From assembly GCF_009831575.1 (NCBI RefSeq), contig NZ_WUUT01000002.1:434001-498000 (forward strand): a stretch of 64,000 nt of DNA, read 5' to 3'. Of the stretch, positions 1-64,000 are shown piece by piece. The position numbers and the translations under genes were made by a program. The notes under the pieces are model-generated. The model was not told the origin of the DNA and searched no databases. It saw nothing but the letters and a program-made list of their open reading frames with translations. The DNA comes from Halovenus carboxidivorans (GTDB lineage Archaea; Halobacteriota; Halobacteria; Halobacteriales; Haloarculaceae). The number at the start of each line of letters is the position of its first letter. Within the stretch, counting starts at the first letter, position 1.

Positions 1-248
1 ACCCGTCGATGGAGCTGGTCTCCGGCGGGCAGCGCGAGCACCGCTACGACCATCTCGTCGAAGGCTTCGAGCAGCAGGGGCTCGATCCCGAGCAGTTCGA
101 CTACTACACGAAGATGTTCAAATACGGCATGCCGCCTCACGCCGGCTGGGGACTGGGCGGGGAACGGCTCGTGATGACGATGCTCGGGCTGGACAACATC
201 CGCGAGGCCGTCCTCTTCCCGCGAGACCGGCAGCGGTTGAGTCCGTAG
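1..248 (+). CDS. aspS: Aspartate--tRNA(Asp/Asn) ligase, C-terminal part
   Basis: The reading frame is open at the left edge, so only about the last 80 residues are present. The visible part contains the class II aminoacyl-tRNA synthetase motif 3 region, with [20 protein letters not shown] followed by EAVLFPRD, as in archaeal AspRS, which charges tRNA-Asp and often tRNA-Asn. The upstream [17 protein letters not shown] stretch is also characteristic of the archaeal/eukaryotic AspRS subgroup. The gene ends at a TAG. The roughly 220 bases that follow are rich in gagcgag-type purine repeats, common in haloarchaeal spacers, and hold no gene I can support. Confidence 0.93.
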
Positions 249-437
249 CGAGGGGCGCGAACGGAGTGAGCGGCCCTCGGCAAGGCGAGCGGGAACGGAG
301 TGACACGCGAGCCGCGAAGACGTTGAGAGCCGGCGAGACGAGCGAGAGCGGAGCGAGACGCGAGCCTGTCCGTGTCGTGAGCCGGTCGCGGTATCGATTG
401 GAGAATTTTTCCGTTAGGCCGCTCGTACCCGAAGGAC

Positions 438-442
438 TTTAA
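438..442 (+). promoter_or_regulatory. TATA-like element of the KH-protein gene
   Basis: A TTTAA motif lies 34 to 30 bases before the ATG at 472. This spacing is expected for a haloarchaeal TATA box with a transcript that starts at or just before the start codon. The assignment rests on position and composition only. Confidence 0.45.
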
Positions 443-471
443 CAGTCCAATCGACTACTTTCGGGCATATT

Positions 472-1020
472 ATGCAGCATGTGAAGGTGCCCGACGACCG
501 GATCGGCGTGTTGATCGGTCGTGGTGGGGAGACGATGCGGGAGATCGAAGAGCAGGCGGAGGTCCGACTGGACATCGATTCCGAGTCGGGCAACGTCCGG
601 ATCGAGAAGGTCGGTGATCCGGTGCTGGGACTGAAGGGTCCGGATATCGTCAAGGCCATCGGCCGCGGATTCTCGCCGGAGGACGCGCTCACCCTGTTGG
701 AGGACGACATGATGATGTTCGAGTTGATCGACATCGAAGCGGCGTCACGAAACAAGAACGACCTCCGCCGGCAGAAGGGCCGGCTGATCGGCGAGAGCGG
801 GCGGACGCGCGAACTGATGGAGGAACTCACCGGCGCGTCCGTCGCGATTTACGGCTCCACGCTGGGTATCATCGGCGGCCCGCGCCAGGTCGAGGCCGTC
901 CGCGAGGCGGCGGAGATGTTACTCGAAGGAGCGCCCCACGGAACGGTCTACTCCTTCCTCGAGGAGAAGCGCAACGAACTCAAACACAAGGGAATGGAGT
1001 ATCACCCCTACCAGGGATAA
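472..1020 (+). CDS. KH-domain protein, archaeal Pno1/Dim2-type rRNA assembly factor
   Basis: The 182-residue protein has two KH domains. The first carries the nucleic-acid-binding GxxG loop in LIGRGGE near residues 15-21, and the second in LIGESGR near residues 104-110, followed by SVAIYGSTLGIIGG. Length and domain order match archaeal homologues of eukaryotic Pno1/Dim2 (Krr1-like), which bind pre-16S rRNA near its 3' end during small-subunit maturation. The ribosomal role is inferred from the family; no partner such as Rio kinase or Nob1 is nearby. It is transcribed toward hsp20, 69 bases downstream. Confidence 0.85.
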   Translation: MQHVKVPDDRIGVLIGRGGETMREIEEQAEVRLDIDSESGNVRIEKVGDPVLGLKGPDIVKAIGRGFSPEDALTLLEDDMMMFELIDIEAASRNKNDLRRQKGRLIGESGRTRELMEELTGASVAIYGSTLGIIGGPRQVEAVREAAEMLLEGAPHGTVYSFLEEKRNELKHKGMEYHPYQG

Positions 1021-1089
1021 TCGGAGTCCGGGAGAGTCGGTCTGGAACATCACAGTACGCTTATACCGGGTCGGATTGTATCCGGAGAT

Positions 1090-1485
1090 ATGACAGATCC
1101 AGATCCGTTCAGCGAGATCGAAGAGCTGTTCGACCAGTTCGCACAGCTCGGCGAACCGCTGGCCGGACGGTTCGAACTCGACGTGATCGATGCCGACTCG
1201 GAGATACTGGTCAAGGCCGACCTGCCGGGGCGGGACCCGTCTGCGCTCTCGGTCCAACTGGAGGAAAACCGGACGCTGCGAATCGAGGTACCGGAGGGAG
1301 AGACGAGCGAGGACGGTCGGTTCGTCGTGCGCGAGCGGACCCGAGAGAGCGGGAGTCGGTCGGTGACGCTGCCGGCGGCGGTCGACGAATCCGAGACTGA
1401 AGCGAGTTACGACCGGGGCGTTCTGACCGTTCGTCTGCCGAAGCTATCCGGAGACGGCGACGAGACCGAAATCCAGGTCAACTGA
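1090..1485 (+). CDS. Hsp20/alpha-crystallin family small heat-shock protein
   Basis: The 131-residue protein has the alpha-crystallin fold signature: ILVKADLPGRDPSALSVQLE near residue 36 and the conserved C-terminal GVLTVRLPK near residues 114-122. Small heat-shock proteins are ATP-independent holdases that keep unfolding proteins soluble. The N-terminal arm is short and the C-terminal IxV-type tail is represented by IQVN. It stands alone, with its own likely promoter (CTTATA about 38 bases upstream of the ATG). The haloarchaeal genome probably has paralogues, so no gene symbol is given. Confidence 0.85.
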   Translation: MTDPDPFSEIEELFDQFAQLGEPLAGRFELDVIDADSEILVKADLPGRDPSALSVQLEENRTLRIEVPEGETSEDGRFVVRERTRESGSRSVTLPAAVDESETEASYDRGVLTVRLPKLSGDGDETEIQVN

Positions 1486-1568
1486 CCGGTCAAATAACAA
1501 GACAGACCTCCGGTTCGGAAAAAGGTTCAAGTTCGGGCGCCGTAACTAACCAAGTAGAACAACTCGTG

Positions 1569-3236
1569 ATGAGCAGCGTTCTTCTGCAGATTAAGCCGGT
1601 CGCAGTCGCCTACGTCGGTGCGTTCGGGATAACGGGGCTGGCGTGTTTGTTGGCGATTACTCGGGCACGGGATGTCGACGCCCGAGATGTCCGACACGGG
1701 CTGGTCGGTCTGCTCGGCACGACCAGCGTGTGGGCGCTGCTCAAGGTCGTCTACTTCGTCGTTCCGGACCCGTTCAGGGGACCGGCGTACACGGTCGGAC
1801 TCGTGTTCGGGTTCGCGACCGTCTGGGCGTGGCTGTACTTCTGCTCCGCGTACACCGGGCGAAGCTACCACAGGGACCGCACCCTCAGGCTACTCGGTGC
1901 CGGCGTGTTCGCGGGAGTCGTCGCCGTCAAACTCACGAATCCGTACCACGGGCTCTACTTCGAGACGACGGTTCGGACGACACCGTTCAACTACCTGGCG
2001 ATCGAGCACGGCATCTTCCACTGGACGGTGACCGGGCTCTCGTACATCCTCGCGGGAATCGGGATCTTCATGCTGTTCGAGCTGTATCACAACTCCGGCT
2101 ACAACACGCGCCCGCTCGGACTGCTGACGCTTCTGCTGGCACTGCCGGTCAGCCTCGATATCGCCGCGTTTCTGAGCGAGCGGTTCATCGAAGTGATCTA
2201 CGCGCCGCTCGGCGTCGCGGCGTTCGTGCTCGGGACGCTGTTCGTCTACGAGCGACGGTTTCTGGCGGTCCAGTCGGCCGGAGACGACGACGATGCGGTC
2301 ATCTTTCTCGACGAAAACGGACATATCCGGGATTACACGCCCGCCGCCCGGGATTTCTTCCCGGAATTGGTCGACGCCACCGGCGAGCCGCTCGAGTCGG
2401 TGCTCCCGCGCGTCGCGGAGATGATCGACCGAGAGGAGCAGACCCTGGAGTACGAAATCGACGGGGAGACGCGGTATCTGCTCACCTCGACGAGTTCCGT
2501 CACGCTCGGCGACTCACAGGGCGAGGTCCTGCTCTTTTCGGATATCACGACAGCAGAACAGCGCCGGCGGGAGCTCAAACGGCACAACGAACAGCTCGAA
2601 GGGTTCGCGAGCGCACTCGCACACGAACTCAGAAACATGTTGCAGATCATCGAGTGGCGGCTGGGGATTGCGAAAGACCGGACCGGAGACGGGACTGTCG
2701 AGCACGAGTCCGTCGAGAAGGCCCTGGAGGCGAACCAGCGACTCACCGCTCGGGTCGACGACTTCACCACCCTCGCCAAGTACGGCCAGACGGTCGAACG
2801 GCTCGAATCCGTCGAGTTCGAGACCGCCGTCCAGGACGCGTGGTGGAACGCCGAGACCGGCGAGATGGATCTCGTCATCGAGCGCGGCGGCACCATCGAC
2901 TGCGATCCGGGTCGGCTCCGCGAGTTGCTCGTGAACGTCTTCGTGTTCAACCGACTGAACGGCGCCGAGACGGTGACAGTCGAACTGCTCGACACCGGCT
3001 TTGCCGTCGCGGGCGACGGTGAGGCCCCCGGCGAAGATGTCGACGGATATCTCGCCTTCGGGGAGTCGGTCCCGACGGCGGAAGCGGGGATGAAACTACC
3101 GAACGCGAAGACCTTCGCCCGGGTCCACGGCTGGGAGATCGACATCGACACGGAGTATCAGCGGGGCGTTCGAGTGCTGGTTTCTGACGCCCGCACGGAC
3201 GTGACCGACCAGGCGCTCGAAGTGCGGACGGACTGA
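1569..3236 (+). CDS. Membrane histidine kinase with degenerate ATPase domain
   Basis: The N-terminal 230 residues form about seven membrane helices of the 7TM type seen in haloarchaeal sensor kinases. A PAS-like domain follows (VIFLDENGHIRDYTPAARDF, about residues 245-330), then a HisKA dimerisation helix with an intact H-box, LAHELRNML (His near 352). The C-terminal ATPase domain is decayed. Compared with the kinase at 19826-21454, the second N-box Asn is replaced by Phe in LLVNVFVFN, the GPGI box reads GEAP, and GFGL reads GMKL. It may accept a phosphoryl group or signal without ATP. The start is ATG; a GTG lies one codon earlier. Confidence 0.8.
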   Translation: MSSVLLQIKPVAVAYVGAFGITGLACLLAITRARDVDARDVRHGLVGLLGTTSVWALLKVVYFVVPDPFRGPAYTVGLVFGFATVWAWLYFCSAYTGRSYHRDRTLRLLGAGVFAGVVAVKLTNPYHGLYFETTVRTTPFNYLAIEHGIFHWTVTGLSYILAGIGIFMLFELYHNSGYNTRPLGLLTLLLALPVSLDIAAFLSERFIEVIYAPLGVAAFVLGTLFVYERRFLAVQSAGDDDDAVIFLDENGHIRDYTPAARDFFPELVDATGEPLESVLPRVAEMIDREEQTLEYEIDGETRYLLTSTSSVTLGDSQGEVLLFSDITTAEQRRRELKRHNEQLEGFASALAHELRNMLQIIEWRLGIAKDRTGDGTVEHESVEKALEANQRLTARVDDFTTLAKYGQTVERLESVEFETAVQDAWWNAETGEMDLVIERGGTIDCDPGRLRELLVNVFVFNRLNGAETVTVELLDTGFAVAGDGEAPGEDVDGYLAFGESVPTAEAGMKLPNAKTFARVHGWEIDIDTEYQRGVRVLVSDARTDVTDQALEVRTD

Positions 3237-3252
3237 GTTTGGGTGTCCGAGA

Positions 3253-4323
3253 TCACGCGAAGCCGATTGCGCCGAGAACGGCGAAGAGCATGTCCCCGTA
3301 GGTGAACGAGATGACCAGCCCGAAAAAGAGCGGGACGAGGAAGGGGATCCCGGGCGACAGCCAGACAACCTCCTCCGAACTCAGCGTATCGAGTCCCTCG
3401 CGGAGTCCTTCCGGCGTCGTTCCGTACGCCGAACCCTCGATGTCGTCGAGAAACGCCTCCGCGCCCCACGGGTCGTCGTAGGCGGGCTGATCCTCCGCAG
3501 GTTCGGGCACTGAGCCGTTGGCATCGGTCGGCTCTCCGCCGTCGGTCTCGATCATCCCGTCGCCGGGGTGGTTCGGCTCGTCGGGCAGCGTCGCCGGATC
3601 CCGGTATCGGTCCGGGTTCTCCCGGAGTTCCGCGAGCGTCAGGTCGCGCCACTGGAGATACATTCGCAGCGCGTCGAGGTCGAGTCGCCGCCAGTCGAAA
3701 TACGACCGCAGACCGCTCGGGGAGAGGTCGTCGATCAGCCGGCGGTCCGGGAATTCGAGCAGCGTGCCGTACTCCTCGATTGCTTGCTCCGCCCGGATCG
3801 GTTTCGCGACGAACATCCCCGGCGAGACGTAGCCGGTGACGGCGTTTTTCCCGGCGAGCACGAGCGGATAGGCCGCGCCAGCGAGCACCGTGTTCGAGAG
3901 AATCGTCAGCGAAAACACCCCGATTGCGGTCTCGACGACCGGAAGCGAAGCGAGCGCCCCGCCGACGCCAAGTTCGGCGAGGGCGTACTCGGGGTAGGTG
4001 GGAAAGAGGACGGCGATGATGAAAAACGCCTTCGCGTCGGCACCGCCGAACCCGCCGATCAGCCAGAAGAGGTAGGTGATCGGGACGATGAACCCCAGCG
4101 AAATCGCCACCCGAATGTAGAACTGCCGCTGGCGGAAGGCGGCGACATCGCCGGTCGTGACGGCGTACAGTTCCCAGACGAGCAGGACGACCGCGAGCAG
4201 TGCAAGCGGGATCCACGTCCGGTTGGGCACTCGCCGGGTCTCGATGTCGCGCCACGCGACGTAGCCGAAAAAGGGAATGACGAGCAGGCGTAGGAGATCC
4301 GGGCCACTTGCGATAGCGAGCAC
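3253..4323 (-). CDS. pibD: A24 prepilin peptidase (archaeal type IV pilin/archaellin peptidase)
   Basis: This is an aspartyl membrane protease that cleaves class III signal peptides of archaellins and pilins at the cytoplasmic face. Both catalytic Asp motifs are visible: Asp26 in [10 protein letters not shown] and Asp96 in the GGADAK motif (the GxGD-type site). The 356 residues include N-terminal membrane helices, a long acidic soluble insert around residues 190-310, and one more hydrophobic helix at the end. The start is GTG at 4323. The gene is convergent with the histidine kinase; the stop codons are about 16 bases apart. Confidence 0.88.
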
Positions 4324-4380
4324 ACTCCCCGATGTGGGACGGACTGAGTTATCCTTTTTGACTTCAGCGTGCGGGCGCTG

Positions 4381-5079
4381 TCAGTTCGTCTTCGCGTCGT
4401 TGGTATCGTCTTCGGCCGGGGCGTCGACGCCCTCGGCGGCCTCGATGGCCTCGGTCTCTTTTTCCATATTGACGTGCCAGCGGTCGACTTCGCTGTCGAA
4501 GTCGGCCAGTTTGTTCGAGACGCGGATCTTCAGATCGTCGTCGTTGACGTTGACCTCGAAGACGTACTCCCCGCCCTCGCCGCGGCCGACACGCTGGAGG
4601 TTGGCACTGATGAGGTCGTTGTCGAAGTAGTACGGGGACATCTGAGTCATCACGTTCTTGTAGACGGTCCCCTCGACTTTGCGCATCGCCTTCCGGCCGG
4701 CAGAGTCCGCCGCGCGGGCGACGTAATCGATACTCTCTCCCCACTTGCCGACGGCCTCGTCGGGTTCGTCCAGGTTCTCGTAGGATTCCGCGAGTTTCTC
4801 GCCCGCCGTCTGGAGGTCTTCGTCGGGATCCTTTCCCTCCTGTTCGCCTTTGCCCTCGTTGACGCTTGCCTGCTCGGCCGTCTTCTCGTTGACATCCTCG
4901 TCGAGGCGTTCGTGTGCTTTCGGTCGCCACTCCTCGAACTCCGCGAGCGCCTCGTCGTCGACATCGTACTCCTCGGCGAGTTCCTGTAGTGCCCGCGTGA
5001 TCCGTTCGCCGTGCTCGACGGTCTCGACCCAACTGCCACGGCACTTGAACCCGGAGACACTCTCTTCAGTCTCTGCCAT
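4381..5079 (-). CDS. DUF5828 family protein
   Basis: A 232-residue soluble, highly acidic protein without a membrane segment. The N-terminus (GFKCRGSWVETVEHGERI) and the central YDVDDEALAEFEEWRPKAHERL resemble a conserved haloarchaeal family known as DUF5828. Residues 60-110 are charged and probably disordered; the C-terminal half (about 140-210) alternates in a beta-rich way. No catalytic motif is recognisable. It has its own promoter region, shared divergently with the short-chain dehydrogenase. Function is unknown. Confidence 0.7.
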   Translation of the reverse strand: MAETEESVSGFKCRGSWVETVEHGERITRALQELAEEYDVDDEALAEFEEWRPKAHERLDEDVNEKTAEQASVNEGKGEQEGKDPDEDLQTAGEKLAESYENLDEPDEAVGKWGESIDYVARAADSAGRKAMRKVEGTVYKNVMTQMSPYYFDNDLISANLQRVGRGEGGEYVFEVNVNDDDLKIRVSNKLADFDSEVDRWHVNMEKETEAIEAAEGVDAPAEDDTNDAKTN

Positions 5080-5163
5080 AGTTTGGCTGTGTTACTCTCC
5101 TTGGTTGGACACAGGGAGGAATAAACTTTCTTGCTGGACCCAAGGGGTTTTGTCCGGCGGGGC

Positions 5164-5170
5164 GGAGGTG
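5164..5170 (+). promoter_or_regulatory. Ribosome binding site deciding the SDR start
   Basis: GGAGGTG, complementary to the 16S rRNA 3' end, ends five bases before the ATG at 5176. It selects that ATG over an upstream TTG-type start at 5131 in the same frame. It is one of few clear Shine-Dalgarno sites in a window where most genes look leaderless. Confidence 0.75.
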
Positions 5171-5175
5171 GCTGT

Positions 5176-5976
5176 ATGCGCGTCGTTCTGACTGGTGCCG
5201 CAGGTGGACTCGGTCGCCGGACCGCGAGACGACTCGTCGATGCCGATCACGACGTGGTCGCTGTCGACCGCGAAGAGGACGGCCTCGCGGAACTCCCCGA
5301 TGGGATCGACTGTCGAGCGGTCGACCTCCGCGACGAGACCGCCGTCGAACGCTCGCTGTCTGCCGTCGACCCCGACGCCGTTCTCTCGGCCGTCGGCTGG
5401 TACGAACTCGGCGCGCTCGAAGACTGTCCGCCCGACTCCCTGCGAGAGCATCTGGAGGCGAATCTGCTGGCCGTTCACACGCCGCTGCACGCGCTGATGC
5501 CGGGACTCCGGCGGCGGGAGGGCCGGATCGTGATCGTCGGATCGATGGTCGGGAGCGTTCCGCTGCCGTATCACGGCGCGTACTCCGCGTCGAAGGCCGG
5601 ACTCGACGGCTACGCCGACTCACTCCGGCAGGAACTCCGTCCACACGGCGTCGACGTGTCGCTGATCGAACCGGGTCCCGTCCGCACCGGGTTCAACGAG
5701 CGCGCGACCGAGGTACTCGACCGGATCGACGACACCGCGTACGGCGATCAGTACCGCGCATTCGAGTCGTACGCGCCGGACGCGACCGATCCGGACGCCG
5801 TGGTCGACGCCATCGTGGCTGCGGCGACCGACGAGAGTCCGCGAGCACGGTATCGGGTGAGCGCGCGGGCGAACTGGCTGCCGCGACTGCGCTCGATTCT
5901 CCCGCCGGTCGTCTACGACCGACTCATCCGCTCCGGATTACCCGGCGGACTGCTCCACCGGCTCATCGAACGGTAG
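5176..5976 (+). CDS. Short-chain dehydrogenase/reductase (SDR)
   Basis: A classical SDR of 266 residues. The Rossmann motif TGAAGGLGRR starts at residue 6, NNAG is represented by SAVGWYELG, the catalytic Ser sits in IVGSMVG, and the active-site YSASKAG motif (Tyr and Lys) is near residues 137-143. The family oxidises or reduces alcohols and ketones with NAD(P). The acidic residue after the second beta strand (VAVDRE) suggests NAD rather than NADP preference. The substrate cannot be deduced. The start was chosen from the ribosome binding site at 5164-5170. Confidence 0.88.
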   Translation: MRVVLTGAAGGLGRRTARRLVDADHDVVAVDREEDGLAELPDGIDCRAVDLRDETAVERSLSAVDPDAVLSAVGWYELGALEDCPPDSLREHLEANLLAVHTPLHALMPGLRRREGRIVIVGSMVGSVPLPYHGAYSASKAGLDGYADSLRQELRPHGVDVSLIEPGPVRTGFNERATEVLDRIDDTAYGDQYRAFESYAPDATDPDAVVDAIVAAATDESPRARYRVSARANWLPRLRSILPPVVYDRLIRSGLPGGLLHRLIER

Positions 5977-5977
5977 C

Positions 5978-7405
5978 TCAGAACGCGTTTTCGACCGCAG
6001 AAGCGACAGTCCGTGCTTTTTCGGCTACCTGCTCGTCTACCTGACCGGCCTCGACGGCCGCCGTCAGTTCGTCGTCGTCGACGATTTCGGTCGTCCCGTC
6101 GGGGGTCTTGATCACGTCGACGTGGAGGTCGATGTACCGGACGGTGTTCGGGAAGATCTCCACCGGGGTACAGACGTTGACGTAGGTTCCCTTCGAGGTG
6201 CCGTCCTCGCCGCGGTAGACGGTCGGGTACCACCAGCGGTCCTCCTGGAACTTCGTCACCGCGATGTCACCCGGCTCTCGCTCGGTGCCGAGAGCGTCGT
6301 AGCTCCCGCGCGAGGAAATCTCCCGGCGGACAGTCACCTGACCGTCGCTCGTCCGATCGGTCACCTCGCCCGGGCCGAGTTCGATCAGTCGCCCGTCGGG
6401 TTTGCCGTGGCCGATGTCGATCCGGTCGCCATCCCGGGGACCGAACTGCTCGGCAACGACCTCGAAGGGGAACGCCTCGGGACCGGTCCCGGGCTCGTCA
6501 CAGATGCCCTCCGCGAAGTCCACGGCCGTACTCGCCGTCTCCGTTCCGGCCTTGATGCGGTGGTGACCGGCCATCGTCGTCGTCACGTTCCGGCGCCACT
6601 CGTCGAGCGCGAACCGACTCTCGCGGCCGAACCACACCCAGTACGTCGCCTCCGGGCGCACGTACGCTCCCGGAGCGTGGTCGGTCGCCTCGGGGGCGTC
6701 GGCCAGTTGCTCGTCGATTGTCGCCGCGTGTCCGCTCAGGTGCTCGACGACGGCCCCGAGTTCGTCCAAGTCGGCCTGGTCGGACAGCGGTGCCCAGTCG
6801 GCGGCCCAGCCCTCGGGTGGCTCCTCGGGGAGCAGATCCGCCAGTTCCGGTCCGCGGCCGTGTTGGCCGCCGCGTCGCAGCGTCGCCAGCCCACCGGCGA
6901 CGCGAAGCGAGGTGTCGAGTACCGGTCGGCCGTCGCTCCACGGGGCACGCGTCTCGATGACCTGCACCTGGAGTCGGTCGCCGTCTTCGATTCGCTCGTC
7001 GGCGTTGGAGTACGGCAGAAACCCGGTCGTCTCCCCGCCGACGGGCGCCGGGTCGTCGAGTATCGACTCCGGACCCGTGTCTTCCGGGAGACACCGGACG
7101 AGAGCGCCGCTCCCGAGGGTATCGACGACTTCACCCGCGAAGATGCCGTTTCTTGGGAGCGCACCCCGCCAGACGAAGGTGTCAAGCGCGAGATCACGGA
7201 GGGCGGAGACGACAGCCCCGACGTCGCCCGGGGCGCCGTGGACACCCACGCCCTGTCGGTCCTCGGTCGTCTCGATAGCGACCGTCGCCGGCCCCATCGA
7301 AAACTCCCGGTCGAATCGCTCCTCGATGGGTTTCGAGGGCTGGACAATCTCCTCGAAACGCTCGGTCAGTGCAGTCGAGTAGATGCCGCGAACCCGGACA
7401 GTCAT
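5978..7405 (-). CDS. fau-1: Probable ribonuclease FAU-1 (S1-like plus DUF402 domains)
   Basis: The 475-residue protein begins with the FAU-1/RNase E/G-like RNA-binding fold (MTVRVRGIYSTALTERFEE, with FAGEVVDTLGSGALVRCLP near residue 90 as an S1-like strand set). It ends with a DUF402 domain containing GTYVNVCTPVEIF and YIDLHVDVIKTPDG. Family members bind AU-rich RNA and have been linked to endonucleolytic processing of 5S rRNA precursors in archaea. Gene order on the minus strand is ZIP transporter, secG, fau-1, with a 45-base spacer after secG, so co-transcription with secG is possible. Confidence 0.82.
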   Translation of the reverse strand: MTVRVRGIYSTALTERFEEIVQPSKPIEERFDREFSMGPATVAIETTEDRQGVGVHGAPGDVGAVVSALRDLALDTFVWRGALPRNGIFAGEVVDTLGSGALVRCLPEDTGPESILDDPAPVGGETTGFLPYSNADERIEDGDRLQVQVIETRAPWSDGRPVLDTSLRVAGGLATLRRGGQHGRGPELADLLPEEPPEGWAADWAPLSDQADLDELGAVVEHLSGHAATIDEQLADAPEATDHAPGAYVRPEATYWVWFGRESRFALDEWRRNVTTTMAGHHRIKAGTETASTAVDFAEGICDEPGTGPEAFPFEVVAEQFGPRDGDRIDIGHGKPDGRLIELGPGEVTDRTSDGQVTVRREISSRGSYDALGTEREPGDIAVTKFQEDRWWYPTVYRGEDGTSKGTYVNVCTPVEIFPNTVRYIDLHVDVIKTPDGTTEIVDDDELTAAVEAGQVDEQVAEKARTVASAVENAF

Positions 7406-7450
7406 TGCCCGCAGATGCGGGCGGGAGAGGCAAAGAGGCTCCGACTCGGA

Positions 7451-7606
7451 TCAGGCGAAGGCGTTCAGCATCAGGATGAAAATCCCCAGGAGAGAGCTAA
7501 ACGCCACGACCGTCTTCGGATCGACGCGCACGCCCCGATCCTCCTCGGAATCGAAATACCGGACGAGGCCGGCACTGGACATCAGCCCGCCGTCTGAACT
7601 TGACAT
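7451..7606 (-). CDS. secG: Preprotein translocase subunit SecG (Sec61-beta)
   Basis: A 51-residue protein below the usual ORF length cutoff. It contains the Sec61-beta signature: [16 protein letters not shown], then [11 protein letters not shown], then one C-terminal membrane helix ([13 protein letters not shown]). It is the smallest subunit of the SecYEG translocon, with its N-terminus in the cytoplasm. Length and the GLVRYF/DPKTV motifs match haloarchaeal and other archaeal SecG closely. A TTTACT element lies about 30 bases before the ATG on the minus strand. Confidence 0.92.
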
Positions 7607-7652
7607 ACCGACATATCGACGATGGCCGGTAGTAAACGTTTCGACGCAGTTC

Positions 7653-8450
7653 TCAGACGACGGCGAGCGGGACCATCACCGCGACGCCGACAGCGATTCC
7701 GCCGACGAGTTCGGGTTTGCCGCCCGAGGGGAGGTCTGCGCCGAGATCGAGCGCCTCCGGGACGAACTCCGTGAGGACGAGATAGATCATCGCACCGGCG
7801 GCGAAGCCGAAGCCGAACGGGAGGGCCTCCCGAGCGTACCGGACGAACGCGAAGGCGACGACGGCACCGATCGGCTGGGGGAGGCTCGAAAACACCGCCC
7901 ACCAGACCATCCGCGGCTCCGAGACGCCCATCGACCGAAGCGGGATCGAGATGGCCGTCCCCTCGGGGACGTTGTGGATCGAAATCGCGACCGTCATGAA
8001 GACGGCCAGGACGGGAACGGTGAACCCGGCCAGTTCGAGACCGCCCTCTAGGCCCAGATCCGCAAACGACACGCCGACAGCGACCCCCTCCGGGAAACTG
8101 TGGACGGTGAGGATGCCGAGGATGAGTAGCAGTTTCTTGAAATCGGCCTCCTCGTACTCCCGGGGGTCGACATCCGCGTCGACGAGTATCTCGTGGGCGA
8201 CGACGACGAGGAGGACGCCCACGCCCATTCCTGCGACAATCTCTGCCGGCGTTCCCTCAGCGAGGCCCTCCTCGACGAGTCCGAACAGCGACGCCGAGGT
8301 CATGATGCCCGAGGCAAGTCCCCAGAGGACGACGTTCAGCCGGTCGCTGATCTCGTCGAAGAGGAAAAACGGGAGCACGCCGACGCCGGTCGCTAGCGCT
8401 GTGATCAGCCCCGCGACGAAGACGAAGGTGAGGTTCTGGGCGACACTCAT
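7653..8450 (-). CDS. ZIP family divalent metal transporter
   Basis: About eight membrane helices in 265 residues. The two metal-coordinating helices carry [10 protein letters not shown] and [10 protein letters not shown], the paired H-x-x-P-E-G motifs of ZIP helices IV and V that bind Zn, Fe or Mn in transit. A long acidic cytoplasmic loop ([14 protein letters not shown]) precedes helix IV and lacks the usual His cluster. Direction is normally import into the cytoplasm. ATG at 8450 is preferred; GTG two codons upstream is possible. The metal cannot be deduced. Confidence 0.85.
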
Positions 8451-8534
8451 CGGCACACACGAAACTCCGGGAGCGACGAGCGTAAGTTGTCGACCCCGGA
8501 GTCGGGGGGCCTCTAAGTGTGGCGCGCCGGTCGA

Positions 8535-10184
8535 TCAGCGCTCGGCGTTGGACTCCCGGAGGGACTTCCGGCGGATCTTCCCGGTCGATGTCGTCGGGAG
8601 TTCGTCGGCGAACTCGATGTGATCCGGGTACTCGTAGGCGGCCAGGTTCTCGCGAACGAGGTCGCGGATCTCCTCGCGCAGTCGGTCGGGGTCGTCCGGC
8701 TCCCCGGCGGGTTGGACGACCGCCTTGATCGCCTCGCCGGTCGTCTCGTCGGGGACGCCGACCACGCCGACCTGTTCCACCGACGGGTGATCGAGCACCG
8801 CCGATTCGACCTCCGTTGGCCCGACGCGGTAGCCTTTGGTCAGGATCACGTCGTCGGCCCGGGAGACGAACCAGAGATAGCCGTCCTCGTCGCGCTCGAC
8901 CAGATCGTCGGTCAGAAACCATCCGTCGTCGGTCTGCTTGGCGGCCGTCTTCTCCGGGAGGCCGAGATACTCGTCGAAGAAGACCCGCCTGTCGTCGGGC
9001 TTGACCGCGAGTTCGCCGACCTCGCCCGTCTCGACTGGCTCGCGGGTCTCCGGGTCGAGGACCCGAATCTCGTAGCCCGGCAGGGGCTTCCCCATGCTCT
9101 CCGGCCGTGGCTCGAACCACTCCCCCGAGTTCGCGACACAGAGGTTCAGTTCCGTCTGGCCGTAGAACTCGTTGATCGACACGTCGGGCAGGGCCGCTTC
9201 GCCCCACTCCAAGATGTCCGCCGTCATCGGCTCTCCGGCGGAGGCGATTACTTCGAGCGAGAGGTCGTACCGTCCGGCCGGGTCGTCGACGGACTGGAGC
9301 ATCCGGAGCGCGGTCGGCGGCATGAAGGTGTGGGTCACGTCGTGACGCTCCAGGCAGGCGAACACGTCCGTCGGCTCGAAGGACTCGCGCGGCCAGCCGA
9401 CGACCGTACAGCCGTGGTGCCACGCCGCAAAGAGCGTGCCGCCGAGCGCCGCGCCCCAAGCCCAGTCTGCCGGCGTGAACAGCGTCGCGTCGTCGAGCCC
9501 GCGGTCGAAGTAGTTGAACGCCGCGGCCGCCCGACCCAGCCACAGCGCGTGGCTGTGGACGACCCCTTTCGGCGGGCCCGTGCTCCCGCTGGTGTACATG
9601 ATCGCGCTCTCGGTCTCCGGCGTCGCGTCGTAGATATCGATGCCGCTCTCACCGCGGTCGAGGACCGTCTCGAACGCGATCGCGTCACCGTCGACGGAAT
9701 CCGAGTCACCGAGTTCGATCACCTGCTTTAGGTCCGGGCAGTCCTCACGGATGGCCTCGATGTCCTCCCGGACGCTCGGATCGATCACGACGGCGACTGC
9801 CTCGCTGTCTTCGAGGCGATACCGCAGGGCGTCGGGACCGAACAGCACCGTCAGCGGAACCGAGACGGCCCCGAGTTTCCAGTTCGCGAGGTGCGTGATC
9901 GGGTTGGCGGGCCGCTGTGGAACGACGACGCCGACGCGGTCGCCGGGGTCGACGCCGAGAGCGGCGAGTCCGGACGCCAGTCGATCCGACCGCCGGTCGA
10001 TCTCGCCGAAGGTGAGATGGTCGCTCGTCTCGTCGCTCCCGTCGGGATCGTACCGGAGCGCGACCGAGTCGGGATCGTGTTTCCGGCAGAGGTCCCGGGC
10101 GGGATTGTACGAGTCCGGAAGCTCCCACTCGAACGCCTGTCGGGCCTGCTCGTAGCTATCGTACGCCCCCATGACCTGCCACAT
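8535..10184 (-). CDS. AMP-forming acyl-CoA synthetase, medium-chain type (copy 1)
   Basis: A 549-residue adenylate-forming enzyme that activates a carboxylic acid to acyl-AMP and then acyl-CoA. Visible motifs are the P-loop IMYTSGSTGPPKGV, the A5 motif NEFYGQTELN, the hinge region FVSRADDVILTKGYRVGP, and the catalytic Lys in TSTGKIRRKSLRE. The ATG at 10184 is chosen because longer versions run into the divergent acyl-CoA dehydrogenase. It is paralogous to the gene at 15149-16804 over its full length (shared DSYEQAR-like N-terminus and TPADWAWGAALG). The neighbouring dehydrogenase suggests a fatty- or branched-acid oxidation role. Confidence 0.88.
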   Translation of the reverse strand: MWQVMGAYDSYEQARQAFEWELPDSYNPARDLCRKHDPDSVALRYDPDGSDETSDHLTFGEIDRRSDRLASGLAALGVDPGDRVGVVVPQRPANPITHLANWKLGAVSVPLTVLFGPDALRYRLEDSEAVAVVIDPSVREDIEAIREDCPDLKQVIELGDSDSVDGDAIAFETVLDRGESGIDIYDATPETESAIMYTSGSTGPPKGVVHSHALWLGRAAAAFNYFDRGLDDATLFTPADWAWGAALGGTLFAAWHHGCTVVGWPRESFEPTDVFACLERHDVTHTFMPPTALRMLQSVDDPAGRYDLSLEVIASAGEPMTADILEWGEAALPDVSINEFYGQTELNLCVANSGEWFEPRPESMGKPLPGYEIRVLDPETREPVETGEVGELAVKPDDRRVFFDEYLGLPEKTAAKQTDDGWFLTDDLVERDEDGYLWFVSRADDVILTKGYRVGPTEVESAVLDHPSVEQVGVVGVPDETTGEAIKAVVQPAGEPDDPDRLREEIRDLVRENLAAYEYPDHIEFADELPTTSTGKIRRKSLRESNAER

Positions 10185-10264
10185 ACCCGTGGTTGTGGCA
10201 AGCGGGGTCAAACGCCTGTCGGTTCGTCGCCAGCCATTTTTAGCTGTCGTCCCTACTCGGCGGT

Positions 10265-11392
10265 ATGGAGGCGTCATCGGAGCGGGATCTGATCAAAGAG
10301 ACCGTACGAGAGTTCGTCGAGGAGGAGGTACGGCCGCGAGCGGCCTCGGCGGACGAACACCAGGAGTTTCAGGAACAGTTGTGGGACGACCTCGCCGAAC
10401 TCGGCTTCACGGGGCTGACGATTCCGGAGGAGTACGGGGGGTTCGACGCGGATCAGGTCACCTACAGCCTCATCAACGAGGAACTCGCACGGGGGGATCT
10501 CTCGCTGGCGACGGCGCTGTCGGTGCACTGTCTCGCGACCTCCTGTATCCGGACGTTCGGTTCGGAGCGCCACCGTGAGGAGTGGTTGCCGGCGATGAAC
10601 GACGGCCGCCCGGTCGGTGCCTTCGCGCTGTCGGAGCCACAGGCCGGCTCGAACCCCGCTGAGATGACCACCGAAGCGCGTCCGGACGGCGACGAGTACG
10701 TCATCAACGGAACGAAGCAGTGGATCACCAACGGCGAGCGCTCGGGCGTGGTGATCCTGTTCGCGAAGACCGACCGCGAAGACCCGGACTCGATCACGCA
10801 GTTTCTCGTCCCCAAGGACACTCCGGGTGTCGAGGTCGGCAAGAAGGAGGACAAACTCGGCCTGCGAGCCAGCGACACGACGACGCTGAACTTCGACGAC
10901 GCACGGATTCCCGCGGAGAACCGGCTCACGGAGGTCGGAGAGGGGTTGAAGGCGGCGCTGTCGACGCTCACCGGCGGACGAATCGCGATTGCGAGCCAAG
11001 CGGTCGGTCTCGCACAGGCCGCGCTTGACGACGCGCTGGCGTACGCCGAGCAACGCGAGCAGTTCGGCCAGCCGATCATCGACCACCAGGCCGTCGCACA
11101 CTCTCTGGCGGAGATGCAGACTCGGGTCCAGGCCGCACGCCTGCTCTCGCGAGACGCCGCGCGGAAAAACGACGGCGAGGCGGTCGATCCGATGGCCGCG
11201 TCGATGGCGAAGTACTTCGCCAGCGAGACCGCCGAATCGGTCGCCAGCGACGCCATCCAGATCCACGGCGGCTACGGCTTCACCAAGGAGTACGACGTGG
11301 AGCGATACTACCGCGACGCGAAGGTGACGACGATTTACGAGGGGACGACGGAGATCCAGAAGGAGATCATCGCCCGACACCTCCGCTCGTGA
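10265..11392 (+). CDS. Acyl-CoA dehydrogenase
   Basis: A flavoprotein of 375 residues that introduces the alpha-beta double bond into acyl-CoA and passes electrons to ETF. Sequence marks are EEYGGF near residue 58, FALSEPQAGSNPAEM (FAD/substrate loop), WITNGERSGVVILFAKT, and the C-terminal QIHGGYGFTKEYDVER with the catalytic base Glu in IYEGTTEIQ. Length is normal for the family. It is divergent from acyl-CoA synthetase copy 1 with 80 bases between, which suggests coordinated use. A TTTTTAG element lies 28 to 23 bases before the ATG, so the transcript is probably leaderless. Confidence 0.92.
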   Translation: MEASSERDLIKETVREFVEEEVRPRAASADEHQEFQEQLWDDLAELGFTGLTIPEEYGGFDADQVTYSLINEELARGDLSLATALSVHCLATSCIRTFGSERHREEWLPAMNDGRPVGAFALSEPQAGSNPAEMTTEARPDGDEYVINGTKQWITNGERSGVVILFAKTDREDPDSITQFLVPKDTPGVEVGKKEDKLGLRASDTTTLNFDDARIPAENRLTEVGEGLKAALSTLTGGRIAIASQAVGLAQAALDDALAYAEQREQFGQPIIDHQAVAHSLAEMQTRVQAARLLSRDAARKNDGEAVDPMAASMAKYFASETAESVASDAIQIHGGYGFTKEYDVERYYRDAKVTTIYEGTTEIQKEIIARHLRS

Positions 11393-11475
11393 TCGGCTCA
11401 CCGGTGGCTCGGCCCGAGTGAGTGCGGACACGAGGCTTTTGTGGATCCTGACCGAACTATCCAGTGACCCTCCAG

Positions 11476-12423
11476 ATGCGAGATCCCTTCGCGCGCACGC
11501 TGATGGTATTGGTCGGCGTCGCCACGCTGATCGTCTACACGGGAGTCGCGCTGCTGGGGTTCGCTGTCATCGAGTGGGTGGCCGCGAATCCGCCGAACCC
11601 CCTGACCATCGTCCTCGTGTTCGCCATCGTGGCGCTGTTCGGCGCGTATCTGGGCTATCGCCGCGGGGTGGTCCGACTCGCCGCCTCGCTGAACGCCAGA
11701 GAGCTTCCTCGACACCGCGCTCCGAGCGTCTACCGGCGGTTCGACCGCCTGTGTGCAGAGATGTCCGTCACCCAGCCGCCGCTCCTGCTCGCCAGCCTGG
11801 ACTCGCCGAACGCGCTCTCGGTCGGCGGGCCGCGCCGCGGCGCTATCGTCATCGACCGGCGGCTGCTCAGGCTGCTCTCACCGGACGAACTCGAGGGAAT
11901 TCTCGCTCACGAACTGGCACACATGGAGCAGTACGACACCTTCATCAACACCTTCGCGGTCACGCTCACGCGGCTGCTCGCCGGGATCGTCTATCTCTTG
12001 TTGCTCCCGATCCTGCTCGTATTGCTCGGGATCGACCGGGCCGCGAGTTGGATCGCCGGCGAACCGCGCCAGCGCGGCGTCGGTCTGGCCGACCTCTTCC
12101 AGTACGGGATCGGAATCGTCCTCGCAGGCCTGTTGAGTGTCTTCACACTGTTGTTTCTCGCTCACTCTCGCCGTCAGGAGTACCGCGCGGACCGACGAGC
12201 GGCGGACGTGACCGGCAAACCCGACGCCCTTGCTCGGGCGCTCTCGAAGATTCACCGGGCGACGGAGTCACATCGAGGGCTCCAGTCGCTTCTGTACACG
12301 CACGACGACCGGCGGCGGCCGCACCGGTTGCTCTCGACGCATCCGCCGCTGGAGGAGCGCATCGAGCGATTGCTCGGTGAAGACGCCCGTCGCAGGCGGT
12401 CACTCGGCCCGGCCGCCCGCTGA
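11476..12423 (+). CDS. M48 family membrane zinc metalloprotease (HtpX-like)
   Basis: A 315-residue protein with two N-terminal membrane helices (about residues 8-33 and 43-60), the zinc site HELAH at residues 145-149 within GILAHELAHMEQYDTF, two further hydrophobic helices after it, and a third-ligand region around HSRRQEYRADRRAADVTG. This order matches HtpX-type M48 proteases, which degrade misfolded membrane proteins. Start is ATG at 11476; a GTG four codons upstream is in frame. It runs on toward the NYN gene without an obvious terminator. Confidence 0.88.
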   Translation: MRDPFARTLMVLVGVATLIVYTGVALLGFAVIEWVAANPPNPLTIVLVFAIVALFGAYLGYRRGVVRLAASLNARELPRHRAPSVYRRFDRLCAEMSVTQPPLLLASLDSPNALSVGGPRRGAIVIDRRLLRLLSPDELEGILAHELAHMEQYDTFINTFAVTLTRLLAGIVYLLLLPILLVLLGIDRAASWIAGEPRQRGVGLADLFQYGIGIVLAGLLSVFTLLFLAHSRRQEYRADRRAADVTGKPDALARALSKIHRATESHRGLQSLLYTHDDRRRPHRLLSTHPPLEERIERLLGEDARRRRSLGPAAR

Positions 12424-12461
12424 TCAGTGCGCCTTTATTGGCGCGGGGCGATGCCGGACGT

Positions 12462-12899
12462 ATGGATCTGTTCGGGCGATTTTCGGAGGGCTCGACACGG
12501 GTCGGCCTGTTCGTCGACGGGCCGAACGTCCTCCGCGACGAGTTCGATGTCGATCTCGACGACCTCCGGGCGGTGGCGGCCGAGGAGGGGACAGTCGCCA
12601 CGGCGCGGCTGTACCTCGACGAACACGCGACGCCGTCGCTCATCCAGGCTGGCGAAGCCCGGGGGTACGACGTGATCACGACCAGCGGCGACGTCGACGT
12701 GCGCCTCGCGGTCGACGGCACCGCGGCCGTCGTCGACGGGACAATCGACGTGCTCGTCGTCGTCTCTCGAGATACGGACTTCAAGCCCGTGCTCGAACGC
12801 GCCGCGCGAGAGGGTGCCCGGACCGTCGCCGTCGCGCCGGGAGAGTACGGCCGCTCGGACGCGTTGCAGAACACCGCACACCGGTCGCTCACCCTCTGA
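12462..12899 (+). CDS. NYN domain protein (PIN-like nuclease fold)
   Basis: The 145-residue protein has the NYN fold: VGLFVDGPNVLR with the first metal-binding Asp near residue 18, then DVDVRLAVDG, and VVVSRDTDFKPVLERAAREG with the third acidic cluster near residues 103-106. NYN proteins are predicted metal-dependent RNases related to the PIN and FLAP families. ATG at 12462 is preferred over an in-frame upstream codon at 12438, because a TTTATT element at 12434-12439 sits 28 bases before it. The RNA target is unknown. Confidence 0.8.
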   Translation: MDLFGRFSEGSTRVGLFVDGPNVLRDEFDVDLDDLRAVAAEEGTVATARLYLDEHATPSLIQAGEARGYDVITTSGDVDVRLAVDGTAAVVDGTIDVLVVVSRDTDFKPVLERAAREGARTVAVAPGEYGRSDALQNTAHRSLTL

Positions 12900-12938
12900 T
12901 CCGAACGGCTTTTTGAGTGTCGCCACCGACCAGCGGGT

Positions 12939-13787
12939 ATGAACACCGACCTCGACACCCCGATTCTGGACAACCACCTGCATCTCGATCCCGTCAACGG
13001 CGACGGTGCCGACCACGCCGAGGACTTCGCGAACGCCGGCGGAACTCACCTGCTCGTGCTCAACAAACCGTCGTGGTATCTGGTCGACGACGTGGAGGAC
13101 ACCGACGCCTTCCGAGAGACATTCGAGATCACCTGTGAGGTAACCGCCGAGGCCTCGGAACGGCTTCCCGGCCGGGCGTGGCCCGTGCTCGGCGTCCACC
13201 CGGGGCTGATCTCGCGGCTGGTCGAGGACGGCTACACGCCGGACGAAGCCCGCGAGTTCATGCAGTCGGGGCTGGACATCGCGGCGGAGTTCGTCGCCGA
13301 CGGGCCGGCGCTGGCGATCAAGTCCGGTCGACCGCACTACGACGTGAGCGAGGCGGTGTGGGACGCCTCCAACGACGTGATGAAACACGCCTTCGAGTTG
13401 GGCGCGGAGGTCGGCTGTGCCGTCCAGTTACACACGGAGGGCGGCGAGGACTTCCGGGAGATCGCGGAGTGGGCGGAGGACCGCGGACTGCCCCGCGAAC
13501 AGGTGGTCAAACACTACTCCGGCGGGTACGTCGACGGCCCGATTCCGAGCATCATCTCGAACAAAGACGCCCTCGAAGCGGGGGCAGAACACGGCGATTC
13601 CTTCCTGATGGAGACGGACTTTCTGGACGATCCCGAGCGACCCGGTGCCGTCCTCGGCCCGAAGACCGTCCCCAAGCGGGTCCGGTGGCTGCTCGAAAAC
13701 GGCTACGAGGAGGCTGTCCACCGGGCGCACGTCGAGACCCCGGCGCGAGTCTACGGGATCGACACCGAGGCGACGCTGTCGGAGTGA
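12939..13787 (+). CDS. TatD family metal-dependent hydrolase
   Basis: A TIM-barrel amidohydrolase-superfamily protein of 282 residues. Metal ligands are visible in ILDNHLHLD (HxH) near residues 12-16, VQLHTEGG (His near 168), KHYSGG (His near 188) and METDFLDD (the fourth acidic ligand). TatD enzymes are DNases or hydrolases of uncertain physiological substrate. It follows the NYN gene by 39 bases, with a TTTTTG element 12910-12915 that could be its own TATA box or mark the end of the previous transcript. Confidence 0.85.
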   Translation: MNTDLDTPILDNHLHLDPVNGDGADHAEDFANAGGTHLLVLNKPSWYLVDDVEDTDAFRETFEITCEVTAEASERLPGRAWPVLGVHPGLISRLVEDGYTPDEAREFMQSGLDIAAEFVADGPALAIKSGRPHYDVSEAVWDASNDVMKHAFELGAEVGCAVQLHTEGGEDFREIAEWAEDRGLPREQVVKHYSGGYVDGPIPSIISNKDALEAGAEHGDSFLMETDFLDDPERPGAVLGPKTVPKRVRWLLENGYEEAVHRAHVETPARVYGIDTEATLSE

Positions 13788-13925
13788 GCACTGCACACTC
13801 CGTCGGCCGGTCAGGCGTCACGTCCGGGAGACATCTACCCGTGGCGGTTCTGTGTTCCAAAAGCGGCGACAGAAGGAGGTACGCGGCAGGGTGCTGGCGG
13901 GATCCTGTCGCTCTCGGACGAATTT

Positions 13926-14354
13926 CTAGTCGTCTTCTTCGGTAGTCGTCATGTCGAGGTCTTTCTCGCCGAGGTAGATTTCGAGGCCGTCCTGTGCGAC
14001 CTTCTCTGCGAGGACCGCACATTTGACGCGCATCGGAGAGATGTCGACCCCGAGCATGTCGATGATGTCGTCGCGGTCCATCTCTTCGAGGACATCCGTC
14101 TCCATGCCCTGAAGCTCCTCGGAGAGCATCGACGCCGCGGCCTGTGAGATGGCACAGCCGTCGCCGCGGAACGCGACGCCTTCGATTGTCGATTCGTCGT
14201 CGTCGAGGACGACATCCATCTCGATGGTGTCGCCACACATTGGATTCTCGCCGACGTGAGTGAAAGTAGGCTCCTCGATCTCACCGTAATTACGGGGATT
14301 TTTGTAGTGATCGAGGATCTGCTGTCGGTACATATCTGAGCCGCCGATTCCCAT
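13926..14354 (-). CDS. sufU: Fe-S cluster assembly scaffold SufU/IscU-like
   Basis: The protein begins with MYRQQILDHYKNPRNYGEIE and has the three conserved cysteines of the IscU fold: ENPMCGD, RGDGCAIS and VKCAVLAEKV. It serves as scaffold or sulfur-transfer protein in Fe-S biogenesis, normally with SufS and SufBCD, which are not in this window. The start at 14354 (MGIGGSDMYRQQ) is chosen from family length (142 residues); the frame stays open upstream to 14411. The acidic C-terminal tail (TTTEEDD) is typical of haloarchaea. Confidence 0.85.
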   Translation of the reverse strand: MGIGGSDMYRQQILDHYKNPRNYGEIEEPTFTHVGENPMCGDTIEMDVVLDDDESTIEGVAFRGDGCAISQAAASMLSEELQGMETDVLEEMDRDDIIDMLGVDISPMRVKCAVLAEKVAQDGLEIYLGEKDLDMTTTEEDD

Positions 14355-14457
14355 TGTTACCACCTGATTGGGTCGTTTCGGAAAAAAGGCTTCCGAGTGA
14401 GTCTCTGCCATGGGAAGACGATAGAATTAACTGAGGCGGTAGGGTACGGAGGGATGC

Positions 14458-14562
14458 GGGCCCGTAGCTCAGTCTGGTAAGAGCCCCCGGCTCATACGAT
14501 AGCAAGGTCGGCTTGGTATCTGGGTTACCGGGTATGCGGTGGTTCAAATCCGCCCGGGCCCA
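14458..14562 (+). tRNA. tRNA-Met(CAU), elongator, with intron
   Basis: A full cloverleaf can be folded. The acceptor stem is GGGCCCG/CGGGCCC with discriminator A at 14562. The D stem is GCTC/GAGC, the anticodon stem CCCGG/CCGGG, the anticodon loop CTCATA plus A (anticodon CAT at 14493-14495), the variable loop TATGC, and the T stem GGTGG/CCGCC with loop TTCAAAT. CCA is not encoded. Haloarchaeal elongator tRNA-Met is known to carry an intron between positions 37 and 38, as here. The first base pair G-C and the intron argue for elongator rather than initiator. Confidence 0.93.
14497..14526 (+). other. tRNA-Met intron with bulge-helix-bulge splice motif
   Basis: The 30-base intron starts after ATA of the anticodon loop. 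CTCA (exon) pairs with TGGG (intron end) in a 4-bp helix flanked by 3-base bulges TAC and TTA; inner stems GATA/TATC and CAAG/CTTG continue the helix. This is the canonical motif cut by the archaeal tRNA splicing endonuclease, between A and C and between T and A. Confidence 0.88.
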
Positions 14563-14972
14563 TGCCTGTGAGGAACGAACGTGACGAGCAGTGCATGGCC
14601 CGACGGCGATTTGAGCCCAGAGGACGAGCCGAGGCGAGTCCTCGTGGTTCAAATCCGCCCGGGCCCATGCCTGTGAGGAACGAACGTGACGAGCAGTGCA
14701 TGGCCCGACGGCGATTTGAGCCCAGAGGACGAGCCGAGGCGAGTCCTCGTGGTTCAAATCCGCCCGGGCCCACTTCTCCGCGAACGACAGTGAGCGGTGA
14801 ATGGACCACGCGGATTCGAACTCAGTCACGAACGAGCGGAGCGAGAGACGTGACCACAGTTCAAATCCGCCCGGGCCCATGTTGCCACGAACATCGTGAG
14901 TGGCTACTGGGCCGACAGCGGTTTGAGCCCAGAACAAGCGAATGTGAGTCCTCGTGGTTCAGATCCGCACAA
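14541..14972 (+). repeat. Tandem array of tRNA-Met 3'-end copies, about 105-bp period
   Basis: The T-arm/acceptor 3' end of the tRNA recurs downstream: exact 22-base copies start at 14541 (inside the tRNA), 14646 and 14751, a 21-base copy lies at 14859-14879, and a decayed copy starts at 14956. The first two 105-bp units (14541-14645 and 14646-14750) look identical. Between direct copies lie diverged inverted copies, ATGGCCCGACGGCGATTTGA at 14595, an ATGGACCACGCGGATTCGAA version at 14801, and GGGCCGACAGCGGTTTGAGC at 14909. No tRNA body, integrase or open gene accompanies them. Short peptides such as GPGGFEP read from this region are antisense T-arm sequence, not proteins. Confidence 0.85.
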
Positions 14973-15148
14973 GTCTGTGGTTCCACGGTCCATAAAAAGG
15001 CGTTCCGCATCGCTCGTGACGAGTTGATAATCGTATCAGAACACCGTCCAGCACACCGACGACGGGACGGCCGCACCACAACACAGCAGAGCAGGGTACA
15101 TCCTCCCCAGGGTAGTGTTCTATACCAGAGGAGGCCAAACTGTGTGGT

Positions 15149-16804
15149 GTGACATGGCACATCAGCCTCGACGATGGGGGGTACGAACAGGCCAGGGAGT
15201 CCTTTCAGTGGGATCTCCCCGAGGGATATAACATCGCCTGGGATATGCTTCGGAAACACGAGGATCCGGAGCAGCCAGCACTGAAACAGGCATATCCCGA
15301 CGGCCGGCGAGAAACGTACAGTTTCGCGGAGTTGGATCGGTTGTCGAACCAGTTCGCGAACGCACTCACCGAGCGGGGGGTGTCACGCGGTGATCGTGTC
15401 GGGATCATCGTGCCACAAAAGCCCGCAAACCCGATTGCTCATCTGGCGTGTTGGAAGTTGGGAGCGATTTCGCTCCCGCTGTCGGTGTTGTTCGGTCCCG
15501 ACGCCCTGCAGTATCGGCTTCGGGATAGCGAAGCGAACGTCGTCGTGGCGGATGAGTCGGTCCTCGGAGCCGTCCGGGAGGTGCGCGAGGAGTGTCCCGA
15601 CCTGACGCAGGTCATCGCTGTCGATGAGGAGAATCCGGAGGAAGGGGTCGAGCGGTTCGAGGGGGTCTGTGCCGGCCACGAAGCCTCCTTCGAGATTGCC
15701 GATACCGAGGCGGAGACACCGGCGATCATCATCTACACGAGCGGATCGACCGGCCCGCCGAAGGGGGTGCTCCACGGGCACGGGCTCTGGGCCGGCCACT
15801 GTCCGGCTTTTTCCATGTACTTCGAGCATTCGGTCTTCGAGTCGGTCTACTGGACACCCGCTGACTGGGCGTGGATCGGAGCGCTCGGGGACGTGGTCTT
15901 CCCCGCCTGGCACTACGGCCAGCCGGTCGTCAGCTATCCGATGGAGGGGTTCGACGCCGAGACCGCGTTCGAGCTGTGCGAGGAGTTCGACGTGACCGAT
16001 ACGTTTCTCCCGCCGACCGCGATTCGGATGATGATGACAGTCGACGATCCCACTGAACGCTACGACCTCTCGCTCGACGCGATCTGTTCGGGCGGGGAAC
16101 CGCTGACGCCGGAGATTCTCGACTGGGCCGAGGAACAACTGGACGGTGTCGCGGTGAACGAACTCTACGGCCAGACAGAGGCGAATCTGTTGGTCGCCAA
16201 CTGCCGGGAGTGGTTCCCGGCGCAGGCCGGAAGCATGGGCAAGCCGGTCCCGGGCCACGAAGTCGCGGTCGTCGACCAGGAGACCGGCGAGAGAGTCCCG
16301 GACGGTGCGGTCGGAATGATCGCGGTGGCACGCGACGGGGACCCGGTGGTGTTCCAGGAGTACTGGAACGAACCGGAGAAGACGGCGGCGGCCTCAGTGA
16401 CTGGTCCGGACGGAACGGAGTGGCATCTGACGGAGGATCTGGGCTACCGCGACGAGGACGGCTACTACTGGTTCAAGGCTCGTGACGACGACGTGATTAT
16501 TACCTCCGGGTATCGCGTCGGTCCGGGTGAGGTCGAGAGCGCTATCCTCGAACATCCCGAGATCGAACAGGCAGGAGTCATCGGCGTCGATCACGAGACA
16601 CGGGGGGAGATCATCAAGGCGTTCCTCAAGCCCGTCGACGGTGCCAGTGAAGGTGAGTCTCTCCGCGAGGAGATCCGACATCTCGTGCGCGAGCGACTCG
16701 CGGAGTACGAGTACCCGCGGGAAATCGAATTCGTCGACGAGTTACCGACAACGACGACGGGGAAGATACAGCGTCGAAAGCTACGGGCACGAGAACACGA
16801 GTGA
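15149..16804 (+). CDS. AMP-forming acyl-CoA synthetase, medium-chain type (copy 2)
   Basis: A 551-residue paralogue of the protein at 8535-10184. Motifs present: IIIYTSGSTGPPKGV (P-loop), NELYGQTEANL (A5), WHLTEDLGYRDEDGYYWFKARDDDVI (A7/A8 hinge), SGYRVGPGEVE, and the catalytic Lys in TTTGKIQRRKLR. It activates an acyl substrate, probably of medium or branched chain, to its CoA ester. The start is GTG at 15149; no in-frame ATG lies near, and the paralogue has an N-terminus of the same length. It sits immediately downstream of the tRNA-derived array. Confidence 0.87.
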   Translation: MTWHISLDDGGYEQARESFQWDLPEGYNIAWDMLRKHEDPEQPALKQAYPDGRRETYSFAELDRLSNQFANALTERGVSRGDRVGIIVPQKPANPIAHLACWKLGAISLPLSVLFGPDALQYRLRDSEANVVVADESVLGAVREVREECPDLTQVIAVDEENPEEGVERFEGVCAGHEASFEIADTEAETPAIIIYTSGSTGPPKGVLHGHGLWAGHCPAFSMYFEHSVFESVYWTPADWAWIGALGDVVFPAWHYGQPVVSYPMEGFDAETAFELCEEFDVTDTFLPPTAIRMMMTVDDPTERYDLSLDAICSGGEPLTPEILDWAEEQLDGVAVNELYGQTEANLLVANCREWFPAQAGSMGKPVPGHEVAVVDQETGERVPDGAVGMIAVARDGDPVVFQEYWNEPEKTAAASVTGPDGTEWHLTEDLGYRDEDGYYWFKARDDDVIITSGYRVGPGEVESAILEHPEIEQAGVIGVDHETRGEIIKAFLKPVDGASEGESLREEIRHLVRERLAEYEYPREIEFVDELPTTTTGKIQRRKLRAREHE

Positions 16805-17162
16805 GCGGGCGGACGGGGATAAAATCAGCCGATGGACGCGAGAAAACATGACAACGAGACCCGCAGCGTTTCAGTTTCACTTTCACCGCGGTTGGCGGGG
16901 TATTTTATTTGTCGGTTACATAGAGATAGATGGAGCTTGGGCACTGTCACACGCTCCATGCTCCTACCTTTCCCCTTCGAGTACTCGACCAGCACCGCGT
17001 CTGATCTCTGTAGCCGGGTTCGGAGGTGTCGAAAACGGTCTCCGAGTCACTGACAGTCAGAGAGTCGTCGGATAGCGGTCGTAAATCGACGGTCCCCAGT
17101 GGAGGCCGCCGCCTCGCGCGGGACCCGTGATGTTTTAATCGCAGACGCACGCAGGGGTTGGT
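16805..17162 (+). other. Intergenic region, possible small RNA
   Basis: No gene can be supported in these 358 bases. A TATTTTATTT element at 16901-16910 is followed about 25 bases later by an inverted repeat (ATGGAGC at 16930-16936, GCTCCAT at 16953-16959) and then a pyrimidine-rich stretch. This layout could be a small RNA with its own promoter. The 3' end holds TTTTAA at 17133-17138, the likely mutS TATA box. Confidence 0.35.
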
Positions 17163-19802
17163 ATGACAGGAATCGTCGGCGAGTTTTTCGATCTCAAAGC
17201 CGACACGGACGCGGATATTCTGGCGATGCAGGTCGGAGACTTCTACGAGTTCTTCGACGACGACGCCGAACTCGTCGCCGAGGAACTCGACCTGAAGGTC
17301 TCCCAGAAGTCCTCCCACGGCTCCTCGTATCCGATGGCCGGCGTGCCGGTCGAGGATCTCACGCCGTATCTGACCGCGCTGGTCGAGCGTGGCTACCGGG
17401 TGGCGGTGGCTGACCAACACGAGACCGGCGACGGCCACGCCCGAGAGATCACGCGAGTGGTCACTCCCGGGACACTGCTCGAACGGACCGACGCCGACTC
17501 GCAGTATCTCGGGGCAGTCGTCGCCGCTGAGGACGGCTACGGACTCGCCTTCGCCGACGTGACGACGGGCCGGTTTCACGTCTCCTCGGCGGCGGGCGAG
17601 GACGCCGAGGATCGGTTGTTAGCGGAGCTGTACCGGTTCGATCCCGTCGAAGTGTTGCCGGGGCCGGAGCTACGGGCGGAAGACGCGCTGCTCGAACGGC
17701 TCAGAAACCGGACGGACGCGACCTTTACCCTCCACACGGCGGAGTCGTTCGCGCCCGGGCGCGCCCGCCGTCGCCTCCGCCAGCAGTTCGGCGAGGAGAC
17801 CGTCGGGAGCGTCGGCATCGAGACCGAGGCCACCGTACAGGCCGCCGGAGCGATTCTCTCCTACGTCGAGGAGACGGGCGTCGGCGTCTTGAGTTCGATG
17901 ACGCGCCTGCAGACCCGCAGTTCCGGCGATCACGTCGCACTGGACGGGACGACACAGCGGAATCTCGAACTGACCGAGACGATGCAGGGCGACCGCTCCG
18001 GGAGCTTGCTCGATACGATCGATCACACCGCGACCAGCGCCGGCCGACGGCTGTTGTCGGAGTGGCTCACACAGCCGCGACAGTCGATCGACGAGCTACA
18101 GCGCCGACAGTCGGCGGTGCAGGCGCTCGCTGAGGCGGCTATCGAGCGCGAGCGGATCCAGGATCTCCTCTCGGGCACGGGCGATCTCGAACGGCTGGCC
18201 TCGCGGGCGGCATCCGGCAGCGCGGACGCGCGAGACGTCAGAGCCGGTATCGAAACACTCGGGTTGTTGCCGGAGTTGCTCGACCTCGTCGAAACGAACG
18301 AGACGCTCGGAGGGTCGGCGCTGCCGGACGTACTCTCCCGTCCCGACCGCGAACGCGTCGAATCGCTCCGGGCGGAGTTGGATGCTGCGCTCGTCGATGA
18401 CCCGCCCGGGACGATCACTGAGGGGGGAATCATCGCGCGAGGGTACGACGACGAACTCGACGAGATCATCGAGAGCCACGAGGAGGCGCTGCGGTGGATC
18501 GAGACGCTCGACGAGCGCGAAAAGCGCAGACACGGCATCACCCACCTGACCGTCGACCGCAACAAGACCGACGGCTACTACATCCAGGTCGGCAACAGCG
18601 AGACCGACGCGGTGCCCGAGGAGTACGAGCGGATCAAGTCGCTGAAAAACTCGGAGCGGTACACGATTCCCGAACTCGACGAGCGCGAACGGGAGATTCT
18701 CCGCCTCGAGGAGTCCCGCCACGAACTCGAACGCGAACTGTTCGAGGAGATCCGCGAGACCGTCTCGGCGCACGCGGAACTGCTACAGTCGGTCGGGCGG
18801 GTGCTCGCCGAAACCGACGTGTTAGCCAGCCTCGCGACCCACGCGGTCCGAAACGACTGGTCGCGACCGACGCTGCGGCCGAGCGGCCCGCTCCGGATCG
18901 AAGCGGGCCGGCATCCGGTCGTCGAGCAGACGACCGAGTTCGTCCCGAACGACCTCGCGCTCGACGACGACCGGCAGTTTCTGATCGTCACGGGACCGAA
19001 TATGAGCGGCAAGTCGACGTACATGCGCCAGGCCGCGCTGATCACGCTACTCGCACAGATCGGGAGTTTCGTGCCGGCGCGGTCGGCCGAAATCGGCGTC
19101 GTCGACGGAATTTACACCCGCGTCGGGGCGCTGGACGAACTCGCACAGGGCCGGTCGACGTTCATGGTCGAGATGCAGGAACTCTCGAACATCCTCCACT
19201 CTGCGACGGAGGACTCGCTGGTGATCCTGGACGAAGTGGGGCGCGGGACCGCGACTTACGACGGGATTTCGATCGCCTGGGCGGCCACGGAGTATCTGCA
19301 CAACACCGTCCGGGCGAAGACGCTATTTGCCACGCACTACCACGAACTCACCTCGCTGGGCGACCATCTGGAGCGGGTCGGAAACGTCCACGTCGCAGTC
19401 GACGAATCGAGCGGAGACGTGACGTTTCTGCGGACGATTCGGGAGGGGCCGACCGACCGGAGCTACGGGATTCACGTCGCGGATCTTGCGGGCGTTCCCG
19501 AACCGGTCGTCGAGCGGTCGCGGGAAGTCCTCGAACGACTGCGCGAGGAGAAAGCCATCGAGGCTCGCGGCGGCGGCGGAGAGCCGGTACAGGCCGTCTT
19601 CGACCTCGGAAGCGGGGAGTTCGCCACAGCAGGAACGGAACCGCCGAGATCCGCCGACGGATCGCGAGCAGGAGCGTCAGGGCTGTCCGACGACCAGCGG
19701 GCCGTCCTGGACGCCATCTCGGAGTTGGACGTCAACGAGACGCCACCCGTCGAACTGCTCGCGACGGTACAGGAGTGGCAGGACCGATTGCAGGACGACT
19801 GA
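17163..19802 (+). CDS. mutS: DNA mismatch repair protein MutS (MutS1 subfamily)
   Basis: An 879-residue mismatch-recognition ATPase. The N-terminal mismatch-binding motif GDFYEFF is near residue 23 (Phe-x-Glu wedge). The C-terminal ABC-type ATPase has Walker A GPNMSGKST near residue 610, Walker B LVILDEVGRGTATYDG near residue 685, and the switch ATHYHELTSL. Length and domain order match bacterial-type MutS, which haloarchaea hold in two MutS1 copies; the QVGDFYEFFDDDAE N-terminus resembles the second (MutS1B-like) type. MutL is not in the window. A TTTTAA element lies 30 to 25 bases upstream of the ATG. Confidence 0.93.
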   Translation: MTGIVGEFFDLKADTDADILAMQVGDFYEFFDDDAELVAEELDLKVSQKSSHGSSYPMAGVPVEDLTPYLTALVERGYRVAVADQHETGDGHAREITRVVTPGTLLERTDADSQYLGAVVAAEDGYGLAFADVTTGRFHVSSAAGEDAEDRLLAELYRFDPVEVLPGPELRAEDALLERLRNRTDATFTLHTAESFAPGRARRRLRQQFGEETVGSVGIETEATVQAAGAILSYVEETGVGVLSSMTRLQTRSSGDHVALDGTTQRNLELTETMQGDRSGSLLDTIDHTATSAGRRLLSEWLTQPRQSIDELQRRQSAVQALAEAAIERERIQDLLSGTGDLERLASRAASGSADARDVRAGIETLGLLPELLDLVETNETLGGSALPDVLSRPDRERVESLRAELDAALVDDPPGTITEGGIIARGYDDELDEIIESHEEALRWIETLDEREKRRHGITHLTVDRNKTDGYYIQVGNSETDAVPEEYERIKSLKNSERYTIPELDEREREILRLEESRHELERELFEEIRETVSAHAELLQSVGRVLAETDVLASLATHAVRNDWSRPTLRPSGPLRIEAGRHPVVEQTTEFVPNDLALDDDRQFLIVTGPNMSGKSTYMRQAALITLLAQIGSFVPARSAEIGVVDGIYTRVGALDELAQGRSTFMVEMQELSNILHSATEDSLVILDEVGRGTATYDGISIAWAATEYLHNTVRAKTLFATHYHELTSLGDHLERVGNVHVAVDESSGDVTFLRTIREGPTDRSYGIHVADLAGVPEPVVERSREVLERLREEKAIEARGGGGEPVQAVFDLGSGEFATAGTEPPRSADGSRAGASGLSDDQRAVLDAISELDVNETPPVELLATVQEWQDRLQDD

Positions 19803-19825
19803 GCGGCCAGTTCGTCGGCGTGGAG

Positions 19826-21454
19826 TTACTCGGCCGCCGATTCGACGCCCTCGAAGACGAACTTCGCCCCGCCCTCGCGGCCGTCTTCGACGGAGACGGT
19901 CCAGCCGTGGGCCGCGGCAATCGAGTCGACGATATCCAATCCGAAGCCGGTGTTGTCGCGTTCGGTGGTGTAGCCGTGCTCGAAGATCTGGCCCCGTTCA
20001 CTCTCGGGAATGCCCGGCCCGTCGTCTTCGACGTACAGCCCGTCTTCGATCCCGACCCAGACGGTCACGTCCGGGCCGCCGTGCTCGACGGCGTTGCGGA
20101 AGAGGTTCTCGAACAGCCGTCGGACCCGCTCGGGATCGGCCTCGATCCGTGCACCGTCGGACTCGATATGTAACTCGGCGGAGTGGGTCTCTGTCGTCTC
20201 CCAGGCGCGCACCGCGAGCTCTTCGAGCGAGACGGCTTCGGGCCCGACGACGCCGATACCCTCCCTGCTGAGTTCCAGCACGTCTGTGATGATCCGGTCC
20301 ATCCGTTCCAGCGACTCGCGGGCCGTGTCCAGTCGGTCCGTGTCGCCGGACTCGTGGGCGAGCTCGACGTTTCCCGTCGCCACCGAGAGCGGGTTCCGGA
20401 GGTCGTGCGAGATCGTACTGGCGATCTGTTCGAGTTGGCGTTCGTACTGTTTTCGGTCGGTGATATCGCGGAAGACGAGCGCCTTGGCCCGCTGGGCGCT
20501 GTTAATATCGAGTTCGGTCTGATCGACGCTGTAGACCCGCTCCGAGCCGTCGGTATCGACCGACAGCTCCGTCGCATACTGCCTGTCGACGGCGTCCTCG
20601 GTGGCGAGTATGGCGGGTAGCTGTTCGTCGAGAGGGTCACCCACGGTGATCGGTCCGAAGACGCGGTCAGCAGCGGCGTTGTAGTCGATGACCGCACACT
20701 GGCCGCCGAGGACGACAATGGGATCGCTGATCTGCTCGACGACCGACGACCGGGCGACCGGATCGGCGACGAACAACTGGTTTCGGAACATCGCTACCGC
20801 GGTGCAGACCGAGAGCAGCCCGATCCCGAACGGAGCGTACGGGATCATCGGGTGCGGTAACAGCCCCAAGACCTGCCCGGAGGTGAGTACGATGGGAACG
20901 GCGACGGCGAACCCGAGCAACTCGGTCTGACCCCGGGTCGCCCGGCGTGAACGCAGGAAGAGGTTCACGATCAGCGCAACCCCAACGAGTGCCAACAGCG
21001 TCGTCACGAGAAAAATCGGCAGTGAGAGCGGCCCGAAGACAACTTCGGCGTGGACGACCGGTTCGGTGACGATGTCGATGTCACGTGCGGTCAATCCGGT
21101 CCACGGGTTGGTCGCCGGGGCGAGCACGCAGACGGCCATCAGGAGTGCAAGCGCCCCGCGGACCGTAGGGGTGAGCCAGTGTGCCCGTCCGGTGTAGTAC
21201 AGCGAAAACACGAAAAACAGCGTCCCGGACAGCGCGGAGGTAATCCCCCGGACCGTCAGCATGGCTGTCAGCATCTCGACACTGGCGGCGAGCACCGACG
21301 CGGCGGCCGCGAGCAGCCAGACCGTATTCAGACACAGGACGGCGATGAAGACGGTAGCCGCCCTCCCGCGACCGATGTCTCGCACCCACAACGCGATGCC
21401 GGCGGTCAACACCGCGAGCGCTGCGAGCACCCCTGCTACCACACCCCCGAGCAT
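19826..21454 (-). CDS. Membrane histidine kinase, 7TM-PAS-HisKA-HATPase
   Basis: The N-terminal 225 residues form about seven membrane helices. A PAS domain follows (DPIVVLGGQCAVIDYNAAADRVFG, about 245-330), then HisKA with H-box ISHDLRNPL (His350) and an intact ATPase domain: N-box LFENLFRNAVEH, DDGPGIP, and GFGLDIVDSIAAAHGW. It should autophosphorylate and pass phosphate to a response regulator, none of which lies adjacent. Architecture is the same as the kinase at 1569-3236, for which it serves as an intact comparison. It is convergent with mutS. A TTTATAAT box lies about 36 to 29 bases before the start. Confidence 0.9.
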   Translation of the reverse strand: MLGGVVAGVLAALAVLTAGIALWVRDIGRGRAATVFIAVLCLNTVWLLAAAASVLAASVEMLTAMLTVRGITSALSGTLFFVFSLYYTGRAHWLTPTVRGALALLMAVCVLAPATNPWTGLTARDIDIVTEPVVHAEVVFGPLSLPIFLVTTLLALVGVALIVNLFLRSRRATRGQTELLGFAVAVPIVLTSGQVLGLLPHPMIPYAPFGIGLLSVCTAVAMFRNQLFVADPVARSSVVEQISDPIVVLGGQCAVIDYNAAADRVFGPITVGDPLDEQLPAILATEDAVDRQYATELSVDTDGSERVYSVDQTELDINSAQRAKALVFRDITDRKQYERQLEQIASTISHDLRNPLSVATGNVELAHESGDTDRLDTARESLERMDRIITDVLELSREGIGVVGPEAVSLEELAVRAWETTETHSAELHIESDGARIEADPERVRRLFENLFRNAVEHGGPDVTVWVGIEDGLYVEDDGPGIPESERGQIFEHGYTTERDNTGFGLDIVDSIAAAHGWTVSVEDGREGGAKFVFEGVESAAE

Positions 21455-21568
21455 AGATCGATCTGAGATACACGCTTTGTATTATAAATGATGTGGGGCC
21501 GAGATTCAAGAATAAAAACGAAATTGGAAAGATGCTGGCTATAGCCGCCCGATTTTCACGCGCCGAAG

Positions 21569-22858
21569 TTAGTTCTGATTCTGCAGGTTCGTCGCCAGTC
21601 GCTGGATCGCTCCCGAGACCACGTCGACCCCGATCCGGAGCGACTCCTCGTCGACGTCGAACGTCGAGGTGTGGTGACCGCCGGGGTGGTCTGTCCCGAT
21701 CCCGACGAAGCCGGCGATTCCGCCGTTGTCCTGGACGCGCTGCATCAGGTAGGTGGCGTCTTCGCTGCCGCCCAGATCGTCACGGCGGACGATGTTTCGG
21801 ACTCCCGGGACGCCCTCGGCGGCGCTGGCGACCTGTTCGACGACGGCCTCGTCGCTGGTCGCGCTCGGGGCCTCGCCGCCGCCGGTCACGGTCACCTCGC
21901 AGTCGTGCATCGCCGCTGCTGATTCGAGGACGGTGACCGCCTTCTCGCGGGTGTACTCCATCAGTTCGGTCGTCTCACCCCGAACCTCGCCCTCGATGAA
22001 GGCCTCCTCGGGAATGATGTTCGAGGCCGTCCCGCCGCCGACCTTGCCGGCGTTGATCCGGGTCGCGCCGTCGTCGTGTCGGGGGATCGCGTAGAGGTTC
22101 TGGACGGCCGTCGCCATCGCCTGGACGGCGTTGCGGCCCTGTTCGGGGTGGCCGCCGGCGTGTGCCGGTTCGCCCTCGAACTCGGCGTTGAAGTGTGAGA
22201 CGGCCAGGAATCCGTCGACTCCCGCGACGATCTCACCCGTCGGATGATCCAGCCCGAGGTGGATCCCGACGAGCGCGTCGAGGTCGTCGAGATGGCCGCC
22301 CTCCGCGACGGCTTTCCCGCCGCCGACAATCTCCTCTGCGGGCTGGAAGAAGACCTTCAGCGTGCCCCGAAAGTCGCTGTCGGCGATTGCCCGGAGGACC
22401 CCGAGTCCGATGGTCGCGTGGCCGTCGTGGCCACAGGCGTGCATGTGACCGTCGTGGGTCGAGCGAAACCCCTCCTCGACGGGGTAGTGGTCGTCGTCTT
22501 CGCTTTCCTCCTGTGGCAGTCCGTCGATGTCGACTCGCAGACCGATTGTCGGGCCCTCACCGCGTCTGAGGACGGCCATCGCACCGGTGTAGCCGCCGGC
22601 TAGCTCCTCCAGTACCTCCTGGTCGAGGTCGTACTCCCGGGCTTGCTGGAGCCACGAGTCGAGCGTCGACTCGTCGGGGACGGCCAGTCGGTGGTCGCCG
22701 GCCAGCATCTCCGGGCCGAGCAGAACCTCGTCGACGGGTAGTTCCCGGAGTTCCTCGACGATGCGAGCGGTCGTGTAGAACTCACGCCACGCCGGTTCCG
22801 GTCGGCGGTGAAGTTCTCGGCGCAGCGAGACGAGCCAATCCTCCTCTGTGGTTGCCAT
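21569..22858 (-). CDS. M20 family amidohydrolase/carboxypeptidase
   Basis: A 429-residue dinuclear-metal hydrolase of the aminoacylase/AbgB/IAA-amino-acid hydrolase type. Metal-site motifs are RVDIDGLPQEE, HACGHDGHATIG, FQPAEEIVGGG and a C-terminal HPGGHHTSTFD. The dimerisation domain (HFNAEFEGEPAHAGGHPEQGRNA) lies in the middle. An extra segment of about 50 residues near positions 55-100 (LLAGDHRLAVP...YDLDQEVLEELAGGYTGA) separates the N-terminal helix from the first strand, as in related haloarchaeal enzymes. It likely removes an acyl or amino-acid group; the substrate is unknown. It follows the uS10-like gene by 44 bases. Confidence 0.87.
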   Translation of the reverse strand: MATTEEDWLVSLRRELHRRPEPAWREFYTTARIVEELRELPVDEVLLGPEMLAGDHRLAVPDESTLDSWLQQAREYDLDQEVLEELAGGYTGAMAVLRRGEGPTIGLRVDIDGLPQEESEDDDHYPVEEGFRSTHDGHMHACGHDGHATIGLGVLRAIADSDFRGTLKVFFQPAEEIVGGGKAVAEGGHLDDLDALVGIHLGLDHPTGEIVAGVDGFLAVSHFNAEFEGEPAHAGGHPEQGRNAVQAMATAVQNLYAIPRHDDGATRINAGKVGGGTASNIIPEEAFIEGEVRGETTELMEYTREKAVTVLESAAAMHDCEVTVTGGGEAPSATSDEAVVEQVASAAEGVPGVRNIVRRDDLGGSEDATYLMQRVQDNGGIAGFVGIGTDHPGGHHTSTFDVDEESLRIGVDVVSGAIQRLATNLQNQN

Positions 22859-22902
22859 ACCGGAGGGACGGGTGGAGAGCGCTTAAAATCGGCGGGGCGG
22901 GG

Positions 22903-23226
22903 TCACTCGCCGGTCTGACTGTACTGTTCGATATCCGCGGTGATGTAGATCCGGTCGGGATACTCCTGTTCGGCGACGTTGCGGGCGAACTCGTTGTGAT
23001 CGATGATCTCGATGTTTCTGGTGTAGACGGTGTACTCCCAGTTGCCGAACGTCTCCTCCGCCGAGAGGTCCTTGTACTGCGGGACGGCGTGTCTACTCGG
23101 CGGCTTCGGGTGCGGGCCTTTCAGTTCGACGCCCTTGCGCTCGGCCCGCTCTTTGATGTCGGTGACGATCGAATCGAGGAGTTCGCCGTCGCCGCTCTGG
23201 AGGGTGAGCCGAGTCACGAATGGCAT
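22903..23226 (-). CDS. uS10-like protein (paralogue of ribosomal protein S10)
   Basis: A 107-residue protein with the S10 fold: MPFVTRLTLQSGDGELLDSI, then KGPHPKPPSRHAVPQYKDLS corresponding to the S10 loop, and a C-terminal ITADIEQYSQ strand. It differs from the genuine archaeal rpsJ, which is normally encoded beside tuf/EF-1A. Haloarchaea carry this second family, often named uS10/mL48 family protein. Start is ATG at 23226; the frame is open 32 codons further upstream without family support. Function is unknown, possibly ribosome-associated. It is the first gene of a likely two-gene unit with the M20 hydrolase. Confidence 0.75.
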   Translation of the reverse strand: MPFVTRLTLQSGDGELLDSIVTDIKERAERKGVELKGPHPKPPSRHAVPQYKDLSAEETFGNWEYTVYTRNIEIIDHNEFARNVAEQEYPDRIYITADIEQYSQTGE

Positions 23227-23350
23227 ACGACTACCGAACACCTCGGGTGACAAAACCAGTTCGGTTCGGCAATCGGATGTGAGAGGGTCGCAAACGTTGC
23301 TGTCGGGGACTCCGATATTCACTTAACGGGGGGCCGAGTAGTGTCCGGTA

Positions 23351-23782
23351 ATGATCGAGGCCACGAGCGCGGGAGCCATCCTCTTTCGCGACACGCGTGG
23401 CCGGCGGGAGTACCTCCTCCTGAAGAGCCGCCCCGGGGACTGGGAGTTCCCCAAAGGCGGCGTCGAGGGCGACGAGGAACTCCAGCAAACCGCCATACGC
23501 GAAGTGAAAGAGGAGGCCGGAATCACGAACTTTCGGCTCATCGATGGCTTCCGGAGAGATTACGATTACGTGTTCGAGGCAGGCGGAAATACCATCCACA
23601 AGACGGTGCACCTGTTCATCGCACACTCCGAAGAAGCGTCCGCAGAACTCTCCCAGGAACACCGCGACCACCAGTGGCGGGATTACGAGCAGGCGATCAA
23701 CACGATCACCCAGGACGGGCCGCGGGAGATCCTCGAAGAGGCCCACGAGTTCATCGACGAGGAGTATTACGACGAGGAGTGA
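23351..23782 (+). CDS. Bis(5'-nucleosyl)-tetraphosphatase (Nudix)
   Basis: A 143-residue Nudix hydrolase. The Nudix box starts at GGVEGDEELQQTAIREVKEE and ends AGI, with all metal-binding glutamates. The N-terminal SAGAILFRD and WEFPKGG, plus the aromatic DYVFEAGGNTIHKTVHLFIA, match the asymmetrical Ap4A hydrolase group, which removes dinucleoside polyphosphates. It is convergent with nth (1-base separation). Substrate preference is inferred from the family only. Confidence 0.85.
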   Translation: MIEATSAGAILFRDTRGRREYLLLKSRPGDWEFPKGGVEGDEELQQTAIREVKEEAGITNFRLIDGFRRDYDYVFEAGGNTIHKTVHLFIAHSEEASAELSQEHRDHQWRDYEQAINTITQDGPREILEEAHEFIDEEYYDEE

Positions 23783-23783
23783 C

Positions 23784-24470
23784 TCACTCCCACGGCTCGC
23801 CGCTCGCGAGGTCCACGTCGCTGTCCGTCTTCGACGACGGACAGATATCCGCGAGCAGACAGTCCTCACAGTCGGGGTTGCGCGCCGTACAGACCTCCCG
23901 ACCGTGACTGATGAATAGGTGTGTTAGCTTTTGCCACTCCGATTCTGGGGCCAGTTCCATCAGCTCCGGTTCGATCTGTTCGGGCCGTTCGGCCTCGGTG
24001 ATCCCCAGCCGCCGGGTCAGTCGTTGCACGTGCGTGTCGACGACGACCCCCTCGACGATGTCGTGGCCGTGCTGGAGAACGACGTTTGCGGTCTTGCGGC
24101 CGACGCCCGGCAGATCCGTGAGGTCTGCCATCGTATCGGGCACCTCGCCGTCGTGTTCCTCGACAATCTTCTGGCAGGCGTTGCGGATGTACTCGGCTTT
24201 GTTGTTGTAGTAGGTGATCGAGTTCAGGTCCTCGGCGAGTTCCTCCTGGTCGGCCTCGGCGTACGCTTTCGGTCCGTCGTACTTCTCGAAGAGGTCCGCA
24301 GTCACCTTGTTGACGCGCTCGTCGGTACACTGCGCCGAGAGGATCACGGCAATCAGCAGTTCGAGTCGGTTCGAGAACCGAAGTGAGATAGTCGTATCCG
24401 GATACTCCTCGTGCAGTCGGTCGAGCACTTCGGCGAGCTGTACCTCCGGGCTGTCCAGCGCGGTTCCCAT
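23784..24470 (-). CDS. nth: Endonuclease III, DNA glycosylase/AP lyase
   Basis: A 228-residue base-excision enzyme for oxidised pyrimidines. The helix-hairpin-helix LPGVGRKTANVVL holds the catalytic Lys126, and VVDTHVQRL holds the catalytic Asp145. Four cysteines at 194, 201, 204 and 210 (C-x6-C-x2-C-x5-C) bind the [4Fe-4S] cluster. Start ATG at 24470 is chosen from family length; the frame is open a further 31 codons upstream. It lies 47 bases downstream of the TrmB-like regulator gene and may be co-transcribed with it. Confidence 0.93.
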   Translation of the reverse strand: MGTALDSPEVQLAEVLDRLHEEYPDTTISLRFSNRLELLIAVILSAQCTDERVNKVTADLFEKYDGPKAYAEADQEELAEDLNSITYYNNKAEYIRNACQKIVEEHDGEVPDTMADLTDLPGVGRKTANVVLQHGHDIVEGVVVDTHVQRLTRRLGITEAERPEQIEPELMELAPESEWQKLTHLFISHGREVCTARNPDCEDCLLADICPSSKTDSDVDLASGEPWE

Positions 24471-24517
24471 ACCCGCCGTTCGGGTGAGAGCGCTATGAGA
24501 GCACCGACTCGCTGTCG

Positions 24518-25294
24518 TCAGTCGAACTCCGGAGGGTCCGCGTCGAAGGGCTCCCGAAACCACTCGGTGACGAGTTCGACCATGACCGTCGCGAAGATGT
24601 TCTCGCTGGTCCAGAACGCAACTTCGGCACCCCTGCCGGCCGCGGAGTAGGAACTGAGCAGAAGAGTATCGTCGTCGACCATCAGCAGTTGCGCGACATC
24701 GACATCCATATCCCGGTCTTCGGGGACCCTGTAGGAGCGAATCGGGCTGTCCTCGGCAATCTGTGCGAGCACCGCGGGTTCCAGGCTCGCGAGGACGACC
24801 GTCACGCCGTCTTCGGCGGTCGCCTCCAGCGCCGCGTGAACCCCGTCGTCGAGGTTGTCGGGGTCGTCGGTGGCGTAGAGCACGCGCTCGTCTGCCCCCT
24901 GGATCAGTTCCGCGACACGCGAGGTGATCGCGTCCGCGCCGTTCAACAGCCAGATCGATTCGGTGTGTTCGTCCTGTTCGTGCGTGTCCTGGATCGTATC
25001 GAGGTAGTCGAAGGTCTCCGCACCGGTTTCGGCCAACTGGTCGAGCAGCAGCCGCCGGGCCTGCTCCAGCGAGACCGGACGGTAGACCGTAGGCGTCGAC
25101 TGCTGGGTCTCGATCAGCCCGCGTTCCTCGAGCCCTTCGGCGGCCCCGTACACCTGCGAGCGAGGCACGTCGGCAACGTCGCTGATCTCACTCGCGGCGC
25201 CGCGGCCGAGTTTCTGTAGCGCGAGGAACACCCGCGCCTCGTAGGTCGTCAGGCCGAGTCGCTTCAACCCCTCGATTGCGTCTTCGTCGTTCAT
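24518..25294 (-). CDS. TrmB family transcriptional regulator
   Basis: A 258-residue protein. The N-terminal winged helix (GLKRLGLTTYEARVFLALQKLG, then ISDVADVPRSQVYGAAEGLEERGLIE) is the TrmB-type DNA-binding domain. The C-terminal part (SIWLLNGADAITSRVAELIQGA, VLYATDD, LMVDDDTLLLSSYS) resembles the phospholipase-D-like ligand-binding fold of these regulators. Haloarchaea encode many such Trh proteins, and the ligand cannot be read from sequence. ATG at 25294 is preferred over 25321. It is divergent from the SPFH gene. Confidence 0.85.
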   Translation of the reverse strand: MNDEDAIEGLKRLGLTTYEARVFLALQKLGRGAASEISDVADVPRSQVYGAAEGLEERGLIETQQSTPTVYRPVSLEQARRLLLDQLAETGAETFDYLDTIQDTHEQDEHTESIWLLNGADAITSRVAELIQGADERVLYATDDPDNLDDGVHAALEATAEDGVTVVLASLEPAVLAQIAEDSPIRSYRVPEDRDMDVDVAQLLMVDDDTLLLSSYSAAGRGAEVAFWTSENIFATVMVELVTEWFREPFDADPPEFD

Positions 25295-25483
25295 ACCAGT
25301 CTCCGGGAGATCACGCGCCACCGACCCGCCGCCCGTCAGTCGTCCGCCCGAACAGTGATGTACCTACTTCCATACTAACAGTAATGTGGTCCCGAAATAA
25401 AAAAGCCCCCTTCTCCGCGCGGTTTCACCGTCGGAGATCCTGGACAAACACTTTTTGAGTCGAACATCCAACGTGTAGGCGCA

Positions 25484-26635
25484 ATGATTCCAGCAGTCGT
25501 ACTCCAGTCTCTGTCGGCCGCAGGGTTAATCGCGGTGATCCTGTTCCTGCTCGCGGTCGTGACAGCATACAACAGCGTGGTCATCGTCAACGCGTACGAG
25601 AAGCGTGCGTACACGCGGTTCGGCAAGTACCAGGGGCTTCTCGAACCGGGGCTGAATCTCGTCCTCCCGTTCGTGACGAAGACGTACACCTTCGACATGC
25701 GGACGATGACACTCGACGTGCCTCGCCAGGAGGCGATCACGCGTGACAACTCCCCGGTGACCGCCGACGCCGTCGTCTACATCAAGGTGATGGACGCCGA
25801 GAAAGCCTTCCTGGAGGTCGACGACTACAAGAAAGCGGTCTCGAATCTCGCCCAGACGACGCTGCGTGCCGTGCTCGGGGACATGGAACTGGACGACACG
25901 CTGAACAAACGCCAGGAGATCAACGCCAAGATCCGACAGGAACTCGACGAACCCACCGACGAGTGGGGAATCCGCGTCGAGAGCGTCGAGGTCCGCGAGG
26001 TCAACCCGTCGAAGGACGTCCAGCAGGCGATGGAGAAACAGACCTCCGCCGAGCGCCGCCGCCGCGCGATGATCCTCGAAGCCCAGGGCGAACGCCGCAG
26101 TGCGATCGAACAGGCCCAGGGTGACAAGCAGTCGAACATCATCCGCGCCCAGGGTGAGAAACAGAGCCAGATCCTCGAAGCCCAGGGTGACGCCATCTCG
26201 ACGGTCCTGCGCGCCAAATCCGCCGAATCGATGGGCGAACGCGCCGTCATCGAACGCGGAATGGAAACCTTAGAGGAGATCGGTAAAGGCGAATCGACGA
26301 AGTTCGTCCTCCCGCAGGAACTCACCTCGCTGGTCGGCCGCTACGGCAAACACCTCCAGGGCAGCGATGTCAAAGAGAACGGCCACGTCCTCGAGGGACT
26401 GGAGTTCGACGAGGAGACCCGCGAGATGCTCGGTCTCGACGACATCGAGGAGATCATCAGCGAGTTCAGCGACGAGGAAGACGTCGTCGACATCGAGCAG
26501 ATGGAAGAGGAAGCCCAGGCGGTCAAGGAGGGCGAAGCCGGCGCCGATATCAGAGATCCCGACGAGATCATCGAGGGCGGTCCCGAGGACCTCGACATCG
26601 AGACTGACGGGACCGACGGCGCCGGTAACGACTGA
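25484..26635 (+). CDS. SPFH/Band 7 domain membrane protein (stomatin/HflK-like)
   Basis: A 383-residue protein with an N-terminal membrane helix (about residues 5-30), then an SPFH domain (VIVNAYEKRAYTRFGKYQGLLEPG, FDMRTMTLDVPRQEAITRDN). A helical region follows with 11-residue repeats carrying AQG (EAQGERRSAI, QAQGDKQSNI, RAQGEKQSQI, EAQGDAISTV), which drive oligomerisation in this family. The last 90 residues are very acidic. Such proteins form large membrane scaffolds and modulate proteases. No NfeD-type partner is adjacent. TTTTTGA lies about 32 bases before the ATG. Confidence 0.88.
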   Translation: MIPAVVLQSLSAAGLIAVILFLLAVVTAYNSVVIVNAYEKRAYTRFGKYQGLLEPGLNLVLPFVTKTYTFDMRTMTLDVPRQEAITRDNSPVTADAVVYIKVMDAEKAFLEVDDYKKAVSNLAQTTLRAVLGDMELDDTLNKRQEINAKIRQELDEPTDEWGIRVESVEVREVNPSKDVQQAMEKQTSAERRRRAMILEAQGERRSAIEQAQGDKQSNIIRAQGEKQSQILEAQGDAISTVLRAKSAESMGERAVIERGMETLEEIGKGESTKFVLPQELTSLVGRYGKHLQGSDVKENGHVLEGLEFDEETREMLGLDDIEEIISEFSDEEDVVDIEQMEEEAQAVKEGEAGADIRDPDEIIEGGPEDLDIETDGTDGAGND

Positions 26636-26697
26636 GCCGTCGGCAGACCCGCGGTGTAGCGAAGCCGTTTTATTGCTGCCTGTCGTTGCACTGAACA

Positions 26698-27309
26698 ATG
26701 CGAGAGGACCCGGACGTCGACCAGTCCAAGCGGGCGACGCTGCGCCGGTTCGCCGCCCTCGGCGCAGCAAGCCCGCTGGTCGGGCTCGCGTCCGCCGAGG
26801 AGAGTGACAGCGACACGCCGGAGGCGATTGTCGGCTACCTCTCCACGACACCCGGTGCTCACTTCTCGAAGATCCGCGACGACCTCCATCTCGGAACCGG
26901 AGAGACGCAACACCACCTCGACGAACTGGAATCAGACGGTGCAATCGAGAGCCGGAAAGACGGCGATTACCGCCGGTACTTCCCGGCGGGGCAGTTCAGC
27001 GAGTTCGAGCAGACCGCGCTCGGACAACTTCGCAGAGAGACGCCCCGTCAGGTGGTGATCGTGTTGCTCGAAGCGCCCGACGCGACCGCCGGCGAGATTG
27101 CCGACCGCGTCGGCGTCTCCCGGCCGACGGTGAGCAACTGCGCGAAGCGGCTCGAATCGGCCGGCCTGCTCTCCCGGAACGGCGGCTACTCGCTCATCGA
27201 TCCGGAGACCGTACTGCTCCTGTTAGTCCGATACGCAGACTCGTTCGGCGAGGACGCCGCCGCCTTCGCGGAGACTGCACCCTCGCTCGTCGAGTACACC
27301 GGCAAGTGA
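26698..27309 (+). CDS. Winged helix-turn-helix protein with Tat-like N-terminus
   Basis: The 203-residue protein has two winged-helix domains. The first is at about residues 38-97 (AIVGYLSTTPGAHFSKIRDDLHL, THHLDEL-type recognition helix QHHLDELESDG), the second at about 105-165 (RQVVIVLLEAPDATAGEIADRVGVSRPTVSNCAKRLE). Before them, residues 10-34 read like a Tat signal: twin Arg at 16-17 in TLRRFAALG, a short hydrophobic stretch, and ASA before EE. A DNA-binding protein with an export signal is contradictory, so the segment may instead anchor the protein at the membrane. It follows the SPFH gene by 62 bases. Confidence 0.75.
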   Translation: MREDPDVDQSKRATLRRFAALGAASPLVGLASAEESDSDTPEAIVGYLSTTPGAHFSKIRDDLHLGTGETQHHLDELESDGAIESRKDGDYRRYFPAGQFSEFEQTALGQLRRETPRQVVIVLLEAPDATAGEIADRVGVSRPTVSNCAKRLESAGLLSRNGGYSLIDPETVLLLLVRYADSFGEDAAAFAETAPSLVEYTGK

Positions 27310-27313
27310 GTCG

Positions 27314-27562
27314 TCAGGCCGTGACCATCCACGTCGTACTCGAAGAGTAGCCCCACTTCTCGACGGAGATGTCGAACTCGCCGCGCTCGATGGCGGTCAT
27401 GTTCGTGCCCACCTCCTTGGGGGACATGTCGAGTTCGTCGGCGATGAGCCGGGATTTGAAGTAGGTCTGGTCGTCGACGGCGTCGCGGAGGAACTCGAGG
27501 ATACGGTGTTGTTTCTCGGAGAGGTTCGCCGGTTCGGCCGAGGTGTCCGCTGTCGTACTCAT
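27314..27562 (-). CDS. DUF7123-type small winged-helix protein
   Basis: An 82-residue protein (LSEKQHRILEFLRDAVDDQTYF, KSRLIADELDMSPKEVGTNM, EKWGYSSSTTWMV). The helices and the strand-rich end suggest a single winged-helix domain. It resembles a conserved haloarchaeal family of small, probably nucleic-acid-binding proteins named DUF7123. It is convergent with the Tat-like winged-helix gene, with 4 bases between the stops. Target genes are unknown. Confidence 0.7.
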   Translation of the reverse strand: MSTTADTSAEPANLSEKQHRILEFLRDAVDDQTYFKSRLIADELDMSPKEVGTNMTAIERGEFDISVEKWGYSSSTTWMVTA

Positions 27563-27698
27563 ACATCTGGATTAGATAGGTCCGTATATAGCCCGTTTGG
27601 TACGATCGATTAACGCCGCGCCGTCTTGCGGTTTTGGCGAGAATATCCCGGCCACAGTCCGGTGGTCTGGGGGCTGTGGTATAGCTCCCTAACAGGAC

Positions 27699-28100
27699 TC
27701 AAGGGCTTTCCTCGATGGCTTCACCGACCGCAAAGTTCGACTTGACCTCGGTCACTTCGATCTTCACGCGGTCCCCGACCTCGGTGTCCGGGACGATGAT
27801 GACGTAGCCGCGCTCGACGCGTGCGATTCCGTCGCCCTGCTTGCCGATATCCTCGATTTCGACGTATCGTATCTCGCCGGGTTCGACCGGCGGTTGCGGT
27901 TCGCCGTCTGCGGAGTCGATGCGTTCACTTTCGCCGTCTTCGTCGGTCTCGTCCGGAGAGATAAGCGCCACTCGATACGTTTCGCCCGGTTCGACCGATC
28001 CGGTTTCGATCTCGCGCCGCGGAATCTCGACGACGTGAGTTCCGTCCCGCTCCGAGACATCAGCACTGAACAGACAGAGGAGTTTATTCGAGATTTCCAA
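27699..28100 (-). CDS. TRAM domain RNA-binding protein
   Basis: The C-terminal 60 residues form a TRAM domain (VEIEDIGKQGDGIARVERGY, VIIVPDTEVGDRVKIEVTEV, KSNFAVGEAIE), an OB-fold that binds RNA, found in tRNA-modifying enzymes and as stand-alone archaeal proteins. The N-terminus EISNKLLCLFSADVSERDG fits haloarchaeal relatives, which normally begin MEIS. Here the matching codon is TTG at 28100, so I take that as the start (133 residues). An in-frame ATG at 28142 would add 14 unconserved residues. An acidic linker lies at about residues 50-75. Confidence 0.8.
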   Translation of the reverse strand: MEISNKLLCLFSADVSERDGTHVVEIPRREIETGSVEPGETYRVALISPDETDEDGESERIDSADGEPQPPVEPGEIRYVEIEDIGKQGDGIARVERGYVIIVPDTEVGDRVKIEVTEVKSNFAVGEAIEESP

Positions 28101-28199
28101 GGGTAGTAGACCTCCGTATCCGTGCAAAGTGGGCCTATTCAAAGTATTTATCGGCTGGATTGGCGCCCGAGACAGCGACTGTCGGGAGACGCCCGGCGA

Positions 28200-29219
28200 T
28201 CAGCCGTTGGGGAGGACATCGACGACGCGGGTGACGGTCTCGACGGTGACCCAGGCGACGAACAGGAGATACGAGATCACGAGGAGATACGACTCGGCGG
28301 TCGAGAGAGCCAAGCCGGTCCGGAGGATCGTAAACAGCAACACCGTCGCCAGCGTCAGCACGCCGAACATCGGGACCGCCATGGCGAAGTTGACCGGCGT
28401 CGATCCGACGATGAGCACCCCGACGGGGATGGCGACGAGGAGATCGAACGTGTTCGAGCCGAGGACGCTCGCGATAGACGCCACGCCCCGGTCGTCGCGG
28501 GCCGCGCGGACGCTGACGAGCGCATCCGGGAGGCTCGTAGCACCGGCGGCGATAGTAACACCCATGACGAACCCCGGAACGCCGAAGGCGGTTCCGATGG
28601 CGTCGACCGAGTGGACGAGCCGCTCGACGGCGATCAGGATGACAACGAGCCCCGCGATCAACAGCCCCCACTGCCGGGCCAGATCAATATCGACCGACTC
28701 GTGACCTGCCTCGTGGTCGGCGGTATCCTGATACTGGATGAAGATGTAGAGACCGTACAGTGCGATCGGAATCGCCGCGATCGGTCGCGTGATCTCGCCC
28801 ATGAGCCGGTCCCCGCTCGTCGGATAGTAGATCACCGCCATCGCGAACGTAATCACCAGCACCGACACCGAGAGCATGTAGAACTGGGCCTCTTTGTAGA
28901 CGAGCGCCCGATTTGCCTGAATGTCGTCTTCCGTCGTGACGCCGGCGAGGGCGGGGATCACGAGAATGTTGAATATCGCCGACCCGACAATTGCGCCGAT
29001 ACCCAGTTCGATCGACTTGGCGAACACCGCGGAGAAGACGACCGTCGCAAGTTCGGGAAAACTCGAGCCGACGGCGGTGACAATGGAGCCCTGGACGACC
29101 TGCGGGAGCCCGTAGTACGCAGAGAGATTCTCCGCGGCACCTTCGAGCCAGCCGCTCCCGACCCAGATGGCGGCGGCGGTGACGAGAATGATCACGCCGT
29201 CGACTGCGAGCGAGGCCAT
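28200..29219 (-). CDS. CaCA family sodium/calcium exchanger-like membrane protein
   Basis: A 339-residue protein with about ten membrane helices in two inverted halves. The alpha-1 repeat is GSIVTAVGSSFPELATVVFS with GAIVGSAIFNILVIPAL. The alpha-2 repeat is GVTIAAGATSLPDALVSVRA with ASVLGSNTFDLLVAIPVG. These G-S/T-S-x-P-E/D motifs coordinate Ca2+ and Na+ in bacterial and archaeal NCX proteins. The Glu-to-Asp change in the second repeat (SLPD) is common in YrbG/NCX_Mj relatives. The start ATG at 29219 is preferred over 29246. It is divergent from the HtrA gene. Confidence 0.88.
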   Translation of the reverse strand: MASLAVDGVIILVTAAAIWVGSGWLEGAAENLSAYYGLPQVVQGSIVTAVGSSFPELATVVFSAVFAKSIELGIGAIVGSAIFNILVIPALAGVTTEDDIQANRALVYKEAQFYMLSVSVLVITFAMAVIYYPTSGDRLMGEITRPIAAIPIALYGLYIFIQYQDTADHEAGHESVDIDLARQWGLLIAGLVVILIAVERLVHSVDAIGTAFGVPGFVMGVTIAAGATSLPDALVSVRAARDDRGVASIASVLGSNTFDLLVAIPVGVLIVGSTPVNFAMAVPMFGVLTLATVLLFTILRTGLALSTAESYLLVISYLLFVAWVTVETVTRVVDVLPNG

Positions 29220-29320
29220 GGCTGAGGGGTCACTGCGGCGCGACAAAATCGTTGTGATAGGTACAGCAATCCGAACAGACGCGGTCGTACCGAGGCTAGT
29301 TGTAACGCTATATTGTTAAC

Positions 29321-29335
29321 TGTGCTGACAGCACA
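29321..29335. promoter_or_regulatory. Palindrome upstream of the htrA-type gene
   Basis: TGTGCT-GAC-AGCACA forms 6-base arms around a 3-base centre. It starts about 10 bases after a CGCTATATTG TATA-like stretch and 38 bases before the HtrA ATG, so it lies near the expected transcription start. A repressor or activator site is plausible; no protein can be assigned. Confidence 0.4.
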
Positions 29336-29372
29336 ACACATATCAGAGACCAAGCATAAGATTCAATTGTCG

Positions 29373-30485
29373 ATGTCCAGAGAGACATCTTCCCGCCGTC
29401 GGTTTCTGAAGCTCGGGAGTATTGCGCTCACAGCCAGTCTCGCGGGTTGTAGCGGTGCGCTCTCGGACGATTCAGCGTCTACACAGCCGTCCTCGTCCCC
29501 GCCGAACGGAACACAGGCTGATAGTAGCCAGACGAACGACACCTCCGAAAGCGAGTACACCGAGGTGTACCAGGAGACGATTCCGTCGGTCGTATCGGTC
29601 AGAACGAGCCAGGGGCAGGGAACCGGGTTTCTGTACGACGAGAGCCACGTCGTGACGAACGCGCACGTCGTGGGACGGGCCTCGACAGCGCAACTGCAGT
29701 TCCAGAACAGCACGTGGAGTGACGCGACCGTCCAGGGGAGAGACCGTCACAGCGACCTGGCGGTGCTCTCGGCGGCGGAGGCGCCGGAGTCGGCGGAGCC
29801 GCTTTCGTTCGCCGAGGAGAGCCCGGTCATCGGACAGGAGGTCGTCGCAATCGGGAATCCGTACAACCTCGACGGGAGTGTCACGTCGGGGATCATCAGT
29901 GGACTCGACCGACTGGTTCCGTCGCCCGCCGGCTATCAGATCCCGGACGCAATCCAGACGGACGCGGCGGTGAACCCCGGGAACAGCGGCGGACCGCTGA
30001 TGTCCACGGACGGAGGCGTGCTCGGCGTCGTCAACTCGAAACGCGGTGACAACATCGCGTTCGGAATCTCCGCGGCGCTCACACAGCGTGTCGTCCCCGA
30101 GCTGATCGAAACCGGGGAGTACGATCACGCGTATATGGGAGTCTCCCTCCAGAAAGTGACGCCGTCAATCGCTACTGCGAACGACCTCTCAACCCCGCGA
30201 GGACTCATCGTCGTCCAGACGGTCCGCAACGGGCCGGCGGACGGAGTACTCCAGCCGAGTTCCGCCGAGTTCGTCGACGGACGGCGGGTGCCGGTCGGCG
30301 GCGACATCATCCTCACGGTCGACGGCACGACGATGACCTCCTTCGAGGATCTCGCGAGTTACCTGGCACTCCAGACGCGGCCCGGCGATACCGTGCAGGC
30401 GACAGTTCTGCGGGACGGAACAGAACAGACAGTCGAGTTGAGCCTCGAACCGCGCCCCGAGCAGTCACGGTCGCCGCTCCAGTGA
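29373..30485 (+). CDS. HtrA/DegP-type serine protease, Tat lipoprotein
   Basis: A 370-residue secreted protease. The Tat signal SRRRFLKLG and lipobox LAGC (Cys26) are followed by a Ser/Thr-rich linker. The trypsin-like domain has the triad His98 (VTNAHVVG), Asp128 (RHSDLAVLS) and Ser205 (NPGNSGGPL). The C-terminal 100 residues form a PDZ domain (GLIVVQTVRNGPADGVLQ, GGDIILTVDGTTMTSFEDL). It probably performs protein quality control at the outer face of the membrane. The ATG at 29373 is chosen because the Tat motif starts there, although the frame is open from 29313. Confidence 0.92.
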   Translation: MSRETSSRRRFLKLGSIALTASLAGCSGALSDDSASTQPSSSPPNGTQADSSQTNDTSESEYTEVYQETIPSVVSVRTSQGQGTGFLYDESHVVTNAHVVGRASTAQLQFQNSTWSDATVQGRDRHSDLAVLSAAEAPESAEPLSFAEESPVIGQEVVAIGNPYNLDGSVTSGIISGLDRLVPSPAGYQIPDAIQTDAAVNPGNSGGPLMSTDGGVLGVVNSKRGDNIAFGISAALTQRVVPELIETGEYDHAYMGVSLQKVTPSIATANDLSTPRGLIVVQTVRNGPADGVLQPSSAEFVDGRRVPVGGDIILTVDGTTMTSFEDLASYLALQTRPGDTVQATVLRDGTEQTVELSLEPRPEQSRSPLQ

Positions 30486-30522
30486 CGGGACCGACCTGAC
30501 GACCACTCACAGATAGGGTCGA

Positions 30523-31179
30523 TCACAACTCCGTCCCGTCCGGCCGTTTCGCGCCCTCCGAGTCGTGGACGACGACACCATCGACCGCCGTCGGTTCGTA
30601 GCCGTCTCGAACGTCGATTGCTTCCTCGATTTCGCGGACTGCCCGCTCTTTGAGCGCCGCCGCTAACTCTTCGGCGTCCTCCCGGGAGATGTCACGGCCC
30701 AGGCCCTCGCACTCGTGTGCGCGGACCATCCCCTCCTCGTCGACCGCCTCGCCCATCGGCTGGCTGGTCCCGCCGAGTGCGACGCTGAACGGGTAGGTCT
30801 GACAGAGCAACGGCCGGTCGCCGTAGATCGAACACGCGCCGCCCTCCTCGCCCTCCCGGTAGAAGGTACAGTTCCCGCAGGAGTCCGTCTGCAAGGCCCA
30901 CTCGAAAGTCTCGCCCTCCGGGCCGTCCGGCCCCTCGACGAGACCGTACGGCATCGGTCTGGCAACGTCTCGCCAGTCGTACTCCTCGCTGTCCTGGATC
31001 GCGCGGATCTCGTCGGGAAAGACCGTCGCAGTGTGTTCCTCGGTGCCGTTCTCACCCTCGGCCGCCTTGCAACAGCCGCCACAGCGGGTACACTCGAAGC
31101 CGATCGATTCGATCGCGTCTGCGAGTTCTGCAATCGAGAGGTCGCGTGCGCGTTCGAGTTCGGCTTCGAGTGAGTCCAT
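30523..31179 (-). CDS. YkgJ family cysteine-cluster protein
   Basis: A 218-residue protein with the family's CTRCGGCC motif near residue 30, then CGNCTFY, CSIYGDRPLLCQTYPF and a later Cys, consistent with one or more bound metal ions or an Fe-S/zinc cluster. The family is widespread, and its function is not established (a putative zinc- or iron-chelating domain). ATG at 31179 is chosen over 31206. It lies 37 bases from the HtrA stop (convergent) and 42 bases downstream of the MBL hydrolase gene. Confidence 0.82.
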   Translation of the reverse strand: MDSLEAELERARDLSIAELADAIESIGFECTRCGGCCKAAEGENGTEEHTATVFPDEIRAIQDSEEYDWRDVARPMPYGLVEGPDGPEGETFEWALQTDSCGNCTFYREGEEGGACSIYGDRPLLCQTYPFSVALGGTSQPMGEAVDEEGMVRAHECEGLGRDISREDAEELAAALKERAVREIEEAIDVRDGYEPTAVDGVVVHDSEGAKRPDGTEL

Positions 31180-31221
31180 ACCGACACAGTGCGGAGTGAC
31201 GAGCAAAAGTGCTCGGATCGG

Positions 31222-31986
31222 TCACTCGGGTCGGGCCCGCTCGCCGTCGAAGGTGATCTTCGATTCGACGGCCAGTTTCTCGATGTGCGCGAGAACGGTC
31301 GCCCGGGCGAGGTCGTAGACGCCCGAGATGTCCTTGTCGTAGGCCGCGTCGACGATGTCGTCGACTGTTCTGTTTCCGTCCCGCACCGCTGCGTGGACAG
31401 CCTTCTCGCGGTCGAGTCGGTGGGTGATAAGTCGCTCGCACACCGCTCTCGGCGTCTCGATGACGGGGCCGTGGCCGGGGTAGAGTCGATCGGGATTCGC
31501 CGCGTGGACCCGCCGGAGACTGGTGAGATACGCCCGCATATCCCCTTCGGGCGCGCCGACGACGACGCTCCCCTCCGCGACGGCCAAATCACCACTGACG
31601 AACCCGTCTGCGAGCGCGAACGCCGTATGCTCCGGGGCGTGGCCGGGCGTGTCGACCGCGGTTACCCCCTCCGCCGGGAGCCGTTCGCCCGGTTTGAACG
31701 TTCGGTCCGGTTCGATACCGGCGGCGGACTCGAAGGCCGTCTCCCGTCCGTATCGCGCCCAGACCGTCAGATCGAACTCCGTCGCGTAGTCCGCGACTGC
31801 GCCGACGTGGTCGGGATGATGATGCGTGACGGCGACGTGTTCGACATCCGCCGCGACGACGGCGTCTAACTCTTCGTCGCGGGCCGCCGGGTCGACGACC
31901 AATCCCTCGCCGTCGGTGACGACGTACGCGCTGGTCGCTCCGGTCGGTGCGCGTGTCCGTACGGGGAGTGAAAATCGCTCGACCAT
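31222..31986 (-). CDS. MBL-fold metallo-hydrolase (glyoxalase II/LACTB2-like)
   Basis: A 254-residue protein with the dinuclear zinc motif THHHPDHVG near residues 54-62, further ligands in DTPGHAPEHTAF and SGDLAV, and LYPGHGP near 168. The C-terminal helical domain (RLDREKAVHAAVRDGNRTVDDIVDAAY) resembles the winged-helix tail of LACTB2-type hydrolases. It is a thioester, lactone or RNA hydrolase; sequence does not decide which. It is probably transcribed with the YkgJ gene downstream. Confidence 0.83.
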   Translation of the reverse strand: MVERFSLPVRTRAPTGATSAYVVTDGEGLVVDPAARDEELDAVVAADVEHVAVTHHHPDHVGAVADYATEFDLTVWARYGRETAFESAAGIEPDRTFKPGERLPAEGVTAVDTPGHAPEHTAFALADGFVSGDLAVAEGSVVVGAPEGDMRAYLTSLRRVHAANPDRLYPGHGPVIETPRAVCERLITHRLDREKAVHAAVRDGNRTVDDIVDAAYDKDISGVYDLARATVLAHIEKLAVESKITFDGERARPE

Positions 31987-32050
31987 CTACGTTGGTGCTC
32001 GCGGGCCAGGGGCCTATTCGTTTGGGTCGGCGACGGACGCGGGGATCGAG

Positions 32051-32332
32051 TCAGTTGCGCTCGGTCAGCGAGTAGACCTGCTTGCGAGCGTCCTGCACGC
32101 TGTACCGGGACTCGACCAGATCGGCGTCTTCGAGTCGGTTGAGTGCGTACCGGACGGTGCGGTCGGGCAGCAGGGACTCCTCCGCGAGTTGGCCCTGCGA
32201 GAGCGGGCCGTCGGTCTCCAGAATCTTCGCGACCAACTTCGCGCTCGGCGGCAGTTCGCGGAGTCGGTCACGATACTCCTGTTCTGAAAGAGTCTGTCGT
32301 GGTTTGCCGGGATCTTCGACGATCGTACTCAT
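32051..32332 (-). CDS. Small MarR/TrmB-like winged-helix regulator
   Basis: A 93-residue single-domain DNA-binding protein: LPPSAKLVAKILETDGPLSQGQLAEESLLPDRTVRYALNRLEDADL is a winged-helix core, with recognition helix LLPDRTVRYALNRL and a wing at ESRYSVQDARKQVYSL. ATG at 32332 is chosen over 32353. It is divergent from the methyltransferase across an AT-richer spacer of about 300 bases (32333-32629) that holds promoters in both directions and no further gene I can support. Confidence 0.8.
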   Translation of the reverse strand: MSTIVEDPGKPRQTLSEQEYRDRLRELPPSAKLVAKILETDGPLSQGQLAEESLLPDRTVRYALNRLEDADLVESRYSVQDARKQVYSLTERN

Positions 32333-32597
32333 AATTACGATACTCTCGATCACACTTGTAAACGTTGGCTATATTCACATCAAACGGATAGGGTGTGTTT
32401 AATCGTTTCCGCATTTCCTTATACATACTTGAGTTATATCGCGAATAGCCGAATATACGTACTCTTGAGTCGTCTCGCGTTCGATACCGGAGAAAGTGGC
32501 AGGTATAAGATAGGTACGGTGACGGGGCCGGCAGATTCGGCGCGGATCGATAGCGGCGGGAATTCATCCGGGAGAACCCGTCTGCAATCCAGTATCA

Positions 32598-32603
32598 TTT
32601 TAA
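32598..32603 (+). promoter_or_regulatory. TATA-like element deciding the methyltransferase start
   Basis: TTTTAA lies 32 to 27 bases before a GTG at 32630. This spacing fits a leaderless transcript starting at that GTG and argues against the ATG at 32603, which overlaps the element itself. Confidence 0.55.
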
Positions 32604-32629
32604 TGCTCGGGGCGAGAAAGCCAGGTAGC

Positions 32630-33334
32630 GTGAAAGGACAGGAGTGGTATCAGGCCGACGATGTCGCCCAGGAGTACGACGAAAAGCGGTTCTCGAAGGG
32701 TGGCCGACTCATCGACCGCCGCGAGAAGGAAGCGGTGTTAGACGCGCTCGGGCCGGTCGAGGACAAGAAAGTGCTCGAAATCGCCTGCGGGACCGGTCGG
32801 TTTACCGCGATGCTCGCCGAGCGCGGTGCCGACATCGTCGGGCTGGACATCTCGGGGCCGATGCTACAGCAGGGCCGCCAGCGCGCACAGTCGGCTGGCG
32901 TCGCTGACAGCCTCGAATACATGCGTGGTGACGCGGGCCGGCTCCCGTTCCCCGACGACCACTTCGATGTCGTGTTTGCGATGCGGTTTTTCCACCTCGC
33001 GGACACCCCTGAAGAGTTTCTCGCGGAGATGTGCCGGGTCTCGAACGACCAGATATTTTTCGACACGTTCAATCGGTACTCCACGCGGTCGCTGTACAAC
33101 TGGGCGCTGCCGATGGGGTCGCGGCTGTACTCCGGAGAGGAGGTCGACGCGCTGTTGGACGCGACCGGACTCGAACTGGTCTCAGCCGAACACGACTGGA
33201 TTTTCCCGTACGGCCTCTACCGCGAGATTCCGAACCGGGTCGCGTCGACCCTGCGGTGGCTCGACGACGGCATCCGCACGCTCCCGTTCGGCGACCGGTT
33301 GGCGTCGGTCTCGTACTGGAACGCGCGACTCTAA
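32630..33334 (+). CDS. Class I SAM-dependent methyltransferase
   Basis: A 234-residue methyltransferase. SAM-binding motif I is VLEIACGTGRFTAMLAERG, motif II VGLDISGPML, and motif III LEYMRGDAGRLPFPDDHFDVV, followed by the short-loop MRFFHLADTPEEFLAEM typical of UbiE/methyltransferase-11 proteins. The start is GTG at 32630 (product begins with KGQEWYQADDVAQEYD), supported by the upstream TATA-like element and by conservation of that N-terminus in haloarchaeal relatives. The methyl acceptor is unknown. It ends 210 bases before korA. Confidence 0.85.
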   Translation: MKGQEWYQADDVAQEYDEKRFSKGGRLIDRREKEAVLDALGPVEDKKVLEIACGTGRFTAMLAERGADIVGLDISGPMLQQGRQRAQSAGVADSLEYMRGDAGRLPFPDDHFDVVFAMRFFHLADTPEEFLAEMCRVSNDQIFFDTFNRYSTRSLYNWALPMGSRLYSGEEVDALLDATGLELVSAEHDWIFPYGLYREIPNRVASTLRWLDDGIRTLPFGDRLASVSYWNARL

Positions 33335-33544
33335 ATTTTGTGATATGTTCTGGGGTCGCCGGCAGTATCTGCTGATAACTCGGAGAGAAATTTCACAGGA
33401 CGGCAAACCCTCACGATAATTAGTGGGTGATCGTGCTCGTCCCGGTAGCGATGTTCGCGGTATTTGACGTTTTCGGCGAAATTACTGGGTGGTTCACGGG
33501 ATTGCAGAAGGCTTTTGCACAGGCCCTTTGTACCCTGAGCTAGC

Positions 33545-35308
33545 ATGCCCGACGACCTGAACTGGGCCATCGGCGGCGAAGCCGGCGATGGGATCGACTC
33601 AACAGGGAAAATCTTCGCACAGGCGCTCTCGCGGGCGGGCAGACACGTCTTCACCTCGAAAGACTTCGCGTCGCGGATCCGCGGTGGATACACGGCGTAC
33701 AAGGTGCGGACATCTGTCGACCGCGTCGAGAGCGTCGTCGATCGGTTAGATATCCTCATTGCACTGACGGAACGGACGATCGACGAGAACATGGACGAAC
33801 TCCACGAGGGAAGTGTCATCATCTACGATGGCGAGCGGACCTCGATGCAGGACGTCGAGATTCCGGACGGGATGATCGGACTCGACGTGCCGCTGAAAAG
33901 CCTGGCCGAGGAGGCCGGCGGTGGCATCATGCGCAACATCGTCGCGCTGGGTGCCGCCTGTGAAGTCACGAACTTCCCGATCGAGAACCTCGACGCCTCG
34001 CTGGAGAAGCGCTTCTCCGACAAGGGGACGGCAATCGTCGAGAACAACAAGGAATCGGCGCGGCTCGGCCAGGAGTACGTCCAGGAGAACTTCGATCACG
34101 ACTTCGAGTACGACCTCGAGACGACGGACAACGACTACGTGCTCCTGAACGGCGACGAGGCGATTGGAATGGGGGCCATCGCGGCCGGCTGTAAGTTCTA
34201 CTCCGGCTATCCGATCACGCCCGCGACGGACGTGATGGAGTATCTCACCGGCCGAATCGACCAGTTCGGCGGGAAAGTCGTCCAGGCAGAAGACGAACTC
34301 TCGGCAATCAACATGGCTCTGGGCGCGGCGCGTGCCGGCGCACGAGCGATGACGGCCACCTCCGGCCCGGGAATCGACCTGATGACCGAGACGTTCGGAC
34401 TCGTCGCCACCAGCGAGACGCCGCTGGTGATCTGTGACGTGATGCGGTCGGGGCCCTCGACGGGGATGCCGACCAAACAGGAGCAGGGGGATCTGAACAT
34501 GCTCCTGTACGGCGGCCACGGGGAGATTCCGCGGTTCGTCGTCGGCCCGACGAACGTCTCCGAGTGTTTCTGGAAGACCGTCGAGGCGTTCAACCTCGCT
34601 GAGAAGTACCAGACACCGGTGTTCCTCGTTGCGGACCTCTCGCTTGCGGTCACCGAACAGACCTTCTCGCCGGAGACGTTCGATATGGACGAGGTCGAAA
34701 TCGACCGCGGGAAAGTCGTCGACGAGAGCGAGATCGAGTCCTGGCAGGACGAACAGGGTCGGTTCCAGCCGCACTTCCCGACTGCGGACGGAATCAGCCC
34801 CCGGACGTTCCCCGGGACCGAGGATGGCGCTCACATGACGACGGGACTGGAACACGACTCCCTCGGCCGACGAACCGAGGACACCGACGTTCGCATCGAA
34901 CAGGTCGACAAACGCGAGCGGAAGGTCCAGACCGCTCGCGAGGAGGAAGACTGGGAACCGCGGGAGTTCGGTGATCCCGACGCCGACACGCTCGTGCTCT
35001 CGTGGGGGTCGAACGAGGGACCGATGCGGGAGGCGCTCGAGTTCCTCGAAGAGGACGGCCTCGACGTTCGGTTCATCTCCGTCCCGTATCTGTTCCCGCG
35101 TCCGGACCTCTCCGAACCGATCGAGAACGCGGAGACGACAATCGTCGTCGAGTGTAACGCGACCGGACAGTTCGCGGATATCATCGAGCACGACGTGCTC
35201 GAGCGAGTCGAACGGATCAACAAGTACAACGGTGTCCGCTTCAAGGCGGACGAACTCGCAGAGGAGATCAAGGCTACCGTCAGCCCACAGGCGGAGGTGG
35301 AACAATGA
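33545..35308 (+). CDS. korA: 2-oxoacid:ferredoxin oxidoreductase alpha subunit (gamma-alpha fusion)
   Basis: A 587-residue fusion of the gamma domain (NWAIGGEAGDGIDSTGKIFA, residues about 1-190) and the alpha domain (GDEAIGMGAIAAGCKFYSGYPITPATDVMEYL, with MTATSGPGIDLMTETFG). With KorB it oxidatively decarboxylates a 2-oxoacid, most likely 2-oxoglutarate, giving the CoA thioester and reduced ferredoxin, replacing the NAD-linked dehydrogenase complex in haloarchaea. The pyruvate homologue PorAB is the alternative. The stop overlaps the korB start (ATGA). TTTT at 33513-33516 lies about 30 bases before the ATG. Confidence 0.85.
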   Translation: MPDDLNWAIGGEAGDGIDSTGKIFAQALSRAGRHVFTSKDFASRIRGGYTAYKVRTSVDRVESVVDRLDILIALTERTIDENMDELHEGSVIIYDGERTSMQDVEIPDGMIGLDVPLKSLAEEAGGGIMRNIVALGAACEVTNFPIENLDASLEKRFSDKGTAIVENNKESARLGQEYVQENFDHDFEYDLETTDNDYVLLNGDEAIGMGAIAAGCKFYSGYPITPATDVMEYLTGRIDQFGGKVVQAEDELSAINMALGAARAGARAMTATSGPGIDLMTETFGLVATSETPLVICDVMRSGPSTGMPTKQEQGDLNMLLYGGHGEIPRFVVGPTNVSECFWKTVEAFNLAEKYQTPVFLVADLSLAVTEQTFSPETFDMDEVEIDRGKVVDESEIESWQDEQGRFQPHFPTADGISPRTFPGTEDGAHMTTGLEHDSLGRRTEDTDVRIEQVDKRERKVQTAREEEDWEPREFGDPDADTLVLSWGSNEGPMREALEFLEEDGLDVRFISVPYLFPRPDLSEPIENAETTIVVECNATGQFADIIEHDVLERVERINKYNGVRFKADELAEEIKATVSPQAEVEQ

Positions 35309-36168
35309 GCTCTGAGGTACGTTTCGTCGACTTCAAATCGGACAAGCAGCCGACCTGGTGTCCGGGCTGCGGCGACTTCGGCACCATGAACGGCATGATG
35401 AAAGCCCTCGCCGAAACCGGCAACAGCCCCGACGACACCTTCGTCGTCGCCGGCATCGGCTGTTCCGGCAAAATCGGCACTTACATGCACAGCTACGCGC
35501 TGCACGGCGTCCACGGCCGCGCCCTCCCCGTCGGCATCGGCGTCAAAATGGCCAACCCCGAGTTGGAAGTGATGGTCGCCGGCGGCGACGGCGACGGTTA
35601 CTCCATCGGTGCCGGCCACTTCGTCCACGCCGTCCGTCGAAACGTGGACATGACCTACGTCGTCATGGACAACCGCATCTACGGCCTCACCAAGGGTCAG
35701 GCCTCGCCCACGTCACGCGAGGACTTCGAGACCTCCACCTCGCCCGACGGCACCAACATGCCGCCGGTCAATCCCCTGGCACTGGCGCTGGCTTCGGGCG
35801 CGACCTTCATCGCCCAGTCCTTTAGCTCCGACTCCAAACGCCACACCGAAATCGTCAAACAGGCCGTCGAACACGACGGCTTCGGCTTCGTCAACGTCTA
35901 CTCGCCCTGCGTGACGTTCAACGACGTCGACACCTACGACTACTTCCGGGACGCGCTGGTCGACCTCGACGAGGCCGACCACGACCCCACCGACGCCGAC
36001 CAGGCCAAAGACGTCATCCTCAACGGCGACAAAGAGTACCAGGGCGTCATCTACCAGAACGAAAACAGCGTCCCCTTCGAGGAGCAGGAAGGCATCGACG
36101 AACCCATGACCACCGTCCCCGACGGCGCACCAGACGGGGCCACGGACCTCGTCCGCGAATTCTACTGA
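35305..36168 (+). CDS. korB: 2-oxoacid:ferredoxin oxidoreductase beta subunit, TPP-binding
   Basis: The 287-residue catalytic subunit binds thiamine diphosphate and an Fe-S cluster. WCPGCGDFG near residue 18 and GIGCSGKIG supply cluster cysteines; the TPP motif runs from GGDGDGYSIG to MDNRIYGLTKGQ. Its sequence closely recalls halobacterial KorB, which is why the pair is called 2-oxoglutarate specific. Third codon positions are almost uniformly C or G, more biased than in korA, as expected for a strongly expressed, conserved gene. It is translationally coupled to korA through the 4-base overlap. Confidence 0.88.
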   Translation: MSSEVRFVDFKSDKQPTWCPGCGDFGTMNGMMKALAETGNSPDDTFVVAGIGCSGKIGTYMHSYALHGVHGRALPVGIGVKMANPELEVMVAGGDGDGYSIGAGHFVHAVRRNVDMTYVVMDNRIYGLTKGQASPTSREDFETSTSPDGTNMPPVNPLALALASGATFIAQSFSSDSKRHTEIVKQAVEHDGFGFVNVYSPCVTFNDVDTYDYFRDALVDLDEADHDPTDADQAKDVILNGDKEYQGVIYQNENSVPFEEQEGIDEPMTTVPDGAPDGATDLVREFY

Positions 36169-36180
36169 ACGGCGCTCCCG

Positions 36181-36185
36181 TTTTT
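36181..36185 (+). terminator. T-tract after korB
   Basis: TTTTT follows the korB stop by 13 bases, in the short gap before the convergent modE-like gene. Archaeal termination often uses such oligo-T tracts without a hairpin. Confidence 0.4.
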
Positions 36186-36192
36186 GTCGCTG

Positions 36193-36903
36193 TCAGTGAT
36201 CCACGCCGACGAGTCTCGTCGCCGTCGCCTTCCAAGTGAGCACGATCTTGCCGCGCTCGCCGAGGGCGAGTCTGCGGGCACTGTCGGCAGTCACGAGCGC
36301 CTGGAAGACGACTCCGCCGACAGAGACGCGGGCTGTCAGCACCGTCTCGCCGCGGTCGACCTCCGTGATCGAACCGACGAGTCGGTTCCGGGCGCTCGTC
36401 GCGTCCGGCTCGGGATCACCGCTGGGGTCGAGCAGCGTGATCGAATCCGCGCCGATCCGCGCCTGGACCTCGTCGCCGACAGCGACGCCGTCGTGGAGCC
36501 CTCTGATCGCTCCGACGGCGGTGTCGACCTCGGCGAGTTCGCCCGACCGCTCCGTCACCGTCCCCCGGAGTACCGTCTCGGGGACCTGCGCCGTAGCAGT
36601 GAGTGCGGCTTGCAGTCGCTCGTAGCGGCCGAGCAACGCCTCGGCGGGTTGGGTCAACTGACTGCCGCCGCCGCCGCTGCCGCCGCGGTGGCGCTCGACC
36701 AGTTCGCCGAACGCGTCTTCGAGGGTGTCGATCCGCGAGAGCGCACGGGCGCGTGAACGGCCGAGGTTCGACGACGCTCGCGCGACCGACCCGGTCCGGT
36801 CGATTTCCCGCAGCAGTGCCGCGTCGCGGCTGTCGAACTCCACGCCGTTGCTGACCAGCGCGGCCGCCCCCTGTCCGTCCGTGGTCGGATCGCTGTCGGT
36901 CAT
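36193..36903 (-). CDS. ModE-like regulator with TOBE domains
   Basis: A 236-residue protein. The N-terminal winged helix of LysR/ModE type is at about residues 22-100 (FDSRDAALLREIDRTGSVARAS, RSRARALSRIDTLEDAFGELV, with a Gly-rich wing). Two TOBE-like segments follow (LRGTVTERSGELAEVDTA and RNRLVGSITEVDRGETVLTARV), which bind molybdate or tungstate in ModE. It is the last gene of the tupABC operon, 8 bases after tupC, so it probably senses the imported oxyanion and controls the operon, for which the palindrome at 39369 is the likely site. Confidence 0.82.
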   Translation of the reverse strand: MTDSDPTTDGQGAAALVSNGVEFDSRDAALLREIDRTGSVARASSNLGRSRARALSRIDTLEDAFGELVERHRGGSGGGGSQLTQPAEALLGRYERLQAALTATAQVPETVLRGTVTERSGELAEVDTAVGAIRGLHDGVAVGDEVQARIGADSITLLDPSGDPEPDATSARNRLVGSITEVDRGETVLTARVSVGGVVFQALVTADSARRLALGERGKIVLTWKATATRLVGVDH

Positions 36904-36911
36904 CCCGTGGT

Positions 36912-37712
36912 TCAGTACACTAGCTCCCCGTCGATAAACTTCCGGGCTCGGCGGTCGTTCGGCTCGGAGAACACCCGCTCGGTCGGTCCGACTTCGATGA
37001 GTTCGCCGCTGAGCATCACCGCGACGCGGTCGGCGACCCGTTCGGCCTGGTTCATGTCGTGGGTAGCGACAGCGACGCCGCGGCCCTCCGAACGGGCGGT
37101 CTGCATCGCCTCCTCGATGACGGCCGTGTTTCGCGGGTCGAGATCCGACGTGGGTTCGTCGAGAAGGAGATACTCCGGGTCGTACGCGAGTGCGCGGGCG
37201 AACGCGACCCGCTGTGCCTCGCCGCCGGAGAGCGAGTCGGCGGGCTGACGTTTCGAGTCGTCCAGGCCGACGACACCGAGTGCCTCCTCGACAGCGGAGA
37301 GGGTATCGCTGGAGCCGAGAGCCAGGAGTCCACGGAGCCGCTCACGCCAGCCCCGGCGGATCTGGAGGCCGTAGCTGACGTTCCGGCGGACGGTCGTATC
37401 GAAGAGGTTCGGCTCCTGAAACACCATCCCGATCCGTCGTCGGGCGGCCAGCCGCTCGGAGCGAGACATGCTCCAGACATCGGTTCCGTCCATCTCGACG
37501 GCACCGGTGTCGGGTTCGTGAAACAGCGCGAGCAGGCGGAGAAGCGTCGTCTTCCCCGTCCCGGACGGACCGATGATCGCGACGATTTCGCCCCGCTCGA
37601 CTGACAGCGTGACATCTTCGAGGACGCCCGTCCCGTCGAACCCGTGGCTGACGGCCGAGACACCGAGACTCGCTCCCGACTGGCGGCGATCAGCAACGTC
37701 GGCGGTAGTCAC
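36912..37712 (-). CDS. tupC: Tungstate/molybdate ABC transporter ATP-binding protein
   Basis: A 266-residue ABC ATPase with Walker [11 protein letters not shown]-loop [11 protein letters not shown], signature [15 protein letters not shown], Walker [14 protein letters not shown] and switch VATHDMNQ. It energises oxyanion uptake with the adjacent permease and binding protein. The start is GTG at 37712, overlapping the permease stop in GTGA, so the two are translationally coupled. The frame is open far upstream, but that extension is the permease read in another frame. Confidence 0.88.
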
Positions 37713-38470
37713 GTTCGCCCACCCCCGAGTCGGAGGACGAGTCCGTTGATGAGCAACACGAGCGCGAGCAGGACGGCTCCCAGTGCGAGAGCGGTCCTGA
37801 ACCGGCCCTGTCGCGCCTCCAGTTGGATCGCCGTCGTGAGCGTCCGGGTGACGGAGGTGCCGTCGGCCCGGGCGATGTTGCCGCCGACGATCAGCACCGA
37901 TCCGACCTCGCTGATCGCCCGACCGAGGCCGGCGAGCACGCCCGTCAGGATGCCGTATCGAGCTTCTTTGATCGTTATCAGCGCCACGTCGAGTTTGGTC
38001 CCGCCGGCGGCGTAAGCGGCGTCGCGCACCCCCTGTTCGACGCTCGTGACAGCCGCGAGGCTCACCCCCGTAATCACCGGTGCCGCGAGGATCACCTGGG
38101 AGATGATCATCGCCTGTTTGGTGAAGATGAGATCGAACTGGCCGAGCGGCCCCTGGTTCGAGACGGCAAAGAGGACGATCAGGCCGACGACGACACTCGG
38201 AAACCCCATGCCGGTGTTGATCGCGGCGACGATACCGCCCTTTCCGGGGAACTCGCTGAAACCGATCAGCATCGCAATCGGCAGGCTGATCAGCGTGCTG
38301 AGCAGCACCGCGGTGAGACTGACGTACAGCGAGACGGCGATGATGCTGCGGATATACGTCCACTCGAACGGGAGAGCGGAAGCTACGAGCGCCTCTCCGA
38401 GGAGGTGAGTCCCGCCCTCGGCCAGGAGCCAGCCGTCGATCATACCCAGTCCCAGCGCCGTCTCGACCAT
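37709..38470 (-). CDS. tupB: Tungstate/molybdate ABC transporter permease
   Basis: A 253-residue membrane subunit with about five to six helices and the ABC permease EAA-like loop ([21 protein letters not shown], then [20 protein letters not shown]). The long periplasmic-side loop and the phrase [25 protein letters not shown] match TupB permeases. ATG at 38470 is chosen because it starts 2 bases after the tupA stop. It works with TupA and TupC. Confidence 0.88.
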
Positions 38471-38472
38471 AG

Positions 38473-39378
38473 TTAGCGATCGGACCTCCATCCCTCCGGG
38501 ACGTACTGCTGGAAATCAGGCTCTTCCGACAGCGCCCGGGGGAAGAACAGCTGGTTGCCGTCGACCGTGTAGTTCTCGATGATCCGCTGGCCCTGCGGCG
38601 AGGTGAGAAAGCCGATGTACGCCATCGCCAGGTCGTAGTTCACGTTCTCGTGGACGGCCGGGTTGACCGCGATGATGCCGTAGGGGTTCGCGAGTAACTC
38701 GGGGCCGCCCTTGATCGGACCCTGGACGTGAATGTCGAGATTCGCATCGGACCGGGAGATGAACGTCCCCCGGTCCGAGAGCGTGTACGCGCCGCTGAGG
38801 TTGGCCTGATTCAGCGCTTCGCCCATCCCGGTCCCGGTTTCACTGTACCACTCCCCGCCCGGCTCGATGCCGGCTTCCTCCCAGATCGTGAGCTCTTTCG
38901 TGTGGGTCCCGGAGTTGTCTCCCCGAGAGATGAACGGCGATTCCGTCTCGGCAATTCGCCGGAAGGCCTCCGTGACACTGTCCATCCCGTTGATCCCGGC
39001 CGGGTCGGACGGAGGACCGACGACCACGAAGTCGTTGAACATGAGATCGCGGCGGTTCACGCCGTAGCCCTCGCGGAGGAACTCGTCTTCCAGCGAGCGG
39101 GCGTGGACCATCACCACGTCCGAATCGCCGTTGCGAGCCGTCTCCAGCGCCGCCCCGGTCCCCTGTGCGACCGCCTCGACCGCCGCGCCGAACTCGTCGG
39201 TGAACGCCGCGTTTACCTCGTCGAGGAGACCGGTATCGTACGTACTCGTCGTCGTCGTCAGCGTTAGTGTCTCGTCGGTGACCGCCGCCGGACCGGTCGA
39301 GTCGTCGCCGGCACAGCCGGCGACAGCGAGCGTGGCTCCGCCTGCGAGCACCCCGAGGAACTCCCGTCGTTGTATCAT
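38473..39378 (-). CDS. tupA: Tungstate/molybdate-binding lipoprotein
   Basis: A 301-residue substrate-binding protein. The Tat signal QRREFLGVL and lipobox VAGC (Cys22) anchor it outside the membrane. The mature part begins [15 protein letters not shown], a TupA hallmark (anion-binding Thr/Ser cluster), with [19 protein letters not shown] as the second oxyanion-binding segment. TupA proteins prefer tungstate, but molybdate cannot be excluded; WtpA and ModA have different signatures. It is the first gene of a four-gene operon. Its start codon lies inside the palindrome at 39369-39390. Confidence 0.9.
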
Positions 39379-39390
39379 TAACGATACAAC
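39369..39390. promoter_or_regulatory. Probable ModE-like operator over the tupA start
   Basis: Arms GTTGTATC and GATACAAC are separated by a centre with TTAA, giving 20 of 22 symmetric positions. The tupA ATG lies within it. A TATA-like AAATAC stretch lies about 35 to 40 bases upstream of the ATG on the minus strand, so the site covers the likely transcription start and fits a repressor operator. Binding by the operon's own ModE-like protein is inferred. Confidence 0.7.
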
Positions 39391-39493
39391 GGTCGTCGCC
39401 GACGTACTTCAGTATTTTCCCGGCCGGCCGAACCTAACAGCTCACTGTCTGCTCGGCCAATATTCATAACTGGGTGGCGTCTACGTCAGTCCG

Positions 39494-40903
39494 ATGGCAT
39501 CGGACGGGGAACGGCCGGGGGAGACGCCGGAACGGATCGATACCGGCCGGTTCGTCCGGTCGCTGTTCGCCGGACTCGCGACGCCCGACCAGCGACTCGT
39601 GCGGCACGCCGGCTACATCCTCTGTCAGACCGTCCACTCCAACGACCAGTTGCGCCCGGCGATCATCAACGGACTCGCGCAGTGGGCGGTCCGTCAGGAA
39701 CACCACGAGTCCGTCCTCCGGACGCTGGCGACGATCCAGAACCGCTACGACGCGACGGTCAAGCGGGCGCTGTTGAACGCGACCGACCGGCGACAGGCGG
39801 GACTGCTGTACGATCGGCTGACGACGATTCGCCCCTGGGAGGTGACCTTCGAGAGCGAGGGGGACGGGGAGGGTGAGACACTCGTCGACGTCGGCGGGTC
39901 GGGGATGGTCCGGGTCCCCCGGGAGTTTCTGGACCGCACCACCGACGCCGGGGCGGAGACGACCGACAACACGACGCCTCAGAACGCACATCTCCAGACG
40001 ACCAGCCCCGATCAGAAACGGAACTGGTCGCAGTTCTCCCGGCGCAAGCAACTCGCGGAGATGCCCCACGGCGAGGAGTTCGCCACTGTCGAGGCACAGA
40101 GCAAGTTCGACGAGTTCGAGTTTCTCGGTCCCGAAACTGAGACGAGATATAGCCACTCCGTGCGCACGCGCACGCTCGAGGGGACACGGGAGGACGTGGC
40201 TATCGTCCGCCTGTACCGCAACCAGGAAGACGGTGGGTTCGACCGCGCGCTCGGACAGCAACTCGACGACTGGGCGGACACCGAGACGCCGGGAGTCGTC
40301 GGCGTCGCTGACTGGGGGGAGTCGCCCCGACCCTGGGCAGTCACCGAGTTCACCGAGCAGACGCTGTGGGAGCGGGGCAAACTCTCCCCGGAGGAGGGAC
40401 TCAGGACGGCGCTGGATCTCACCGCCTCGCTGGCCCAACTCCACCAGCGCGACCGGATCCACGGGGGCATCGATCCACACTGCGTTCGGTACACGCCGGC
40501 GATTTTCGGCGACCGACCGCAACCGATGATCGACAACGTCGGGTTAATTCCGATCTACCGGCAGTTCGACAACCCCGCGTCGTACACGGACCCGCGCTAC
40601 GCCGCCCCCGAGTACTTCACCGAAGACCACGGCATCGTCAGCCACGCGACCGATATCTATCAGCTCGGAATGACGCTGTACAGCGCCTTTACTGGCGATC
40701 CGCCGTACGAGGGCGATCTATCGGATCTCCGTCGGCAGATCCTCCGGGACCGCCCGCTGGGGCTGAGTCCCGACAATCCCGATCTGCCGGGACCTATCGC
40801 GGAGATTCTGGCGAAAGCGACCGCTCGGGAGAAGATCGCTCGCTACGAGACCGCGACGCAGTTCCACAGCGCCGTTCGCAACGCTTGTGACGCGCTGTTG
40901 TGA
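39494..40903 (+). CDS. Pseudokinase: helical N-terminus plus kinase-fold domain
   Basis: A 469-residue soluble protein. Residues 15-110 are helical and HEAT-like (ATPDQRLVRHAGYILCQTV, RQEHHESVLRTLATIQNRYD). A linker follows, then a Ser/Thr-kinase-fold domain from about 205. APE is present at 371-373 and the F-helix Asp in HATDIYQLG at 387, but catalytic elements are lost: the VAIK Lys reads VAIVRLY, HRDLKPxN reads HGGIDPHC (323-330), and DFG reads DNVG. It is divergent from tupA, 115 bases apart. Probably a scaffold or allosteric signalling protein rather than an enzyme. Confidence 0.72.
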   Translation: MASDGERPGETPERIDTGRFVRSLFAGLATPDQRLVRHAGYILCQTVHSNDQLRPAIINGLAQWAVRQEHHESVLRTLATIQNRYDATVKRALLNATDRRQAGLLYDRLTTIRPWEVTFESEGDGEGETLVDVGGSGMVRVPREFLDRTTDAGAETTDNTTPQNAHLQTTSPDQKRNWSQFSRRKQLAEMPHGEEFATVEAQSKFDEFEFLGPETETRYSHSVRTRTLEGTREDVAIVRLYRNQEDGGFDRALGQQLDDWADTETPGVVGVADWGESPRPWAVTEFTEQTLWERGKLSPEEGLRTALDLTASLAQLHQRDRIHGGIDPHCVRYTPAIFGDRPQPMIDNVGLIPIYRQFDNPASYTDPRYAAPEYFTEDHGIVSHATDIYQLGMTLYSAFTGDPPYEGDLSDLRRQILRDRPLGLSPDNPDLPGPIAEILAKATAREKIARYETATQFHSAVRNACDALL

Positions 40904-41308
40904 GAGAACCCGGCGGGGCCGAAGGCCCGCCGATACACACATCGTGTCAGAGGCGTGAGGGCCCGGCAGGGGGAGTCGCCGGAGCCCCGAGCCGCAACCG
41001 ACTAGATTCGTGACTGGTCAGGCAGTCCACGGATTGACAGGTGTCCCGTTCGTTACTCGCTCTGTACTGTTCCGACCGACGGGGCCATCACTTCTGCACG
41101 TCTTTGTCGTTCTACCGCGATTAGGTTCTGTGTAGTCAACTATTTATGCGTTATGTTGAACGTGTATCCTATACAGTGGGACTGTTTTAGGAAATTTAAG
41201 GCAGAAGCCGACGGTCGTGGGCGGAAGGAGGCGGGGAATCAGAGTGCGGTGTCGAGAGCTGTCGCCGTCGTGATGTATGTTTATTGTACACCGGTTCGAA
41301 ATGCCGAT
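40904..41308 (+). other. Intergenic region with GC hairpin
   Basis: No gene is supported in these 405 bases. A GC hairpin (GGCGGG at 40912-40917, CCCGCC at 40926-40931) lies 8 bases after the pseudokinase stop and may act as a terminator or RNA-stabilising structure. A TATTTATG element at 41141 and TTTATT at 41280-41285 are candidate TATA boxes; the second sits 29 bases before the acetyltransferase ATG and is the better candidate for it. Confidence 0.5.
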
Positions 41309-42034
41309 ATGGACGTACGAGAAGCGCGCCCGCAGGACCGACCAGCTATCAGAGATGTCGCGCGGCGATCACTCCAGACCTCGTACTCGCTGACGCCGTC
41401 GGCGATCAACGGCGCAGTCGAGGAGTGGTACGACGAGAACCGGCTCATGGAGATGTTGTCTGACGACGACAAGCTCCTGCTCGTCGCCACCACGGACGAA
41501 CAGCTCGTTGCCTTCTCCGAGAGCCACCGGACCGACGAGAACACGGCGGAGTTGCTCTGGCTGCACGTCGACCCCGACTACCGGGGCGAGAGCTACGGTG
41601 AGGTGCTGTACGAGGAAACCCGGGAACACCTGGCCGAACTCGGCGTGACGAGTATCCAGGCGCGGGTGCTCGCGGACAACGTCGGCGGGAACACCTTCTA
41701 CCAGAACCGGGGGCTGTCGAAGGTCGGTGAGGAGCAGGTCGAAATCGACGGCACCAGCTACGTCGAGAACGTCTACGCCGAAGTCGAACAGGAGGGTATC
41801 GAGCCGCTGGAGCTGACCGAACAGACGGTCTACATCGACCACGACAACACCGAGCAGGGCTCGATTGCGCCGTTCCGGGTCATCTACACCGAGGAAGACG
41901 GCGAGGACATCTACGGCTACTGGTGTACGAAATGTGAGACCCAGGCGAACGCGATGGACGCGATGGGGCGGATCCAGTGTGACACCTGCGGGAACGCCCG
42001 GAAGCCGACCCGGTGGGACTCCGCGTATCTCTGA
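41309..42034 (+). CDS. GNAT acetyltransferase with C-terminal zinc ribbon (DUF5816-like)
   Basis: A 241-residue protein. The GNAT domain (residues about 1-155) has the acetyl-CoA-binding segment LHVDPDYRGESYGEVLYEE and DNVGGNTFYQNRGLSKVG. The C-terminal domain ends in a zinc ribbon, CTKC then CDTC with 16 residues between, and RKPTRWDSAYL; this resembles the haloarchaeal DUF5816 domain. The acetyl acceptor is unknown. ATG at 41309 is supported by the TATA-like element at 41280, although the frame is open from 41153. It ends 40 bases before the first halocyanin gene. Confidence 0.83.
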   Translation: MDVREARPQDRPAIRDVARRSLQTSYSLTPSAINGAVEEWYDENRLMEMLSDDDKLLLVATTDEQLVAFSESHRTDENTAELLWLHVDPDYRGESYGEVLYEETREHLAELGVTSIQARVLADNVGGNTFYQNRGLSKVGEEQVEIDGTSYVENVYAEVEQEGIEPLELTEQTVYIDHDNTEQGSIAPFRVIYTEEDGEDIYGYWCTKCETQANAMDAMGRIQCDTCGNARKPTRWDSAYL

Positions 42035-42074
42035 TCGAAGCCCTCAATTGTTCCTGCTCGTAACCTCAGACGAT

Positions 42075-42524
42075 ATGACACCGACTCCAGACCGCCGGCA
42101 ACTGCTGCGTGCCGGCGGCGTCGCGCTGCTCGGGAGCCTGGCCGGCTGTTCGGATCTGCTCGGCGGAAGCGTCAGTTTCGACGAGAACGTACCCGACGAG
42201 GTGGCCGACCACCTCGAAAACGCGAACAACGTCGACGGCTCGATCACCGACCGGACGGGCGAGAGTTCGGTGACAATCGAGGTCGGTCCCGGCGGGAACT
42301 TAGCGTACGATCCTGCGCTGGCGAGCATCGACGCCGGGACGACCGTCACCTGGGACTGGAAGACGATGGGTCACACCGTCACCAGCGAGTCCACGCCCGG
42401 AGACACGCAGTTCGACGCGGACGGCGACAAACACACCGAGACGTTCGACCAGCCGGGAAACGTCCTGTATTTCTGCGAGCCCCACCGGGGACAGGGCCAT
42501 CTCGGCGCGCTCATAGTTAAGTAA
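42075..42524 (+). CDS. Halocyanin-type copper protein, unusual axial ligand
   Basis: A 149-residue Tat lipoprotein (DRRQLLRAGG, lipobox LAGC, Cys25) with one plastocyanin-like domain. Type 1 copper ligands are His100 (MGHTV), Cys134 and His137 (FCEPH). The axial Met expected at residue 142 is His (GQGHLGA). The neighbouring halocyanin has Met there. Halocyanins are small membrane-attached blue copper electron carriers in haloarchaea. A second ligand change would alter redox potential or metal preference. Promoter sequence is not obvious; it may be read through from the GNAT gene. Confidence 0.83.
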   Translation: MTPTPDRRQLLRAGGVALLGSLAGCSDLLGGSVSFDENVPDEVADHLENANNVDGSITDRTGESSVTIEVGPGGNLAYDPALASIDAGTTVTWDWKTMGHTVTSESTPGDTQFDADGDKHTETFDQPGNVLYFCEPHRGQGHLGALIVK

Positions 42525-42677
42525 TCATACAGAAACAGTCTGCTCCAGTGAACTATCGGCTGGATTGGGAAATGAGTGTCGCCGAGACGGCCGTGATATC
42601 ACGGGACCGGTCGGGGTTCGTGTGAACGACAACCGAAGCATTAAATCCTATGTGGTCGCTACGCCCGCCTGAAGCAA

Positions 42678-43241
42678 ATGTCCCGAATAGATCGTGACCG
42701 ACGAAAGTTCTTGGCGGCGGGCAGTACGGCGGCGGCGCTATCGCTCGCCGGCTGTAGTAGTGTGATACTCAATAGAATTGGCGGTGGTGGCGGACACGGC
42801 GGCAGCGAAGGCGGCGGTGAAGGCGAAGGCGAAGGCAGTGGCAACGGCGGTGGCGGCATGCAGCGGGGCGAGAACGTCCCCGAGGCCGTTCACACGTTCC
42901 TGACCGAAAACCAAGCGAATCTCTACGAAGGACAGGCCGCCGACGAGACCGGCTCCAGCGAGGTCAGCATCAGCGTCGGCGCCGGCGACAACGGACTGGC
43001 GTTCGAGCCGGCGGCGGTCCTCGTCGACGCCGGGACGACGATCACCTGGGAGTGGACCGGCAACGGCGGCGCACACAACGTCGTCTCTGCCGAGGACAGC
43101 GCGACGGAGTTCAGAAGTGGATCGGCGCAGAGCGGAGGCGATATTACGTTCTCCCAGACTTTCGACAGCGCCGGTAACCAGCTGTACTACTGTTCCCCTC
43201 ACCAGGCGGTCGGCATGTACGGCGCAGTGATCGTGCAATGA
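42678..43241 (+). CDS. Halocyanin, membrane-anchored blue copper protein
   Basis: A 187-residue Tat lipoprotein (RDRRKFLAAGS, lipobox LAGC, Cys26). A Gly/Glu-rich flexible linker (about 35-62) precedes a plastocyanin-like domain with a complete type 1 copper site: His133 (AHNV), Cys172, His175 (YCSPH) and Met180 (VGMYG). It can shuttle electrons between a membrane oxidoreductase and a terminal oxidase. It lies 45 bases upstream of the Fe-S subunit gene, so it is probably the electron acceptor of the complex encoded downstream. Confidence 0.9.
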   Translation: MSRIDRDRRKFLAAGSTAAALSLAGCSSVILNRIGGGGGHGGSEGGGEGEGEGSGNGGGGMQRGENVPEAVHTFLTENQANLYEGQAADETGSSEVSISVGAGDNGLAFEPAAVLVDAGTTITWEWTGNGGAHNVVSAEDSATEFRSGSAQSGGDITFSQTFDSAGNQLYYCSPHQAVGMYGAVIVQ

Positions 43242-43286
43242 CCACCCAGACGAGACGGGACCACAACCACGGAAACGGCACAAACA

Positions 43287-45587
43287 ATGAGTACTGAAGA
43301 TCCAAGCGACACAGACGAGCCCCGACACCCCTACGAGACGGAAGACTCGTTCCACCCGATGGGCGAGCAGTGGGAAAACCGCATGCGCGAGGAACTCGAG
43401 GAGACCGACTACGACGCGGACCTCGGGATGCAGATGGCGCGGGATGCCCAGCGTCTCGTTGCGGGCGAAATATCCGAAGAGGAGTTCTACGCGGAGTACC
43501 ACGACGACGTCAAAGAGGAGTTCGAGACCGACGAGCGCCCGATTTTCGACGACCTCGAAGGCGTCGACATCGACGAGTTCGAGGACGAGTCACTGCTCGA
43601 ATCTCTGGCCGATGTCGACCTGAGCGCCGACGACGTCTCGCGGCGTGAGATGATGAACAAGATGGGCGCGGCAGGTCTGTTCCTCGGATACAGCGCCTTT
43701 GCGACCTACGACGACACCGACGACGAAGTGCCCCAGCTCGTCGACGGCGTCCGTCCGGCCGACGAAGACGAACGGAAACACCGCTGGGGAATGACCATCG
43801 ACCTCGAACGGTGTGACGGCTGTCTGGCCTGCGTGTCGGGCTGTATCAGCGAGAACGGGACTTCGACGGGTGCAAACTGGATGTACGTCTTCACATATGA
43901 AGACGAGCAGTCCGAGTCCGAGAACCCGAACCAGCTGGTCCGCCCGTGCCAGCACTGCTCGAACGCACCGTGTGCGAAGGTCTGTCCGGTCCGCGCGCGA
44001 CACACCCGAAGCAAGGACGGCATCGTCCTGACGAACTACGAGGTCTGTATCGGCTGTCGGTACTGTCAGGTCGCCTGCCCCTACGGTGTCAACTACTTCC
44101 AGTGGGGCGATCCGGACGTCGAGATGAGCCGACTCGAACACGTCGACATGACGCCGGACGAGGTCCGCGCACTCGACCCCGGCGAGGACGCCGAGACCTA
44201 CGGCGGTCACACCTACGCGGCGGAAGGCTCCGAAAGGCTGAACGCGCTCCAGGACGCCAACGACCACGTCTACGACGGGCGTGGCTGGTGGGTCGACAGC
44301 CGCCCGCCGATCGGGACGATGGGCAAGTGTACGTTCTGCCCGTCCCGACAGGACAACACGACCGGCGACAACGGAAACGAGAAGGGATCGGTCGCCTGTA
44401 TGGACGCCTGCGATCAGCAGGGCATGAGCGCGATCCACTTCGGCGACCTCGACGCCGAGGTCGGCGACGACTACGACCGCGCGGTCCGGTATCTCGAAGA
44501 GCGGCAGGCGAAAGCCGACAACCGAGACCGGACCAACAAGTTCGACGCCAACATCTACTTCTACGATACGGAAGTCAGCAGCGACACGGCCGCATCGGCC
44601 GGCGCACCGGATCTCAGCAGCGTCGACAACGGCTACTACTCGCTGCATCTCGTCCAGCGCGACGCTGGAAGCTCCGACAGCGAGTGGGGCGTCTACGACA
44701 CCGAAGAGGTTCTGGTCGCCGGGTCGGCGCTGCCGGAAGGAGACTTCAGCGGTTCGATCGGCTCCTTCGGGGGCGTCCCCTCCTCCGAACTGCAGGTGCT
44801 GAACACCCAGGGCACGACCGAGATTCCGGCGTCGGTCGTCTACGACGGCGACCTCGGCGACGGCGAAGTGCTCGAGACGACCGTCTCGCTGCGACTGGGA
44901 AGCGACGGCGAGACGCTGGCGAGCCAGAGCCTGACGGTCAACGAGGCCGGGGCCAGCCAGGATCTCACCTTCACTGTCAACGGTGGCAGCATCGAGAGCC
45001 CCGAGGGATCGTACGTCCTGTACCTGGCGGTCGAACCGGCCAACGGCGAGGTCAGCGCGGCCGCCCACGAGGGCGTCTACCTGACTGCGGGCGAGCCGAA
45101 CGTCGATCTTCCGTCCGCGCCGTACGGCTCGGTGACCGGACAGGAAGGGTCGCTGTCGAACGTGCCGAACATCCTGCACAAAGGCGGTAGCTCGGAGATC
45201 GACGCTACCATCTCGTACCCGTCCTCCGAGCCGCTGGACGCGCAGATCGGTCTCGTGCTCTACAACGGCGAGACGGAGGAAGTCGTCGCACAGACCGAGT
45301 ACTCCTTCGAGCAGCAGTACACGTCCAACACCGCCTGGGACTCCGGGCTATCGACGTTCAAGCTCCTCGAGGATCTCGGAACCAGTCCGAACATCACCTA
45401 CATCGGCAACGAGCCGGGCCCGAACGCCGAGCAGGTCAGTGCCGAGGAGATGCCGGTCGCCTACGCCGATATCAGCAACAAGTGGGACGTTCAGGTCCTC
45501 GACAAGCGGCTCGAACGACTCAAGTACGGCGCAAACGTCCCCGAGGGCGCAACCGTCGGTGGCGGAGGCGGCGGAGGTGATCACTAA
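43287..45587 (+). CDS. Fe-S subunit of an NrfD-type membrane oxidoreductase
   Basis: A 766-residue protein of the DmsB/NrfC/PsrB type with four [4Fe-4S] motifs: CDGCLACVSGC (176-186), CQHCSNAPCAKVC (221-233), CIGCRYCQVAC (254-264), and CTFC (348-351) with CMDAC (371-375). Residues 1-115 form an acidic domain, like the 4Fe-4S ferredoxin N-terminal family. A Tat-like motif SRREMMNKMGAAGLFLGYSAFA begins only at residue 118, so it is internal. A beta-rich domain of roughly 260 residues (about 430-690) interrupts the C-terminal segment, which resumes at NITYIGNEPGPNAE. It forms a complex with the NrfD protein 2 bases downstream. Confidence 0.85.
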   Translation: MSTEDPSDTDEPRHPYETEDSFHPMGEQWENRMREELEETDYDADLGMQMARDAQRLVAGEISEEEFYAEYHDDVKEEFETDERPIFDDLEGVDIDEFEDESLLESLADVDLSADDVSRREMMNKMGAAGLFLGYSAFATYDDTDDEVPQLVDGVRPADEDERKHRWGMTIDLERCDGCLACVSGCISENGTSTGANWMYVFTYEDEQSESENPNQLVRPCQHCSNAPCAKVCPVRARHTRSKDGIVLTNYEVCIGCRYCQVACPYGVNYFQWGDPDVEMSRLEHVDMTPDEVRALDPGEDAETYGGHTYAAEGSERLNALQDANDHVYDGRGWWVDSRPPIGTMGKCTFCPSRQDNTTGDNGNEKGSVACMDACDQQGMSAIHFGDLDAEVGDDYDRAVRYLEERQAKADNRDRTNKFDANIYFYDTEVSSDTAASAGAPDLSSVDNGYYSLHLVQRDAGSSDSEWGVYDTEEVLVAGSALPEGDFSGSIGSFGGVPSSELQVLNTQGTTEIPASVVYDGDLGDGEVLETTVSLRLGSDGETLASQSLTVNEAGASQDLTFTVNGGSIESPEGSYVLYLAVEPANGEVSAAAHEGVYLTAGEPNVDLPSAPYGSVTGQEGSLSNVPNILHKGGSSEIDATISYPSSEPLDAQIGLVLYNGETEEVVAQTEYSFEQQYTSNTAWDSGLSTFKLLEDLGTSPNITYIGNEPGPNAEQVSAEEMPVAYADISNKWDVQVLDKRLERLKYGANVPEGATVGGGGGGGDH

Positions 45588-45589
45588 CT

Positions 45590-46927
45590 ATGGCAACGAA
45601 AGAACCTGAACCGGACGACATCATCCAGCCGATCCTGAACACCTCGAAGTGGTGGTACGCGGCCTTCGGGACTGCCATCGGGGTCATCCTGCTGTGGCTG
45701 ACCGCCTGGGGATGGCAGCTCCAGAACGGGCTGATCGTCACCGGCCTCGGCGACTGGGGTAGCGGTGGCGGTGTCACCTGGGGCCTGTACATCGGGGCGT
45801 TCATCTGGTGGGTCGGCGTCGCACACGGTGGGATCATCCTCTCGGCAGCCGTCCGGCTGTTCGGGATGAAGAAGTATCAGCCGGTGGCCCGCGTCGCGGA
45901 GCTACTGACGCTGACCGCGCTGAGCATGGCCGGTCTGTACATCGTCATGCACACCGGTCGACCCGACCGGATGGTCGTCAGCGTCATCCAGGCGTACCCG
46001 TGGACGGTCACGTCGTCGCCGCTGGTGTGGGACCTGACGGTCATTACGCTGTACTTCGTCCTGACGGCGACGTACATCACCCTGACGCTGCGGTACGACG
46101 CCGTCCGTCTCCGCCACAAGGTGCCTGACTACCTCGGGCCGGTCTACTCCGCGGTCACCTTCGGCTACACCAAAAAGGAAGACGAGATCATCGAGCGGAT
46201 GGTCTGGTGGCTCGCGCTGGGGATCATCATCCTCGCGCCGCTGTTGCTCCACGGTGGTGTGATTCCGTGGCTGTTCGCGCTGCTGCCCTCGATGCCGAAG
46301 TGGCAGGGCGCGGTGCAGGGACCGCAGTTCCTCTCGATTGCACTCACCTCCGCAATCGGCGGTGTGATCATCATCTCGTACGGTCTGCGGTGGGCCTACG
46401 ACTGGGATCACATCCTCACTGACGAGGTGTTCAAGGGGCTGACCAAGTGGCTCGGCCTGTTCAGCCTGCTGTACATCTGGCTGCAGCTCCAGCAGCTGAT
46501 CAACGGGCTGTACGCCGCGCCGCTGGACCTGCGAGAGGTCACGTGGGCGACGGTCACGAACCCGATCTACGTGGACATGGCGATACTGATGACCATCGTC
46601 CTCGGGTACATCTTCGCCTCGTCGCTCAGCGACAAGGTCTTCTCGAAACGGCGCTCGCTGATCATCTCCTTCATGGCGCTGTACGCGACGCTGTCGGAGA
46701 AGATCCTGTTCGTCTTCGAGGGGCTCGAGTACCCGACCTTCAGCCTCTACCACGCAGTGCCGGGACACTACACGCCGAGCATCGTCGAACTGGCGTCGCT
46801 CGGCGGGACGATTTCGCTGTGTACGCTGCTGTTCCTGGTCATTCTGAAGTTGTTCCCGGTGGTGGAGCTACACGCGGTGGAGAGTCACGACGACCACGAT
46901 GAACACGACGAGGAGGTGTCAGCATGA
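45590..46927 (+). CDS. NrfD/PsrC family quinol-binding membrane subunit
   Basis: A 445-residue integral membrane protein with about ten helices (for example FGTAIGVILLWLTAWGW, WGLYIGAFIWWVGVAHGG, AMLMTIVLGYIF-type). The first half holds GAFIWWVGVAHGGIILSAAVRL, the conserved proximal-quinone helix of NrfD proteins. NrfD subunits exchange electrons between quinol and the peripheral Fe-S subunit. It belongs to the halocyanin/Fe-S operon. No catalytic molybdopterin subunit is nearby, so the module more resembles alternative complex III minus its cytochromes. The stop overlaps the next ATG (ATGA). Confidence 0.85.
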   Translation: MATKEPEPDDIIQPILNTSKWWYAAFGTAIGVILLWLTAWGWQLQNGLIVTGLGDWGSGGGVTWGLYIGAFIWWVGVAHGGIILSAAVRLFGMKKYQPVARVAELLTLTALSMAGLYIVMHTGRPDRMVVSVIQAYPWTVTSSPLVWDLTVITLYFVLTATYITLTLRYDAVRLRHKVPDYLGPVYSAVTFGYTKKEDEIIERMVWWLALGIIILAPLLLHGGVIPWLFALLPSMPKWQGAVQGPQFLSIALTSAIGGVIIISYGLRWAYDWDHILTDEVFKGLTKWLGLFSLLYIWLQLQQLINGLYAAPLDLREVTWATVTNPIYVDMAILMTIVLGYIFASSLSDKVFSKRRSLIISFMALYATLSEKILFVFEGLEYPTFSLYHAVPGHYTPSIVELASLGGTISLCTLLFLVILKLFPVVELHAVESHDDHDEHDEEVSA

Positions 46928-47139
46928 CTTGGGACGTTATCAACCCCGGAATCTGGGTCATCTTCGGCGTCATCGGCCTCCCAGTGTACACGCTGTTCCT
47001 CGGGTGGTTCCTCGGAAAACCACGCGAGTACAGCACCACAGTACTGGGGCTGTCGGTGTTCGCTAGCCTCGTGTTATCGCTGTGGGGCGGGCTGTACGTC
47101 GTCACGATGCTGATCCGCTTTTTCTTCTTCACCGGATAG
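46924..47139 (+). CDS. Small two-helix membrane protein of the NrfD complex
   Basis: A 71-residue protein with two membrane helices (WVIFGVIGLPVYTLFLGWFLG and FASLVLSLWGGLYVVTMLIRFF). It overlaps the NrfD gene by 4 bases and is followed by 100 bases of spacer, so it is a likely accessory subunit of the same complex, comparable to small subunits in alternative complex III. No family assignment is possible from sequence alone. Confidence 0.7.
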   Translation: MTWDVINPGIWVIFGVIGLPVYTLFLGWFLGKPREYSTTVLGLSVFASLVLSLWGGLYVVTMLIRFFFFTG

Positions 47140-47239
47140 CCCGCCGGGCGGTTTCGGGACGACTCGCCCTCGAATCGATCACTCGTTTTGTCGAGCCGAA
47201 CCCGAAAGGGACACACTACTGCACCCCCTATTGGCAGGT

Positions 47240-48379
47240 ATGGCTACAGAAGAAGAGCTTATGGAGAGACTCAGCGAGGTCGAAGAGCCGCTGATCGGCG
47301 ACGATATCGTCTCGCTAGATCTCGTCAACGGCGTCCAGATCGACGGCGACACCGCGCACATCTCACTCGCGTTCAACTCCCCCTTCGCCCCGACCGAGAT
47401 GGATCTCGGTGAAGAGATCCGTGAGGTCGTCCGTGACGAAGGGTACGACCCACAACTGCACGCCGACGTGGACCACATCGACGGCTTCGACGACGACGTG
47501 TTCCCGAACATCCGCAACGTGATCGCGGTCGCGTCCGGCAAGGGCGGTGTCGGGAAGACCACCGTCGCCGCGAATCTGGCCGCCGGGCTCGACAAGCTCG
47601 GCGCCCGGGTCGGCCTGCTGGATGCGGACATCCACGGGCCGAACGTGCCGCGGATTCTTCCGGTGGACGAGGATCCCGGCGTGACGCCCGAGGAGGAGAA
47701 GATGGTACCCGCCGTCTCCGACGGTGTCAAGGTGATCAGCATGGACTTCATGACGAAAAACCAGGACGACCCGACGATCATGCGGGGTCCGATGGTCAAC
47801 AACGTCATGACCCACTTCCTGGAGAACGTCGAGTGGGGCACCCTCGATTACCTGGTCGTCGACCTGCCGCCGGGGACCGGTGACGCCTCGCTGGACCTGC
47901 TCCAGACCCTGCCCGTGACGGCCGCGACAATCGTCACGACGCCCCAGCAGATGGCCGTCGACGACGCCCGGAAGGGGCTGCGACTGTTCGAGAAACACGA
48001 CACGCCCGTCATGGGCATCGTCGAGAACATGAGCGCGTTCCACTGTGCGAACTGCGGCGACACGCACGACCCGTTCGGCTCCGGCGGTGCCGAAGAGATC
48101 GCCGAGGACTACGGCGTCCGCAACCTCGGTTCCCTGCCGATCCACGAGGACTTCGGCGCCGACGGGACGACCGATCCGGTCGTCAAAAACGAGGCGAGCG
48201 CGGTCCACGACGACGCCGTCGAACTGATCGAATCGATGGCCGACCGCATCGGCGAGATCAACCGACGGAAGGTCGCCGGCAAACTCGACACCGTCGACAG
48301 CGGCTCTGCCTTCGGCGATCAGCCCTCCGGGACGGCCACACTCGGCACGAAGGGCGGCCGCGGCGGACAGGGCCTCTGA
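47240..48379 (+). CDS. Mrp/NBP35 family Fe-S carrier ATPase
   Basis: A 379-residue P-loop protein. Residues 1-80 are a MIP18/DUF59 domain; the deviant Walker A is SGKGGVGKTT (99-108), followed by GLLDADIHGPNVPRIL, DYLVVDLPPGTGDASLD and a C-x-x-C motif in FHCANCGD near 270. These proteins bind and transfer [4Fe-4S] clusters (ApbC/Mrp). The acidic tail ends in a Gly-rich stretch. ATG at 47240 is preferred over TTG at 47231. It could serve the large Fe-S subunit upstream, but it is also a general factor. Confidence 0.9.
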   Translation: MATEEELMERLSEVEEPLIGDDIVSLDLVNGVQIDGDTAHISLAFNSPFAPTEMDLGEEIREVVRDEGYDPQLHADVDHIDGFDDDVFPNIRNVIAVASGKGGVGKTTVAANLAAGLDKLGARVGLLDADIHGPNVPRILPVDEDPGVTPEEEKMVPAVSDGVKVISMDFMTKNQDDPTIMRGPMVNNVMTHFLENVEWGTLDYLVVDLPPGTGDASLDLLQTLPVTAATIVTTPQQMAVDDARKGLRLFEKHDTPVMGIVENMSAFHCANCGDTHDPFGSGGAEEIAEDYGVRNLGSLPIHEDFGADGTTDPVVKNEASAVHDDAVELIESMADRIGEINRRKVAGKLDTVDSGSAFGDQPSGTATLGTKGGRGGQGL

Positions 48380-48466
48380 ACGGTCGGCTCCGATCGGCCG
48401 GTGGCTCTGTAGGTAACGGGAGAACGTATCAGTAGGTTTTACGCACCCGGGTCCGAACGTCCGGGT

Positions 48467-49876
48467 ATGACAGACGAGGACTACCGAACCGAGCAGGACA
48501 GCCTCGGCGAAATGCAGGTTCCGGCGGACGCCTACTGGGGGGCACAGACCCAGCGGGCGATCGAGAACTTCCCCATCTCGAACATCTCGTTCGGCCGGCG
48601 GTTCGTCCGGGCGCTGGGCATCGTCAAGAAGGGCGCGGCCCAGGCCAACCGCGACCTCGGGCTGATCGAGGAGGAGAAGGCCGACTGCATCATAGAGGCG
48701 GCCGACGAGGTCATCGCGGGCGAACACGACGACCAGTTCCCCGTCGATATCTTCCAGACCGGGTCGGGGACGTCCTCGAACATGAACGCCAACGAGGTCA
48801 TCGCCAACCGCGCGACCGAACTGTACGGCGGCGAGATCGGTACCCGAGAGATCCACCCGAACGACCACGTCAACTACGGCCAGTCGAGCAACGACGTGAT
48901 CCCGACGGCGATGCACGTCGCCTCCCTGGAGGCCGTCGAGCGGGACCTGCTCCCCGCTCTCGCCGCGCTGCGTGACGAACTCCAAGCCAAGGAGACGGAG
49001 TTCGCGGACGTGGTCAAGACGGGCCGAACCCACCTGCAGGACGCCACGCCGGTCACGCTCGGCCAGGAGTTCGGCGGCTACCGGACCCAGATCGAGAAAG
49101 GTATCGAGCGGGTGCGCAACAGCCGCGAGCACCTCTCGGAACTCGCACTCGGCGGGACGGCGACGGGAACGGGACTGAACACCCATCCGGAGTTCCCGGA
49201 ACGCGCCGCGGAGTACATCTCCGAGGAGACCGACATCGACTTCCGCGAGGCCGACAACCACTTCGAGGCCCAGGCCGCCCACGACGCGATGAGCGAAGCA
49301 CACGGCGCGTTGCGAACGGTCGCGGGCAGTCTGAACAAGATCGCGAACGACCTGCGGCTGCTGGCCTCGGGGCCGCGAAACGGCCTCGGCGAGATCGAAC
49401 AGCCCGAGAACCAGCCCGGGTCGTCGATCATGCCGGGGAAGATCAACCCCGTCGTCGCGGAATCGGTCAATCAGGTCCACAAGCAGGTCGTCGGCAACGA
49501 CGCCGCGGTCTCCGCCGGCGCCGCCGAGGGACAGATCGACCTCAATCTCTACAAGCCGGTGCTGGCGCACAACTTCCTCCAGTCGGCGAACATCCTCACG
49601 AACGTCAGCGAGGCCTTCGCCGAGAAGTTCGTCCGCAAACTCGAAGCCAACGAGCAACACTGTGCCGACCGCGTCGAGCAGTCCATGGCGCTGGCGACGG
49701 CACTCAACCCCGCAATCGGCTACGACAAGGCCAGCGAAGTCGCCAAGACGGCACTCAAGGAGGGCAAGTCCGTCCGTGAAGTCGCAATCGAGAAGGGCTA
49801 CCTGAGCGAGGAGGAAGCCGACGAGGTGCTCGACCCCGCCAAGATGACCGAACGGGTCATCCTCGGCGACGACTAA
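48467..49876 (+). CDS. fumC: Class II fumarate hydratase
   Basis: A 469-residue homotetrameric TCA-cycle enzyme that converts fumarate and malate. Signature segments: FQTGSGTSSNMNANEV (active-site region), HPNDHVNYGQSSNDVIPT, KTGRTHLQDATPV, and GSSIMPGKINPV near residue 320, the superfamily signature with the catalytic Ser loop. The C-terminus (EKGYLSEEEADEVLDPAKMT) is complete. TTTTAC at 48437-48442 lies 30 to 25 bases before the ATG. Confidence 0.95.
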   Translation: MTDEDYRTEQDSLGEMQVPADAYWGAQTQRAIENFPISNISFGRRFVRALGIVKKGAAQANRDLGLIEEEKADCIIEAADEVIAGEHDDQFPVDIFQTGSGTSSNMNANEVIANRATELYGGEIGTREIHPNDHVNYGQSSNDVIPTAMHVASLEAVERDLLPALAALRDELQAKETEFADVVKTGRTHLQDATPVTLGQEFGGYRTQIEKGIERVRNSREHLSELALGGTATGTGLNTHPEFPERAAEYISEETDIDFREADNHFEAQAAHDAMSEAHGALRTVAGSLNKIANDLRLLASGPRNGLGEIEQPENQPGSSIMPGKINPVVAESVNQVHKQVVGNDAAVSAGAAEGQIDLNLYKPVLAHNFLQSANILTNVSEAFAEKFVRKLEANEQHCADRVEQSMALATALNPAIGYDKASEVAKTALKEGKSVREVAIEKGYLSEEEADEVLDPAKMTERVILGDD

Positions 49877-49914
49877 CAGTTCGCTTATTTTCTTCCACTC
49901 GTATTGTCGTCGTA

Positions 49915-51483
49915 ATGAGTGATCGACGGGAGCTGTTCGTCGTGCTCGCGATTCTGGCGTCGTTCGGTTCGCTGGCCGTTCTCGGCGGACCTGGACTCGA
50001 TCCCGGTGACGGAGCGGCATCGCCGGAGCGGACGACAGGCTCACAGACCGGCGAGGACGCGGTACAACAGAGCGGAGACACGGCCCGGCAGACGGTGGTC
50101 CACGAGTGTGCGGCGACGCCGCCGGAGGACTACGCGGATCCGGCCGGGAACGGCTCCGACACGCTGGGCTGGGTCGAGGGCTACTGGTACGACGAACCAC
50201 TGGCCATCGACCGGTCGGACGGGCTGAACGAGACCGAACTCCGGCGCGTGAGCGCGCGAACGGCCGCCCGCGTGGAGGCGCTACGGTGTCTGCCGGCCAG
50301 AGAGGGCGTCCCGCCCGTCGAGGTGCAGACCCGCGAGCAGTTCCGCGCTAACCAGTCCGGTGCGTTCGATGTCTCGCGAGAACGGCGGCTTGCCGACAAC
50401 GCCGCGCTGGCGATCAGGCTGATCTCCGGCACCGAATCCAACAGCACCGACGAGCGCGAACAGAACCGCGGCTCCTCCGTCACGGGTACGTACAACTTCG
50501 TCACCGAGGAGATTCGCGTCGTCACGGACGGCGGATCGAATCTCACGATCGACGAGGGCGTGTTGGCCCACGAGATCGGACACGCGATCCAGGACCAGCA
50601 CTTCGATCTCGGCGGCTACAACCGCAGCACAGTCGACCGCGACAAGGCGATTCTCGGTCTCATCGAGGGGGATGTCAGCTACGTCCAGCGGCAGTACCGA
50701 CAGGCCTGTGCGACCGGCGGCTGGGAACAGGGCTGTCTCAGTTTCGACGGAGGGGGCAACGAAAGCACCGAAGACGGGGACTCCGGTCCGAACGTGGCGA
50801 ACTGGGGGCTGTACTTCCAGACCCGCCAACCGTACAACGACGGTCCCGCGTTCATCGAGTATATCTACGAGCGCGGCGACGGCTGGTCGTCGGTGAACGA
50901 CCTCTACGACGAACCCCCGACGACAGTGATGGAAGTCGTTCGGCCGGACCGCTACGGCGAGTTCGAGCCACGGTCGTTCAGCGTGGCCGACCGGAGCAGC
51001 GGGGAGTGGGAGCGGTACGACCCCGCGGCCGGGCCGGAGTACGATCAGATCGGCGTCGCCGGAATCTCGTCGATGTTCATCGCCCCGTCGATCGAAACGG
51101 ACGCCGAGGTGAACATCTACACGCCGGCGGAGATTCTGGCGAACGGGGACAGCCGCACGTACCAGTACTTCCAGGAGGAGACCGCCGGCTGGCGCGGTGA
51201 TCGGCTCTACACCTACCGGGGAGCGGGTAACCAGACCGCGGCCGTGTGGGCCATCGAGTGGTCGTCCGCGGCGAGGTGGGAGCCGTTCGTCCGCAGCTAC
51301 AGAGAGTTGATCGCGTACCGCGGCGGCGAACGGGTCAGCGAGAGCACCTATCAGTTCGGCCCCGAGACGGGCTATGACATGGCACTGCAGATCAGAACGG
51401 ACGGCACCCGCGTGACAATCGTGACTGCGCCGACCGTCGACCAACTGGAGGAGGTCCATCCGCCCGACCCGTCGGCGCAGTGA
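49915..51483 (+). CDS. Hvo_1808-type surface protein with zincin motif
   Basis: A 522-residue exported protein. Residues 7-25 form a signal anchor (LFVVLAILASFGSLAVLGG), followed by a low-complexity Thr/Gln linker. The body has HEIGHAIQDQHF at 219-230, the HExxH zinc motif, and EGDVSYVQRQY about 25 residues later, which could give the third ligand. Conserved family features include GYWYDEPLAID. The resemblance is to a haloarchaeal surface family known from Haloferax; peptidase activity is plausible but not proven. Confidence 0.8.
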   Translation: MSDRRELFVVLAILASFGSLAVLGGPGLDPGDGAASPERTTGSQTGEDAVQQSGDTARQTVVHECAATPPEDYADPAGNGSDTLGWVEGYWYDEPLAIDRSDGLNETELRRVSARTAARVEALRCLPAREGVPPVEVQTREQFRANQSGAFDVSRERRLADNAALAIRLISGTESNSTDEREQNRGSSVTGTYNFVTEEIRVVTDGGSNLTIDEGVLAHEIGHAIQDQHFDLGGYNRSTVDRDKAILGLIEGDVSYVQRQYRQACATGGWEQGCLSFDGGGNESTEDGDSGPNVANWGLYFQTRQPYNDGPAFIEYIYERGDGWSSVNDLYDEPPTTVMEVVRPDRYGEFEPRSFSVADRSSGEWERYDPAAGPEYDQIGVAGISSMFIAPSIETDAEVNIYTPAEILANGDSRTYQYFQEETAGWRGDRLYTYRGAGNQTAAVWAIEWSSAARWEPFVRSYRELIAYRGGERVSESTYQFGPETGYDMALQIRTDGTRVTIVTAPTVDQLEEVHPPDPSAQ

Positions 51484-51531
51484 ACGATCGCAAAACCCGA
51501 GTCGGCCTCGACCGATCCGTCCGACGCGGCG

Positions 51532-52146
51532 TCACTCGTCCCCGGCAAGGAGCCTGTGTTCGATGTACGCGTCGAGTTCTTCCTGTACCGTCTGCCCGAT
51601 GTCGTCGTCGGTCGTCGTGATCTGTCGGTTGACCGTCCCGTGAATCACGGACATGAGAAACGACGCCGCTCGGTCGGGGTCGACCTCCCGGAAGACGCCC
51701 GAAGCGATCCCCTGCCGGACGACCATGGCCATGCGGTCGTGGAAGAACTGGTCCGTTCGGGTGAACTGCTCCCGGTAGGCGTCGTCGTGGGCGGCCTGAG
51801 CGCGAAGCTCCGTCATCGCGCGCTCGAACTCCGTCCGTTCGGGCTCCGGAGCCGTCGGAATCGCGTGATTGAGCATCTCCCGTAGCTGACCCTCCGGGTC
51901 GTCGGTCGCCTCCTCGGGGACGCTCGCCTCGAACCGTTCCAGCAGAAAGGCCAGCAGACCGACCAGTAGATCGTCTTTGCCGTCGTAGTGCTGATAGATC
52001 AGCGACTTGCTCTTCGGAAACTGCTCGTCGATCCGGTCCATAGTCAACCCGGAGTAGCCGTGCTCCCGCAGCGCGTCGTACGCCGCCTGCATGATCTCGG
52101 TCCGAGTGTTCTCCGGTGCCGACTCAAACGGATCGGGCATTCCCAT
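51532..52146 (-). CDS. TetR/AcrR family repressor
   Basis: A 204-residue protein with the N-terminal TetR helix-turn-helix (TRTEIMQAAYDALREHGYSG, LTMDRIDEQFPKSKSLIYQHY, then DGKDDLLVGLL) and a helical ligand domain. It is divergent from the MATE exporter, with a perfect palindrome just upstream of its start (52148-52167), so it most likely represses both genes. ATG at 52146 is preferred; another ATG lies two codons downstream. The inducer is unknown. Confidence 0.9.
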   Translation of the reverse strand: MGMPDPFESAPENTRTEIMQAAYDALREHGYSGLTMDRIDEQFPKSKSLIYQHYDGKDDLLVGLLAFLLERFEASVPEEATDDPEGQLREMLNHAIPTAPEPERTEFERAMTELRAQAAHDDAYREQFTRTDQFFHDRMAMVVRQGIASGVFREVDPDRAASFLMSVIHGTVNRQITTTDDDIGQTVQEELDAYIEHRLLAGDE

Positions 52147-52147
52147 G

Positions 52148-52167
52148 GTGAATGAATATTCATTCAC
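52148..52167. promoter_or_regulatory. TetR-type operator
   Basis: GTGAATGAAT followed by ATTCATTCAC is a perfect 20-base palindrome that ends 2 bases before the tetR-type start on the minus strand. A TATA-like CATATA element lies just beyond it, and its reverse (GTATATG) faces the MATE gene. A repressor bound here would cover the tetR transcription start and could also affect the exporter. Confidence 0.82.
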
Positions 52168-52302
52168 AAGGTATATGCGTTTTCACTCCCACAGCTATCG
52201 TGTGCACTGGACCGCCGCAGAGTCGGATCTCTCGGACACGCACGGACGACGGGTAGCTGGCAGTGCCCCGAACGGCCGTCACGACCGGGGGGTGTCCGCC
52301 TG

Positions 52303-53817
52303 ATGTTCAAAGGCCCCGACGAGTTAGAACTCACGAGCGGTGACGTCGGGATGCCGCTGTTCTGGCTCTCGTTGCCGATCGTGATTACGAACCTCCTCCA
52401 GACCGCCTACAACCTCGTGGACACGTTCTGGCTGGGCCAGTACTCCACGACGGCGCTGGCGGCGATCTCCTTCGGCTTTCCGCTGGTCTTCCTGTTCATC
52501 TCGTTCGGACTCGGCCTGTCGGTCGCGGGATCGGTGCTGGTCGCCCAGAACACGGGTGCCGGCGACTCGCGGCAGGCGGAGTACGCCGCCTCGCAGACGA
52601 TACTGTTCTCGTTCGTGCTGGCGACGGTGTTGGGAGTCGCCGGCTACTTCGTCGTCGGTGACCTGCTCCGACTGTTCGGCGCCGCGCCGGCGACGCAGGT
52701 CGCCGCCACGTCGTACCTGCAGGTCATCACGCTCGGACTCCCGCTGATGTTCGGCTTTCTCGTCTTCATCTCGCTGATGCGGGGCTACGGCGACACGGTG
52801 ACGCCGATGCTTGTCATGTTCGGGTCGGTGGTGCTCAACATCGCTCTGGACCCGTTTCTCATCTTCGGCTGGACGGTGCTCCCCAACGCCCCGCTGGTCG
52901 GGACGATTAGCTTTCCGGAGTTGGGGATTCAGGGCGCGGCCTACGCCACGGTCTTCTCACGCGGCGTGGCGATGGTCGTCGGACTGGCGATCATGTTCCG
53001 TGGCAACCGCGGCGTCAAGATCCGGCTGTCGGACATGCGCCCGGATCTGGCGTACTTCCGGAAGATTCTCCGGATCGGGGTACCCGCCTCCATCGAGGGG
53101 ACCGGTCGTGCGATTTCGGTCAACGCCCTGCTGGTTGTCGTCGGCGGCTTCTCGACGGTCGTCGTCGCCGGCTACGGGATCGGCATCCGGATCTTCTCGG
53201 TCATCTTCCTGCCGGCAATCGCCGTCTCGCAGGGCGTCGAGACGATGGTGGGACAGAACGTCGGTGCCGAACGCGTCGACCGCGCCAGCACGGCCACACA
53301 GTTCGCCGCCAAGTGGATGTTCGTGTTACTCGGAGGCCTGGGCGTGCTCATCTTCCTGCTGCCGAGGCCCATCGCCGCGGTGTTCACGAACGATCCCGCC
53401 GTCGTCGACATCGCGGCCGAGTTCCTGCGATACGTCGCGTTGACATTCGGCTTCATCGGAGTGATGCGGGCGTACACCGGCGCGTTCCGGGGGGCCGGCC
53501 ACACGCTGATGGCCGCCGTCGTCGCCGTCTCGTTTCTCGGGTTCATCCGGCTCCCCGTCGCGGCGATACTGGCCTACGGGGTCGGTCCGGCCGCGCTGAC
53601 CGTCGCCGGCCAGACCGTGGCGATCCCGGAACTCGTCACGGCCATCGGCCCGACCGGGATCTGGTGGGGATTCATCGTCTCGAACATCGCCGGCGCGGTG
53701 ATCGCCTACGCGTGGTTCCGGCGAGGAACCTGGAAATCCGGCGACGTCCGGGGCCCGGCGGGCGATGCCCCTGGCGCAGGCTCCGACTCCGAGTCAGAGC
53801 CCTCGACGGGCGACTGA
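52303..53817 (+). CDS. MATE family multidrug efflux transporter
   Basis: A 504-residue membrane protein with twelve predicted helices in two similar halves, starting LFWLSLPIVITNLLQTAYNLVDTFWLGQ. A second-half repeat starts at about residue 255 (LRIGVPASIEGTGRAISVNALLVVVGG). MATE proteins use H+ or Na+ gradients to expel cations and drugs. The 40-residue tail is acidic and Ser-rich. It is probably controlled by the divergent TetR-type repressor. Confidence 0.92.
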   Translation: MFKGPDELELTSGDVGMPLFWLSLPIVITNLLQTAYNLVDTFWLGQYSTTALAAISFGFPLVFLFISFGLGLSVAGSVLVAQNTGAGDSRQAEYAASQTILFSFVLATVLGVAGYFVVGDLLRLFGAAPATQVAATSYLQVITLGLPLMFGFLVFISLMRGYGDTVTPMLVMFGSVVLNIALDPFLIFGWTVLPNAPLVGTISFPELGIQGAAYATVFSRGVAMVVGLAIMFRGNRGVKIRLSDMRPDLAYFRKILRIGVPASIEGTGRAISVNALLVVVGGFSTVVVAGYGIGIRIFSVIFLPAIAVSQGVETMVGQNVGAERVDRASTATQFAAKWMFVLLGGLGVLIFLLPRPIAAVFTNDPAVVDIAAEFLRYVALTFGFIGVMRAYTGAFRGAGHTLMAAVVAVSFLGFIRLPVAAILAYGVGPAALTVAGQTVAIPELVTAIGPTGIWWGFIVSNIAGAVIAYAWFRRGTWKSGDVRGPAGDAPGAGSDSESEPSTGD

Positions 53818-53903
53818 GCCCGAAAAGGGTCCCGTCTCGCAGATATCCTGTCGGTTGTGGGTAACTTCTATGTGGATCGCCCGCGAAAACTGAGCTATTA
53901 CTG

Positions 53904-55853
53904 ATGGCTGACTCCGCCGCCGGTTTCGCACGCGACGCGCCGGGCGTGGCCGAGGCAGCGAGCGTGCGCGAAGGCGAGTACATCCACGTCTACGAGGGCG
54001 CTCTGAGGGGCCACGACGAGCCGGTTCGGATTCTGAGTCTGGCCCCGGAGATCGAAACTGAGGCCGCAGCCGAGGCCTTCAGCCGGACGACCAACGAGTG
54101 GAAAAACATCAACACGCAGCCGAACGTGGTCTCTGTGTACGACCGCGGTGACGAGCCGCGACCGTGGATCGCCGTGAGCGACGTTCGGGGAGAGACGCTC
54201 GATACGATGCAGTCGGAACTCTCTGTGACGGCCGCAGGTACCGTCATCTCCGACGTGACCGAAGCGCTGCGTAGTGCCGCCCTCTATAATATCGCTCACT
54301 CGGACCTCAGGCCCAGTCAGATCTGGGTCGTCGATACCGAGAGCGGAGCATCCGGACTGGTAGGCGGCTGGGGGATCGAACGAGCAGTCCGTACCGCGGC
54401 CGGCGACACACTCGCAACGCCGTATACCGCCCCCGAACTGCTCGAAACGCGCGCAGCCGACGAGCGAGCAGATGTCTACGGTCTCGGCGCGATTGCGTAT
54501 TACCTGCTCACCGGACAGTCGCCGGTCGCTGAGACCGACGGCGAAGGTCTCACACCGCCCAGTGAAATCGACGGGTCGGTCCCTTCGGAGGTCGATTCGG
54601 TCGTACTGGGGGCGCTGGCGGCGGACCCCGCGGATCGCCCGGAATCGGTGTACTCCGTCGGGCGGGCCGTCACACAGGCGCTCACGGCCGAGACCCGGCA
54701 GACGGCGATCACTGACACGCGTTCAGAACAGCGGGGAGAGGAGGCGACGAAATCGGGCAGTCCCGAGGAAACGGGAGACTCCGGGCTCTCGCGTCGCGGG
54801 GTGCTGGGAGGGCTCGGCGTGGCCGCGGTCGGTCTCGGGGGTGGCTGGATGGCGACACAGACGCTCGCGGACAGTGACACACCGACGACGACCACTGCAC
54901 CGGATACGTCGACACGGGAGCCTGCCAGCAGCAACACCACCGAGTCCGCGCCGGACGAACCCAGCGATTCGGGACCGCTGTCGGGAGAGATCCGAATCGC
55001 CAGCAGCGACCCCACGTACGGGGTTGTTGAGACGATCAGCGACGCGTTTCGCGAGGAGTACACGGAGGTCGGATTCGAGTTGACGCGAACCGGAGCCACA
55101 GCCGGCTTTGCGGAGTATTTCGTCTCCGGTGACAGTCAGATCGCCGGTTCGGGTCGGCCGATCACACCACCGGAGGTCGAGCGGTGTCGGAACAACGGCT
55201 TCGAGCCGGTCGAGATACCGGTCGCACGCGGCGGACTCGTCACCGTCGTGCACAACGAAAACGACTGGGTGGGGTCGATGTCGGTCGAACGCCTGCGGCA
55301 GATCTGGTCCCCGGACACCGCCCCCACGACGTGGAGCGATGTCGACAGCTCCTGGCCGGACGTTCCGATCCATCTCTACGGGTTGGGACCATCGACGGAG
55401 GTGTTCGATGTCTTCACCGAGACGGTCCTCGGGGAGCGAGGGCGGATCCGCGACGACTTCGAGGAGACGGAGCGTAGCGAAACCATCGTTCAGGCTGTCA
55501 GCCAGGATAGACGGGCGCTCGCCTATCTCCCGTTTGTCGAGTACACGAACAACCGGGGGCAGTTCACGGCGCTGGCGCTCCGCGAACCCGGGGCCGAGCC
55601 GGTCGAACCAACTATCGAACACATCCACGAGGGGCGTTATCCACTGATCCGACCGTTGTTCTGTTACGTGAATATGAACGACCTCCAGCGACAGGCGCAT
55701 CTCCAGGAGTTTCTTCGGGTTTGCATCACACAGTCGGGGACTGACCGCATTCCAGAGCAGACCGGATACGCCCCGGTTCCGGCCTCGGTCACCGAGCAGA
55801 ACCGGGCAACCCTCGACGCCGCGACGGAGGGAGAATACAGGTGGCGTCAGTAA
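53904..55853 (+). CDS. Pseudokinase, membrane anchor and PstS-like binding domain fusion
   Basis: A 649-residue protein. Residues 1-255 form a kinase-like domain: APE at 176-178 and F-helix region DVYGLGAIAYYLLTG are intact, and HSDLRPSQ (132-139) keeps the HRD Asp. No glycine loop or VAIK Lys is seen (VRILSLAP), and DFG reads GGWG. Twin Arg at 297-298 and a hydrophobic stretch 299-320 follow, Tat-like, then a Thr/Ser-rich linker, and from about 360 a PstS-type phosphate-binding domain (GEIRIASSDPTYGVVE, GSGRPIT, GLGPSTEVFDVF). This arrangement suggests a receptor with an inside pseudokinase and an outside anion sensor. Confidence 0.75.
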   Translation: MADSAAGFARDAPGVAEAASVREGEYIHVYEGALRGHDEPVRILSLAPEIETEAAAEAFSRTTNEWKNINTQPNVVSVYDRGDEPRPWIAVSDVRGETLDTMQSELSVTAAGTVISDVTEALRSAALYNIAHSDLRPSQIWVVDTESGASGLVGGWGIERAVRTAAGDTLATPYTAPELLETRAADERADVYGLGAIAYYLLTGQSPVAETDGEGLTPPSEIDGSVPSEVDSVVLGALAADPADRPESVYSVGRAVTQALTAETRQTAITDTRSEQRGEEATKSGSPEETGDSGLSRRGVLGGLGVAAVGLGGGWMATQTLADSDTPTTTTAPDTSTREPASSNTTESAPDEPSDSGPLSGEIRIASSDPTYGVVETISDAFREEYTEVGFELTRTGATAGFAEYFVSGDSQIAGSGRPITPPEVERCRNNGFEPVEIPVARGGLVTVVHNENDWVGSMSVERLRQIWSPDTAPTTWSDVDSSWPDVPIHLYGLGPSTEVFDVFTETVLGERGRIRDDFEETERSETIVQAVSQDRRALAYLPFVEYTNNRGQFTALALREPGAEPVEPTIEHIHEGRYPLIRPLFCYVNMNDLQRQAHLQEFLRVCITQSGTDRIPEQTGYAPVPASVTEQNRATLDAATEGEYRWRQ

Positions 55854-55905
55854 CCCTGGACAGCCGAGTCGGAGAAGCTTTCACCTCCGACCGTAACGGT
55901 GAGAT

Positions 55906-57075
55906 ATGACCGCGTTTCGCCGCGTTCCCGAGTCGGACAGCCGCCGGTACCGGGAGATTCTGCGATACGCCTTCGCGCCGGAGGAGGGACCGCTCGACGA
56001 GGAGGGAGAGGAGTGGCCGCCGGGACCGTTCGACCCGTACGGCCTGTACGACGGCGGACGGCTCCGGAGCACCTGCAAGCTCTACGACCTCGACGCCTGG
56101 CTCAGGGAGGGGACCGTCCGGATCGGCGGACTCGGTGCCGTGGCGACACTCCCGGAGGACCGACGGCAGGGCTACGTGCGGGAACTCTGCCGGCACGCCC
56201 TCGACGTTTTCGAGGAGCGCGGAGCCAGGCTGGTCGTGTTGTGGCCGTTCGAGACCGCGTTCTACGCGGCCTTCGGCTGGGCGACGGCCCACGACGAACG
56301 ACGCTACGAGTGTCCACCTGCCGCGTTGCCGAGCCACGACTCTGCCGGACGGATGCGCCGGTTCGATCCCGACGAGTGGGAACGGCTACGGGAGGCGGAG
56401 CAGGCCCACGGCGAGGGGGTTGCGCTGTCGCTGCGTCGCTCGCCGGCGTGGTGGTCAGAGCGGACGCTGACGAACTGGACCGGCGGGACACAGCCGTACA
56501 TCTACGGCTACGAGCGCGGCGGGGAGGTCGCGGGGTATCTGACCTACACCGTCGACGACTCCGGGACGCTGGCTGTGGATACGCTGGCGTACGCCGACGA
56601 GGAAGCCTATCGTGCGATTCTCTCCGTTCTCGGGAGACACGGCGCACAGATCGAGCGCGTCGAGTTCACGCGGCCGGACGGGACGAGTCTCCTCGACCGG
56701 ATCGACGAACCGGAACGCGTCGACTGCGCGGTCGGTCCCGGCCCGATGGTGCGGCTCCCGAGCGTCTTCGCGCTCGACGGAACCGCCTGGCCCGAGACCG
56801 GACTCGACTGTCGGCTCGCGGTGAGCGACCCGCTGGAGTCGGAGCCTGCGGTCGTCCGGGTACAGACAACCGACGGAACGCTGCGGGTGTCGACCGCGGA
56901 CGGGTCGCCCGCCGTCAGGACCGACATCGGAACGCTCTCACAGCTCGTCGTCGGGACGTACGGCGTCGAACGTGCCCGCCGTCTCGACGCGGTGACCGTC
57001 GACGACGAGCGCGTACTCGAAGAGCTCTCCGCCACCTTCGAGGAACAGCAGGTCTTCCTGGGCGAGTTCTTTTAG
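55906..57075 (+). CDS. Eis-like GNAT N-acetyltransferase
   Basis: A 389-residue protein of the enhanced-intracellular-survival type: N-terminal GNAT domain (FRRVPESDSRRYREILRYAF, GLGAVATLPEDRRQGYVREL, acetyl-CoA loop, LVVLWPFETAFYAAFGW), a second GNAT-like domain (about 150-290), and a C-terminal SCP2-like sterol-carrier fold (CRLAVSDPLESEPAVVRVQ). Mycobacterial Eis acetylates amines, but the substrate here is unknown. The stop overlaps the convergent mvaD stop by 4 bases. Confidence 0.83.
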   Translation: MTAFRRVPESDSRRYREILRYAFAPEEGPLDEEGEEWPPGPFDPYGLYDGGRLRSTCKLYDLDAWLREGTVRIGGLGAVATLPEDRRQGYVRELCRHALDVFEERGARLVVLWPFETAFYAAFGWATAHDERRYECPPAALPSHDSAGRMRRFDPDEWERLREAEQAHGEGVALSLRRSPAWWSERTLTNWTGGTQPYIYGYERGGEVAGYLTYTVDDSGTLAVDTLAYADEEAYRAILSVLGRHGAQIERVEFTRPDGTSLLDRIDEPERVDCAVGPGPMVRLPSVFALDGTAWPETGLDCRLAVSDPLESEPAVVRVQTTDGTLRVSTADGSPAVRTDIGTLSQLVVGTYGVERARRLDAVTVDDERVLEELSATFEEQQVFLGEFF

Positions 57076-58049
57076 AAGAGGGCCTCGCTCTCGTCGAGGA
57101 CCCGTGCGGGGCCGCCGACCCTCCAGATTCGAGTGTCGACGCCGCAGTCGGCAACGGCGGCCTCGACCGTGTCGACGTGTTCGGCCGTGGTGTTGACGTA
57201 GACGCTCGCGCCCGTATCGACCGAGAAGTAGACCGGGATCCCCTCGTCGCGGAGCTCCCGGACGGCGTTGAAGATTTCGACGGTCCGGGGCTGCCAGTAG
57301 ACCCAGCCGGCGGGGCCGGTCATCGTCGTCGCCGCCAGCGACAGCGAGTCCTGCTCCGCGAGGTCGAACACGCGGTCGAACTCCGCGTTCCGGAGCGCGT
57401 CGCGCATCGTCTGGAGCTGTTCGTGGATGTGGGCCATCCGCGACTCGAACATGTGGCTCTCTGCGGCCTCCTCGTGGGCCGCCTCGGTCTCCTTGTACGA
57501 GGGGACCATCCCCGCGACGATACGGAGGTTCTCGCTGAACTCCTCGGGCACGGAAATGCGCTCCGAGCGGCAGTCCTCGTCGTTCATGCCCGCGTAGAGG
57601 TGGGAGAACGCGCCGGTCACTGCCCGTGCGGCCGAGCAGGAGCCGCGCCGCGCGACGGTCGAGATCTCCGGGCGGGTCATATCCAGTCCCGCCGCTTCGA
57701 CCAGCGCCGTCGCGGCGGCCGCGAATCCCGACGCCGAGGAGCCGAAGCCGATGTTCGTCCGAAAGGAGTTCTCCGAGACGAACCGAACCCGGTGGTCGAG
57801 ATCAGCGAGGTCGCGAACGTGATCGACGACGGACGCGATCCGTTCCGCGCCGCGGCCCTCGACCTGCTCGCCGTCGACCCTGTAGCGGTCCTCCTCGAGG
57901 TCGGGGTCGAACTCGACGGTCGTCTTGGTGTGACTCGGCGCGGTACAGACGCTGATCGAGTCGTGATACGGCAGGCGGAGCTGCTCGTCGCGCATCCCGT
58001 GGTACTTGACCAGTCCCTGAATCGGATGAGCCTTCGCTGTCGCTTTCAT
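57072..58049 (-). CDS. mvaD: Phosphomevalonate decarboxylase (haloarchaeal MvaD)
   Basis: A GHMP-kinase-fold enzyme of 325 residues, starting MKATAKAHPIQGLVKYHG, with SENSFRTNIGFGSSASGFAAAATA as phosphate-binding loop and a catalytic Asp region near SVDTGASVYVNT. In Haloferax the homologue decarboxylates phosphomevalonate to isopentenyl phosphate, part of the alternative mevalonate pathway for archaeal lipids. Annotation pipelines often call it diphosphomevalonate decarboxylase. It stands alone; its pathway partners are not in this window. Confidence 0.87.
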   Translation of the reverse strand: MKATAKAHPIQGLVKYHGMRDEQLRLPYHDSISVCTAPSHTKTTVEFDPDLEEDRYRVDGEQVEGRGAERIASVVDHVRDLADLDHRVRFVSENSFRTNIGFGSSASGFAAAATALVEAAGLDMTRPEISTVARRGSCSAARAVTGAFSHLYAGMNDEDCRSERISVPEEFSENLRIVAGMVPSYKETEAAHEEAAESHMFESRMAHIHEQLQTMRDALRNAEFDRVFDLAEQDSLSLAATTMTGPAGWVYWQPRTVEIFNAVRELRDEGIPVYFSVDTGASVYVNTTAEHVDTVEAAVADCGVDTRIWRVGGPARVLDESEALF

Positions 58050-58108
58050 ACCAGCACGGAACGAGCGCGGGGACTTGGCAGTTTTGAACCGTCACCGGTG
58101 GTCAGGGG

Positions 58109-59767
58109 CTACACCCACTCGGTCCGGATCTCCTCGGCGGTCCGGAACGCCAGCGCGTAGATCGTCTCGGTCGGGTTGTAGCCTGCCGAGGTGACGAAGG
58201 GGCTACCGTCCACGACGAAGAGGTTCTCGACGTCGTGGGTCCGGCCGAAACTGTCGACGACCGACTCGTCGGGATCGCGGCCCATCCGGCAGGTGCCCAT
58301 GAGGTGTGAACTGCCGCGGTGGTGCGTGCCCGTGCCGGCGCTCCAGACCTCCGTCGCCCCCGCGGCCTCGAAAATCTCCTTGCACCGCTCGACGACGTAC
58401 TCCTGTGCGCGGAAATCCTGCGGGTGGTTCTCGTAGGTAACCTCGACGCCGGGGATCCCCCACTCGTCGGTGTTGTTCGGATCGGGCTGGACGCGGTTGC
58501 GCTCCCGGGGAACGTCCTCGACGGGCGCCCACACCCAGACGATATTCTCGAAGTCGCTCATCTCCTCGAGAAAGCCCTCGCCCCAGGTCGGCGTGCCCGG
58601 CGGCGTCTTCCCGCCGGCGTACAGTTGCTTCCAGTTGCCGCCGTACAGAATCGGCGCGTTGACCGACGCGAGTTGGAGATTGCTCCCGGTGATGAAATCG
58701 ACGTCCTCGTCGATGCGGTTCGGGAGGATGAAATCGTCGACGGCCTTGTTGCTCCAGGTCCCGCGGTTCTGTTTGGTCGGGTTCTCGAACTTGGCGAAGA
58801 TCTGCGTGTAATCCATGTGGAACATCAGGTTCCGCCCGACCTGGCCGCTGCTGTTCGCGAGGCCGTCGGGATACTGCTCGGAGGCGGAGTTCAACAGCAG
58901 TCGCGGGGTCTCGATGGCGTTGCCCGAGACGACGACCGCGTCGGCCGTCACCGTCTGTTCGGTGCCGTCGCTCTTGTCGACGTACCGGACGCCGCTGACG
59001 CGTCCGTCGCTGTCGACGAGGACCGTCTTCGCGAGACACTCGTCTCGGATCTCGAAGTTGCCGGAGTCTCTCGCTTCGGGGATCATCGCCACCAGCGAGT
59101 TCGACTTGGCACCCTGAGCCTGCTCGTAACAGCCGTAGAAACAGCAGTGCCCACAGTACGTACACGGCGGGCGCCCGTCGTACGATTCCGTGAGGACGGC
59201 CTGCGGCGAGGTGAACGGCCGGAGTCCGAGCTGTTCGGCGCCCTGTCTGAACAGTTCGCCGCTTCGGGTCTCCGGGACCGGGTCCATCGGGTACGACCAG
59301 GAGTCGGGATGAGTCGGCTGGCCGCCGTCCGGGCCGCTGATTCCGATCTCCGACTCCGCCCGCTCGTAGTACGGCTTGAGGTCCTCGTAGTCGATGGGCC
59401 AGTCGGCGACGTTCGCGCCGTCGAGGTCGCCAAACTCCGAGCGCATGTTGAAGTGCTCGGGCAGAAGTCGCCACATGACGCCGCAGTAGTGGACGCTGGA
59501 CCCGCCGACACACCGGCCGTAGAGGTTGAATTTGCCCTCCGTGGCCTCCTCCGAGGACTGGCCGTACTGCTTGTAACTCTCCGGCGTGTCGTGGACCGTG
59601 TTGCTCAGCCGTGCGTCGATGACGTTCCGGAGTTCGTCCTGATCGTGCGGCCCCGGCATCGGGCCCGCCTCGATCCCGACGACCGAGAGTCCGTTGGTGG
59701 TCAGTTCGCGCGCGACGACGCCGCCGGCCGCGCCCAGGCCCACGATGACCACGTCCGCATCAGGCAT
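58109..59767 (-). CDS. GMC oxidoreductase, gluconate/glucose dehydrogenase type
   Basis: A 552-residue FAD enzyme. N-terminal Rossmann VIVGLGAAGGVVAREL, then VGGSSVHYCGVMWRLLP, and C-terminal HLMGTCRMGRDPDESVVD, with GYNPTETIYALAFRTAE (catalytic His/Asn pair). A cysteine cluster, CTYCGHCCFYGCYEQ, near residue 195 resembles the cluster of bacterial FAD-dependent glucose dehydrogenase, which holds a [3Fe-4S] centre. It lacks a signal and overlaps the upstream Tat-bearing small subunit, so it is probably exported folded by hitchhiking. ATG at 59767 lies inside that overlap. Confidence 0.85.
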   Translation of the reverse strand: MPDADVVIVGLGAAGGVVARELTTNGLSVVGIEAGPMPGPHDQDELRNVIDARLSNTVHDTPESYKQYGQSSEEATEGKFNLYGRCVGGSSVHYCGVMWRLLPEHFNMRSEFGDLDGANVADWPIDYEDLKPYYERAESEIGISGPDGGQPTHPDSWSYPMDPVPETRSGELFRQGAEQLGLRPFTSPQAVLTESYDGRPPCTYCGHCCFYGCYEQAQGAKSNSLVAMIPEARDSGNFEIRDECLAKTVLVDSDGRVSGVRYVDKSDGTEQTVTADAVVVSGNAIETPRLLLNSASEQYPDGLANSSGQVGRNLMFHMDYTQIFAKFENPTKQNRGTWSNKAVDDFILPNRIDEDVDFITGSNLQLASVNAPILYGGNWKQLYAGGKTPPGTPTWGEGFLEEMSDFENIVWVWAPVEDVPRERNRVQPDPNNTDEWGIPGVEVTYENHPQDFRAQEYVVERCKEIFEAAGATEVWSAGTGTHHRGSSHLMGTCRMGRDPDESVVDSFGRTHDVENLFVVDGSPFVTSAGYNPTETIYALAFRTAEEIRTEWV

Positions 59768-60527
59768 CGCTCTCACCCCCTTCGCCGTAGAGGTCGGCCG
59801 GTCGGCGCTTTCGCTGTTCGTGGTCCTCCATCGAGTCCCACGGCGGTTTCAGTTCGTCCGGGCGGTAGCCTTCGATGAACGGCCCGGTGTAGCCGGCCTG
59901 CTTCCAGCCCGCCAGGTCCTCGTTGCCGCCGTATTTCGGCTGCGAGTAGTAGCCTTCGACGGCGTGATCGCGCAACACCGTGAGGAAAGCCTCCGCCGGC
60001 ACCGTCATCGTGAGCGCGCTGGCGGTCGGGACGTTCTCCCATCCCGGAGCCGAGCGCTCGAACACGCCGGTGATGAGTTCGTCAACCTGCCCGGCGTCGA
60101 GTTCCCTGACCGGCGAGTCGAACATCGACTGTGCGGTCTCGTCGAGTTTCGCCAGCCCGGAGTCGTAGGCGTCCTGAAAGCGGCGGTCGTCGTGGGCGGT
60201 CTCGTAGAACGGCTCCCGGGTGAGCGCACGGTCGATATACCGGACGACGCCGATCTCACTCGCCGCGGGCCAGTCCTCGCCCGCCGGGAGCAACCGGTCG
60301 ACGAGACGCTGTACTGTCGCCGCTTGCTCGTCGTCGAAAAACGTATACTCCGGTTTGCTCGACCCCCCGGAGGAGTCCGTCTGCGGTCCCCCTTCCTGGT
60401 CGGTCGGTGCCTCATCCGCCTGTTCGGTCGGTTCCTCCGAACTCCCACAGCCCGCGACGGCCGCGACTGTTCCCGCGCTCGCCAACCGAACGAACGTCCG
60501 TCGGTCGAGGTGCGTGTGTTCGGTCAT
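59760..60527 (-). CDS. Gluconate 2-dehydrogenase subunit 3 family protein
   Basis: A 255-residue small subunit. The Tat signal DRRTFVRLASAG with lipobox VAGC (Cys27) is followed by a low-complexity linker, then the subunit-3 fold (YTFFDDEQAATVQRLVDRLLP, VVRYIDRALTREPFYE, VPAEAFLTVLRDHAVEGYYSQPKYGGN). In bacteria this subunit chaperones the flavoprotein subunit and carries it across the membrane. It overlaps the GMC gene by 8 bases. ATG at 60527 is chosen from the Tat motif. Confidence 0.87.
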   Translation of the reverse strand: MTEHTHLDRRTFVRLASAGTVAAVAGCGSSEEPTEQADEAPTDQEGGPQTDSSGGSSKPEYTFFDDEQAATVQRLVDRLLPAGEDWPAASEIGVVRYIDRALTREPFYETAHDDRRFQDAYDSGLAKLDETAQSMFDSPVRELDAGQVDELITGVFERSAPGWENVPTASALTMTVPAEAFLTVLRDHAVEGYYSQPKYGGNEDLAGWKQAGYTGPFIEGYRPDELKPPWDSMEDHEQRKRRPADLYGEGGESDA

Positions 60528-60747
60528 GGTTTCGGTCTCGGTTACACGCCGAGGAGAGCACCCCACGCGACCGGAACGTACAGCAGCGGCTCTGCGCCGC
60601 ACGACCCTCTGTCCCCCCGGGTGCCTCTGACGTGCCACCTGGCCGTAGTGCGTGGTCGTGGATACAACCACACCCAACATATCGCGGGATCTTCAAATGC
60701 GAGAGAGTCCCAAACAGTAAAACAGTACGGCGTCGATCGGGGTCGGG

Positions 60748-62265
60748 TTACCCGCCGATCATCCGCGCCGCGATTTCGGCGTACTCGATGACGAACCCGA
60801 AGGCGGGAATCAGCAGGATCGTCGCCAGCGCCGCGACCGCGATGGCCGCGTACAGGCCGGTCGGGTACTCGCCGGGTTCGAGGTCTTCGCCGGGCTCCTC
60901 GATCCAGATCGCTCGGACGATGCGGGTGTAGTAGAACAGCGAGACGACGCTGTTGATGATAAGGGCCGCCCCGAGCAGTTCCTGTCCGCCGGTGACCGTC
61001 GCGAACAGCAGGTAGAACTTCGAGAAGAAGCCGCCGCCGATCGGTAGCCCGGCAAGCGAGAACAGGAAGACCGTCATCGCCGCGCAGGCGAACGGGGCTC
61101 GGTTCCCGAGTCCGTGGTAATCCTCGACCGTCCGCCCCACGTCCCAGTACTCGGCGAGCGCGATGAACAGGAAGGCACCGGTGTTCATGAAGCCGTAGAC
61201 GAACAGGTGGGCCATGCCCGCGCCGAGAATCGAGATCTCACCCTCCACGGAGCCGGTGAACGCCGCCAGCGCGATCAGGATATAGCCGGCGTGAGCCACC
61301 GACGAGTAGGCGAGAATCCGCTTGACGTTGTCCTGTTTCAGCGCCGTGAAGTTGGCGATAGTCATCGTCACGATCGAGAGGATCAGGAAGGCGTCGACCC
61401 AGTCGAACACGCCCGTCGCGGTCCCGAACACGTCGACGAACACCCGGAACCCGAGGACGAACCCGGCCGCCTTCGAGGCAGAGGAGATGAACGCCGAGAT
61501 CGGTGCCGGCGCGCCCTCGTAGGCGTCCGGGGCCCAGAAGTGGAACGGGACGGCGGCGATCTTGAACGCGATGCCCCCGAGGATCATCAGCATGCCGAGA
61601 CCGAGCAGGCTGTCGAAGCCGACGCCGTCGGCGATTGCGATCTCGACTGCGCCGAACTGCAGCGAGCCCGTCGCCACGTAGACCAGCGCGATCCCGTACG
61701 CGAAGATAGCCGAGGACAGCGCGCCGATGAGGAAGTACTTCAGTCCGCCCTCGACGCTTCCCTCGTTGGTCTTCAGCGAGGCGACCAGCGCGTAGGAGGG
61801 GAGACTGACGAGTTCGATGCTGATGAACGCGGTGACGAACGAGTTCGCGGCGGTCACCATCACCATTCCGGTCGAAGCCAGAAGCACGAGCGAGTAATAT
61901 TCGGCCTGATAGGGGTGCTCGCGGAGGTACTCGTGGCTCGCCAGCGCGACGAGAACGACGACGCTGGTGATGATGACGCTGAAAAACAGCGACATGCCGT
62001 CGACGACCAGCGCGTCACCGAACAGTTCGATCGCCCCCTCGGTGGGTTCCTGGGAGGCACCGGGCTGGCCGGTGCCGGCGAGCAGATACCACAGCGCGAA
62101 GCCGAGAGCGACCAGCCCACCGGTGACCGAGATACCGGTCAACGCGGTTCCGTTCGAGTCGTCGGGATCGATCATGTCCGCCAGCAGGAGCACGAAGGCG
62201 GTACCGAGCAGCGCGAGCGCCGGTGCAATCGCGGTCCAGTCCGGGAGTGTCGTGACTTCCGTCAT
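60748..62265 (-). CDS. nuoN: NADH-quinone oxidoreductase subunit N (proton-pumping)
   Basis: A 505-residue membrane subunit of complex I with about 14 helices and the antiporter-like core (LVSLPSYALVASLKTNEGSVEGGLKYFLIGALSSA, GIAFKIAAVPFHFWAPDAYEGAP, LAYSSVAHAGYILIAL). The conserved Lys residues in the TM7/TM8 segments are present. In haloarchaea the complex oxidises a donor other than NADH, possibly reduced ferredoxin or F420-like, because nuoEFG are absent from haloarchaea. The ATG shares one base with the nuoM stop. It is the last nuo gene here. Confidence 0.93.
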   Translation of the reverse strand: MTEVTTLPDWTAIAPALALLGTAFVLLLADMIDPDDSNGTALTGISVTGGLVALGFALWYLLAGTGQPGASQEPTEGAIELFGDALVVDGMSLFFSVIITSVVVLVALASHEYLREHPYQAEYYSLVLLASTGMVMVTAANSFVTAFISIELVSLPSYALVASLKTNEGSVEGGLKYFLIGALSSAIFAYGIALVYVATGSLQFGAVEIAIADGVGFDSLLGLGMLMILGGIAFKIAAVPFHFWAPDAYEGAPAPISAFISSASKAAGFVLGFRVFVDVFGTATGVFDWVDAFLILSIVTMTIANFTALKQDNVKRILAYSSVAHAGYILIALAAFTGSVEGEISILGAGMAHLFVYGFMNTGAFLFIALAEYWDVGRTVEDYHGLGNRAPFACAAMTVFLFSLAGLPIGGGFFSKFYLLFATVTGGQELLGAALIINSVVSLFYYTRIVRAIWIEEPGEDLEPGEYPTGLYAAIAVAALATILLIPAFGFVIEYAEIAARMIGG

Positions 62266-63842
62266 CAGATCTCACCTCCGGTGAACGGGACGGTCCAGTC
62301 CGGGACGACGGCGTTGAGTTCCAGTACCGGGCCGATCGCGTCCTGGATCGCCTCGTAGATGAGGTCTGGCTGGACGCCCAGCAGAATGATCAGCCCCAGG
62401 AGTACGGCCAGCGGGGCGACATCGTGCAGGGGTGCCCGCTCGACCTCGTAGTCGGTTTCTAGCTCGAACGAGCCGAAGATGGCCCGCTGCATCGCCCACA
62501 GCAGATAGCCCGCGACGATGACGATGCCGAACATCGCCACGGCGGTGAACAGCGGCGCGCCGGAGACGACCGCCGAGTCGAAGGCGCCGACGAAGATCAA
62601 CACCTCGGCGACGAACCCGCTCATCAGCGGCAGCCCCATGTACGCGAACGATCCGGCGACGAAGATCCAGGCCGTGATCGGCATCCGCTCCGCGAGTCCG
62701 GCCATGTCGCCGACCATCCGCGTGTGCGTCGCGTTGTAGAGCACGCCGACGGACATGAACAGCAGCCCCGAGATGAGACCGTGGCTGACCATCTGGAAGG
62801 TCGCGCCGCTCATGCCGTGTGGCGTGAAGGCGACGAGTCCGACGATCACGTAGCCCATCGACGAGATAGAGGAGTAGGCGACGATCCGCTTGAGATCACG
62901 CTGTGCCAAGGCGAGCATCGCGCCGTAGATGACGCTGATAACCCCCACGGCGGCGATGATCTCCGCGGCCGGCGAACTCGTCGCGATGTCCGAGAGCATC
63001 GTGAAGTTGAACCGCAACAGCGCGTACGTTCCCATCTTCAGCAACACGCCCGCCAGGATGACAGACACCGGCGAGGGGGCCTGGACGTGTGCGTCCGGCA
63101 GCCACGTGTGGAACGGAACGATCGGCACCTTCACCGCGAAGCCGAGGAACAGAAGCAGGAAGGCGACGGCCCGCAGTTCCGTCCCGCCGAGGCCGAAGAC
63201 GGTCTCGCTGAGTTCGCCGGCCGCAAGCGCCTGTGCGATGGCCGGCAGGCTGAGTTGGGTCAGCGAGTCGCCCAGGCCGAGCACGAGCATGAACAGGCCG
63301 ACGAACATCACGAGCGAGCCGAGGTTCGTATAGAGGAGGAACTTCGTCCCGGCGTACTTCCGGCGGGGACCGCCCCAGACGGCGATCAGGAAGTACATCG
63401 GGATGAGCACCGCTTCCCAGAAGATGAACCACAGGAAGAAATCAAGCGCCGTGAACACGCCCAGAAGCGCCGTCTCGATCAACAGCATCAGCCCGTAGAA
63501 CTGCGACTGGCGCTCGTCGATCGGTGTCCACGAGGAGACGATAGCGAGCGTCGTCAGCACCGTGACGAGGATGACAAGCGGGAAACTCAACCCGTCGACG
63601 CCGACGTGATACTGCAGGGTGTACTGGCCGAGTTGGAACCACTCGACCTGGGTCTCGAAGCCGACGGTACTGCCGGAGAGCAGGGCGTTGCCGCTGGCGT
63701 CGAACTGCGTCCACATGTACAGCGCGATCGCGAGCGGGAGCAGACTGAGCCAGGCGGCGAGTTTCGGGGCCGTCTCGTCGGCGGCGAGGAAGACCCACAC
63801 CGCGCTCGCGAAGGTGACCGCGAGCAGGAGTTCGATCAGCAT
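62265..63842 (-). CDS. nuoM: NADH-quinone oxidoreductase subunit M (proton-pumping)
   Basis: A 525-residue subunit with 14 predicted helices. The core FVGLFMLVLGLG, FLLLFLGFAVKVPIVPFHTWLPDAHVQAPSPVSVILAG and KRIVAYSSISSMGYVIVGL matches NuoM, including the catalytic Lys in FAVKVP and Glu in EAVLIPMYF (residues about 120-130). It is one of three antiporter-like proton channels of complex I. Gene order L-M-N on the minus strand is the standard operon end. It starts directly after the nuoL stop. Confidence 0.94.
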   Translation of the reverse strand: MLIELLLAVTFASAVWVFLAADETAPKLAAWLSLLPLAIALYMWTQFDASGNALLSGSTVGFETQVEWFQLGQYTLQYHVGVDGLSFPLVILVTVLTTLAIVSSWTPIDERQSQFYGLMLLIETALLGVFTALDFFLWFIFWEAVLIPMYFLIAVWGGPRRKYAGTKFLLYTNLGSLVMFVGLFMLVLGLGDSLTQLSLPAIAQALAAGELSETVFGLGGTELRAVAFLLLFLGFAVKVPIVPFHTWLPDAHVQAPSPVSVILAGVLLKMGTYALLRFNFTMLSDIATSSPAAEIIAAVGVISVIYGAMLALAQRDLKRIVAYSSISSMGYVIVGLVAFTPHGMSGATFQMVSHGLISGLLFMSVGVLYNATHTRMVGDMAGLAERMPITAWIFVAGSFAYMGLPLMSGFVAEVLIFVGAFDSAVVSGAPLFTAVAMFGIVIVAGYLLWAMQRAIFGSFELETDYEVERAPLHDVAPLAVLLGLIILLGVQPDLIYEAIQDAIGPVLELNAVVPDWTVPFTGGEI

Positions 63843-64000
63843 CTAGATCCACCCCCCTGTCACGGCGAAGACGGCGATCAGGATCAGCAGGCCGAGCACC
63901 AGAAGCGCCGCGTAGGTCGTCGCGACGCCGGTCTGGATCTGTCGGAACCGGCCGCCGGCGAAGAGGCTGACCCCGCCGGAGCCGTCGACGAGTCCGTCGA
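63843..64000 (-). CDS. nuoL: NADH-quinone oxidoreductase subunit L, C-terminal end
   Basis: Only the last 52 residues are in the window, ending QIQTGVATTYAALLVLGLLI followed by LIAVFAVTGGWI. The phrase LQTG-x-V/A-xx-YA (here IQTGVATTYA) and a final membrane helix are typical of the NuoL C-terminus. Position upstream of nuoM in the same direction supports it. The gene continues past the right edge. Confidence 0.85.
   Translation of the reverse strand, partial: DGLVDGSGGVSLFAGGRFRQIQTGVATTYAALLVLGLLILIAVFAVTGGWI

Follow-up and report, generated by a model that had tools for sequence, protein, structure and literature searches.

Folded repeats of about 105 bases, each ending in the tail of its own tRNA, behind tRNA genes of Halobacteriales

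Several described systems place short repeats beside tRNA genes or fold short repeats into hairpins. The att sites of archaeal tyrosine integrases (SNJ2, SSV, and related systems) are direct repeats of a tRNA 3' end that stand beside an intact tRNA gene. Integron cassette arrays and their attC sites form tandem arrays in one orientation, with imperfect palindromes that fold in a strand-specific manner and with a variable order of cassettes. REP, REPIN, and BIME elements, as well as the PATEs and MITEs of haloarchaea, are short, non-coding, palindromic, and present in many copies per genome. Haloarchaeal tRNA 3' trailers and T-stretch terminators lie directly after base 73 and have a T-rich start. 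Work on Haloferax volcanii (PMC7237163) describes intergenic termination at a T stretch with a C behind it, 59% termination by a hairpin element, and two 3' ends downstream of tRNA-Pro.

The array analyzed here lies behind a tRNA-Met gene in a haloarchaeal 64-kb window (the whole stretch of DNA under analysis, G000:C2:434001-498000, from a 3.25-Mb genome in 10 contigs, G000), and its units share the above features of repeat, fold, and position with these systems. Unlike integrase att sites, they are about 105 bp long, gene-free, folded, multi-copy, and linked to many tRNA kinds per genome. They differ from integron cassettes in carrying no cassette genes, in their core sequence, and in being anchored to tRNA genes, and from the REP-like and MITE-like repeats in that they occur only behind tRNA genes and end in the host tRNA tail. 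To our knowledge, a conserved, covarying 105-nt fold with a tail copy is undescribed for tRNA trailers. The units constitute a previously unlisted family of folded repeats of about 105 bases, each of which ends in an exact copy of the terminal 21-22 bases of its tRNA. This family appears to be a conserved element tied to tRNA genes and not a set of viral-insertion scars. No description of such units was found in the literature searched (open-licence papers), and matches to known Rfam families outside tRNA were all below threshold. The guide RNA sR-tMet (RF02163, a C/D box guide for tRNA-Met) was considered and rejected, as it bears only a weak likeness to the start of units 1 and 2 (20.4 bits against a cut-off of 50). 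Elsewhere in the genome, G000:C2:228759-228855 (L009) is a candidate sR-tMet guide RNA at 45.5 bits, just below the same cut-off.

The features of the tRNA-Met array are collected in Table 1. A first-pass annotation of this DNA had noticed a tRNA tail repeated every 98 to 107 bases, with two identical 105-bp units and with diverged inverted T-arm copies between the direct ones. Both observations hold: successive tail copies are spaced by 105, 105, 107, and 98 bases, positions 14539-14643 and 14644-14748 are 100% identical over 105 bp, and each of the first three units contains an inverted copy, while that of unit 4 is partial. Within an intact unit the order is hairpin 1, inverted T-arm, hairpin 2, and tail copy. 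The degenerate last copy takes the array to 14977, 5 bases past its previously assigned end. The fold downstream of the tRNA is 10 standard deviations better than that of shuffled sequences, and with the family covariance model the array units reach 63.6 bits (E 2e-13) and 47 bits (E 2e-9). The intron of the tRNA-Met gene is probably about 30 nt long, since 32 bases remain unmodelled in the Rfam alignment; the 10-nt intron called by ARAGORN is probably too short.

Table 1. Features of the tRNA-Met locus and its downstream array (window coordinates)
Feature	Position	Strand	Evidence or remark
Elongator tRNA-Met(CAT) gene with intron, 105 bases	14458..14562	+	Rfam RF00005 52.9 bits; ARAGORN
Tail copied from tRNA-Met, 22 nt, GGTTCAAATCCGCCCGGGCCCA	14541-14562	+	3' end of the tRNA-Met gene
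Unit 1 body	14563..14645	+	Fold -58.4 kcal/mol including copy; CM R1 47 bits (14563-14667)
Unit 1 hairpin 1	14563-14595	+	
Unit 1 anti-tail/antiT	14596-14617	+	15/22 against tail reverse complement
Unit 1 hairpin 2	about 14618-14645	+	
Tail copy 1	14646..14667	+	22/22
Unit 2 body, same as unit 1 body	14668..14750	+	100% identical 105-bp repeat; CM match G000:C2:448668-448772
Unit 2 inverted tail copy	14701-14722	+	15/22 against tail reverse complement
Tail copy 2	14751..14772	+	22/22
Unit 3 body, hairpins diverged	14773..14857	+	CM R1 63.6 bits, E 2.2e-13 (14772-14879)
Unit 3 antiT GGATTCGAACT	within 14801-14822	+	16/22 against tail reverse complement
Unit 3 hairpin 2, C(GGA)G loop	14834-14845	+	
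Tail copy 3	14858..14879	+	21/22
Unit 4 body, decayed	14880..14955	+	Fold and repeat comparison
Terminal tail copy, degenerate	14956..14977	+	15/22

Three long open reading frames cross the array, at 14290-14937 (-), 14525-14809 (-), and 14562-15152 (+), with 215, 94, and 196 aa and GPGGFEP-like repeats; they arise as by-products of the repeat and are likely to give rise to spurious hypothetical proteins. The flanking reading frames at 8535-10277 (-) and 15149-16804 (+) have similar translations that by eye resemble acyl-CoA synthetases. Elsewhere in the window, two GARCGNAGYGAG-type hairpins lie at 259-357 (+), apparently between genes; this motif occurs three times in the window against 0.33 expected. 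A GA-hairpin motif has 20 intergenic copies in 782 kb, a small sample for a general role as a haloarchaeal 3'-UTR hairpin.

The same layout recurs elsewhere in this genome, behind other tRNA genes. When 41 tRNA genes were scanned, 17 tail copies (at least 16/22) were recovered in 24.6 kb of downstream sequence and none in 43.5 kb upstream, so the array is not due to chance. Besides tRNA-Met, ten further tRNAs have copies of their own 3' ends 75-360 bases downstream, among them Ser-cga (22/22 at +88), Arg-cct (22/22 at +153), Arg-gcg (22/22 at +120), Met-2 (21/22), and Ser-tga (21/22). Relatives have arrays behind tRNA-Met, Val, Gln, Leu, Pro, and Gly, and the tail matches the respective tRNA in each case.

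A strict search pattern (tail - GATTYGA - tail) was found in 135 of the 146 genomes of the family, with no hit for a reversed-pattern control, and in 49/53 sampled Halobacteriales genomes versus 0/241 other genomes of the phylum. As the pattern requires intact copies, these counts are lower bounds. In each of five genomes, the covariance model gave 18-47 matches. Three complete genomes were compared with their tRNA genes: 92 of the 99 matches listed for them lie directly downstream of, and on the same strand as, a tRNA found by Rfam; five of the other seven follow tRNAs seen by ARAGORN (four with introns), and the last two stand behind short pieces of a tRNA end, which resemble right ends of integrated islands. 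All 99 listed matches are therefore tRNA-linked, with no dispersed insertion sites. Units stand behind 22/42, 21/42, and 13/46 of the Rfam tRNAs of these genomes; up to about half of the tRNA genes in the Halobacteriales examined closely carry at least one unit on the same strand. A search of plasmids and phages for units yielded no match, and a free mobile element was rejected as an explanation. Eight viral contigs fit the pattern; only one (L137) contains a unit, beside tRNA-Glu, and the other seven read as phage tRNA clusters or chance.

The anatomy of the family was worked out with 201 units, taken from 116 tRNA genes of 33 kinds and biased towards unit-rich genomes and intact tails. Bodies between tails measure 75-139 nt, and each unit starts at, or a few bases from, the end of the tRNA or of the preceding tail copy. 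The equal length of tRNA gene and unit, 105 bases each, which the first-pass annotation had pointed out, is correct for this locus and is a coincidence in view of this range. The copied segment covers tRNA bases 53-73 with sharp edges: of 22 positions, the first matches the tRNA with an identity of 0.83 and the other 21 with about 0.96, compared with 0.34 just before the copy and 0.61 just after it. The sequence that follows tRNAs and internal copies starts T-rich, and that after terminal copies does so less strongly; runs of at least five T within 30 nt follow only 4% of unit-bearing tRNAs, while a shorter T/C-rich stretch is common. A one-base insertion in the T-loop of tail copies (GTTCACAATC, TTCGACATTC) was seen at L277 and L281 (tRNA-Trp), at L276 and L282 (tRNA-Pro), and in unit B of L019 (tRNA-Met); it is common to the tRNA-Trp units of two families and is possibly a functional bulge.

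On the sense strand, the unit folds into hairpin 1 followed by a long hairpin composed of an antisense-T-loop segment (antiT), hairpin 2, and the tail copy. The antiT is complementary to the T-loop and three T-stem bases, and a weaker complement to the acceptor end is also present (z 7.3 for 5 nt). The antiT tracks its own tRNA, matching 2.37 of 4 T-stem pairs versus 1.53±0.07 with tails shuffled, and base 57 covaries with its antiT partner as A-T or G-C in 134/147 cases. RNAalifold predicted 19 pairs from 30 units, 11 of them with compensated changes; the structure was derived from the same MAFFT alignment. There were 74 doubly changed cells compared with 26.9±4.6 after shuffling, and shuffles as good numbered 0/500 on four of five measures and 6/500 on the fifth, where covariation control (a) ignores relatedness. 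Sliding the partners abolishes the signal. The units are maintained by compensatory changes. Hairpin-2 loops are of the type C(GNA)G in 72/121 and of the complementary type in none, and tandem G.A pairs lie on the tRNA-sense strand. In 74% of units the sense strand has the lower folding energy, and its mean advantage is 3.3 kcal/mol. Therefore, one strand, that of the tRNA transcript, carries the fold. An earlier suggestion that direct and inverted copies pair within a structured RNA agrees with this covariation and strand specificity as far as the pairing goes; that the folded molecule is RNA is a prediction from sequence.

Comparison with relatives, as proposed in the first-pass annotation, revealed that whole units are gained and lost exactly at tail boundaries. 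At tRNA-Met in the genus of the window, the same flank follows directly after the tRNA tail in G017 and after two whole units in G007. A clean insertion at the repeat distinguishes sites that have the element from those that lack it (L019 versus L021, L134 versus L129); one apparent deletion (L131 versus L125) occurred via a AGTCGCAGC repeat inside units and not via the tails. At tRNA-Ser-tga, 30 species of one genus have three unit types in varying order and number, with the orders 1-2, 2-1, 3-1-3, and 1-3-2 at a single locus. When the first unit of G087 is left out, its tRNA-Ser array aligns to that of G092 with 207/235 identical positions versus 144/246 for the intact array, with breakpoints at the tails. 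Behind the same tRNA, four species of one genus (L118, L128, L130, and L133) have a common sequence, CCTCGGGGCTAATC..., which suggests a common integrated element.

Copies are perfect in 74% of internal and 39% of terminal positions. In two clades with different tRNA tails, the copies differ in the same way, even at one site (CAGT versus CAGC) that lies beyond the paired core, which indicates concerted evolution of the tails. For this and for the turnover of units, homologous recombination between the repeats is a sufficient explanation.

Integrated islands of the same genome allow a direct comparison with ordinary insertions. At tRNA-Arg-tcg (L206, G000:C1:228999-231112), an insert of 2.0 kb ends with 13 nt of the tail (CCTGCAGCGCCCA), a footprint that resembles the SNJ2-type core of about 13 bp (PMC8371274) and is unlike the units, and a complete unit follows. 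At tRNA-Ala-cgc (L235, G000:C4:10409-24369), the end fragment of a 13.8-kb insert starts about 32 nt from the tRNA end and is again followed by a unit. At tRNA-Leu-tag (G000:C2:301709-330137), the intact gene and a tRNA 3' fragment of about 45 nt stand about 28 kb apart, and two units follow the fragment. Because the units lie beyond the island ends, the islands entered tRNA genes that already had units. The first-pass annotation had suggested that the array may be a record of serial integration and loss of integrative elements. Tail duplication and tRNA targeting speak for such remnants, as haloarchaeal integrases use tRNA 3' ends, with SNJ2-type att cores reported to measure 13 bp (PMC8371274), the repeat across the 201 units is the tRNA 3' end up to base 73, and orthologous sites differ by clean insertions at the repeat. 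Nevertheless, the islands leave repeats of 13 nt, about 32 nt, and about 45 nt and not 21-nt copies, and they split tRNAs from their older units. A uniform, covarying content of hairpin, antiT, and hairpin at dozens of tRNA kinds would also be unexpected in leftovers, and no gene-bearing element lies within the tail repeats, whose bodies span only 75-139 nt. Serial integration is therefore very unlikely, and this part of the annotation is not upheld.

We tentatively favor, at somewhat less than even confidence, an interpretation in which the array consists of four tandem units of a structured, tRNA-linked Halobacteriales element that acts as a trailer RNA with further 3'-end sites and changes by tail recombination. 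The unit would be transcribed together with the tRNA as a structured 3' trailer, and each tail copy with the following T-rich stretch would provide an additional 3'-end site. Ends may be formed by termination at the T stretch, by trimming (tRNase Z) after base 73 as on the tRNA itself, or by both. Read-through would thereby be limited, or discrete trailer RNAs of about 105 nt would be released, with a presumed benefit to the cell; recombination between direct tail repeats would shift copy number and keep the tails alike. The location, the strand-specific covarying fold, the start near base 73, and the T-rich stretch all fit the trailer model, and the termination modes and the two tRNA-Pro 3' ends described for Haloferax volcanii (PMC7237163) speak for it as well. 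Counted against it are the rarity of T runs of at least five behind arrays, the many tRNA genes without units, and the predominance of cGNAg hairpin loops; such loops are unusually stable in DNA. In addition, the copies are nearly identical to the tRNA even at weakly paired acceptor positions, which a trailer RNA alone would not need; recombination with the tRNA tail or a role at the DNA level would account for this. Due to this poor fit, a quarter of the weight stays with a DNA recombination cassette, that is, a non-coding mini-element that would recombine at the T-loop of its own tRNA via the folded sense strand, as integron attC sites do. New units would then enter beside the tRNA and old ones decay distally, in keeping with the poorer distal copies. 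The copy edges (T-loop to base 73) are those expected of a T-loop att site, and whole units come and go from tail to tail at tRNA-Ser and tRNA-Met, in different orders at one locus, with strand-specific hairpins and DNA-type loops. Despite this, the cassette is a serious but less likely rival: plasmids and phages gave no match, free or ectopic units are absent from the 99 listed matches, homologous recombination could produce identical gains and losses, and the match lists show some unit types apparently bound to one tRNA kind across families. A more specific form, a gene-less integron-like system in which units of about 105 bp would fold in single-stranded DNA and a putative recombinase would exchange them at the T-loop of their own tRNA, is improbable; if true, ordered arrays would record past exchanges.

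A neutral repeat, amplified by slippage and template switching at hairpins and homogenized by gene conversion without any function, would suit the wide differences in copy number among related species, the loci that retain only a decayed hairpin, and the two identical 105-bp units, which suggest a recent tandem duplication. It is rather improbable given the order-wide presence at many tRNA kinds, the compensatory changes in several helices, and the exclusive linkage to tRNA. The antiT could also act as a strand-exchange switch, pairing with either the tail copy or the T-arm of the tRNA, and so tune tRNA folding or maturation. It is complementary to both, and where copy and tRNA differ, it fits the tRNA in 28 positions but the copy in 4, a bias also expected from simple decay of the copies. 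Moreover, the local hairpin should form first and no condition or ligand is suggested, which makes a switch quite unlikely.

A folded element that ends in a copy of its host tRNA and occurs throughout an archaeal order is relevant to the making, termination, or protection of tRNA 3' ends. It is also a natural system for reading copy number and covariation at dozens of tRNA kinds in parallel. The arrays explain spurious "hypothetical protein" reading frames annotated over them, and they are a trap for methods that take tRNA-tail repeats as integration scars.

Follow-up and report, generated by a model that had tools for sequence, protein, structure and literature searches.

The PASTA-type Hanks receptor kinases (PknB, Stk1, and StkP) are built from an N-terminal cytoplasmic kinase fold, one membrane span, and an outer sensor. 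The ActPs1 pseudokinases of actinobacteria join a pseudokinase to a C-terminal PQQ-type module (PMC12599244), and the PstS phosphate-binding proteins (4jwo, 4omb, and 9jwy) form a family defined by its own fold. Tat signals usually lie at free N-termini, and internal ones have been described where Sec inserts the preceding helices of the protein (PMC5449189), as in the dual Sec-Tat proteins of Streptomyces (Rieske Sco2149, Sco3746), where an internal twin-arginine signal exports the domain that follows it; the signal of Sco2149 is used only once Sec has inserted two helices (PMC5449189). More generally, the helix of Tat-dependent membrane proteins is located at either end of the chain and occasionally inside it (PMC10924467).

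A gene for a 649-amino-acid protein, found at 53904-55853 on the plus strand of the window (the whole 64,000-nucleotide stretch of Halovenus carboxidivorans DNA that was analyzed), resembles each of these systems and departs from each. It shares the overall layout of the PASTA-type kinases, with PknB being closest both by kinase profile and by the model of the kinase half, but it lacks the catalytic residues, its outer domain has the PstS rather than the PASTA fold, and its anchor is of the Tat type rather than the Sec type. The ActPs1 proteins are the nearest described parallel, since several haloarchaeal relatives of our protein also combine a pseudokinase with a PQQ-type module; they are, however, bacterial, solute-binding modules and internal Tat anchors go unmentioned in PMC12599244, and the likeness is one of domain layout. 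Unlike the PstS proteins, whose fold it shares, it has lost the phosphate contacts, is not a free lipoprotein, and has no adjoining transporter genes for phosphate. Finally, where Sec-inserted helices precede the internal signal of Sco2149 and Sco3746, here a soluble cytoplasmic domain does so. The parts of the gene are as follows.

53904..55853, plus strand: whole gene for a pseudokinase, an internal Tat-type anchor, and a PstS-derived domain (649 aa; open reading frame and Pfam)
53904..54698, plus strand: predicted cytoplasmic pseudokinase domain, residues 1-265 (Pfam, AlphaFold, PknB match, and motifs)
54699..54788, plus strand: polar, predicted cytoplasmic linker, residues 266-295 (sequence; no in-frame ATG or GTG at residues 256-299)
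54789..54863, plus strand: putative internal Tat-type signal anchor, S296-T320, SRRGVLGGLGVAAVGLGGGWMATQT, with no lipobox Cys (similar element in 25 other kinase-like proteins)
54864..54965, plus strand: Thr/Ser/Pro-rich spacer, residues 321-354, predicted outside (sequence)
54966..55850, plus strand: PstS-derived solute-binding domain, residues 355-649, with rewritten phosphate loops (Pfam, AlphaFold, 4jwo match, and lost contacts)

The kinase/twin-Arg anchor/PstS architecture is real and far above chance. Pfam and AlphaFold agree on a kinase fold and a PstS fold within one protein, with a twin-Arg anchor between them, as the initial annotation had read it from the sequence; the profile search and structure prediction that it proposed for the two halves recovered both folds, the AlphaFold models being built on alignments of relatives. 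The annotation also knew of no characterized protein with this domain order, and our literature search, with most subscription journals outside its coverage, likewise found no description of a kinase-PstS fusion or of a haloarchaeal receptor with an internal Tat signal, nor any paper on an archaeal family combining a kinase with an internal RR anchor.

The N-terminal half belongs to the Hanks-type kinase fold: the Pfam Pkinase profile matches residues 23-214 (42 bits; cut-off, 31.7), residues 1-285 are modeled as a bilobal kinase (pLDDT 95.4), and the best PDB match of the model is Mycobacterium tuberculosis PknB (5u94; Z 26.8, rmsd 2.6, 242 residues). The motif positions can be located as β3 EPVRILSL (39-46), αC F59-W66, AHSDLRPSQI (131-140), LVGGWG (152-157), and APE (176-178). 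Most of what catalysis requires of them is gone: the glycine loop is shortened and reads EGEYI, the β3 Lys site is occupied by Leu44 or Leu46, depending on the alignment register, the αC Glu is replaced by T62, the loop Lys and Asn by R136 and Q139, and the DFG Asp by G155 (GGWG). The HRD Asp (D134), the APE motif (A176-P177-E178), and D190 are kept, as are those residues that all members, active or inactive, share (W66, P87, W88, W156, P177, A237, and R245). A kept fold with lost catalytic residues bears out the pseudokinase reading of the initial annotation, which had correctly noted the HRD-type Asp in HSDLRPSQ, GGWG in place of DFG, the APE, and the missing glycine loop and VAIK Lys; it overlooked the αC Glu and the relatives, which mostly read D[DE]WG at the DFG region, so that even by the standard of the family GGWG counts as a loss. 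Replacement of the β3 Lys by Arg (R42, invariant in the close clade) was considered and rejected, because alignment to active members puts Leu at the Lys site.

The haloarchaeal kinase family includes motif-complete members (IGxGGNADV, VAVK, FxEAETW, HLDLKPEN, and DWG; for instance L165, L144, and L178) and also degenerate ones. In the organism's own genome (98% complete; contigs C1, C2, C3, and C5) the search turned up no motif-complete Hanks-type kinase: the family members seen all carry losses, and the Pkinase matches are our protein, other degenerate members, and RIO-like and UbiB-like proteins, the last two named by eye. This fits a non-catalytic action of the kinase half. Since the HRD Asp is kept, some residual activity is possible; that the half works as an enzyme, by slow phosphotransfer or another nucleotide transfer through this Asp, nevertheless appears extremely improbable, despite the retention of D134 and D190, as it has none of the residues that hold ATP and metal in position (the Lys, αC Glu, Asn, and DFG Asp).

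The outer half is PstS-derived, as the initial annotation had supposed. PBP_like_2 matches residues 355-605 (88.8 bits; cut-off, 27), residues 345-649 are modeled with the PstS fold (pLDDT 88.3), and the best PDB match of the model is 4jwo (Z 31.2 over 278 residues; 31% identity), with 4omb giving Z 27.3; identity to free haloarchaeal PstS reaches 49%. Its score against the PstS subfamily profile TIGR02136 is 175.3 bits, below the cut-off of 206.6. Where haloarchaeal PstS proteins read GSST, G[ST]xGGF, DxN[NG][AS]SR, and SGT (a comparison of 50 rows, some from the same gene and one partly masked), this domain reads SSDP (367-370), TGATAGF (396-402), QIAGSGR (412-418), and PSTEV (496-500). The changes concentrate there: 16 of 22 conserved PstS positions in the ligand loops are altered versus 13 of 61 elsewhere (Fisher p 4e-5), and the most that any free PstS shows in the loops is 2 of 22. 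As the loops were delimited after the alignment was viewed, the independent test is the list of seven phosphate-contact residues in the SAR11 PstS structure 9JWY (PMC12421899), which we mapped onto the domain through the profile alignment. Six of the seven turned out to be replaced, with S368 alone kept, while in 26 free haloarchaeal PstS proteins six of the sites never vary and the one at Thr61 is either Ser or Thr.

With the contacts replaced and the ligand loops rewritten, phosphate is probably not what the outer domain senses. The initial annotation took the protein for an anion receptor in which a PstS domain binds its ligand outside and the pseudokinase reads its state inside; in the phosphate sense this proposal found no support. 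For a phosphate or oxyanion receptor speak the best PDB matches of the outer fold, which are phosphate-binding proteins, and the PBP_like_2 score over its cut-off, but given the lost contacts, the subfamily score (175 vs 206.6 bits), and the absence of pst genes from the neighborhood we regard it as highly improbable. The genes beside ours encode a MatE transporter and a GNAT-like protein (by eye), not the pst or other oxyanion genes whose proximity had been suggested as a check, and the genome holds another, canonical PstS-type protein (L040/L227).

Between the two halves lies R297-R298, followed by a hydrophobic stretch with a mean hydropathy of 1.53 over 18 residues. RRGVL conforms to the Tat rule of RR-x-hydrophobic-hydrophobic before a moderately hydrophobic stretch (motif definition, PMC10924467), and motif and hydropathy support the single-pass Tat-type anchor of the initial annotation, with a predicted topology of one domain on each side. 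The N-terminus of the signal is not free, as 296 residues precede the twin Arg. The same element recurs in about 26 haloarchaeal proteins (not all of them independent), in which a kinase-like domain is followed by an internal [STGN]RR anchor and then by a secreted module; shuffled linkers lead one to expect RR by chance in about 2 of 26, versus its presence in all 26. The hydropathy of the 18-residue core averages 1.64 in the 26 kinase-first RR anchors, which is close to the 1.39 of N-terminal Tat signals in free PstS and well away from the 2.69 of four anchors that lack RR.

These data bear directly on whether the segment could be an ordinary signal anchor inserted by Sec, with the twin Arg supplying merely positive charge on the inside. 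The RR would indeed satisfy the positive-inside rule as well, and a free N-terminus is usual for Tat signals (PMC5449189). The residue before RR is, however, S, T, G, or N, not a mixture of K and R, the hydropathy falls in the Tat range and below that of sister non-RR anchors, and the textbook Tat consensus SRRSFLK occurs in the anchors of four relatives (L194 and L212-L214). In one strongly supported kinase clade, moreover, the members with CarboxypepD_reg repeats (L170, L173, and L180) have non-RR, more hydrophobic anchors, while their sisters with SBP_bac_1 or copper (plastocyanin) modules have SRRSFLK or SRRAVLK. Such switching of the anchor type with the outer module inside one clade is what real Tat use of the RR anchors predicts, and we consider a Sec anchor unlikely.

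The fate of the anchor after insertion may be read from its other end. Its tail, GGWMATQTL, resembles that of other kinase anchors (GWLATQQLG and VVATQLLG), and it has no lipobox, which 42 of 44 free haloarchaeal PstS proteins carry in their Tat signals. It thus seems that a PstS body was grafted behind an existing kinase-anchor unit; on the same two features, the idea that the fusion brought in the Tat signal of PstS itself was rejected. In haloarchaea most lipoproteins are exported via Tat, and lipobox mutants remain cell-associated (PMC2945643), which makes an uncleaved Tat signal plausible as an anchor. Cleavage behind the anchor, releasing the outer part so that two working proteins result, seems very unlikely: a weak signal-peptidase-like site (TLA-DS) is present, but no AxA site is conserved among the kinase anchors (by eye), and the protein has no lipobox. 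A separately started Tat-PstS protein is also unlikely, because residues 256-299 contain no in-frame ATG or GTG.

TatC genes are present. Three TatC matches lie at G000:C1:173182-176203 (L235 and L236); a single 752-aa frame contains two of them, making a double TatC. Outside the kinase family, a 766-aa iron-sulfur protein of the window (43287-45587, plus strand; PsrB/DmsB-like by eye) has a twin-Arg hydrophobic stretch, SRREMMNKMGAAGLFLGYSA, at about residue 117, a further internal Tat-type signal. We know of no experiment in which Tat accepts a signal after some 296 residues without a preceding transmembrane helix.

By its composition our protein is a member of the haloarchaeal family of a kinase, an internal RR anchor, and an outer module, whose Pfam-defined modules comprise the PQQ propeller, the plastocyanin-type copper domain, Peripla_BP_6, SBP_bac_5, SBP_bac_1/8, Laminin_G_3, and PstS. 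The relatives come from many Halobacteria genomes; their frames run from stop to stop around kinase matches, so that their start sites are not fixed. The protein falls in a 16-member kinase clade (SH-aLRT 99 in a quick tree) with PQQ, copper, Peripla_BP_6, SBP_bac_5, or PstS modules. The lack of precedent claimed for the domain order is therefore true of the PstS combination, a singleton in our searches, and not of the general class, as at least six other outer modules occur behind the same kinase-anchor unit. In single genomes (L158, L159, L177, L178, L181, L183, and L190), several kinase-family genes cluster within 10-40 kb, some as divergent pairs. The window itself contains another degenerate kinase-like ORF (39494-40903, plus strand), divergent from an ABC transporter cluster (36193-40903 together) with a ModE-like regulator, an ABC ATPase, and a permease (by eye) and a PBP_like_2 Tat-lipoprotein (38473-39378, minus strand). 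Conserved gene neighbors were found within close relatives only, and none is shared with our locus.

Recurrence of the kinase-PstS fusion in other haloarchaea, which the initial annotation had raised, was not observed: no second case was found in 392 sampled genomes of the order and family sets of 146, 170, 125, and 28 genomes, which overlap and were mostly searched by kinase profile with only strong matches listed, or in 72,556 plasmids. Among the candidates, the long frames beside PstS matches (L044-L050) proved to be free PstS, and L053 proved to be a tandem PstS, a 679-aa protein (4470-6506, minus strand) with two PstS domains, the second with intact phosphate motifs. A scan of genome contigs with the kinase half returned generic bacterial kinases only. 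Since the combination is a singleton within these searches, constraint on the whole protein is not measurable.

Such a singleton, with catalytic and ligand sites both degenerate and GC3 below that of its neighbors (0.77 vs 0.82-0.90; coding-like, somewhat atypical), might also be a decaying relic, a two-domain fusion on its way to becoming a pseudogene. The 649-codon frame is nonetheless intact, both halves keep their structural residues and have confident fold predictions, the losses of the outer half center on the ligand loops, and losses of the same kind occur across a diverse family of related pseudokinases, all of which makes decay quite unlikely.

On balance we lean toward a Tat-inserted, non-catalytic, receptor-like single-pass protein with a retargeted sensor, a member of a modular haloarchaeal family. 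From the folds, the lost catalytic and phosphate-contact residues, the anchor type, and the module swapping, all of them computed, we infer its topology, Tat dependence, non-cleavage, and signaling by shape change. The kinase-like domain would remain in the cytoplasm while the Tat translocase reads the twin-Arg segment, which would be left uncleaved as the membrane anchor, placing the folded PstS-derived domain outside the cell. Instead of phosphorylating, the kinase-like domain would most likely offer a cytoplasmic partner a docking site or a switch. The outer domain, with its clam-shell fold kept and its phosphate site lost, would most likely respond to a different ligand or to a partner protein.

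The gene is an unusual, doubly repurposed member of a family in which outer modules are swapped behind internal Tat-type anchors, and this family is the larger finding. It is rather probable that in haloarchaea Tat inserts a class of kinases and pseudokinases of receptor-like layout via an internal signal behind a folded cytoplasmic domain, so that the kinase remains inside and a pre-folded sensor (a copper protein, PQQ propeller, or solute-binding protein) is exported, both enzyme and sensor having been repurposed in the 649-aa member. Haloarchaeal kinase signaling has been little studied. If the proposal is true, haloarchaea have a modular receptor-like family in which many kinase domains are apparently dead, and Tat predictors limited to N-termini would be expected to miss proteins with internal anchors. 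Tat could then assemble N-in/C-out receptors that carry one large folded domain on either face of the membrane and have no Sec-inserted helix ahead of the signal, a route not described in the literature that we found.
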